This document shows positions 1 through 34,474 of a stretch of DNA of 34,474 nucleotides, one piece after another (the first letter of the stretch is position 1; each line of letters opens with the position of its first letter). Location of the stretch: NCBI GenBank assembly GCA_018005585.1, contig JAGMZX010000026.1:1-34474 (forward strand), in the 5' to 3' direction. The position numbers were made by a program, and so were the translations under genes. The notes beneath the pieces are model-generated. The model was given only the letters and a program-made list of their open reading frames with translations, made no database searches and was not told where the DNA came from. This stretch comes from Candidatus Hydrogenedentota bacterium (GTDB taxonomy: Bacteria > Hydrogenedentota > Hydrogenedentia > Hydrogenedentales > JAGMZX01).

Positions 1-660
1 CCGCATATCACTGTTTCGAGGCGTTGGGACAGCGCATCCTCCTGAATATTTCGACCTCGCTCTTCTATTGTGTTAACAATGTGGTTTACGACATCGCATT
101 GCTCGCGCGCGACGCCGGTTGGGAGCGGGCGCTGTCGCGTGTTCGGAAACAGTATCGGAAAGAAGACGTCGCGGACGCCGTCGCTTATCTCAAGAAGGAG
201 GGGTTCCTTTCTCGGCCGGAGCAGGTCTCGGGGCCGCCGCGCCCGCGATTGCGTCCGCTAAGCACGCTGGAGTTGTGCGTGACGCACGCGTGCAATCTGG
301 CCTGCCGCTACTGTTACGGGCGTCACGGCGGTGCGAATGGCGACGGCGGCGGGCCGCTCTACGGGAGCCGGGTGGCGCAGATGCCCGAGGAGACGGCGAT
401 CAAGGCCGTGGACCTGTTCTGGCCCGGTTCCGGCGGGCTGAGTGAACTCAACTTGACGTATTTCGGGGGCGAACCGTTCTTGAATCTCCTGTTGATGCGC
501 GCGGTCGCGACGGGGCCGTGTGCCCGCGCGGGTCACGGCGGCGCGCGGACGCGTCGACAACCTCGCGGTATTCCAGCACCTTGTAGACAGCGGGTTTTCG
601 TCTGTGCACATCGAGCCTGCCCTGGGCGGCAGGAAGCGAGACGAACCCCGGAACTGGTAA
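1..660 (+). pseudogene. Decayed radical SAM/SPASM peptide maturase (5' partial, internally deleted)
   Basis: The reading frame is already open at the window edge, so the true start lies upstream. The first about 80 residues resemble the PqqD-like/RRE-like front of SCIFF- and QhpD-type maturases. They are followed by the radical SAM cluster motif CNLACRYC (cysteine codons at 291, 303 and 312) and the glycine-rich motif YFGGEPFLN. Around position 515 the frame stops making sense. A second frame (about 526-660) then reads RVDNLAVFQHLVDSGF and HIEPAL, which matches the later barrel part of the same family, and ends at TAA 658-660. About 80-90 residues that should lie between them are missing, as is the whole SPASM domain. 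The open frame that appears to continue to 878 is an out-of-frame read-through. I infer an internal deletion with frame change plus 3' truncation; the product is very unlikely to be active. Confidence 0.75.
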
Positions 661-666
661 GCCGCG

Positions 667-1086
667 TTGCCGGAAATGACGGAGCCCCGGGAAGCACTGG
701 GAACAGCGGCGCTTCCCGAGGGCGAGGCTTGGGCGGCGGGCTACTCGACCAACGAGACCGGGGGCACGCGCACGGGCGTGCTGCTGCACTGCGTCGCCGG
801 CGCATGGCAAGCCGTCGCCATGCCGGCAGTGAGCGCAAACTGGTATCTCGAATCTGTCAGTTTCCCCATGGCGAATGAAGGTTGGGCGGCGGGCGTTGAC
901 CTTGCCAACGGCCGCGGCGTCGTGTTGCACTACAAAGACGGTGCGTGGGCCGTTGACGCCATTCCCGCGCCTGATAGCGGCAATTGGACCCTCTCGGGGG
1001 TATCGATGGCGAGTGCGACAAGCGGCTGGGCGATTGGTTACGATAACGAGCGCGCAACGATGTTGTTGTATGAATACGCGCCTTGA
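667..1086 (+). pseudogene. C-terminal remnant of a GWAxG-repeat beta-propeller-like protein
   Basis: About 130 codons hold roughly three repeats of about 50 residues with the pattern GWAxG, then G-V-hydrophobic-LH, then a short G-x-W turn. Examples are EAWAAGY, EGWAAGV and SGWAIGY, alternating with LLHCVAGAW and VLHYKDGAW. This is typical of the photosystem II stability/YCF48-like and Kelch-like repeats found in secreted bacterial proteins. There is no signal peptide, no convincing SD and no proper start: the fragment begins in mid-repeat only a few bases after the stop of the broken radical SAM gene. It is therefore best read as the surviving 3' end of a larger gene, joined to the maturase remnant by the same deletion. 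It ends at TGA 1084-1086. Weak residual expression from ATG 676 cannot be excluded. Confidence 0.6.
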
Positions 1087-1133
1087 TGGGCGCGGCGCCA
1101 TGGGCTGGCTGGCGGCGGCACGGAGGTATCGAG

Positions 1134-2759
1134 ATGAAGCACCAGGGGACGTTCTCGGTTTTTGTGGTCCTGCTTTGCGGACTGAACGCGTTTGCGGGGG
1201 AACCGCTCTACAACGGCATCGAATTGCCCGATGCGTGGCCGCCGCGGGACCGCGAGCTGTCGCGCGAGCCGATGCCGGTCCCGTATTTGGACGCGCCGCC
1301 CGCGGTCGTCCCGATCGACGTGGGGCGGCAATTATTTGTGGACGATTTCCTGGTCGCGGAGACGACGCTCCGGCGCACATACCACAAGACGCAGTGGCAT
1401 CCCGTGAATCCGGTGCTGGCGCCGGACCGAGCCTGGGAGGTCACGGAACAGTCGCAAGAACACCCTGCGCCGACGGCTATGGTGTTCAGCGATGGCGTGT
1501 GGCATGACCCGCAGGACCGCCTCTTCAAGATGTGGTACATGGCGGGCTATTGCACGGGCACGGCTTACGCCACGTCGCAGGACGGAATTCACTGGGAAAA
1601 GCCGGAGCTGGGCGTCGTGCCGGGTACGAACGTGGTCCATACCGCGCTGCGCGATTCGTCGACCGTGTGGCTCGACTTGGCGGAGCCGGACCCTGCGCGC
1701 CGCTACAAGATGTTTGTCTATCTCAAGCCGTGGGAGCGCCGCGCCATGGCGGTCTACTTTTCCGGCGACGGCATCCACTGGACCGATGCCGTGACCATGA
1801 GCGGGCCGCTGGGCGACCGCAGCACCGTGTTTTACAACCCGTTCCGGCAAGTCTGGGTCTACGGCATCCGCGACTACCAGGCGGGCGGCGTGGGCCGGTT
1901 CCGGCGTTACTGGGAAGGCGCGGACGTTATCGAGGCGGCGCACTGGCAGGAAGGCCAGGCGCCGTTCTGGGTCGGCGCGGACCGGCTCGACCCGCCCCGC
2001 GCGGACCTGCAAACGCCGTGCGAGTTGTACAACCTCGATGCGGTTGCCTACGAGAGTCTGCTGCTCGGTCTGTTCAGCATCTGGCGGGGCCAGCCCGGCG
2101 ACCGCGCGAAACCCAATGAGATTTGCATCGGTTTCAGCCGGGACGGGTTCCACTGGCAGCGGCCCATGCGCGAGGCGTTCATTCCCGTGTCCGAGCGCGC
2201 GGGCGATTGGAACTGGGGCAACGTGCAGTCCGCGGGCGGCTGCTGCCTTGTCTGCGGCGACCAGCTTTACTTCTACGTGAGCGGGCGCAAAGGCGCGCCC
2301 GGTTCACCCGCGTCCGGCGTGTGCAGCACGGGGCTGGCCGTCCTGCGCCGCGACGGGTTCGCCTCGATGGACGCGGACGCAACGGGCGGCACGCTGACGA
2401 CGCGACCGGTCGAGTTTCAGGGATCGCATCTGTTCGTGAACGCAGCGGTGGCGGGCGAATTGCGCGTTGCCGTGCTCGATGAACAGGGCGCGGTTCTGCC
2501 CGGGTATGAAGCGGAGCAATGCATGTCGCTGCAGGGTGACACCGTGACGGGGCACATCCGCTGGAACGGTGTCGAGAACCTCGCTTCGCTCGCGGGGCGG
2601 CCCGTGCGGTTCCGGTTCCAACTGCGCGACGGGCAACTGTACGCGTTCTGGGTGAGCCCCGGCGCCTCCGGCGCGAGCCACGGTTACGTCGCCGCGGGCG
2701 GCCCCGGTTTCACCGGTCCCACCGACACCGTGGGTGGCGTCGCGTTTGCTCCGAATTGA
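1134..2759 (+). CDS. Secreted glycosyl hydrolase-like five-bladed propeller protein (GH32/GH43-type fold)
   Basis: The start is ATG 1134, preceded by GGAGG with 8-base spacing. It begins with a clear signal peptide (MKHQGTFSVFVVLLCGLNAFAG); an in-frame upstream extension to 1083 lacks both. The 541-residue product has the order typical of secreted GH32/GH43-like proteins of Planctomycetes and relatives. A front motif VGRQLFVDDFLV is followed by repeated blades carrying FKMWYMAGY and YATSQDGIHWEKP, then further DGxHW turns (FSGDGIHWTD, FSRDGFHWQRP), and a C-terminal beta-sandwich of about 110 residues. The repeated S-x-D-G-x-H-W turns are the hallmark of blade ends. It presumably acts outside the cytoplasm on a glycan, but I see no way to assign the substrate, and many proteins of this type have no proven activity. 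It lies just upstream of the UroD-like gene and may belong to the same accessory block. Confidence 0.75.
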   Translation: MKHQGTFSVFVVLLCGLNAFAGEPLYNGIELPDAWPPRDRELSREPMPVPYLDAPPAVVPIDVGRQLFVDDFLVAETTLRRTYHKTQWHPVNPVLAPDRAWEVTEQSQEHPAPTAMVFSDGVWHDPQDRLFKMWYMAGYCTGTAYATSQDGIHWEKPELGVVPGTNVVHTALRDSSTVWLDLAEPDPARRYKMFVYLKPWERRAMAVYFSGDGIHWTDAVTMSGPLGDRSTVFYNPFRQVWVYGIRDYQAGGVGRFRRYWEGADVIEAAHWQEGQAPFWVGADRLDPPRADLQTPCELYNLDAVAYESLLLGLFSIWRGQPGDRAKPNEICIGFSRDGFHWQRPMREAFIPVSERAGDWNWGNVQSAGGCCLVCGDQLYFYVSGRKGAPGSPASGVCSTGLAVLRRDGFASMDADATGGTLTTRPVEFQGSHLFVNAAVAGELRVAVLDEQGAVLPGYEAEQCMSLQGDTVTGHIRWNGVENLASLAGRPVRFRFQLRDGQLYAFWVSPGASGASHGYVAAGGPGFTGPTDTVGGVAFAPN

Positions 2760-2819
2760 CTTCGCGCTTCCTGCCGCCGTCTCCGTTGACCGCAGTCCAA
2801 GGGGTGCTGCCGGCAGCTA

Positions 2820-2849
2820 TTCGCACGCGGGGCGGGGCTCTGCTAGAAT
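2820..2849 (+). promoter_or_regulatory. Candidate sigma70-type promoter for the UroD-like gene
   Basis: An extended -10 element TGC-TAGAAT (TAGAAT at 2844-2849, 5 of 6 to consensus) lies 45 bases before the ATG at 2894. A weak -35 (TTCGCA, 2820-2825) sits 18 bases upstream. A perfect 12-base palindrome GCTGCCGGCAGC (2806-2817) abuts the -35 and could be an operator. Motif matching by eye only. Confidence 0.4.
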
Positions 2850-2893
2850 CCGGTGCAATCAAGGATTTCTCGCTCAGGCGGGGGTGTTTCGTC

Positions 2894-4165
2894 ATGACTT
2901 CACGAGAACGGGTCGAAACCGCATTGAACCACCGGGAGCCGGACCGCGTGCCGCTGGACCTCGGCGCGAGCGCGGTAACGGGCATGCACGCGAGTTCGGT
3001 GTATCTGCTGCGGCAGGCGCTGGGCCTCGACGCGCCGGGCACGCCGGTAAAAGTAGTCGAGCCGTACCAGATGCTTGGCGAGATCGCGCCGGACCTCATG
3101 GAGGCGCTGGGCGTGGACGTCGTCGGCCTGGGCGGGCCACGCACGCTGTTCGGTTTCGAAAACAAAAACTGGAAACCGTGGACGATATTTGATGGGACGC
3201 CCGTGCTCGTGCCCGAGGGCTTCAACACGGATCCGGAGCCGAACGGGGACATCCTGATGTATCCGGAGGGCGACAAATCCGCGCCTCCGAGCGGGCGCAT
3301 GCCGAAAGGCGGCTTCTATTTCGACACGATTGTGCGCCAGCCGCCCGTGGATGACACAACGCTCGACCCGGAGGACAATCTGCAGGAGTTTGGGCCCATT
3401 TCGGACTACGACCTGGAGCATTTCCGGCGCGAGGCGGAGCGGTTGCACGCCACGGGCCGCGCGATTCTCGCGAATTTTGGCGGCGCGGCTTTTGGCGATA
3501 TCGCGCTCGTGCCCGCGCCGTGGCTGAAGCATCCGCGCGGCGTCCGCGACATCGCGGAATGGTATACGAGCACGTTGGCGCGGCGCGACTACGTGTGGCG
3601 GGTCTTTGAGCGGCAATGCGAAATCACGCTGGCGAACTGGGAGCGTATCCGGCAGGCGGTGGGCGACAAAGTGACCGCGGTGTTCGTCACGGGCACCGAT
3701 TTTGGTGCGCAGCACGGTCCGTTCATCTCGCCGGGTGCCTACCGCGACCTGTACAAGCCGTTTCACCGCATGGTGAACGACTGGATGCACAAGAACACGG
3801 CGTGGAAGTCGTTCATTCATTCGTGCGGCTCCGTGCGCGCGTTTCTGGACGATTTCATCGACGCCGGCTTCGATATTCTGAATCCCGTGCAGTGTTCGGC
3901 GGCAGGCATGGCCGCGCCGGAGCTGAAAGCGCAGTACGGCAACCGGATTTCGTTCTGGGGCGGCGGCGTAAACACGCAGAAGACGCTCCCGTTCGGCACG
4001 CCCGCGGAAGTGCGCGCGGAAGTGCGGGAGCGGATACGCATATTCGGGCGTGGGGGCGGGTTCGTATTCAACACGATTCACAACGTGCAGGCGCGGGTCC
4101 CGCAAGAGAACTTGGCGGCGCTGTACGAGACGGTGCGGGAATGCGGGGCTTATCCGCATACATGA
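2894..4165 (+). CDS. Uroporphyrinogen decarboxylase-superfamily (MtaA/CmuA-like) protein
   Basis: The 423-residue product has the TIM-barrel layout of the UroD/MtaA superfamily. It opens with the classic MTSRERVETALNHREPDRVP and carries the H-x-C zinc pair in FIHSCGS (about residues 309-311), then NPVQCSAAGM, WGGGVNTQ and GTPAEV. True UroD lacks the H-x-C pair, so this is more likely a corrinoid methyltransferase-like or unassigned relative than a haem enzyme. The C-terminal zinc cysteine of MtaA-type proteins (normally in a pGC motif) is replaced by glycines (GRGGGFVFNTIH); the nearby histidine might substitute. Such paralogs are abundant in Planctomycetes, Lentisphaerae and Hydrogenedentota, often beside sugar genes. 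ATG 2894 was chosen because homologous sequence starts there; an in-frame extension to 2756 looks non-coding and contains the promoter. An MFS gene follows after 93 bases. Confidence 0.85.
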   Translation: MTSRERVETALNHREPDRVPLDLGASAVTGMHASSVYLLRQALGLDAPGTPVKVVEPYQMLGEIAPDLMEALGVDVVGLGGPRTLFGFENKNWKPWTIFDGTPVLVPEGFNTDPEPNGDILMYPEGDKSAPPSGRMPKGGFYFDTIVRQPPVDDTTLDPEDNLQEFGPISDYDLEHFRREAERLHATGRAILANFGGAAFGDIALVPAPWLKHPRGVRDIAEWYTSTLARRDYVWRVFERQCEITLANWERIRQAVGDKVTAVFVTGTDFGAQHGPFISPGAYRDLYKPFHRMVNDWMHKNTAWKSFIHSCGSVRAFLDDFIDAGFDILNPVQCSAAGMAAPELKAQYGNRISFWGGGVNTQKTLPFGTPAEVRAEVRERIRIFGRGGGFVFNTIHNVQARVPQENLAALYETVRECGAYPHT

Positions 4166-4258
4166 TCCGCGATTCCCGCTCGCAAGAGGCTTTGGTCCTG
4201 CGGCAAACACCGGTCTAGCGGCAATTCCGGGCGCGCATTCAGAAAGGAGCGACAGGCG

Positions 4259-5623
4259 TTGCGCCTTCCCATAGTTTCAGTCGTCCACGAACTCGCCCCG
4301 CCGGGGCGCAAGTTCCTGTTCTTCAGTTTCTTCAACGTGATTTCGTGGCAGTGTGTCGTCGGTCCCGCGATGATCCTGTTCGCGCGGAAGCTCGACATGC
4401 CCGCCTCGTGGGTGGGGTTCCTGATCTCGTTCCTGCCGCTGACCATGATCATCGTGCTGTTCACGGTGCCGCTTGTGACGCGGCTCGGCCCGAAGCATGT
4501 AATGCTGCGCGGCTGGTTGTCGCGTAATGTGATCATGTCGCTGGTGTTTCTCATGCCGCTGGCGGTGAGGTTCTGGGGCCAGCGCGCGGGCTGGTACGTG
4601 CTGATCGTCGCTACGCTCGGATTCTGCATCGTGCGCGCGATTGCCGTCGGCGGTTGGTTCCCCTGGCTGCACGAGGTGTTGTCCGAGGACGAGCGCGGCT
4701 CGTTCTTCAGCGCGGAGGCGACGGTCGTGCAGGCGGTCAACGTGGCGATTGTCCTGTCGCAGAGCGTCGTATTGAGCGGCAATCCCGGCATGGGCCGTTT
4801 TCTGAGCATCTACGCCGTCGGCATTCTGGCGGGCCTGTTCAGCCTCTACTACATGAAGCGTATTCCGGGGGGCGGCCCGCCCGAAACCGACGAACAGGAA
4901 GTGAGCGGCTGGCAGGCGTACCGGCTGGTGTTCCGCAACCGGCACTACGTCGCCTTCATTCTTACCGGCATCTACTGCTTCTCGTGCCTGGCCTGGTTCG
5001 GTTCGGCGCTGGTGCTGTACATGCGCGATGCGTTGCAGCTTCCGTCCATGGCCATCATGGCGGTGATGGCGGCGGGCAGCGCGGGCATCCTGCTCACCAT
5101 CCGGTCCTGGGGCCGGTTCGCGGACCATAGCGGCAGCAGCACCGCCATGGCGCTGAGCCTTATCGGACATTCGCTGGCGGCGCTCGGCTTTCTTCTCCTC
5201 CGGCCCGGCGCGCCGTGGACGAACTACCTGCTCGCGCCCGTGGTGTGCATCATTTCGCTGTTCAATGCCGCGTGCTGGACAGCGGGGCACAGGGCGATGC
5301 TGAATTTCGTTCGGGAAGAAGGGCGCGTCGCCTACACGAACATCTGGATCATCAGCACGTCCGCGGCGCTCGGGTTTACGCCTATCATCGTCGGGTTCGT
5401 GATTGACCATTGGCATCTCGACGGGTTCCGCTTCTGTTTCACGCTCTCGGGCCTGGCGGGATTCGCCGGGGCCGTTGGCTGCCGCCTCTTCGTCACGGAC
5501 GGGCCCCCGTTCACGCGGCCCCTGCGCGACCTCTTGAATCCGGGCCTGCCCGTGCGCACGCTCGCGCGCATCGCATGGATCACCGCCGGATTGCACCCCA
5601 GTAACCGCGAACGCGGCATGTAG
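4259..5623 (+). CDS. Major facilitator superfamily transporter
   Basis: The 454-residue protein consists almost entirely of hydrophobic segments, about 11-12 membrane helices, with a central polar loop near residues 200-220 (IPGGGPPETDEQEVSG) that splits it into two halves. The first half includes FFNVISWQCVVGPAMILFA and a short R-L-G-P-K-H loop after helix 2, the position of the MFS signature loop. Start TTG 4259 is supported by AAGGAG at 4244-4249 (9-base spacing) and by the fact that the membrane domain begins about 15 residues later; no in-frame ATG lies close by. The substrate cannot be read from sequence. Its neighbours (UroD-like protein upstream, secreted glycosidase-like protein downstream) suggest import of a sugar or a methylated or acidic sugar derivative, which is inference only. 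Confidence 0.82.
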   Translation: MRLPIVSVVHELAPPGRKFLFFSFFNVISWQCVVGPAMILFARKLDMPASWVGFLISFLPLTMIIVLFTVPLVTRLGPKHVMLRGWLSRNVIMSLVFLMPLAVRFWGQRAGWYVLIVATLGFCIVRAIAVGGWFPWLHEVLSEDERGSFFSAEATVVQAVNVAIVLSQSVVLSGNPGMGRFLSIYAVGILAGLFSLYYMKRIPGGGPPETDEQEVSGWQAYRLVFRNRHYVAFILTGIYCFSCLAWFGSALVLYMRDALQLPSMAIMAVMAAGSAGILLTIRSWGRFADHSGSSTAMALSLIGHSLAALGFLLLRPGAPWTNYLLAPVVCIISLFNAACWTAGHRAMLNFVREEGRVAYTNIWIISTSAALGFTPIIVGFVIDHWHLDGFRFCFTLSGLAGFAGAVGCRLFVTDGPPFTRPLRDLLNPGLPVRTLARIAWITAGLHPSNRERGM

Positions 5624-5708
5624 AGGCTGTCCCGCGCTGCGCGTCCTTCGTTGCGCCACTGACTGCGGTGCTTTATTCTGATGCGCGCAACAGCGGAGGG
5701 ATCTCGCC

Positions 5709-8675
5709 GTGAAACAGCATGCCTGCTTTCTTGCGTTTGGTCTGTTCCTGGCCGCCATGGGCGCGGCTGCGCAGTCCGTCGCGGCGCAACCCGTCATCGT
5801 GACGGCGGAAAATGCGTCCGCGCTGGAGCGATTTGCCGCACTCGAAGTACGGCGCTACGTGTATCTGCGCACAGGCGCGCTGCTGTCCGTAACCGCGGTA
5901 TTACCCGATGGGGACGCCCTGATTGCAGCGCGCAAGGACTCGCCGCCCGCGCAGGCGCTTCGGGACGCCGCGGCGGCGCTCGATGCGCAGTCGTTCCTTC
6001 TCAAGACCGTCGACGCGCCGGAAGGCAGGCGGCTCTATCTTGTCGGCGGCAGCGACACAGCGTTGCTGTACGCGGCGTACCGGTTCGCGGAGCTGCTGGG
6101 CGTGCGCTTCTATCTGCATGGCGACGAGATGCCGGACGCGCAGGTCGCGCTTGAACTCCCGCAAGTGGACGAAACGCGCGCGCCGCTGTTCGAGTTGCGA
6201 GGCATACAGCCATTCCACGATTTTCCCGAGGGGCCCGACTGGTGGAACCCGGAGGATTACAAGGCGATCCTCGCGCAGCTTCCCAAACTGGGCATGAATT
6301 TCTTCGGCCTGCACACGTATCCGGAGGACCGGCCCGCCGCCGAGCCGACAGTCTGGATCGGCCGCCCGTCTGACGTCGCGCAGGACGGCACCGTGACCTT
6401 CGCCTACTCCGCAATCTGGTACAACACCGTGTTGCCCGTAGGCTGGGGGTTTCAGGCGAAAAAGACAAGCGACTACGCCTGCGGCGCGGCCGCATTGTTC
6501 GACCGCGACGATTACGGCTCGGAGGTGATGCGTGGACTGACTCCGCGGCCCGAGACGCCGGAGCAATGCATCGAGCTGTTCGCGCGCGCGGGCGCGATGT
6601 TCGAAGACTGCTTTTCCTTTGCGCGGACGCTGGGGATCAAGACGTGCATCGGCACGGAAGCCCCGCTGCTCGCGCCCCGAAAGGTGGCCGAACGGTTCGG
6701 CCCCGGCGGCCCGGGACTGCGCGCAGAGGGCGGCAAGCCCGCGCACTTTTCCGCGGCCATCGCGGGCACGGATGACGACGCACTGTATCAGTCGGTGCGC
6801 TACGACCTCGAGGCCTACCGTTGCGATGTGCCCGAGGGCACATACGACGTCAGGCTTCATTTCGTCGAGCCGGCGTATGCGACGGCAGGCGCGCGGGTGT
6901 TCGGCGTGCGCATCGAAGGGCAGCAGGTCATCACGTCGCTCGATGTGTTCGCGCGCGTGGGACAGAATCACGCGCTCGATTTTGCCTTCGACGACGTGAC
7001 GGTCACGGACGGCCGCCTCGACATCGAGTTCACGCGAGAAACGGAGTATCCGTGCATCGCCGCAGTAGCGGTGGAAGGCGCGGGAGTCACCCGCAAGGTG
7101 AACTGCTGCGGCCCGGCGTACAAGGATTATGGGGGCGAAGACCCCTCGTCGCTGACGCGGGAACAGGTCGCCCTGCTGTACGAAGGCATGTTCACGCGCA
7201 TCATGCGCACGCATCCGCTCGATTACTACTGGTTCTGGACGCCCGAGAACTGGACCTGGGAGGATGTGCCGGAGGCACAGGTCGAAACGGCGGTCAACGA
7301 CATCCGCATCGCGCATGAAACGGCGCAGCGCCTCGGCGCGCCCTTCCAGCTGGCCACGTGCGGGTGGGTGCTCGGCCCGCAGTATGACAGGGCCCACCTC
7401 GCGGCGGCGCTGCCGCCGGACATGGCAGTAAGCTGCATCAACCGCCAGGTGGGCCACGAACCGGTCGAGCCCGGCTTCGCTGACGTGCAGGGCCGCGGAA
7501 AATGGGCTATTCCGTGGCTGGAGGACGACCCGGCGATGACGTCGCCGCAGTTGTGGGTGGGACGCATGCGCCGGGATGCGCGCGATGCGCTGTGCTACGG
7601 CTGCAACGGACTCATGGGCATCCACTGGCGCACGCGCATCCTCGGGCCGAACGTGGCCGCTCTCGCGCAGGCCGCGTGGGACCAGAGCGGCTGGAGTGGC
7701 GCGTCCCTGCGGGAATTGGCGCCGGCGGGCGGCGCCGCGGGCGGGAAGCGGCAGTCGCATTTCCCCGCGGACGACTTCTACCAGGATTGGGCGCGAATTT
7801 CATTTGGTCCCGAAGTTTCGGACGAAGCCGCGCGCATCTTCGCCAAAATGGACGGATGCCTGCCGCGGCCTTCGGACTGGATAGGCGGCCCCGGCGGCTA
7901 CGCGCCCGACAAGACGCCCTGGGAACAGGCAAAACAAGCTTACGCGTTCGTCGACGAATTCGCGGCGCTGCGCTCCCAGGTGTCCGGAGCGGGCCAACTC
8001 GAACGGTTCGACTACTGGCTGCACACGTTCGAATTCCTGCGCGCGACGGGTGAGATGCGCTGCCGCTGGCACGAATTAAATGCCGCGCTCGAACGCGCGC
8101 AAGCGGAAAAGGACACTGAGAAGCAGCAGCGTGCCGCGCGCGAGGAAGCGCTGCCCCGGCGCGCAGCGCTGGTCCGCGCGGTCGCGAGCGCTTATGAGCA
8201 TCTGCTGGCCGCCGCGAGCACGAGCGGCGAACTCGGTACGGTCTGCAATATTGAACAACACACGTTTCCGGCCATGATCGACGCGACCGGCGCGGCGCTG
8301 GCGGCGCTGTTGGGCGAAGCGCCCGAGCCGGCGCGACTGCCCGGGCAATACGGCGGCGCGCCGCGCCTCGTTGTGCTGACCCGGCGCACGTCGCTCGAGC
8401 CGCGCGAAGCGCTGCAGGTGAAAGCGGTGATGCTCGACCGCGCACCCGCGCTGGCCGCCACGCTGTACTGGCGCCCCTTGGGTGAGGGTGCATTCCAGGC
8501 GGTTCCGATGACAGGCGCGGGGAGAAACACGCTTGCGGCCCGGCTCGACGCCGCGCAGATCGCGCCGGCGGGAATCGAGTATTACATCGAGGCGCAGACG
8601 GCGGACCAGACGCGCGCGCGCTGGCCCGCAACGGCGCCCGCGTTGAATCAGACCGTGGTCCCGATGCCGGAGTGA
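5709..8675 (+). CDS. Large secreted glycoside-hydrolase-like protein with inserted malectin domain (DUF4838-like)
   Basis: The GTG start has GGAGGG at 5695-5700 and is followed by a signal peptide (about 27 residues). The 988 residues divide as follows. About 30-150 form a GH20/GH67-type N-terminal alpha/beta domain (LYLVGGSDTALLYAAYRF, LLGVRFYLHGDEMP). From about 155 there is a TIM-barrel start (LRGIQPFHDF, YKAILAQLPKLGMNFFGLHT). About 345-460 is an inserted malectin-type carbohydrate-binding domain (YDLEAYRCDVPEGTYDVRLH, FDVTVTDG-like stretch, LDIEFTRE). About 460-700 is barrel continuation with YYWFWTPENWTWED and AIPWLEDDP, whose acidic residues are catalytic candidates. It ends with a helical region and a C-terminal Fn3-like sandwich (LYWRPLGEGAFQ, IEYYIEAQT). 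This arrangement recalls DUF4838 and alpha-glucuronidase-like proteins. It presumably acts on an extracellular or periplasmic polysaccharide; the exact GH family is unassigned. It is convergent with dut, leaving only 36 bases between stops. Confidence 0.75.
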   Translation: MKQHACFLAFGLFLAAMGAAAQSVAAQPVIVTAENASALERFAALEVRRYVYLRTGALLSVTAVLPDGDALIAARKDSPPAQALRDAAAALDAQSFLLKTVDAPEGRRLYLVGGSDTALLYAAYRFAELLGVRFYLHGDEMPDAQVALELPQVDETRAPLFELRGIQPFHDFPEGPDWWNPEDYKAILAQLPKLGMNFFGLHTYPEDRPAAEPTVWIGRPSDVAQDGTVTFAYSAIWYNTVLPVGWGFQAKKTSDYACGAAALFDRDDYGSEVMRGLTPRPETPEQCIELFARAGAMFEDCFSFARTLGIKTCIGTEAPLLAPRKVAERFGPGGPGLRAEGGKPAHFSAAIAGTDDDALYQSVRYDLEAYRCDVPEGTYDVRLHFVEPAYATAGARVFGVRIEGQQVITSLDVFARVGQNHALDFAFDDVTVTDGRLDIEFTRETEYPCIAAVAVEGAGVTRKVNCCGPAYKDYGGEDPSSLTREQVALLYEGMFTRIMRTHPLDYYWFWTPENWTWEDVPEAQVETAVNDIRIAHETAQRLGAPFQLATCGWVLGPQYDRAHLAAALPPDMAVSCINRQVGHEPVEPGFADVQGRGKWAIPWLEDDPAMTSPQLWVGRMRRDARDALCYGCNGLMGIHWRTRILGPNVAALAQAAWDQSGWSGASLRELAPAGGAAGGKRQSHFPADDFYQDWARISFGPEVSDEAARIFAKMDGCLPRPSDWIGGPGGYAPDKTPWEQAKQAYAFVDEFAALRSQVSGAGQLERFDYWLHTFEFLRATGEMRCRWHELNAALERAQAEKDTEKQQRAAREEALPRRAALVRAVASAYEHLLAAASTSGELGTVCNIEQHTFPAMIDATGAALAALLGEAPEPARLPGQYGGAPRLVVLTRRTSLEPREALQVKAVMLDRAPALAATLYWRPLGEGAFQAVPMTGAGRNTLAARLDAAQIAPAGIEYYIEAQTADQTRARWPATAPALNQTVVPMPE

Positions 8676-8711
8676 GGCGTGGGTCCGGCGCATGGCGAGG
8701 AGTCCCCGCGT

Positions 8712-9167
8712 TCAGCGGCCCGTGTGGCCGAAACCGCCTGCGCCGCGCCCGGTGCCGTCGAGTTCGTCGACGAGTCTCCAGCGCGCGTGCGTGACTGGCG
8801 CGATGACCATTTGCGCAATCCGCTCACCCCGGCGGATGGTAAACGTCTCTTCGCCGTGATTGATAAGGATGATCTTGACCTCGCCCCGGTAATCCGCGTC
8901 GATGGTGCCCGGCGTATTGACCATCGAAATGCCGTGCTGAATCGCAAGGCCGCTCCGGGGGCGGATCTGCGCCTCGTAGCCGGGCGGCAGCGCAATGCGC
9001 AGTCCCGTAGGTACGAGCGCGCGCCGGCCGGGCGCGAGCGCGCACGGCTCTGTGACCGCGGCGCGCAGGTCCATGCCGGCAGCGTGTTGCGTGGCGTACG
9101 CGGGCAACGGGATGTCTTCGCAGCCCGGTTCGCGCGCAATGCAGACGACGAGGTCTTCGGGGTTCAT
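8712..9167 (-). CDS. dut: Deoxyuridine 5'-triphosphate nucleotidohydrolase (dUTPase)
   Basis: This trimeric dUTPase hydrolyses dUTP to dUMP and pyrophosphate, keeping uracil out of DNA and feeding dTMP synthesis. All five family motifs are present in the 151 residues: AAGMDLRA (29-36), PRSGLA (70-75), [10 protein letters not shown] with the catalytic Asp (87-96), RRGERIAQM (112-120) and the glycine-rich C-terminal [13 protein letters not shown] (138-150). The length is normal for the family. ATG 9167 overlaps the stop of the M16 peptidase gene in an ATGA, so the two are probably translationally coupled; a longer in-frame extension to 9224 falls inside the peptidase gene and adds no family sequence. 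Placement after rpsO-pnp-M16 peptidase matches a gene order I recall from several bacterial phyla. Confidence 0.95.
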
Positions 9168-10432
9168 AGCGGCACGGTGGCTCCAGGCCGCGCGTCGCCG
9201 GGGCCGAGCACCAGCAACGCGCAATGTTCGGGTGTGAACGTGCGCTGCGCGAAACCGCGCACGTCTTCCGGGCTTACCGTGTCGATCGCGGCGATGATCT
9301 CGTCGACGGACAGGATGCGGCCGTAGTAGAGCATTGATTTCGCCATGCGCGACATGCGCGTGAACGTGCTTTCGAGCGCCATCAGGATGTTGCCCTTGAT
9401 CTGCTCGCGGTTCGAGTCGAGTTCGTCTTCCGGCACGGGCGCCTCGCGCAAGCCGCGCATCTCCTCACAGACGAGTTCGAGCGTGCGCGCGAGGTTCGGC
9501 GGCGCGACGGCGGCGTAGATGCCGAACATCCCCGCCGTGAGATAGGACGATTGATAGCTGTAAATCGAGTACGCGAGGCCTTCCTGTTCGCGGATGCGCT
9601 CGAACAGACGCGACGTCGAGCCGCCGCCAAGCGTGCTGCTCAGCAGCTCGCATGTGTAACGTTCCTGGTTCGCCGCGCACGCGCCCGGAAAACCGAAGCA
9701 GACGTGCGACTGCGTGATGTCGCGCTCGACCTGAAGGATGCCGCCGTGAAAGCGTGGCGGATGGGATAGCTCCGGCGTCGTGTCCGACGCCATTTCACCG
9801 AATTCGTGGATAATCTGCTCGAGGACGGCCTGCTCATCGAAATTGCCCGCCACGGACACCACCATGTTCTGTGGGCAATACCATGTTCGGTGAAAGGCGC
9901 GCGCGTCTTCGAGCGTGAGGGCCGCGACCGATTCTTTGCTGCCGAAGACGGGCCGGCCCATGGGGTGGCCGGGCCAATGCTGCGCGGCGAGCAGGTCGTG
10001 CGCGTGCTCGTCCGGCGTGTCTTCCACGGAAGCGATCTCTTCGAGAATGACGTTGCGCTCCTTTTCGAGGTCGAGGAACTGCGAGTTCAACACCACGTCG
10101 GCCAGCACGTCGAGGCCCTTGTGCACGTCCTTCGCCAGCATTTTTACATAGACGCACGTGTATTCCCGCGAAGTAAACGCGTTGAACTGGCCGCCCCGGC
10201 CCTCGATCTCCTGCATCAATTCGTGGGCGGTTCGCTTCGCCGTGCCCTTGAACATCAAGTGTTCGAGCAGGTGTGCCAGTCCCGCTTCCCGGTCGGATTC
10301 ATTCGCCGACCCCGTTTTCACCCAAACCCCGGCGGAAAACGTGTGCAGGTAGGGCAGCCGTTCGAGCGTAATCGTCAAGCCGTTCGGGAGGCGGTGCAGG
10401 AGCACGGCTTCTTGCGCGTGTGTCGTTGCCAC
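9164..10432 (-). CDS. M16-family zinc peptidase (PqqL/MlpA/YmxG-like)
   Basis: This single-unit M16 (pitrilysin/mitochondrial processing peptidase-like) protein of 422 residues carries the inverted zinc motif HLLEH (about residues 54-58, in [14 protein letters not shown]) and the distal glutamate helix [14 protein letters not shown]. The second half has the usual R/Y segment ([22 protein letters not shown] split over two motifs), which binds substrate. It is likely a soluble cytoplasmic or peripheral protease of the type encoded next to pnp in many bacteria. I chose GTG 10432 because CGAGGT lies 8 bases upstream and family sequence begins a few residues later. The longer TTG start at 10468 has no SD. 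It overlaps dut by four bases. The hairpin after pnp lies about 100 bases upstream, so expression may rely on read-through or an unseen promoter. Confidence 0.9.
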
Positions 10433-10525
10433 GGAATAACCTCGTATGCGTTCGCCAGGGAGCGCCAATTTCGTTCATACGTCAGGCTTGAGCTTGTCTT
10501 GGCGAACAATCTGAAGAATGAAGGA

Positions 10526-10562
10526 TGAAAGAACGCTCCGCGGAGCATTGCCCCGCGGAGCG
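10526..10562 (-). terminator. Intrinsic-terminator-like hairpin after pnp
   Basis: A perfect 10-bp inverted repeat (CGCTCCGCGG at 10534-10543 with CCGCGGAGCG at 10553-10562, 9-base loop) begins 10 bases beyond the pnp stop codon. On the minus strand it is followed by a T-rich stretch TTCTTTC. The T-run is interrupted, so termination may be partial, letting some transcription pass into the M16 peptidase-dut pair. Confidence 0.65.
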
Positions 10563-10572
10563 CCGGGAACTA

Positions 10573-12870
10573 CTACCGGTATCCGCCGCCGCGTCCGCCG
10601 GAGCCGCCGCGCCCGCCGCGCCCGCCGCGCCCGCCGCCGTGGCCCTGGTCGTCGCCGCGCCCGCCGGAACGGGGCCGGCGATGCGGGTCGCGACGCGGCG
10701 CGCCCTGGTGGTCGGGCCCGAGCCGCTGCACGCCGCTCGGGTCGACGCGGCCCAGTTCGATGTCCGCTTTCAGTTTCGAGAGGTTGATGCGGCCCATGCG
10801 GTCGATCTCGACGACCTTCACGTCGACCTCGTCGCCCACGTCCACGACGTCGGTGACTTCGCGCACATGTCCGGGGGCCAGTTCAGAGATGTGGATCAGG
10901 CCCTCCTTGTTGCTCATGATGCGGCAGAATGCGCCGAAATTCATGATGCGCGTGATGGTGCCGTGGTAGATCTTGTCGACCTCGACGTCCGCGACGATCT
11001 CCTGGATCATGTCGATGGCGGCCTGGGCACTGGCCTGGTCGACCGCCGCGACGTTGATGGTGCCGTCGTCCTCGATGTCGATTTCGGCGCCGGTCTGCGC
11101 CTGGATGGCGCGGACGACCTTGCCGCCGGGCCCGATGACGTCGCGGATTTTCTCGACGTCTATGCGAATCTGGTAGATGCGCGGCGCGTAGGGCGAGAGG
11201 TCGGGCCGCGGCTCGGCGAGCACTTCCGCCATCTTGCCGAGGATGTATTCGCGGCCGTCTTTCGCCTGGAGCAGCGCCTGGTACATCACGTCGCGCGAGA
11301 TGCCCTTGATCTTGGTGTCCATCTGGAACGCGGTGATGCCCTTGCGCGTGCCGCAGACCTTGAAGTCCATGTCGCCCAAGTGGTCCTCGTCGCCGAGGAT
11401 GTCGCTGAGCACGCGCACTTCCTCGCTTTCCTTGATCAGGCCCATGGCGATGCCGGCGACGGCGGCCTGAATCTGCACGCCCGCGTCCATGAGGCTCAGG
11501 CTGCTGCCGCACACGGTGGCCATCGAGCTTGAGCCGTTGCTCTCGGTGATGTCCGAGACCACACGGACCGTGTAGGGGAAGTCGTTCATGTCAGGCTCTT
11601 CTTCCGTCCCGAAGGGAAGGACGCTCTCGATAGCGCGCTCGGCCAGCTTGCCGTGGCCGATCTCGCGGCGGCCCGGGCCGGAAATGCGGCGCACTTCGCC
11701 GACGGACCACGGCGGGAAGTTGTAGTGCAGGAAGAACCTGCGGAAGAAGTCGCCGGTGAGTTCGTCCATCCGCTGTTCGTCGCGGCTGGTGCCCAGGGTG
11801 GTGGTGACCAGTGCCTGGGTTTCGCCGCGGGTGAACAGGGCCGAGCCATGCGCGCGGGGAAGCACGCCGACCTCGATTTCGATGGGCCGGATGTCGGCGA
11901 GGCCGCGCCCGTCGATGCGCGTGTTGGTCTCGACCACCAGGCGGCGCATTTGCTGCTTGAACAGGTTGTCGAACGCGTCGCGGACGTCGCCCGCGCGCTG
12001 CTCGAACAGCTCCGCGCCGTACTTTTCGGCGAGCGCGGTCTTGACCTCTTCTTTCAGCGCGTCGATGGCGTCGTGCCGCGCCTGTTTCTGCACGGTGCGC
12101 AGCGCCTCGGCCAGCCGGTCCTTCGCGATAGCCGCGACGTCGGCTGCGACCTCCTCGTTTGTCTGCGGCGTTTCGTAAGGCATCTTTTCGACGCCGCAGC
12201 GGCGGCGCAGTTCCTCGATGCCTTCGATAATCGTCTTGATGTTGCGGTGCCCGAATTCGATGGCGCCGAGCATGACCTCTTCGGAGACTTCTCGGGCGGA
12301 GCCTTCGACCATGGTGATGGCGTCGCGCGTGCCCGCCATGACCACGTCAATCTCGCTGACTTCCATGTCCTCCATCGTCGGGTCCACGATGAACTCGCCG
12401 TTGATCAGGCCGACGCGCACCGCGCCGATGGGCTCGAGCAACGGAATCTTCGAGATGTGCAGGGCGGCCGAAGCCGCGTTGATCGAAATGACATCCGGGT
12501 CGTTGACGTTGTCCGCCGACAGCACGGTCTGACAGACCTGCAGTTCGTTGCAGAATCCCTTTGGAAACAGGGGCCGCAGCGGCCGGTCGGTCAGCCGGCA
12601 CACGAGGATTTCCCGTTCCGAGGGACGGGCCTCGCGCCTGAAAAAGTTGCCCGGGATCTGCCCTACGCTGTAGAATTTTTCCCGGTAATCCACCGTGAGG
12701 GGGAAGAAATCCTGCCCGGGCTTGGCCTCGGGCGCGACGCATACGGCCGAGAGCACCATGGTCTCGCCGATGCGGCAGATGACGGCGCCGTGCGCCTGTT
12801 TTGCGATGCGGCCGGTCTCAAAATCGAGTTGCCGATCGCCTACGGTTACGGTAAGACGTTCCACTGACAA
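10573..12870 (-). CDS. pnp: Polyribonucleotide nucleotidyltransferase (PNPase) with RGG-rich tail
   Basis: PNPase is a phosphorolytic 3'-5' exoribonuclease and a core RNA-decay enzyme. The 765 residues show two RNase PH domains flanking an all-helical linker. The first begins near residue 10, with [14 protein letters not shown] and [12 protein letters not shown]. The second begins with [14 protein letters not shown] and carries the active-site region [16 protein letters not shown] domain ([13 protein letters not shown], about 580) and an S1 domain ([20 protein letters not shown]) follow. The extra C-terminal about 50 residues are a basic, Arg/Gly-rich tail ending in repeated GGRGG units, not part of the standard fold and likely an added RNA-binding segment. 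Start TTG 12870 has AAGGAG 9 bases upstream; GTG 12864, two codons on, is an alternative. It follows rpsO with a 205-base spacer, as in E. coli and many bacteria. Confidence 0.97.
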
Positions 12871-13028
12871 TGTTCCTTACTCCTTCTTCCTTCTCCGTGG
12901 AACGTCTCCCGCCGCGTCCCACATTTTCTTGTTCGTTTCACTTCTCCACACATTCTTCCGGTACTTCTTTCGTCTTGCAGGATGGCCCGGCCTGCGCGCG
13001 GTGGTCCCGCACCCAATCCAGGCGGGAG

Positions 13029-13066
13029 AAAAATCAAGGGAGGGACGGCGCCTTGGCCGCCCCTCC
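13029..13066 (-). terminator. Intrinsic-terminator-like hairpin between rpsO and pnp
   Basis: Just after the rpsO stop, the minus-strand transcript can fold GGAGGG with CCCTCC (fwd 13061-13066 and 13039-13044) around an inner GGC/GCC stem. The hairpin is followed four bases later by TTTTT (fwd 13033-13029). A terminator or attenuator at this place is known in E. coli rpsO-pnp, where partial read-through and RNA processing set pnp levels. The structure is seen here; the function is inferred. Confidence 0.65.
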
Positions 13067-13075
13067 ACGCAGGCG

Positions 13076-13345
13076 TCACTTTCTCAGGCCCAGTTCCTGA
13101 ATCAGGCCGCGGTAGCGTTCCAGGTCATTACGGCGCAGGTAGTTCAAGAGATTGCGCCGCTTGCCGACCATCTTGAGCAGCCCGATGCGGCCGGCGTGGT
13201 CCTTCTTATGGACCTTGAAATGCTCCGTGAGCTGGTTGATCCGTTCCGTCAACAGCGCGATCTGCACTTCCGCGGAGCCGGTGTCCGCCTCGCTCTTCCC
13301 GTGCTTGCTGATGACCTCCTTCTTCCGTTCCTTCGTCAATGGCAT
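13076..13345 (-). CDS. rpsO: 30S ribosomal protein S15
   Basis: The 89-residue protein is full length for bS15/uS15, a primary 16S rRNA-binding protein of the small-subunit platform. Family landmarks are the opening [17 protein letters not shown], the central [16 protein letters not shown], the [12 protein letters not shown] loop that contacts rRNA, and the [13 protein letters not shown] helix. ATG 13345 has AAAGGA 8 bases upstream. It sits 91 bases after pgk on the same strand. A small perfect CTGCC/GGCAG stem lies in that spacer and could be part of an S15 autoregulatory leader, but it is short and its role is unproven. Confidence 0.97.
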
Positions 13346-13436
13346 TGTCGTGTCCTTTCGCCCTGCGCCCAGACCGCCGCACGCTTCTTGCCTGCGTCCG
13401 AGCCGCGGGTCCTTTTTCCTGCCGCCGGGCAGCCGG

Positions 13437-14639
13437 TCAATTGTCCGTAAGCGCGGCTACACCCGGCAACGTTTTTCCTTCCAGCATTTCCAGGGAGGCG
13501 CCGCCGCCCGTGGAAACATGTGACATCTTCCCGGCCAATCCGAAATGCTCGACCGCGCTGGCCGAATCGCCGCCGCCGATGATACTGGTGGTATTGGCCG
13601 CGGCGAGCGCCTCGGCAAGCGCCTGCGTGCCCCGGCTGAACGGACGCATTTCGTAGACGCCGACCGGGCCGTTCCACACGACCATCTTCGATTTCTTGAC
13701 CGCGGCGATGAAGTTTTCCGTCGTTTTCGGCCCAATATCGAGGCCCTGCCAGCCGCGCTCGATGCCATCGGCCGGGACTACCTTGACGTTGGCGTCCTCC
13801 GAGAACGCGTCCGCCAAGACGATGTCCACCGGCAGGTGCAGGGGCACGCCGCGGCTCTTCGCCTTGGCCAGGGCGCCGCGGGCGGCTTCGAGGCCTTCTT
13901 CATCGAGCAGCGAGTCGCCAATCTCGAGCCCTTGTGCCTTGAAGAAGGTGTAAGTCATGCCGCCGCCGATCAGGAGCACGTCGACGAGATTCAACAGATT
14001 GTCGATCACTTCGATCTTGCCTTGGACCTTGGCGCCGCCCAGAATCGCCACGAGCGGGCGGTCCGGGTTGTGCAACACCTTCGAAAAGAACTCAATTTCC
14101 TTCGCGGCCAGAAAACCCGCCGCGCACGGCGAGATGAACTCGGTCACGCCCACCGTGGATGCATGCGCCCGGTGCATCGTGCCGAACGCGTCGCTCACGT
14201 AGACATCGCCGAGCCGCGCCAGCGCCTTGGAAAGCTCTGGGTCGTTCGCCTCTTCGCGCGGGTCGAAGCGCGTGTTCTCGAGCAGGATGATATCGCCCGG
14301 CTGCATGGCGGCCACCGCGGTTTCCACCTCAGGACCGACCAGCTGGTCGAGTTTCTTCACGTTGCCACCAACCAGTTCGTGCAACCGGTCCGCGACCGGG
14401 TCCATTTTCAGCAGAGCCAGCTTGGCCGCGTCGCCCTTAGCCTTCTTTGGGCGGCCCAGATGCGACATAAGGACGAGTTTTCCGCCATGCTCGCGCACGT
14501 ACTGGATGCTCGGCAACGCCGCGCGGATGCGCGTGTCGTCGCGCACGGAACCATCGTCTTGCTGGGGGACGTTGAAGTCCACGCGCATGAGCACGCGCTT
14601 CCCTTGGACATCCAGGCCGGTGATGCTCAGCTTGTTCAT
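13437..14639 (-). CDS. pgk: Phosphoglycerate kinase
   Basis: This glycolytic enzyme transfers the phosphate of 1,3-bisphosphoglycerate to ADP, producing ATP. The 400-residue length is normal. The N-terminal substrate domain shows [18 protein letters not shown] and LLENTRF. The hinge and nucleotide domain show [44 protein letters not shown] and the terminal [12 protein letters not shown] and STGGGASLE motifs. ATG 14639 is preceded by AAAGG, and the gap stop is 31 bases upstream, so gap and pgk form one transcription unit driven by the promoter near 15936-15965. No key residue appears to be missing. Confidence 0.97.
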
Positions 14640-14670
14640 GGACTATCGCCTTTCCGTTCGAGGCCGGGGC

Positions 14671-15690
14671 TCACTTCTTCGCCATCTTCCGGAGCAGGTC
14701 GACGCAACGATTCGAGTAGCCGAATTCGTTGTCGTACCAGGAGACGACTTTCGCGAAGTTCTCGCCCATGACCATCGTGGACAGCGCGTCGAAGACGCTC
14801 GAATGCGGGTTGCGGATGACGTCGGAAGACACGATCGGGTCCGGACAATACTCGAGGATGCCCTTCAATTCGCCGTCCGCCGCCGCCTTCATGGCCGCGT
14901 TGATGCTGTCCTTGGTCACCGGCTTCTCGAACTCGGCGACCAGGTCCACGACGGAGCCGTCAATGACCGGAACGCGCATGGCCATGCCATCCAGTTTGCC
15001 AGCCAGCGAAGGAAGCACCTTTCCGACGGCGCGGGCCGCGCCGGTCGTGGTCGGGATGATAGCGTTCGCCGCGGCGCGGGCGCGGCGGAGGTCCTTGTGC
15101 GGCATGTCGAGCACGTGCTGGTCGTTCGTGTACGCGTGCACGGTGGTCATGAACCCGCGCTTGATGCCGAAGGTGGCATGCAGGACCTTCGCCATGGGCG
15201 CGAGGCAGTTCGTCGTGCAACTTGCGTTCGACACGACGGTGTCGCTGGCCTTCAGGGTGTGATCGTTCACGCCCATGACGATGATGGCGTCCACGGCATC
15301 CTTTGGCGGCACGGTCAACAGCACCTTGCTCGCGCCCGCCTTGCCCTTTTCAGGACGCTCGACGTGCTGCATGCAGTCACCCTTTGTCGTGAACTTGCCC
15401 GTGGATTCGAGCACCAGTTCCACGCCGTCGTCCCCCCACGGCAATTCGAGGGGGTCCTTGGTCGCCGTGACCTTGACCGTCTTGCCGTCGACGATGATCG
15501 CATTTTCCGTGTGTGATACGGCCGCCTTGTACACGCCAAAAACGCTGTCATATTTCAAAAGATGGGCCAGCGTCTTCGCGTTCGTCAAGTCATTAATGGA
15601 GACCACCTCAAAATCAGGTGCGTCCATCAGCAGCTTGAACACGGCGCGACCAATCCGACCGAATCCGTTGATGCCTACCTTCGTTGCCAT
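14671..15690 (-). CDS. gap: Glyceraldehyde-3-phosphate dehydrogenase, type I, NAD-type
   Basis: Phosphorylating GAPDH of 339 residues. The N-terminal Rossmann motif INGFGRIGR (7-15) is intact. Asp34 in SINDL at the end of the second strand favours NAD over NADP. The catalytic Cys158 lies in SNASCTTNCLAP, and the partner His185 in TTVHAYTNDQ. The phosphate-binding TTTGAARAVGK segment and the C-terminal WYDNEFGYSNR are present. ATG 15690 has AAAGGA about 10 bases upstream. It is the first large gene of the minus-strand unit; about 240 bases of structured leader separate it from its probable promoter, which is unusually long for a housekeeping gene here. Confidence 0.97.
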   Translation of the reverse strand: MATKVGINGFGRIGRAVFKLLMDAPDFEVVSINDLTNAKTLAHLLKYDSVFGVYKAAVSHTENAIIVDGKTVKVTATKDPLELPWGDDGVELVLESTGKFTTKGDCMQHVERPEKGKAGASKVLLTVPPKDAVDAIIVMGVNDHTLKASDTVVSNASCTTNCLAPMAKVLHATFGIKRGFMTTVHAYTNDQHVLDMPHKDLRRARAAANAIIPTTTGAARAVGKVLPSLAGKLDGMAMRVPVIDGSVVDLVAEFEKPVTKDSINAAMKAAADGELKGILEYCPDPIVSSDVIRNPHSSVFDALSTMVMGENFAKVVSWYDNEFGYSNRCVDLLRKMAKK

Positions 15691-15840
15691 GGTTCGTACT
15701 TCCTTTCTTCTGCGTTGCGCCCATATTGCTCAGACGCCGCCGGGGACCCCGTCCCTTGCGTACACTTCGTACAGCGGCCTGAATAAAACTGGTCCAGAAA
15801 ACGAGAGAAAAACACGAACAGAAATCAGACAGGGGCATTC

Positions 15841-15918
15841 TTACCCCCACTCCGGCGAGTCTTCCAGGATGGCCGGACTCGCCTTCACCCCACACTGTTT
15901 ACAGGGGTGCTGTCTCAT
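15841..15918 (-). CDS. Possible 25-residue CxxC leader peptide upstream of gap
   Basis: An ATG at 15918, about 11 bases after the predicted transcription start, opens a 25-codon frame ending at TAA 15841-15843. The product would be a short peptide with a HPCKQCG zinc-knuckle-like motif and an acidic end (AILEDSPEWG). There is no convincing SD, so translation would have to be nearly leaderless. The ORF coincides exactly with the two hairpins described at 15854-15909, so its translation could influence their folding. It could equally be a chance frame; conservation in relatives would decide. Confidence 0.3.
   Translation of the reverse strand: MRQHPCKQCGVKASPAILEDSPEWG
15854..15909 (-). promoter_or_regulatory. 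Two adjacent hairpins in the gap leader
   Basis: The minus-strand leader holds two perfect stems back to back. CACCCC/GGGGTG uses 15904-15909 and 15886-15891, with a 12-base loop. GGCGAGTC/GACTCGCC uses 15876-15883 and 15854-15861, 8 bp with a 14-base loop. Only two bases separate them. Neither is directly followed by a T-run, so they look more like a regulatory or stabilising leader than a terminator. No known riboswitch class was recognised. Confidence 0.5.
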
Positions 15919-15935
15919 GCTTTCTATTGGGCGGA

Positions 15936-15965
15936 AGTATCGCATACGCGCGGCGGACAAGTCAA
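15936..15965 (-). promoter_or_regulatory. sigma70-type promoter of the gap-pgk unit
   Basis: On the minus strand a -35 TTGACT (fwd 15960-15965, 5 of 6 to consensus) is followed after 18 bases by an extended -10, TGC-GATACT (GATACT at fwd 15936-15941). The expected start point is near 15929. It is the best promoter match I see in the window and faces gap, about 240 bases away. Confidence 0.6.
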
Positions 15966-16254
15966 ACGCCCCTCGCCGCTGCTGGCCGCGAATTCCTCTG
16001 GAAGCAGGCGCTTGCCACCCACGACGGAAAAATGGGCAACCCGCAGGAACCTCGAAAAGCTCGTGCCCGGCGTCACGGGACGTGCTGGCTGCAGACTGCG
16101 GCTATCCCGTTTATCCGGGTGCGCTGTCCGGCCCTTTGACTGACGCATAATGCCGCGATATCCCCAGGATATTGTGGAACCGGTCGAAACTCAGATGAGG
16201 CGCGCTAGGCGTTCCTGCCCGATATAAGGCGCGCCGTCATTGGAATGCGTTACC

Positions 16255-16281
16255 ATAAGTCATTGCCCTAGCGTCACTTAT
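16255..16281. promoter_or_regulatory. Palindromic operator candidate upstream of the Bat operon
   Basis: ATAAGT (16255-16260) and ACTTAT (16276-16281) form a perfect 6-bp inverted repeat with a 15-base spacer, 43 bases before the first start codon of the Bat operon. The spacing fits a dimeric regulator. A TATAAG -10-like box lies at 16223-16228 without a good -35. The rest of the 15966-16323 spacer shows nothing I can identify. Confidence 0.3.
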
Positions 16282-16323
16282 GAGATAGCCTGTTTTCGGC
16301 ATGGTCTATGCTCATCTTTCTTC

Positions 16324-17127
16324 ATGCGAAACCGTGTGGCAACCCTGGTCTGCATGATTGCCGCGGTGGTCCTGCCGCGGAATTTGGCGGCAGCGCCGGT
16401 GGTTGACGCGCCCGCGACGGCCGGTACGGCGCGACTCGACGAAATGCTGGAATTAGATGTTGTCGTGCGATGGGCGGGCCCTGTGGACGCATTTGTTGTG
16501 TTGCCCCTGAAACGCGAGGAGATGGACTGGGGCGACCTGGAAGTGGCGCGGACTTCCGCGCGGGCCTTGGGCGGCGAAACGGTAGTTACGCAGACGCTGC
16601 GGGTCAAGCCCAAGAAGGCGGGTCAGTTCGAAACGCCGCCGCTAAAAATACGATATGTCTCGAAGGAAGCTCTGGCTGCCGAGGGCGGTACCCCGACCGG
16701 GTACGACATCCTGGAGGTGCCCGCTATCGCGATTACTGTGAGAGAGCCCGGCGGCCGTCTGGGATACGTCGTGACGGCGGCTGGGTTGATCGTCGCGGGC
16801 GCGGCTATCGCCATCTGGGCGCAGCGGCGGCGCCGCAACCAGGCCGGTCAGGAGGCGCCGTTGTCGCCGATGGAACGGATGAACGAGTCGCTGCACGCGG
16901 CGCGCCGCCATCGCCTGGACGGCGATTTCTATTCGTTTTATCGCATGCTCGGGCAGGCGGCCGGGCAATTGCCCGCCGAAGACGGGGCCGGGCTGCAGCA
17001 GAAGTTTGAGGAGCGTTGCCAGGAGGTGGGCTACCGCGGGGTGCGCCCCACCGAGGACCAGATGGAAGGCGACCTGCGCGACGTGGAGCGCGCGCTGGCG
17101 CATTGGAAGGAGACTGCGACACCATGA
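16324..17127 (+). CDS. Short BatD-like membrane protein, first gene of the Bat operon
   Basis: The 267-residue protein has a signal peptide (about residues 1-24, MRNRVATLVCMIAAVVLP), a periplasmic beta-domain of about 120 residues, one membrane helix near 143-165 (YVVTAAGLIVAGAAIAIWAQ) followed by a run of arginines, and a cytoplasmic helical tail of about 100 residues. This two-sided layout and the phrases KKAGQFETPPLKIRY and DGDFYSFYRMLGQAAGQLP match BatD-like proteins of Bat/MoxR operons, but it is much shorter than full BatD, which is encoded further downstream. ATG 16324 gives the signal peptide; upstream in-frame TTG 16240 does not fit. The stop overlaps the moxR start as ATGA. Its role is probably as a membrane partner of the MoxR/VWA machinery (inference). 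Confidence 0.65.
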   Translation: MRNRVATLVCMIAAVVLPRNLAAAPVVDAPATAGTARLDEMLELDVVVRWAGPVDAFVVLPLKREEMDWGDLEVARTSARALGGETVVTQTLRVKPKKAGQFETPPLKIRYVSKEALAAEGGTPTGYDILEVPAIAITVREPGGRLGYVVTAAGLIVAGAAIAIWAQRRRRNQAGQEAPLSPMERMNESLHAARRHRLDGDFYSFYRMLGQAAGQLPAEDGAGLQQKFEERCQEVGYRGVRPTEDQMEGDLRDVERALAHWKETATP

Positions 17128-18110
17128 GCGTGAATGTAGAAGCGGTGCGCCGGAGCGTGGAACAGCAAGCGCAGTTCGTGAACCGCCTGCGCGCGGAAAT
17201 GGCCCGAATCATCGTCGGCCAGCAGTATATGGTGGACCGGATGCTTGCGGGGCTGCTTGCCAACGGTCACGTGTTGATCGAGGGCGTGCCCGGTCTCGCG
17301 AAGACTACGGCGGTGAACACGCTGGCGCGGGCGATGGCGTGCACGTTCAAGCGTATCCAGTTCACGCCGGACCTGTTGCCCGCCGACTTGATCGGGACGC
17401 TGGTGTACAACCCGAAATCGGGCGATTTCACGACGAAGAAAGGCCCGATCTTCGGCAATATCATTCTCGCGGACGAGATCAACCGGGCTCCGGCCAAGGT
17501 GCAGAGTGCGCTGCTTGAAGCGATGCAGGAGCGCCAGGTGACGATCGGTGAGGAGACTTACAGGCTCGAGGAACCGTTCATGGTGCTCGCGACCCAGAAC
17601 CCGATTGAGCAGGAGGGCACGTATCCGCTGCCGGAAGCGCAGGTGGACCGATTCATGCTCAAGCTGCGAATCAATTACCCGACGCGCGCGGAAGAGCGGG
17701 AGATCATGAGCCGTATCGACCTGTTGCATGCGACGGCCGTGTCCCCCGTCGTGACACGGCAGGAAATCCTGGAAGCGCGCGAGGTGGTGAACCGGATTTA
17801 TGTCGATGAAAAGGCGAAAAACTACATCGTGGACATCGTGCACGCGACGCGCAACCCGGAAGCGTTCGGCCTCAAGACCAACCACCTGATTGAGTATGGC
17901 GCCTCGCCGCGCGCGAGCCTGTATCTCCAGCAGGGGGCGCGGGCGCTGGCGTTTCTCCAGGGTGAAGGCAACGTGTTCCCGAATGACGTAAAACAGATCG
18001 CAATGGACGTGCTGCGCCACCGGGTACGCGTCACTTATGAAGCCGAGGCGGAGAACATCACGAGCGAAGACGTCATCCGCAAAGTGCTCGACACGGTGCC
18101 CGTGCCGTAA
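17124..18110 (+). CDS. moxR: MoxR-family AAA+ ATPase
   Basis: The 328-residue AAA+ ATPase of the MoxR (AAA_3) type has Walker A GVPGLAKTT near residue 53, Walker B IILADEINRAP near 113, sensor 1 in MVLATQNPIEQEGTYPLPEAQ, and the arginine-bearing C-terminal lid domain with ASPRASLYL (sensor 2 region). MoxR proteins are chaperone-like ATPases that act with VWA-domain proteins; the next genes encode a DUF58 and two VWA proteins, the expected partners. ATG 17124 overlaps the preceding stop and has AAGGAG 12 bases upstream; an in-frame extension to 17016 lies within the previous gene and is not coding. GGAGG directly after its stop is followed by no start codon at SD distance that I can support. 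Confidence 0.95.
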   Translation: MSVNVEAVRRSVEQQAQFVNRLRAEMARIIVGQQYMVDRMLAGLLANGHVLIEGVPGLAKTTAVNTLARAMACTFKRIQFTPDLLPADLIGTLVYNPKSGDFTTKKGPIFGNIILADEINRAPAKVQSALLEAMQERQVTIGEETYRLEEPFMVLATQNPIEQEGTYPLPEAQVDRFMLKLRINYPTRAEEREIMSRIDLLHATAVSPVVTRQEILEAREVVNRIYVDEKAKNYIVDIVHATRNPEAFGLKTNHLIEYGASPRASLYLQQGARALAFLQGEGNVFPNDVKQIAMDVLRHRVRVTYEAEAENITSEDVIRKVLDTVPVP

Positions 18111-18182
18111 GGAGGATTTGTTACGGACAGGGAGACAGGAGAGTCAAGGGGACACGAAGAGAGGACCGGTGAAGCGAGAGCG

Positions 18183-18611
18183 ATGAATCAGGAGCAGTCA
18201 AAGAAGGTGCGTGAACAGACCACTGGCGCCGCAATCGAAGGCGACCGTGTGTTGGGGTCAGGATTGCCGGAACCTGTCTTTGAGCAGGCCCCGTGCCGCG
18301 AGGCAGAACGGAGAGGCGTGGCGTTCACGCGGCAGGATGCCGGCGCTCTGCGTTACAGAGGAGAAGAACGCGCCACGGCTCTGAGCTTGGATTTGAAAGT
18401 GGAAGAGAAAACCGATCCCGAACCCACATCGGCCGGAGAGATCTTGCCGGTTCCTGAAACGCAGGCCTTGACTCATTTGCGCCCGGGCGACATGTGGCGC
18501 GGAATACCCACTCATTTCAATGACCGGCTATCGCGCGGCGTCAAGCGCCTTGTGAGCGCACCTGCGCGCGTGTCGCGGTTGGATTCTTATGCTGTGGCGA
18601 GGTTGAACTGA
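18183..18611 (+). CDS. Orphan hypothetical protein of doubtful reality
   Basis: A 142-codon frame starts at ATG 18183 and ends one base before the DUF58 start. That placement would suit translational coupling and keeps the operon closed. The product is polar, with no signal peptide, membrane helix or recognised domain; the last third (LRPGDMWRGIPTHF and SRGVKRLVSAPARVSRLD) is basic. Against coding: no clear SD, codon use with less G/C at third positions than its neighbours, and internal repeats that look RNA- or DNA-based rather than protein-based. In GC-rich DNA a frame of this length can occur by chance. It could instead be non-coding leader RNA or a small insertion. Confidence 0.35.
   Translation: MNQEQSKKVREQTTGAAIEGDRVLGSGLPEPVFEQAPCREAERRGVAFTRQDAGALRYRGEERATALSLDLKVEEKTDPEPTSAGEILPVPETQALTHLRPGDMWRGIPTHFNDRLSRGVKRLVSAPARVSRLDSYAVARLN
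18264..18467 (+). repeat. Duplicated hairpin motif in the Bat spacer
   Basis: Two imperfect direct copies sit 180 bases apart: TTGCCGGAACCTG...GCAGGCC (18264-18290) and TTGCCGGTTCCTG...GCAGGCC (18444-18467). Each can form a CCTG/CAGG mini-hairpin, and the copies differ mainly in the AA/TT pair and the loop length. They may be repeated protein- or RNA-binding sites, or ends of a small inserted element. Confidence 0.45.
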
Positions 18612-18612
18612 C

Positions 18613-19503
18613 ATGCTCCCGTCGGAACTGATGCAACAGATACGCCGGATACAAATCCGGACCAGCCGGATGGTGAATGACGTCGTGGCGGGCCAGTACG
18701 AGAGCGTGTTCAAGGGCCAGGGCATGGAATTCAAGGAAGTACGGGAATACGTGCCCGGCGACGACGTGCGTGCCATTGACTGGAACGTAACGGCGCGCAC
18801 GGGCCATCCGCACGTGAAGGTGCTGGCGGAAGAGCGGGAAATGACCGTGATGCTGCTGGTCGACGCGAGCGGTTCGGGCCGGTTCGGCAGCAGGGGGAGG
18901 TTCAAGTACGAGGTGGCCGCGGAACTGTGCGCGGTGCTCGCATTCTCCGCGATTCACAACAACGACAAAGTCGGCTTGCTCGTGTTCACGGACAAAATTG
19001 AACTGTATGTGCCTCCCAAGAAAGGGCGTCAGCATGTGTTGCGGGTTATCCGCGAAGTGCTGTTCTTCAAGCCGAAAGGCCGCCGCACGGACATACCCGC
19101 GGCGCTGCATTACCTCAACAGCGTGGTCAAGCGGCGCGCCGTCGTTTTCCTGGTTTCGGATTTTCTCGCGGACGGCTACGAAACGCCGCTGCGCATCGCG
19201 AACAAGCGCCATGACGTGATTGCCGTGGCCGTGACCGATCCGCGGGAAGAAGAGTTGCCGGACGTGGGCCTGCTCTGCGTGCGCGACACGGAAACGGGCC
19301 GCGAAACCCTTGTGGATTCGAGTAATCCCGAGGTGCGCCGCCAGTACGCGCTGGCGGCGCGCAAGCGCGCGGAACAGCGGGACGCTATCTTCCGCCGCAC
19401 CGCGGTGGACGCAATACGTGTGCGGGCCGACGAAGAGCGGTCCTATTTCAACGAACTGTATCGCTTCTTCCTGATGCGCGAACGGCGCCGGGCGACGGCG
19501 TGA
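18613..19503 (+). CDS. DUF58 protein with degenerate VWA domain
   Basis: The 296-residue protein begins with the DUF58 signature. GMEFKEVREYVPGDDVRAID is followed by WNVTARTGHPHVKVLAEERE (about residues 36-76), and then comes a VWA-type fold. A complete MIDAS-like DASGS occurs at 84-88, and LVSDF stands at the later metal-site position. DUF58 proteins are the regular partner of MoxR ATPases and are probably cytoplasmic or membrane-attached adaptors. ATG 18613 has GAGG about 10 bases upstream and follows the orphan ORF by a single base; the next gene begins 10 bases after its stop. No signal peptide is present, as expected for the family. Confidence 0.93.
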   Translation: MLPSELMQQIRRIQIRTSRMVNDVVAGQYESVFKGQGMEFKEVREYVPGDDVRAIDWNVTARTGHPHVKVLAEEREMTVMLLVDASGSGRFGSRGRFKYEVAAELCAVLAFSAIHNNDKVGLLVFTDKIELYVPPKKGRQHVLRVIREVLFFKPKGRRTDIPAALHYLNSVVKRRAVVFLVSDFLADGYETPLRIANKRHDVIAVAVTDPREEELPDVGLLCVRDTETGRETLVDSSNPEVRRQYALAARKRAEQRDAIFRRTAVDAIRVRADEERSYFNELYRFFLMRERRRATA

Positions 19504-19513
19504 GGATTCGGGC

Positions 19514-20443
19514 ATGAGGCGCTGGATGTCATGGGTCTTTGTGATTGGCGGCGGCATGGCCGCGGCCGCGCCCGTGGATGTCGTAACGACGCTGGAGCCG
19601 CCCTGCGTGCCGTTTCATCGCACCGCCGTGCTCACGATTACCGTCGAAGCCCCCGGCGACGCCGAGGTGGCCATCCCGCCGCTGCCGAAGATGGACGGGG
19701 TGGAAGTGACGGCGCAGGGGCCGGAACGCGAGACGCTCGAAGCCGGGCGGCAGCGCGTCCGGCAACGCTACGTGGTGGACGCCGTGCGCGCGGGTTCCTA
19801 TCTGGTGCCGTCCGTCGAGGTTGCGGCGGAGGAAGACCAGCACGCAGCCACGGCGCCCCTGATGCTCGAGGTGCGCGATCTCACGGATCAGGAGAAGGAG
19901 CAGGTTCAGCAATTCGGTCTTGGCGCGGCGCCCGGCGTGTTCTTGCCGCGTCCGCCTTTGGGCTGGCCCGCGCGCCTGTTTGCGGTGCTGGCGCTGCTGC
20001 TCGCGATAGCGGCCGTTGTCCTGGCCGTGCTGCGGTATCGCCGGAGGACAGGCGCGCCCGTTGCGCCGCCGTTGCCGCCATGGGAAGTGGCGCGGCAGCG
20101 GCTTCGCGCGCTGGCGATGCGGCAGTTGCCGGAAGCGGGCAAGCACGAGGCGTACTATGTCGACCTGACCGCCATTCTGCGTTATTACATTGAAGACCGT
20201 TTCCACTTGCGCGCGCCCGAACAGTCGACGCCGGAGTTTCTGGACAGCGCATCGGGCAGCGGCCTGTTTACGGAAGAGCAGCAGAACGCTCTGGCCCATT
20301 TCCTGCGCCATTGCGACCGCGTGAAGTTCGCCCTTTATAAGCCGTCTTATGAGGAAATGACGAACGGGTTCGCGCTTGTCACGCGGTTCGTCGATGACAC
20401 GGTCATGCGCGCGCCGGAGGCGGACAAAAGGGTTGCCGCATGA
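19514..20443 (+). CDS. Second BatD-like membrane protein (DUF4381-like C-terminus)
   Basis: The 309-residue protein has an N-terminal signal peptide (about 19 residues) and an exported beta-domain of BatD style (VEAPGDAEVAIPPLPKMDGV). A membrane helix at about 150-175 (FAVLALLLAIAAVVLAVLRY) leads to a cytoplasmic helical domain with PPWEVARQRLRALAMRQLP, YYVDLTAILRYYIEDRFHL and FLRHCDRVKFALYKPS. The C-terminal part matches what is seen in DUF4381/BatD-tail proteins encoded between DUF58 and BatA genes. It is the second of three BatD-like proteins in this operon. ATG 19514 has GAGG upstream. The stop overlaps the next start in an ATGA. Function is inferred: scaffold linking periplasmic and cytoplasmic parts of the MoxR-Bat complex. 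Confidence 0.8.
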   Translation: MRRWMSWVFVIGGGMAAAAPVDVVTTLEPPCVPFHRTAVLTITVEAPGDAEVAIPPLPKMDGVEVTAQGPERETLEAGRQRVRQRYVVDAVRAGSYLVPSVEVAAEEDQHAATAPLMLEVRDLTDQEKEQVQQFGLGAAPGVFLPRPPLGWPARLFAVLALLLAIAAVVLAVLRYRRRTGAPVAPPLPPWEVARQRLRALAMRQLPEAGKHEAYYVDLTAILRYYIEDRFHLRAPEQSTPEFLDSASGSGLFTEEQQNALAHFLRHCDRVKFALYKPSYEEMTNGFALVTRFVDDTVMRAPEADKRVAA

Positions 20444-21483
20444 ACGCGCTGAATACATTCCATTTCAACGCGCTCAGCCATCCCTGGGCGCTATTGCTGC
20501 TGGCGGCGGTGGCTGTGGTGCTCGCGGTGGAATTGTTCGCGGGCGCGGCGGCAGCGCTGAATATCTCGACCGGCGAGATTCTCGCGCGTCTGCCGGGCGG
20601 GCGCCGTGCGGCCATTGCGCGGCGCGTTCCGGCGGTCCTCCGCGCCTTCGGTCTCTCGCTGCTGATCTTCGCGCTGGCGCGGCCCTTGAGCGGGCAGCGG
20701 CTGCGCAAGGACCGGGAGAATATCATCGATATCATTCTCTGCCTTGACGTCTCGGGCAGCATGACGCAGCAGGATCTCTATCTGGGCGGCCGCCCGCGCG
20801 ACCGGCTCTATGTGGCGAAAGAGGTGGTTCGCGACTTCATCCAGAGCCGCAAGACGCTGGATACGGACCGCTTCGGCATGGACCGTATCGGCCTGATTTT
20901 CTACGCCGGGTTCGCGTGGACACAGTGCCCCTTGACGCTGGACTACGAAGTGCTCGAACATGAACTGAACCTGGCCCAAGTCGACGACCAGGACCCGCGC
21001 AAGAATGGCACCGCGATCGGATCGGCCATCGGGTTGGCCGTGCGGCGGCTCAGTCAGAGCGAAGCCAAATCCAAAGTCATCATTCTCCTGACCGATGGCC
21101 TCAATAACCGGGGCGAACTCGACCCGATCACGGCGGCGGACGTGGCGAAATCCTACGGTATTCGCGTGTATACGATAGGGGCCGGCTCCGCGGAGGAAGG
21201 CGTGACCCTTGGCCCGGGCGGTCTTCCCATGCTTGCGAATCCGATCGATGAAAAGGCGCTCGAACGCATTGCGCAGACGACGGGCGCGCGCTATTACCGC
21301 GCGACGAGCACCGAATTGCTGCGCGAGGCATACGCGGAGATCAGCGCACTCGAGACGACGGAAATCGAGATTGGCGACTACTACGAATACAAGGAGGCGT
21401 TTGTCCCCTACGCGGTGTTGGGCGGGCTCGCGCTGCTGGCGTCGATCGTAACGCGGCGGCGCTGGTTCGAGCCGATACCGTAA
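20440..21483 (+). CDS. batA: VWA-domain membrane protein BatA
   Basis: The 347-residue protein has two N-terminal membrane helices (about 16-36 and 65-82), a VWA domain and a C-terminal helix (about 321-338, VPYAVLGGLALLASIV), the BatA topology. The MIDAS is complete: DVSGS (Asp103, Ser105, Ser107), a threonine in NGTAIGSAIGLAVRRL, and the aspartate in LLTDGLNN. The motif YAGFAWTQCPLTLDYEVLE is characteristic of BatA/BatB. Named after the Bacteroides fragilis aerotolerance operon; the molecular role is still unsettled in the literature. Four-base overlap with the gene before. Confidence 0.93.
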   Translation: MNALNTFHFNALSHPWALLLLAAVAVVLAVELFAGAAAALNISTGEILARLPGGRRAAIARRVPAVLRAFGLSLLIFALARPLSGQRLRKDRENIIDIILCLDVSGSMTQQDLYLGGRPRDRLYVAKEVVRDFIQSRKTLDTDRFGMDRIGLIFYAGFAWTQCPLTLDYEVLEHELNLAQVDDQDPRKNGTAIGSAIGLAVRRLSQSEAKSKVIILLTDGLNNRGELDPITAADVAKSYGIRVYTIGAGSAEEGVTLGPGGLPMLANPIDEKALERIAQTTGARYYRATSTELLREAYAEISALETTEIEIGDYYEYKEAFVPYAVLGGLALLASIVTRRRWFEPIP

Positions 21484-21500
21484 GAGGATGCTGGCGCGGC

Positions 21501-22586
21501 ATGGGTAACCTGTTTTCTGAATCGCAATGGCACCTGTGGCTGCCGCTGGGCGCGGCGGTGCTTGTGTGCCTGGCTTGGCTGCTCCGCCGGTTGGAACGGC
21601 AACGCCGTGCGCGGCTCGAGCGAACCGTCGACGCGCGCTTGTTGCCCCGGCTGCTGCCCGGCTATGATGCACGGGTGCGGCGGCCGTTGTATTGGCTGAC
21701 GATGGCGGGTTTTGCCGCGCTCGCGCTGGCGTTGGCCCAGCCGCGCTGGGGCCAGGCGTGGGTGGAAGTCGAAAAACACTCCCGGGACATCCTGATTCTC
21801 TTGGACACCTCCGAAAGCATGAACGCGGCCGACTTGCGCCCCAGCAGGCTTGCCCGCGCGCGCCAGAAAATTCAGTCGCTGATGGAGAAGTGCCCCGCGG
21901 ACCGGTTCGGACTGGTCGCGTTTTCCGGGGGCGCGGCCCTCCAGTGCCCGCTGACCCTGGACCAAGGCTATTTCCGCAGCGTGCTGGACGCGGTGGACAC
22001 AGACACACTGAGCGCGGAAGGCACCGACATTGCCGCGGCCCTGCGCGAGGCCGCCGCGGTCTTCCGCGAAGACGCGGCTGGCGCGGAAGACGCGGGCAAG
22101 GGCTCGCGCGCCATCCTGCTCATCAGTGACGGGGAACAGGTGACGGGCGACGCCGCGAAGGCCGTGGGAGAGGCGGCCGCCTACGCGGAAATCTTCGTGC
22201 TGGCCGTGGGCACGCCGGACGGGGCCGTGGTGCCGCCGCCCGTCATTCGCGGGCGCGAAATGGCTGCGCCCGAATTGACGCAACCGCATCAGTCACGCCT
22301 GGATGAAGAGGCGCTGCGCAACGTCGCGCGCGACCACAATGCCTTTGTGACGCTGACCGCGAGCAACGAGGACATCGATCGCCTCTATCAGGAACTGGAG
22401 CACCTGAGCGGCCGCGCCTATGCCAGCGCCATTCGCAACAGGCTCATCAACCGTTATCAATGGCCTTTGAGCGCAGCCATTCTTTGTTTCGCCGCGGAAG
22501 GGCTGTGGCTTGGCGCGATGCCGTATATCCGTGGTTGGCGCATGCGCCGGTATGGCGAGGACCCGGAGGGCGGCGCATATGCGTGA
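21501..22586 (+). CDS. batB: VWA-domain membrane protein BatB
   Basis: The 361-residue paralog of BatA shares its topology: N-terminal helices at about 11-28 and 63-80, a VWA domain with MIDAS DTSES (Asp102, Ser104, Ser106), the threonine in AEGTDIAAAL, and LLISDGEQVTGD. A C-terminal helix lies near 335-352. FSGGAALQCPLTLDQGYF parallels the equivalent BatA motif. BatA and BatB are usually encoded together and thought to interact. It starts 17 bases after batA, with AGAGG upstream of ATG 21501, and its end overlaps the next start by 8 bases. Confidence 0.93.
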   Translation: MGNLFSESQWHLWLPLGAAVLVCLAWLLRRLERQRRARLERTVDARLLPRLLPGYDARVRRPLYWLTMAGFAALALALAQPRWGQAWVEVEKHSRDILILLDTSESMNAADLRPSRLARARQKIQSLMEKCPADRFGLVAFSGGAALQCPLTLDQGYFRSVLDAVDTDTLSAEGTDIAAALREAAAVFREDAAGAEDAGKGSRAILLISDGEQVTGDAAKAVGEAAAYAEIFVLAVGTPDGAVVPPPVIRGREMAAPELTQPHQSRLDEEALRNVARDHNAFVTLTASNEDIDRLYQELEHLSGRAYASAIRNRLINRYQWPLSAAILCFAAEGLWLGAMPYIRGWRMRRYGEDPEGGAYA

Positions 22587-23286
22587 ACCGCGTCGTTGCC
22601 TGCTCATCGCCGGCGCGTGTGCGGCGCTGCTCCTGGCGCGCACCGCGCCTTGCGAGAGCGTTCATGAAAACATAGCGGAAGCCAACCAACTCCTGGATGA
22701 AGGAAGGTATGAAGAGGCCGCGGCGCGCTATAAGGATGCCCAGAAGGACAATCCCGATTTGGAGTCCCTGCGCTATGCCGCGGCATATGCCGGCTTCAGG
22801 TTTGCGGAAAGTCTCGCCGGCCAAAATCCGGAGCAGGCTATTGCGAAGTATCAGGAGACCGCCAACGCCTTCAAGGAACTTGCCGGGGCGGGCGACGCCG
22901 CAATGCGCCGGGAAGCGGAATTGGGCGCGCTCAATTGTGACGCCCGCGCGGCGGAACTCGAAGCGAAGCCGCAGGAGTACCTGGACACGGAGGACAAGAG
23001 CGCAGTCCCCCTTGACGAATTCAAGAAGCGTGTGGACCGGCTGCGCCAGGCCTCGCGAGGCTATGAGCAGTTTCTCAGGCAATATCCGGCCTGTGCGCCC
23101 GCGCGGCAGAACCTTGAACGGCTCCGGTATTTCTGGAAGCGGATGCTGCAGGAACCGCCCGAGTCGCCGCCGCCCGTGCGCATCATGAGCACGCGCACGG
23201 ACTATCCCGGCGCGCAGGCGCAGCCCCTGCCCGAGGAGGCCAGCGTCGTGCTTGTTCCCGGCGCCGCGCATGGAGCCCAACCATGA
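22579..23286 (+). CDS. TPR lipoprotein-like/periplasmic protein of the Bat operon (BatC-like)
   Basis: ATG 22579, with GGAGG about 10 bases upstream and inside the end of batB, gives a 235-residue product with a signal peptide ending near CES (about residue 25). A TPR pair follows (IAEANQLLDEGRYEEAAARY, DLESLRYAAAYAGFRFAESL), then helical repeats (YEQFLRQYPACAPARQNLER) and a proline-rich tail. A BatC-type TPR protein is expected at this place between BatB and BatD. An in-frame extension to 22510 lies within batB and lacks an SD. The cysteine near the cleavage site could make it a lipoprotein, but the lipobox is poor. It overlaps the next gene in an ATGA. Confidence 0.75.
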   Translation: MREPRRCLLIAGACAALLLARTAPCESVHENIAEANQLLDEGRYEEAAARYKDAQKDNPDLESLRYAAAYAGFRFAESLAGQNPEQAIAKYQETANAFKELAGAGDAAMRREAELGALNCDARAAELEAKPQEYLDTEDKSAVPLDEFKKRVDRLRQASRGYEQFLRQYPACAPARQNLERLRYFWKRMLQEPPESPPPVRIMSTRTDYPGAQAQPLPEEASVVLVPGAAHGAQP

Positions 23287-24206
23287 GTCCGTTGCTCTTG
23301 CTCATTTTGTTCTCAGGTTTGCTGGCGCAAGCTCCGGAGGGCGCGCCGCCGGCGGCCGAAGCCCCCGCGCCGCCGGCGGCCGATGCCCCCGCGCCGTCCG
23401 AGGCGGTTGCCGAAGAAGCGGAGCAAGGGCCGCCGCCGTTGATGATGCGCATGGCCGCGATACAGGCAGGTGTCGAGGGCCGTTCGGAGCCGTACCTGGA
23501 TAAGGAACTCGAAAGCCTGAAGGGACTGTTGACCACGTTGCCCTATGATACGTTCAAGAAGGTGGCCGTGGCCGAGCAGGAATGCGCTCCCGGCCAAGAG
23601 ACGACGTTGCCCATCGATGACCGTTTTGCCTGCGTAGTGCGGCCGGAATTGGCCGCGCCGCCGGAGGGCGCGCCTGCCGCCCCCGCGGCGGGCGGCGCGC
23701 TGACGCTGGACGCCGAGGTCGTCGACCAGTCGGGCGGCGGCAAGGTCGTCGCGCTCGCGGCGGTCGCGCAGATACCCATGAACCAGACCATTCTGTTTCG
23801 CGATATTCCGCGTGACTCGGGACAACTGCTCGTGTTGTTGACGCCGGCGATGAGTCAATCGCAGCAGCAGCAACAGGACGAACAGCAGCAGGAACAGCAG
23901 AGCGAACAGCAACAGCAGCAGGAACCACAGGACCAAGAGGACCAGCAAGACAAACAGGAACAGCAAGACAAACAGGAACAGCAAGACAAACAGGAACAGC
24001 AAGACAAACAGGAACAGCAAGAGCAGCAGCAGTCCCCCGAGCAGGAAGAAGCGTCGCTGGACGAAGACCCGCAACAAGACCAGCAGCCGAAGGAACACCA
24101 GAATATCGAGGCGCTGCTGGAAGCCCTGGAGCAGCAAGACAAGCGCGAGCAGAAGCTCCTGAAGGACGCGCCGGTCCGTCGTGAAATGCAGCGGGAGTGG
24201 TGGTAA
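23283..24206 (+). CDS. Exported Gln-rich protein of the Bat operon
   Basis: The 307-residue protein has a short signal peptide (MSPLLLLILFSGLLAQ), an Ala/Pro-rich stretch (18-50), a small folded region of unknown type (about 55-195, PYLDKELESLKGLLTTLPYD), a Gln/Glu/Asp/Lys-rich low-complexity region (about 198-275), and a helical end, NIEALLEALEQQDKREQKLL. That ending is like the last part of BatC proteins, where a similar helix follows an acidic Q-rich linker, so BatC may here be split over two genes (this one and the TPR gene before it). Exactly four copies of an 18-base unit encode four DKQEQQ repeats. Four-base overlap upstream; the GTG of batD immediately follows its stop. Confidence 0.7.
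   Translation: MSPLLLLILFSGLLAQAPEGAPPAAEAPAPPAADAPAPSEAVAEEAEQGPPPLMMRMAAIQAGVEGRSEPYLDKELESLKGLLTTLPYDTFKKVAVAEQECAPGQETTLPIDDRFACVVRPELAAPPEGAPAAPAAGGALTLDAEVVDQSGGGKVVALAAVAQIPMNQTILFRDIPRDSGQLLVLLTPAMSQSQQQQQDEQQQEQQSEQQQQQEPQDQEDQQDKQEQQDKQEQQDKQEQQDKQEQQEQQQSPEQEEASLDEDPQQDQQPKEHQNIEALLEALEQQDKREQKLLKDAPVRREMQREWW
23943..24014 (+). repeat. Four perfect 18-base tandem repeats
   Basis: The unit CAGCAAGACAAACAGGAA occurs four times without a single mismatch, encoding the Q-Q-D-K-Q-E hexapeptide repeat. Perfect identity at third positions points to recent expansion by slippage, so copy number is likely to vary between strains. The array lies in an A/C-rich island unlike the surrounding GC-rich code and is a multiple of three, so copy changes keep the frame. 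Confidence 0.95.
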
Positions 24207-26009
24207 GTGTCGCGGACGCTCCACATAGCGCTGACGCTGGCTTGCCTCGCGCTGGCCGCGCAGGCCCAGCCTTCCGTGCAGGTGTCGGTCGACAGCACGA
24301 CCGTGTTCGTCGGCGAACCGTTTGCCGTGCGCGTGAGCGCGAGCGGCGCGCGGGTGGGCCGGCCGGTGATCCCGCATGTGGAGGAGCTGGTTTTCAACCG
24401 TACGCCCGCTGGAACAAGCCAGTCTATGCAGATTCAGTTTGTCAACGGCCGGGCCGCCACGAACGAGGTGCATGAATGGACGTATTACGCAACGCCGAAG
24501 CGGGAAGGGTCAATCACCCTGCCGCCCATCAGCGTGCGCATTGACGGAAAGGACTACTTCAGCGAAGAGCTGCAGTTGACGGCGGAGAAGTCGCCGCCGC
24601 CGCAGGCGGTGCCGCATGTGCCCGCGCCGCGTCGGCCGCATGCCGGAGGCGTCCCGGACGCTGCCCAGACAGAGAAAGAGGTTACATGGGATGACGTCAT
24701 TCAGGTGGAATGCACGGTAGACAAACGTCGCGCCTACCAAGGCGAACCTCTCCAGTTGACGCTCAGCATCTGGCAGTTGCAGTACTGGGGGCTTTCGGTC
24801 CGGTACACCGGGCCGCGCAACCTCGAAATGCCGTCGACGGAAGGGTTCTATGCCCTGCAACCGGAGCAGGAAGAACGCAGGGCGTCGCGCAACGGGTTCG
24901 ACTATGAGGTGCAGGAATTCACGCAACGCATTTACCCGATGCGTTCGGGCATGCTTGAAATCGGGCCTTGGACATGGGAGGGCATGGCCACCGCGATGAC
25001 GCAGTTCGGGCCGAAGACGCACAGCTATCGCCTGTCCACGCAACCCATTACAATTGAAGTGCTTGCCCTGCCGGAGGCGCCTCCCGGATTCACGGGGGCG
25101 GTTGGGCGCTTTCGCGTGCAGGTCGAAATTCCCGTCAAGGAAATCGAACAGGGCGTGCCCGTGGACTTCATGGTGCGCGTCTCGGGCGAGGGCAATCCCG
25201 ACGCGATCGGGTCCCCCGTCATGCCCGAGCTTTCCTGGGCCCATGTGCATGAACAGTTGTCGGAAGTGAACCCGGACGGCAAGGGAGGCCCGGCCTTCAC
25301 GAAGTCGTTTCGCTACACCTTGACTCCGCTGGAAATCGGCGGGCAATCCCTTCCATCCATTTCCTTCTGTTATTTTGATCCCGCCGCGGAACGGTATCGA
25401 ACCGAAGACTCCCGTCCCATAGCGGTGCGCGTCATCCCGCCGAGCGGAAACGCGAGCGTCGCGGCGGCGCCGACTCCCGTGGCGCAGACCCAAGCGGACA
25501 TGAAAGAGGATATCTGGTCGATCAAGGCCGCCGGCGGTTCTTTGCGCAAGGGAAACGGCGGAGCGCTCGCGCCCGCGGTAGTGGCGCTCGCACCCCCGGT
25601 GCTCTGGAGCGGTTTTCTTCTGTTCATGCGGCAGCAGCGGCGTCTGCGCACCGACGCCGATTATGCGCGCAGGTATTACGCCCGGTCGCGTATCCGCAAA
25701 CGGTTGCGGCAGATCGCGGGCGCCGCGGACCCTGTTCAAGAACTGTATCGCGCGCTGATCGAATATCTCGGAGACACCTGCGGCTTGAACAGCGCGGGTA
25801 TGACTTCCGCCGATGTGCGCAAGCTGTTGGAAGAGCGCGGCGTGGCGAATGAATCCGGCGAAACGCTGGTAAAGATATTGCGGTCCTGCGAACGCGACCG
25901 GTATGCCGCGGCGAAACTCAGCAAAGATGAGCTGGACGCGCTGACACACGCTGCCGTCTCGTGCATGGATGTCCTTGAAGGGGCCTTGCGAAAGGGGGCC
26001 GCGCGATGA
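24207..26009 (+). CDS. batD: BatD, oxygen-tolerance-type membrane protein
   Basis: The 600-residue protein starts with GTG 24207 directly after the preceding stop; GGGAG lies about 9 bases upstream. It has a signal peptide (about 21 residues), then tandem periplasmic beta-sandwich domains. The typical BatD phrases are VSVDSTTVFVGEPFAVRVSA, REGSITLPPISVRIDGK, FRVQVEIPVKEIEQGVPVDF and YTLTPLEIGGQSLPSISFCY. A membrane helix near 455-475 is followed by a basic cytoplasmic tail with YRALIEYLGDTCGLNSAG, resembling the tails of the two shorter BatD-like proteins in this operon. Predicted to act in the envelope with BatA/BatB. The stop overlaps the next start in ATGA. Confidence 0.9.
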   Translation: MSRTLHIALTLACLALAAQAQPSVQVSVDSTTVFVGEPFAVRVSASGARVGRPVIPHVEELVFNRTPAGTSQSMQIQFVNGRAATNEVHEWTYYATPKREGSITLPPISVRIDGKDYFSEELQLTAEKSPPPQAVPHVPAPRRPHAGGVPDAAQTEKEVTWDDVIQVECTVDKRRAYQGEPLQLTLSIWQLQYWGLSVRYTGPRNLEMPSTEGFYALQPEQEERRASRNGFDYEVQEFTQRIYPMRSGMLEIGPWTWEGMATAMTQFGPKTHSYRLSTQPITIEVLALPEAPPGFTGAVGRFRVQVEIPVKEIEQGVPVDFMVRVSGEGNPDAIGSPVMPELSWAHVHEQLSEVNPDGKGGPAFTKSFRYTLTPLEIGGQSLPSISFCYFDPAAERYRTEDSRPIAVRVIPPSGNASVAAAPTPVAQTQADMKEDIWSIKAAGGSLRKGNGGALAPAVVALAPPVLWSGFLLFMRQQRRLRTDADYARRYYARSRIRKRLRQIAGAADPVQELYRALIEYLGDTCGLNSAGMTSADVRKLLEERGVANESGETLVKILRSCERDRYAAAKLSKDELDALTHAAVSCMDVLEGALRKGAAR

Positions 26010-26827
26010 GCATGGCGCTTATGCTGACAGTGCTCCTGGGCGTGGATTCCTTCGCGCAGACCTTTGAGCAGGCCAATGATGCGTACGCGCGCGGCGCGTA
26101 CGAGGAAGCGGCGCGCGGCTACGAAGCGCTGATCGCGGAATCCATCGAGGACCCGGCCGTGTTCTTCAACTTGGGCAATGCCTACTACAAACAAGGGCGG
26201 CTCGGCTGCGCCATCGCGAACTATGAGCGGGCCCTGCGCCTCGAGCCGGGCATGCCGGACGCGCGCGATAACCTTGGGCAGGCGGTCATGAAGACGCGGC
26301 GGAAGCTGGGTGCGCCGATGCCCGCGATGTGGGCGCGGAACTTGTTCTTCTGGCATTACGATATTCCGTACGACACCACACGCGTGCTCGCCGCCATTTC
26401 GTGGGTGTTGTTCTGGGCATTCCTCGGCGTGCGCCTGTGGCGCAAGATCCCCTATCTTCACGGGGCGATTATCGCGGCGGGCATACTCGCCGTCGCGTTT
26501 GGCGCCTCAACATTGGCCAAGGGGCGCCCCGCGCCGCGGGCCGCCGTAGCGGTTGACCAGGTTGCGATGCGCTATGGCCCCGGCGAACAAGAAGAAGTGG
26601 TGCTCTACGCTCCCGACGGGGACGGCCGCAAGATGCCAGGCGAATTGTTCGATGGCGACCGGGTTCTGGTAGAGGCGCGGCGCGATGGCTGGGTCCTGGT
26701 TGCCGCGGCGGATGGCGCCCGCGGCTGGATACCCGAGAATACGATTGTCTATTCAACGCCTCCCTACGGCGAGCCTCCGACGCAAGACAGCGCGCCGCCC
26801 GCGGAAGCAGCGGAGACCGCCTCGTGA
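26006..26827 (+). CDS. BatE-like TPR and SH3-domain membrane protein
   Basis: The 273-residue protein has a signal-like N-terminus and TPR repeats (ANDAYARGAYEEAARGYEAL, AVFFNLGNAYYKQGRLGCAI). Two membrane helices follow (about 128-145 and 152-172), then a bacterial SH3-like domain (about 180-255, AVDQVAMRYGPG, LVEARRDGWVLVAAADG, GWIPENTIV). TPR plus two helices plus SH3b is the standard BatE architecture and it sits directly after batD. The tail is Pro/Ala-rich and probably disordered. It overlaps both neighbours by four bases (ATGA before, GTGA after), so it is firmly within the operon. Confidence 0.87.
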   Translation: MSMALMLTVLLGVDSFAQTFEQANDAYARGAYEEAARGYEALIAESIEDPAVFFNLGNAYYKQGRLGCAIANYERALRLEPGMPDARDNLGQAVMKTRRKLGAPMPAMWARNLFFWHYDIPYDTTRVLAAISWVLFWAFLGVRLWRKIPYLHGAIIAAGILAVAFGASTLAKGRPAPRAAVAVDQVAMRYGPGEQEEVVLYAPDGDGRKMPGELFDGDRVLVEARRDGWVLVAAADGARGWIPENTIVYSTPPYGEPPTQDSAPPAEAAETAS

Positions 26828-29526
26828 GTATCCCGTTCGGACAGCTGGTCGCGATGACGCAGGACGGCGGAGTTGCGCTCGCGGGAATCACGCGCGACGA
26901 TTGCCTCACTGCGGCGCGCTGCTTCGTGCAGGCCCGCTGGGCCGAAATCCAGGAACGGCACCGGCAGGGCGAGTCGGGCGGCAACGTGGTCCGGCTGCTG
27001 GCCGACGCCGCAGACGCGGTAGTGCGCGGCGCCATGGTTTTCGCGATTCGCTTCATCAGGGCAGACCGGTGTCTGCTGTCGCGCGTCGCCATTTGCGGGC
27101 TCGGAGGTTACGGGCGCGGCCAGCTGTGCCCGCATTCGGACCTGGACGTGGGCATCATCTATGAAGGCCGCCTCGCGCGGGATGTGCGCGAACTCAGCCG
27201 TTTCTTGACCACCTTCTTGTGGGATGCCGGGTTTCACGTGGGGAGCACGGTTCACAGCGTCGCCGAGGCAGTGGCGCTGGCCAAACAAGACCCCGAGGTG
27301 TTCACGACTTACAGCCAGGCGCGGCTGATCACCGGCGATAACACTGTTTTCGCGCGGCTCAAGCTGCGCATGACGGAAATCCCGGCGCGGCATCTGAACC
27401 AGACGCTGGCGCATATCCGGCGGCGCGAAGACCCCGCGCTGTTGGCGCCGGAACACCGAGACCTGTACAGCCCCGAGCCGAACGTGAAGGAAAACGTGGG
27501 CGGGCTGCGCGATTTTCACGCCGCCATGTGGATCATTCTGCTGAGCCGCGGCGTCACGTCTCTGGACGACCTCACAGGCCTCGGGCTCATCTCGCCGGAA
27601 GAACATCTGGACGTGCTGGAAGGCCTGGACTTCATGCTGCGCGTGCGCAATGAACTGCATTTCGGCGCGGGCAAGGCGCAGGACCAGCTTGCCTTCGAAC
27701 AGCAGCGGGAGCTCGCGGAGCGGTTCGGATACCATTTCCATGGGCAGCAGGCCATCGACCGGTTCCTGCAGGACTATTACGCCGCGGCGCGCCGCCTGCG
27801 CCGGTTCCTCCAGACGGCGGCCCGTATCTGCGACCAGCAGATGGAACCGGAGTCCGTGCAGGCGCCGGACGCCGACTCGTCCGGGATTGTGGCGCGTGGG
27901 GGCTTGCTCCATGCCGGATTGAACGACGCCAATTGGTTCGCGGAGCACCCATCGCGGCTGATGCGGGTCTTCTGGGAATCGGCGCGCCGCGACGTGCCGC
28001 TGAGCCCGCAGACCGAACGACTGGTCGCCCGAAACCTCCACCTGGTCGGCGAGGCGATGCAATCGAATGACCTGGTCTGCCGCTTCTTTGTGGCTATCTG
28101 CAACCGGCCGCTCCGCGCCGGCCGCGTGTTGCGGCAGATGGCCAACTGCGGCTTGCTCGGCGCGTATTGGCCTGAATTCGCCGCCGTCCAAAACGTGGTG
28201 CGGTACGAGGACTTCCACCACTATCCCGTGGGCGAGCACACGCTGCGGGCGACCGAGGCCCTCGCCGAGATCCCGGAGATGGAAAGCGGCGTTGCGCGCA
28301 TTCTCGAGCGCGCGCTGCACCATATTCGCGACCCGTACATCCTGGTCATGGCTATTCTGATGCACGATCTCGGCAAGGCATTGGGCGAGGAACATGTCGT
28401 CGAAGGCGTTCGTCTTACGCGGCACATCTGCGCGCGCATGGGGTTGCCGGAAGAGGCTGCGGAGCCGATTTCCTGGCTTGTCGAACATCATCTCGACATG
28501 ACGCACATCAGCTTTTACCGCGACACGGACGACGTGGACATCATTCAGTCGTTTGCGCAGACCATGAAATCCGACGAGCGGCTATGCAAGCTGCTCCTCC
28601 TTTCCTATGCGGACCTGTTCGCCGTGGGGCCCGAAGTATGGACGGAGTGGAAAGGCGCCTTGCTGCTAAAGCTGTTCTTGAAGACGGAGCGGGTGCTGCT
28701 CGGGCGCGCTGAGGTCATCGAAGAAGAATTCTGGATGCTGCCCAAGGCGGACGCCGTGCGGCAGGAGGTGTCCCCGGACCTGCGCGACCAGGTCGAAGGG
28801 CACCTGCGCGCATTGGGTGAGCGTTATTTCATAGGTTTTTCGCCGCGGCACATCGCGCGGCACATGGCGTGCCTGGCGGATGGCCGCGAAACGGGGCTGG
28901 CCGTCCATTTCAGCACGTTTGAAGAGACGAACATGACGGAAGTGGTCGTGTGCACCCGCGACCGGCACGGCCTGTTCTCGCAGATTACGGGCAGTTTCAC
29001 CTCGCAATTGGTGGACGTTTGGGCCGCCGCCCTGTTCACGCTGCCGGATGGCTATGTGGTGGACTGCTTCACCGTCTTCGACGCGTCGCGGCGGAAACCG
29101 CTCACCGGCGCGCAGTGCGAGGGGGTGCGGCGCGTGCTGCACGCGGTGTTGATGAAAGGCGAGGATATAGAAAGGCACGTTGAAGCGTCGCGGCGGCGCC
29201 TGTTCGCCCTGCTCCAGCCCCGCGCGCCGTTGCGCACCGTCATCGGCTTTGATAACCGGGCCTCCCGAACCGACACGGTTATCGATATCGAAACGGGAGA
29301 CCGGACCGGTCTCCTGTATGACATTACCCGCGCGCTTTCCGAGGTGGGGATGGATATTCAATCCGCTCGTATCGTCACGGACGCACGGCGTGTCCGCGAC
29401 GCGTTTTATGTCCGGTTGAACAACAGAAAGCTGGAGGATTCCGCCGCACAGTTGGTGGTGCAGGAGGCATTGACCTCGGCCATCGAACGGCGATCCCCGG
29501 CTGAACGCAAAGGAGGTACCTTATGA
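26824..29526 (+). CDS. glnD: [Protein-PII] uridylyltransferase/uridylyl-removing enzyme
   Basis: GlnD senses glutamine and adds or removes UMP on PII proteins, setting nitrogen metabolism. All four modules are present in the 900 residues. The nucleotidyltransferase motif GLGGYGRGQLCPHSDLDVGI lies at about 92-111. The GlnE/GlnD helical segment carries EPNVKENVGGLRDFHAAMWI. The HD phosphohydrolase region has ILMHDLGKALGEEHV at about 512-526, and two C-terminal ACT domains bind glutamine (TRDRHGLFSQITGSF near 710; GDRTGLLYDITRALSEVGMD near 825). The length agrees with the family. GTG 26824 overlaps the batE-like stop. Neither glnB nor glnE is nearby; its place at the end of a Bat operon and before a DegP protease is unusual and suggests only shared transcription. 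Confidence 0.95.
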   Translation: MSIPFGQLVAMTQDGGVALAGITRDDCLTAARCFVQARWAEIQERHRQGESGGNVVRLLADAADAVVRGAMVFAIRFIRADRCLLSRVAICGLGGYGRGQLCPHSDLDVGIIYEGRLARDVRELSRFLTTFLWDAGFHVGSTVHSVAEAVALAKQDPEVFTTYSQARLITGDNTVFARLKLRMTEIPARHLNQTLAHIRRREDPALLAPEHRDLYSPEPNVKENVGGLRDFHAAMWIILLSRGVTSLDDLTGLGLISPEEHLDVLEGLDFMLRVRNELHFGAGKAQDQLAFEQQRELAERFGYHFHGQQAIDRFLQDYYAAARRLRRFLQTAARICDQQMEPESVQAPDADSSGIVARGGLLHAGLNDANWFAEHPSRLMRVFWESARRDVPLSPQTERLVARNLHLVGEAMQSNDLVCRFFVAICNRPLRAGRVLRQMANCGLLGAYWPEFAAVQNVVRYEDFHHYPVGEHTLRATEALAEIPEMESGVARILERALHHIRDPYILVMAILMHDLGKALGEEHVVEGVRLTRHICARMGLPEEAAEPISWLVEHHLDMTHISFYRDTDDVDIIQSFAQTMKSDERLCKLLLLSYADLFAVGPEVWTEWKGALLLKLFLKTERVLLGRAEVIEEEFWMLPKADAVRQEVSPDLRDQVEGHLRALGERYFIGFSPRHIARHMACLADGRETGLAVHFSTFEETNMTEVVVCTRDRHGLFSQITGSFTSQLVDVWAAALFTLPDGYVVDCFTVFDASRRKPLTGAQCEGVRRVLHAVLMKGEDIERHVEASRRRLFALLQPRAPLRTVIGFDNRASRTDTVIDIETGDRTGLLYDITRALSEVGMDIQSARIVTDARRVRDAFYVRLNNRKLEDSAAQLVVQEALTSAIERRSPAERKGGTL

Positions 29527-30953
29527 GAACCCTTGGGCGCATAACCGTAATGACTGTGATGATTGCGGCCGGTCTGGCGGGCGCCGCCGCCGCCCGCGGC
29601 GAGATGCTGAAGGAACTTGAAGACTCGTTCATCCACCTGCACGAGGCCTTGCGGCCCTGTGTCGTGAATATCGACACGGAGGGCTCGCTCAGCCAGTTCC
29701 CAGAAGGGGACGGCGTGCCGGAAGGGATGGAGGACCTGTTCCGGTTTTTCGGGCCGTTTGACCGGCGGTTCAATCCGCGGCAGCAAATGCCGCGGACGCG
29801 GGGCACCGGCTCGGGCTTCATCTACGACAAGGAAGGGCACATCGTGACGAATAACCATGTCGTGGAGGGCGCGGACGAGATTACCGTGCGGCTCAGTGAC
29901 GGGAAAGAGTACGAAGCGGAAATTGTCGGGCGCGACCCCGACACCGACCTTGCCGTCATCAAGATCAACGCGGAAGGGGACTTGCCCGTGGCGCAGCTCG
30001 GCGTGTCGTCCGACTTGAAGGTGGGCCAGTTCGCCATCGCGGTGGGCAGCCCTCGCGGCTTCGAGGGCTCTTTCTCCTTCGGCCACATCAGCGCGCTGGG
30101 CCGGGAGAACCTTGCCGGCCTTGCCGCGCAAGGGCTGCGGTTCCAGAACCTGATCCAGACCGATGCGGCCATCAACCTTGGCAACAGCGGCGGCCCGCTG
30201 GTCAATATCGACGGCCAGGTCATCGGGATCAACATCGCCATTGTCTGGGGCGCGAACAATCTCGGCTTCGCCATCCCTATTGACACGGCGAAAGAGATCG
30301 TGCCTCAGTTGATCTCGGGCGGCAAGGTGACGCGCGGATATCTCGGCGTGCAGATCATGGACGCCAGCGAGTTCGCCGACAGCCTCGGCCTTCCTGACGG
30401 GAAAGGCGCGTTCGTGAAACAGGTTCAGGACGGCACGCCGGCCGAACGGGCCGGCTTGCAGACGTACGACGTAATCCGCAAGGTCAACGACGAGGACATA
30501 GAGGACGCGAATGACTTGGTGAAAACCATCTCGGGCTTTACCCCCGGCGCCACTGTCACTCTGGAAGTCTGGCGGGACGAAGAGATTGTGCAGGTGCAGG
30601 TAAATCTCGATGAATGGAACCCGCAGGAAGCGGCACCCGTACGCGGCCGAGAGACGCTTGGGCTGCGGGTCCAGCCTCTGGTTCCCGAATTGGCCGAACG
30701 GTTGGGACTCGAGGAAGGCGTGCAAGGCGTGGTCGTGTCCGAGGTGCTGCCCGGCAGCGCCGCGGAAGACGCGGGTCTCATGGAAGGCGACGTGATCATC
30801 GAGGTCGGACGCAAGCCCGTGAGCAGCCCGAGCGAATTTCACGACCTGCTGGAAAACATCGCGAAACCCGGGAAATCGGTGATGGTCCGGTTCATACGTG
30901 CCGGAGGAGAGCCGGATATCACCATTATCAAGGTGCCAAAGTCGGCGGAGTAA
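29523..30953 (+). CDS. degP: DegP/HtrA-family periplasmic serine endoprotease
   Basis: The 476-residue protein has a signal peptide (about 24 residues, ending AAAARG), a trypsin-like domain with catalytic His112 (VTNNHVVEGAD), Asp142 (DPDTDLAVI) and Ser222 (GNSGGPL), and two PDZ domains (about 265-355 with RGYLGVQIMD and GTPAERAGLQTYDVI; about 375-470 with GVVVSEVLPGSAAEDAG). This is the Do/DegP layout for periplasmic quality control. The region around PRQQMPRTRGTGSGF contains the usual LA-loop-like insert. A strong SD, GGAGGT, stands 6 bases before ATG 29523, which overlaps the glnD stop as ATGA. It is the last gene before a strong terminator. It fits the envelope-stress theme of the Bat genes. 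Confidence 0.95.
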   Translation: MRTLGRITVMTVMIAAGLAGAAAARGEMLKELEDSFIHLHEALRPCVVNIDTEGSLSQFPEGDGVPEGMEDLFRFFGPFDRRFNPRQQMPRTRGTGSGFIYDKEGHIVTNNHVVEGADEITVRLSDGKEYEAEIVGRDPDTDLAVIKINAEGDLPVAQLGVSSDLKVGQFAIAVGSPRGFEGSFSFGHISALGRENLAGLAAQGLRFQNLIQTDAAINLGNSGGPLVNIDGQVIGINIAIVWGANNLGFAIPIDTAKEIVPQLISGGKVTRGYLGVQIMDASEFADSLGLPDGKGAFVKQVQDGTPAERAGLQTYDVIRKVNDEDIEDANDLVKTISGFTPGATVTLEVWRDEEIVQVQVNLDEWNPQEAAPVRGRETLGLRVQPLVPELAERLGLEEGVQGVVVSEVLPGSAAEDAGLMEGDVIIEVGRKPVSSPSEFHDLLENIAKPGKSVMVRFIRAGGEPDITIIKVPKSAE

Positions 30954-30970
30954 CGCATGTATGCGAAGCG

Positions 30971-31021
30971 GCGGCGGGGCGGAACCGGCGCGTCATGCGC
31001 GGTGCGCCCCGCCGCACTTTT
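30971..31021 (+). terminator. Terminator closing the Bat-glnD-degP operon
   Basis: A perfect 11-bp inverted repeat, GCGGCGGGGCG (30971-30981) with CGCCCCGCCGC (31005-31015), encloses a further GC-rich inner stem (GCGC/GCGC). It is followed two bases later by TTTT (31018-31021). It lies 18 bases after the degP stop and is the strongest hairpin seen in the window. Confidence 0.75.
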
Positions 31022-31090
31022 CCCCGGCCCGGGGGGCTTGCGCGGGCGCGGCATGCCGGTCCATCATGGTGCGGAGCGAGGGATGCCGCA

Positions 31091-31546
31091 TTGGCGACGA
31101 AATACGTTTACAGGGCGCGCACGGAAACCGCGCGCGAGACGCGCAGGGGCGTCTTCGAACGTCTTCGTGTGCCGGCCGCGCCGTCACGCGCACGCTTCTC
31201 GTTGCTCTCGATCGGCATTCTCGCCTTTGCGATTTTCGTGCTTCTCTATGCGCGTGACCTGCCCGCGTTCCGGTTCCTGGGCCAACCGGTGCTCCACGGC
31301 GAAGGCGTCATCATCGAGAAGCTCTCAGGCCCCGGCGGCGGAAGGGAGGAGGCGCCGCTGCTGCGCTTCGCAATCACGACTCCTGAGGGCGCGCGCATCG
31401 AGGCGGAACGCCCAGTGCCGCCCGAACTCTGGGAACGCCTGAACGCCGGAGACAGGGTCGGGCTCTTGTTTCAGGTCAGCCGGGACGGCGGGTCGGCGCG
31501 TGTCCGTCAAGTGGGACAAGTTGCGTTGCCCAAGCCGATACAGTAG
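31091..31546 (+). CDS. Small one-TM protein with a C-terminal beta-domain (DUF3592-like)
   Basis: TTG 31091 has GAGGG 8 bases upstream and gives 151 residues; the long open frame upstream overlaps degP and the terminator and is not coding. A basic N-terminus (about 40 residues) is followed by one membrane helix (FSLLSIGILAFAIFVLLYAR). A compact beta-rich domain follows, with GEGVIIEKLSGPGG, LLRFAITTPEGARIEAERPV and LNAGDRVGLLFQV. The pattern of a hydrophobic anchor plus a turn-rich domain carrying a G-x-V-I-x-x-x start recalls DUF3592-type proteins, but similarity by eye is weak. No function is claimed. It starts the last group of genes. Confidence 0.6.
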   Translation: MATKYVYRARTETARETRRGVFERLRVPAAPSRARFSLLSIGILAFAIFVLLYARDLPAFRFLGQPVLHGEGVIIEKLSGPGGGREEAPLLRFAITTPEGARIEAERPVPPELWERLNAGDRVGLLFQVSRDGGSARVRQVGQVALPKPIQ

Positions 31547-31601
31547 ACTCGATCGCGGAAGAAGAACACAGGGCGGAATTCCGCTTTGGAATCACCGGAA
31601 A

Positions 31602-32093
31602 ATGGCGTTGAGCGGCGAAGAATTGCAGAACCTGTTCTACCGCACTGTAGTAGTGCGCAGACCTACCTATGGCATCATAAGCGGGTACCACGAATTGCCG
31701 TACATTTGCCTGGGCGTTTCGGCGCAGGAGGGATTCGCCACGACGCGCGTGCGCGGCAGAATCCACGTTTCGCCCCGGTTTGTGATCCGGCCCGCGCAAT
31801 TCCTGCCGCAATACCAGGAGATCTTCGGCGAGGACAACGTGGACGACGGGTTGCAGGGCCGGGTCTTCGGCTTTTTGGGTTTCCGGCGCCATCCCGTCGA
31901 GTGCAAGTCCGAGTACCTCGAAGTGCAGCATCTTCGCGAACCGGTGGAACACGCGCTTTCATCCAGCATGGACGAACTCGACCGGATGGAAGACATCCGG
32001 ACGGGCGTCATCATCACGCCGGACAGCCGCTATTATCCCGTTTCGGTGGAGCGGTTCATTTCGACTATTGTGGAAGATGAATTCAGGGTCTAG
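31602..32093 (+). CDS. Conserved-looking protein of unknown function
   Basis: The 163-residue protein has no signal peptide or membrane helix and no domain I recognise. It looks like a folded mixed alpha/beta soluble protein: YRTVVVRRPTYGIISGYHEL, then RVRGRIHVSPRFVIRP, then FLGFRRHPVECKSEYLEV, and an acidic helical end DELDRMEDIRTGVIITP. The reading frame keeps the codon bias of neighbouring genes. ATG 31602 was chosen by context, but GGAAA lies too close; TTG 31608 would give better SD spacing. Frames upstream to 31500 overlap the preceding gene. It is followed 12 bases later by the coiled-coil gene, so they are probably co-transcribed. Confidence 0.6.
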   Translation: MALSGEELQNLFYRTVVVRRPTYGIISGYHELPYICLGVSAQEGFATTRVRGRIHVSPRFVIRPAQFLPQYQEIFGEDNVDDGLQGRVFGFLGFRRHPVECKSEYLEVQHLREPVEHALSSSMDELDRMEDIRTGVIITPDSRYYPVSVERFISTIVEDEFRV

Positions 32094-32105
32094 GAGCAAC
32101 GCGCC

Positions 32106-32378
32106 ATGAAAAGCGCCTACGAATTGGCCATGGAACGGCTGCAACGGGAAAGCGGCCCCATGCGCTCGCTTACGGACGCGCAGCGGGCAGCCATCAACGA
32201 GATCGACAAGCGCTACGAGGCCAGGATTGCCGAACTCCGCCTTCAATACGACCAGCAATTCAGTGAGGCGAAGACCGCGGAGGAGTTGGCCCAAATGCAG
32301 GCCGGGATGGCCGCCGCGCTCGCCGCGCTGGAAGAAAAGCGCGATAGTGAGAAGGACGCCATCTGGGAACAGGCGTGA
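32106..32378 (+). CDS. Small coiled-coil protein of PVC-type bacteria
   Basis: The 90-residue, highly charged protein begins MKSAYELAMERLQRESG and continues LTDAQRAAINEIDKRYEARI in a long helix with heptad-like spacing (AELRLQYDQQFSEAKTAEEL, ALAALEEKRDSEKDAIWEQA). From memory, small proteins starting with MKSAYELAMERL and a LTDxQ motif recur in Planctomycetes, Verrucomicrobia and Lentisphaerae with no known function; that recollection has not been checked by search. AGGAG lies about 9 bases before ATG 32106. The last four bases overlap the next gene (GTGA), so translation of the two is likely coupled. Confidence 0.8.
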   Translation: MKSAYELAMERLQRESGPMRSLTDAQRAAINEIDKRYEARIAELRLQYDQQFSEAKTAEELAQMQAGMAAALAALEEKRDSEKDAIWEQA

Positions 32379-33826
32379 CAAACGCGTCGGCGCGCACCCG
32401 GGGCGGCAGGCTTCGTCTCGCGGCGCCGTGGCTGCTGCTGGCCGCGGTTCCGGTCGTGGTGACCGTTCTGGCCGCGGCGGATCGCCAGTGGAAGACCGCT
32501 CTTCACGCGGGATTTCTTCCCGCGGACGCCCAACTTGTTGTTCAAGCGGCGGATTTCCCGGTCTTTCTCGATGCCTTGCAGCGCACACGGGCCGGTGAGG
32601 CCGTCCTTTCGGAGCTGCCGGAACTCACGCAGAGACTCGCGCTCGCCATACGCCTGGAAACGGGCATCCGCCCGACGCCGCTGCGATGGCGTGTCTGGTT
32701 CGGACCGCGGCTGCTGGCCGGGGCGCGCGGCGGCACATGGGGCCTCTGCGTCAAGCCGGGCCTGCTCGCGCGCGGCGCGCACGCCTTGAACCGGGTCTTC
32801 GGCGCGGGCCGTGGCGGAGGGGGCATCTGGCGCTATGGCCGTTTCCATTACGCGTGGCGCGACGGCTACCTCATCGTCTCGCCCGACTGCGGCTACGTGA
32901 GCGCCGCGCTGGCCGCGCCCGCCGCCGCATCGGAAGACCTCGCCGGGGACCAGGTTTCCCTTGCGTGGACAGGAACGCCCGCGGGACGGCTCGAAGTCCG
33001 CGCTTCGGCGGGGCTGCCGGTTTCGGGTGCGCTGGAGTGCCGCGTCACCGAGCGCCGTGCTCCGCTGGTCCTCGCGGACGCCTGGCCGGACGCGCCCCTC
33101 GTCTCGTTCACGGCGTCGCGGGTCGAAGACGCTGCCGCGCTGGGCGCGTTGCTGCGGCCGATTGGGGCGCGCCTCGTTGGCGAACTGCGCGCTTGCGGAC
33201 TTGCGCAAGTGCCGCAATGCGTCTCGTATGCTTGCGGCGCCTGGTTTGACCACGGCGTCGCGCCGGACTGGCAACAGGTGGTTGAAGAATGCTCAGTGGC
33301 GCTGACGGACGTGGCGTTCGGCGGCGGCATCGTGCCCATGCCGGGGCTGGCCCTTGTGCTGCGCAGTTCGCGCGCGGAGTCGGCCCCCCATCCGCTGCAG
33401 CCGCTTGTTGATGGCGATGCGTTTCCCTTCGAGTGGAACGGCGTGCCCGGCCTTGTATTCCCCGTGCTGGGCGAGTACTGGACCCTCTGTCTGGCGTCAG
33501 GCGAAAACGCCTGGTACGCCGCCGCGCAGGAACCGGCGATGTCACGCATCGCGAACCGGCTTGACACAAGTTCCATGGTGCACGCCGATATCGCGCTGCG
33601 CGTGGACTGGCGCCGCTGGAGCCGCGTGGCCGAGGAGTTCTTGCGCCGGGCTGCCCAGTTCGAGCTGGTCCCCGAGGTGGACGCGCGGGACGCCGAGCAG
33701 CTGTTGCTCCCTTATGCGCGCGTGCTGGCGCAATTCGGCACACTGCGCCTCGACGGCCGCATGGAACGCGACATTCTGCGGATCGAGGGATGCCTTGCCC
33801 AAACGGAGGCGCCGGGACGGCCATGA
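32375..33826 (+). CDS. Membrane-anchored protein of unknown function (DUF3352-like)
   Basis: The 483-residue protein starts with GTG 32375, coupled to the preceding gene. One N-terminal membrane anchor (LAAPWLLLAAVPVVVTVLAA) is followed by a large exported domain with repeated short strands. LPADAQLVVQAADFPVFLDA near the front and MVHADIALRVDWRRWSRVA near the end are the sort of phrases found in DUF3352-type exported proteins of Planctomycetes, where a protein is anchored by one helix and measures about 500-600 residues. This is a guess from pattern, not a match. No catalytic motif is visible. The stop overlaps the start of the next gene in ATGA. Confidence 0.65.
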   Translation: MTNASARTRGGRLRLAAPWLLLAAVPVVVTVLAAADRQWKTALHAGFLPADAQLVVQAADFPVFLDALQRTRAGEAVLSELPELTQRLALAIRLETGIRPTPLRWRVWFGPRLLAGARGGTWGLCVKPGLLARGAHALNRVFGAGRGGGGIWRYGRFHYAWRDGYLIVSPDCGYVSAALAAPAAASEDLAGDQVSLAWTGTPAGRLEVRASAGLPVSGALECRVTERRAPLVLADAWPDAPLVSFTASRVEDAAALGALLRPIGARLVGELRACGLAQVPQCVSYACGAWFDHGVAPDWQQVVEECSVALTDVAFGGGIVPMPGLALVLRSSRAESAPHPLQPLVDGDAFPFEWNGVPGLVFPVLGEYWTLCLASGENAWYAAAQEPAMSRIANRLDTSSMVHADIALRVDWRRWSRVAEEFLRRAAQFELVPEVDARDAEQLLLPYARVLAQFGTLRLDGRMERDILRIEGCLAQTEAPGRP

Positions 33827-34474
33827 ACCTTTCGCGAGCGATTCTCATGGTTCTGGCGCCGGTCACGGCCTGCGCTGCGGCGATGCCGCTGGAAGAATGT
33901 CTTGGTTCCGCGGGCCTCGCGCACGCGTCGGGTAACGGGGCACTGACGGTGGGCGCAAATCTGGGGGGACGCGTCGTCTCGTGTTGCTGGCCGAGTCCCG
34001 GCGCCCATGACCAGATTACGTACGTCGCCGAGCCCGGAGAGAGGCGAGACGCGCCGCCCTGGCACGGCCTTCGGTGGGGCGTGTCGTTCGGCGGCGAGTA
34101 CCTGTGGTTCGGTGCGCCCGGCGACTCTCTCGAGCAGCGGTACGCGGCGCCCGGCGCGCCCATCATCGTCACCGAAGGGCGTATGCCCGGGGATGGCGGT
34201 CAGGCGCGCCAGGTGCTGTTTGTGCATGCGGAACTGGACGTGCTGGTGGCGCGGCTCGAGGTTACAGGGCCGGATTCGCCGCCTGCATTCTGTTTCTTCG
34301 CGAATTTCACGCCCTGTACCCGGGCCGTTCCTGAATTGCCGCTGGGCGATTGGGCATTCGACGCCTTGAACGATTTCGCGGCCTATGCAGACCCTGGTTC
34401 CGGCGTGGTGACGCACTTCCGGCCCGCCGCGCCGGGCATGCGCGACTGGGAAAAAGCGCGGGCGCTGGCCGCGC
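33823..34474 (+). CDS. Secreted protein with GH15-like N-terminal domain, cut by the window end
   Basis: ATG 33823 overlaps the preceding stop, and the frame stays open to the last base, so at least 217 residues are encoded here and the 3' end lies outside. A signal peptide (MNLSRAILMVLAPVTACAAA) is followed by ASGNGALTVGANLGGRVVSC and CWPSPGAHDQITYVAEPG. These correspond to the N-terminal super-beta-sandwich of glycoside hydrolase family 15 (glucoamylase-type) proteins, where an N-G-x-L-x-V turn and a W-P-x-x-G pattern occur at the same place. A second strand set, FVHAELDVLVARLEVTGPDS, fits the same fold. The catalytic (alpha/alpha)6 barrel would come after the window, so activity cannot be judged. 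Secretion and sugar context agree with the other exported enzymes in the window. Confidence 0.65.
   Translation, partial: MNLSRAILMVLAPVTACAAAMPLEECLGSAGLAHASGNGALTVGANLGGRVVSCCWPSPGAHDQITYVAEPGERRDAPPWHGLRWGVSFGGEYLWFGAPGDSLEQRYAAPGAPIIVTEGRMPGDGGQARQVLFVHAELDVLVARLEVTGPDSPPAFCFFANFTPCTRAVPELPLGDWAFDALNDFAAYADPGSGVVTHFRPAAPGMRDWEKARALAA

Follow-up and report, generated by a model that had tools for sequence, protein, structure and literature searches.

The spacer between moxR and a DUF58 gene in a Candidatus Hydrogenedentota bacterium very probably holds a decaying GxxExxY gene

The long gap between the moxR and DUF58 genes of this operon is very probably occupied by a GxxExxY gene in decay, which entered the junction in an ancestor of the genus. 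The gap lies in a stretch of 34,474 nucleotides, called the window here, in the genome denoted G000; an intact copy of the gene is found at the same place in G001, a sister genome of the same genus. Decay is supported by homology, by synteny with the intact G001 copy, by the sister position of the two copies in the tree, by loss of the lysine of the ExK triplet and by an even spread of changes over the codon positions. Points against it are the open frame of 167 codons, gaps that stay in frame, the retention of 14 of 22 conserved columns and the lack of an inverted repeat. The anomaly pointed out in a first-pass annotation of the spacer is real, and its cause is mostly ordinary: a known family is represented there by a copy that has decayed.

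Organization of the moxR-DUF58 junction

The spacer has exactly the 502 bases first ascribed to it, running from the moxR stop (18110) to the DUF58 ATG (18613). At 104 loci with moxR elsewhere, the moxR-DUF58 gap is mostly between -4 and 100 nt. The operon had been described as overlapping at almost every junction; this is so at four of the six other junctions examined (-4, -4, -77 with a TTG start, and -4), while at the remaining two the genes lie 10 and 17 nt apart. One frame of the spacer is open from the moxR stop to within 1 nt of the DUF58 ATG, and the start of its ORF, MNQEQS, matches by alignment that of the G001 copy, MNEPEL. The features of the junction are listed in Table 1.

The purine richness and the weaker codon bias reported for the spacer were both borne out. 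A+G amounts to 76% in the first 72 bases and 55% in the remainder. The ORF has a CAI-like value of 0.437, compared with 0.567-0.733 in seven other operon genes, which is slightly above that of the shuffled spacer (0.365 ± 0.031); its GC3 is 0.62, compared with 0.73-0.82. The last operon ORF examined (window 23283-24206) encodes a glutamine-rich, low-complexity product (QQQ...DKQEQQ repeats) with no Pfam match.

Table 1. Features of the moxR-DUF58 junction in the window, and loci of the related VW clade
Feature	Location	Strand	Basis or remark
MoxR AAA+ ATPase gene, upstream neighbour	17124..18110	+	PF07726, 221.7 bits; ATG at 17124 overlaps the preceding gene by 4 nt
Purine-rich leader, possible remnant of a repeat array	18111..18182	+	76% A+G; occupies the place of the CACAGAGG array of the sister genome; composition fits
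Decayed GxxExxY (PDDEXK_3) gene, 142 aa	18183..18611	+	TIGR04256 and PF13366 above curated cut-offs; alignment to G001
TIGR04256 domain match	18213..18554	+	G000:C26:18213-18554, profile search, 44.4 bits
Signature motif, GLPEPVF in place of GxxExxY	18261..18281	+	position worked out from the frame; holds the first TTGCCGG copy (18264)
Catalytic-type Asp codon, kept	18390..18392	+	conserved throughout the canonical copies
ExK active-site triplet, degraded to E-P-T	18420..18428	+	Lys conserved at 0.98 in the family; Thr in the window
Second TTGCCGG copy, coding LPVPETQA (LLPIHEAQ-type family motif)	18444..18467	+	frame and alignment
DUF58 gene, downstream neighbour	18613..19503	+	PF01882, 290.1 bits; ATG 1 nt past the stop of the spacer ORF (TGA-C-ATG)
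VW clade loci	L035, L036, L059, L060, L073, L174, L176, L179		families f7, f8, f10, f11

The spacer ORF belongs to the GxxExxY family

The ORF, taken at first for an orphan, is a GxxExxY homologue. It matches TIGR04256 (GxxExxY protein) with 43.7 bits (cut-off 35) over profile positions 4-116 of 116, and PF13366 (PDDEXK_3, a PD-(D/E)XK nuclease-like family) with 41.9 bits (cut-off 22) over positions 3-116 of 117. By homology it is a descendant of this family in which the signature motif is degenerate. The window copy shares with the family the whole domain, the glycine and glutamate of the signature, the catalytic-type aspartate and the C-terminal GVKRLV region; it differs in the tyrosine of the signature (conserved at 0.98), which is a phenylalanine, in the lysine of ExK, and in a drift under little amino-acid constraint. 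Of the residues of an active PD-(D/E)XK nuclease, the D and the E are kept and the K is replaced by threonine.

Matches to the ORF at E<=1 were obtained in 31 of 40 genomes, its own included, the weaker of these being individually unconvincing. When the host genome was searched, as had been proposed, no second DNA copy of the spacer was found, but a further and better conserved family protein is encoded on another contig (C81:25198-25536, 120.4 bits). AlphaFold models from three-sequence alignments have a mean pLDDT of 34 and 35, too low for use, and a PDB sequence search with the G001 copy gave no match. A role in a defence system was also considered and discarded: the window protein had no hit in PADLOC, and the G001 copy has only a weak similarity to Cas4 (E 0.0058).

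Decay of the window copy relative to its intact sister

The syntenic G001 copy is intact, scoring 139 bits and retaining the triplet as ELK. In a tree of 58 rows it is the sister of the window copy (support 97/89), with a branch length of 0.50 as against 1.85 for the window copy. Of the 22 family columns that are conserved at 80% or more, 21 are kept in G001 and all 22 in the copy of G046, which occupies the same junction; eight are changed in the window copy, the losses including K to T, Y to F and N to H.

With the G046 copy as outgroup, the changes on the window branch are distributed as 23/32/30 over the first, second and third codon positions (p 0.45), and those on the G001 branch as 18/10/26 (p 0.03). 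The means over 48 outgroups are 20.7/29.1/21.5 and 16.0/10.3/23.9, respectively; all outgroups are distant, so these counts are rough. The even spread on the window branch indicates that amino-acid constraint is mostly gone. Synonymous divergence between the window and G001 is higher in the spacer ORF (pS 0.74) than in the flanking genes (0.53-0.55), and this leaves room for replacement of the gene instead of simple descent.

The frame nevertheless stays open, and both gaps of the window copy against G001 keep it. This speaks against decay: when neutral decay of a G001-like ancestor was simulated, only 2-6% of the runs were still stop-free at 0.3-0.48 substitutions per site. It is conceivable, though unlikely, that the frame is kept merely as a translated linker, for which any stop-free sequence would serve, with ribosomes at TGA-C-ATG passing to DUF58. 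Such a linker is compatible with decay of the protein, since it concerns only why the frame is open. The 1-nt spacing of stop and start is in keeping with it, as is the lack of stops despite amino-acid drift; however, the 2-6% chance of a stop-free outcome without any such role is not negligible. DUF58 moreover has a Shine-Dalgarno-like GAGG of its own (duplex -7.6 kcal/mol, compared with a mean of -5.1 at 44 loci without an insert), so translational coupling is not obviously needed, and we do not retain it as a necessity.

The same junction in related genomes

In public records, the relatives of the window with this junction are members of Candidatus Hydrogenedentota. The survey covered 57 DUF58 loci of the order in 53 genomes, with moxR seen in 55 of the 57. 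At 11 of the 57 loci a GxxExxY-derived ORF lies in the junction on the same strand. The window copy is dead and the G001 and G046 copies are intact; the remaining eight (G007, G008, G040, G010, G059, G016, G027 and G035) form what we call the VW clade. In family f3 (L047, L049, L057, L058) the junction is occupied by a small ORF of another kind, some 65 aa long and with four cysteines conserved.

The eight VW copies lack ExK and have in common the motif VW..(P)E...G..L(N)CGY..D. They separate from the other 50 rows of the tree at 100/97. A VW profile scores its own rows at 137-202 bits and nothing else above 67 bits in 68 genomes, although such a profile favours the rows on which it was trained. 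The single sequences of G027 and G035 offer weak evidence (E 0.0027 and 0.00047, respectively, with the custom profile; nothing and E 0.059 with Pfam), and they were assigned to the clade by the shared motif and synteny. The close pair G010/G059 differs at 5/4/26 sites by codon position, with a dN/dS of 0.037/0.227 = 0.16; judged by these substitutions, the clade is under purifying selection in this one pair measured. The ORF overlaps the DUF58 start in G010, G059 and G016. It appears from these comparisons that a catalytically dead relative became an operon gene in several families.

This raises the question of whether the window ORF is itself a working, catalytically dead operon gene, namely a fast-evolving member of the same captured lineage. 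We regard this as improbable. The shared junction and strand of the 11 copies, the selection seen in G010/G059 and a frame that ends 1 nt ahead of the DUF58 ATG would fit such a gene, and the AU test does not reject a tree that unites the 11 syntenic copies in one clade (p-AU 0.131, or 0.277 when G046 is left out); against these, the window copy lacks the VW motif, the tree groups it with the canonical G001 copy, outside the well-separated VW clade, its changes are even over the codon positions, and its codon bias is the weakest in the operon. The earlier suggestion of a new lineage-specific Bat gene therefore fits the relatives, with a dead clade confined to the junction and purifying selection in the measured pair, better than it fits the window copy, in which active-site residues are lost and constraint is slight.

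The reported repeats and hairpins

The spacer had been reported to contain two copies of TTGCCGG-NN-CCTG...GCAGGCC able to form hairpins. The letters are present, at 18264 and 18444, but the repeat is no better than chance: the gapped alignment of the pair scores 19, and a direct repeat as good or better arose in 300 of 300 dinucleotide shuffles; ungapped, the pair scores 8.0, while the best of the shuffles average 9.4. Duplication as the origin of the hairpin repeat was rejected at this chance level. The two copies are in frame, 60 codons apart, and fall on two conserved protein motifs (GLPEPVF and LPVPETQA).

A structured RNA in the spacer that sets the ratio of MoxR to DUF58, another of the early proposals, has a negligible probability: the first hairpin does outdo most shuffles in folding (z -2.0, with 5 of 200 shuffles matching it), but the second (z +0.26) and four longer spacer windows (z -0.10 to +1.01) fold at chance, an Rfam scan of the window returned 0 matches, the motifs are absent from the G001 and G046 spacer sequences, and the stretch is explained as coding.

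Inverted repeats at the sister loci

In G001 the spacer is 815 nt long and is bounded by an inverted repeat of 26 nt (81% complementary) made up of CACAGAGG/CACGGAGG units, which begins 11 nt past the moxR stop and finishes 15 nt short of the DUF58 ATG. The G046 spacer is also framed by repeats, with an arm score of 36, the best of 57 partners. The G001 junction (L033:693-1488) further shows direct repeats around the full GxxExxY gene that resemble mini-copies of it; these look internally deleted, having the leader and the two ends of the gene but lacking its middle.

No inverted repeat is left around the window copy, whose flank score of 16 lies below the 99% point of the controls (24). The purine-rich leader was considered as a provable remnant of the repeat and not accepted; it is suggestive only and indistinguishable from composition, 349 of 1000 shuffles matching the array as well. 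A solitary array of the CACAGAGG type occurs elsewhere in the genome of the window (L280; G000:C47:29449-29472), in a 3-kb locus where no family ORF was found. A small mobile element, as was also proposed for the spacer, thus describes its history (a GxxExxY copy, a family scattered in relatives, a repeat-bounded spacer in the sister) but not its present state, with neither an inverted repeat nor a second DNA copy.

Repeat framing of GxxExxY genes

Framing by inverted repeats was examined in 57 family copies drawn from 83 loci (L003-L031, L142-L173 and L216-L237), short domains, duplicates and cut flanks having been dropped. Over 220 nt, the 5' flank of each copy was aligned to the reverse complement of its 3' flank. 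The mean score is 40.1; with partners swapped it drops to 18.5, and 201 control stretches gave a mean of 17.7. The 99% point of the controls is exceeded in 43 of the 57 copies, which have inverted arrays of short tandem units that are matched within each copy. The 14 others include the window copy and the syntenic G001 copy; the right arm of the latter falls outside the 220 nt compared.

In the set of 43, copies with more similar proteins also tend to have more similar arms (Spearman 0.38, or 0.34 when only pairs below 60% identity are taken), and none of 2000 label permutations gave a correlation as high. The relation is of moderate strength, and some proteins differ in unit from their closest neighbours. 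One orthologous locus seen twice within a genus, L165 (G014) and L171 (G037), has units of the CGCGAATGA type in one case and of the CGCAAATTT type in the other, at both ends, which suggests that the two ends change in step. Arrays are also found on their own. Such clade-matched framing is as would be expected of a mobile, nuclease-linked element, in which the gene would move and its product would cleave the units. In the open-licence full text of PMC, no description of repeat framing of GxxExxY genes was found, the name occurring merely in gene lists, and five repeat-unit strings occur there in unrelated papers only. S23/four-helix-bundle genes (PF05635; L238-L267) are framed likewise: of 30 loci fetched, three had cut flanks, and 23 of the other 27 show the framing, with units different from those of GxxExxY genes, e.g. 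CAGTTGA, AGGGTGA and TCTGGAG.

No clean empty site was found for the two family copies tried (L004 against G059/G016; L165 against G026/G034/G037); in these comparisons the flanks fell on separate contigs or the orthologous site was itself filled, and mobility itself is therefore something we infer. A tblastn search with the G046 copy gave no match in 50,697 phage records and matches in 8 of 72,556 plasmid records. Six of the eight plasmid places were fetched; their inverted-repeat scores are strong in Gemmatirosa (64) and Bernardetia (36), 22 in Treponema and 14-17 in the three others. On a replicon of Sphingomonas parapaucimobilis (L293; NZ_CP155749.1), a GxxExxY gene with a repeat-like leader and no right-hand partner lies between fabD and fabG.

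Comparison with known elements and a possible history

Bacterial MITE-like repeats and insertion sequences have terminal inverted repeats, lie between genes, occur in several copies per genome and leave solitary ends. The GxxExxY units share all of these properties; they differ in that the unit as described has no apparent transposase or target duplication, and in that its ends are arrays of short units, variable between copies and matched within each copy. A second likeness is with the intervening sequence (IVS) of the Coxiella 23S rRNA, which is an S23 ORF (PF05635) with complementary ends, the ORF being under reductive evolution (PMC4990558). Here too a small ORF is framed by complementary ends, but the protein family is another, the site is between protein genes and not inside rRNA, and the window copy has no complementary ends.

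The gene and its repeats could together have formed a small mobile or homing-like unit, with a nuclease acting on its own repeat type. Such a unit may have settled between two genes read in the same direction, where a gap was tolerated. The window copy would then have lost the repeats and the active site, with no enzyme role left, and its frame may have stayed open through chance or because stop codons before DUF58 are weakly selected against. In other families of the order, a relative occupying this site would have turned into an operon gene that is conserved but catalytically dead.

A broader reading, which we put forward tentatively and hold to be somewhat short of an even chance, is that GxxExxY proteins may be the sequence-specific nucleases of minimal mobile elements, homing-like and of a class not described before. 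Each would consist of a single small PD-(D/E)XK gene and inverted arrays of short tandem units, with units tied to the protein clade and ends evolving in concert, and solitary arrays would be targets or scars. One lineage would have been captured at moxR-DUF58 as a dead component of the operon, the window representing an independent or ancestral copy in decay.

The spacer itself is a modest fossil, which accounts for a puzzling gap. Its junction has a wider interest: at one place in a conserved AAA+/VWA operon, a single nuclease family is represented in related bacteria by intact copies, by dying ones and by copies that appear domesticated, and this offers a chance to watch the capture of a selfish-type gene. 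GxxExxY proteins, known by the name of their motif only, are framed by repeats whose unit follows the protein clade, and their function is thereby open to a direct test, namely whether each nuclease cuts its own unit.
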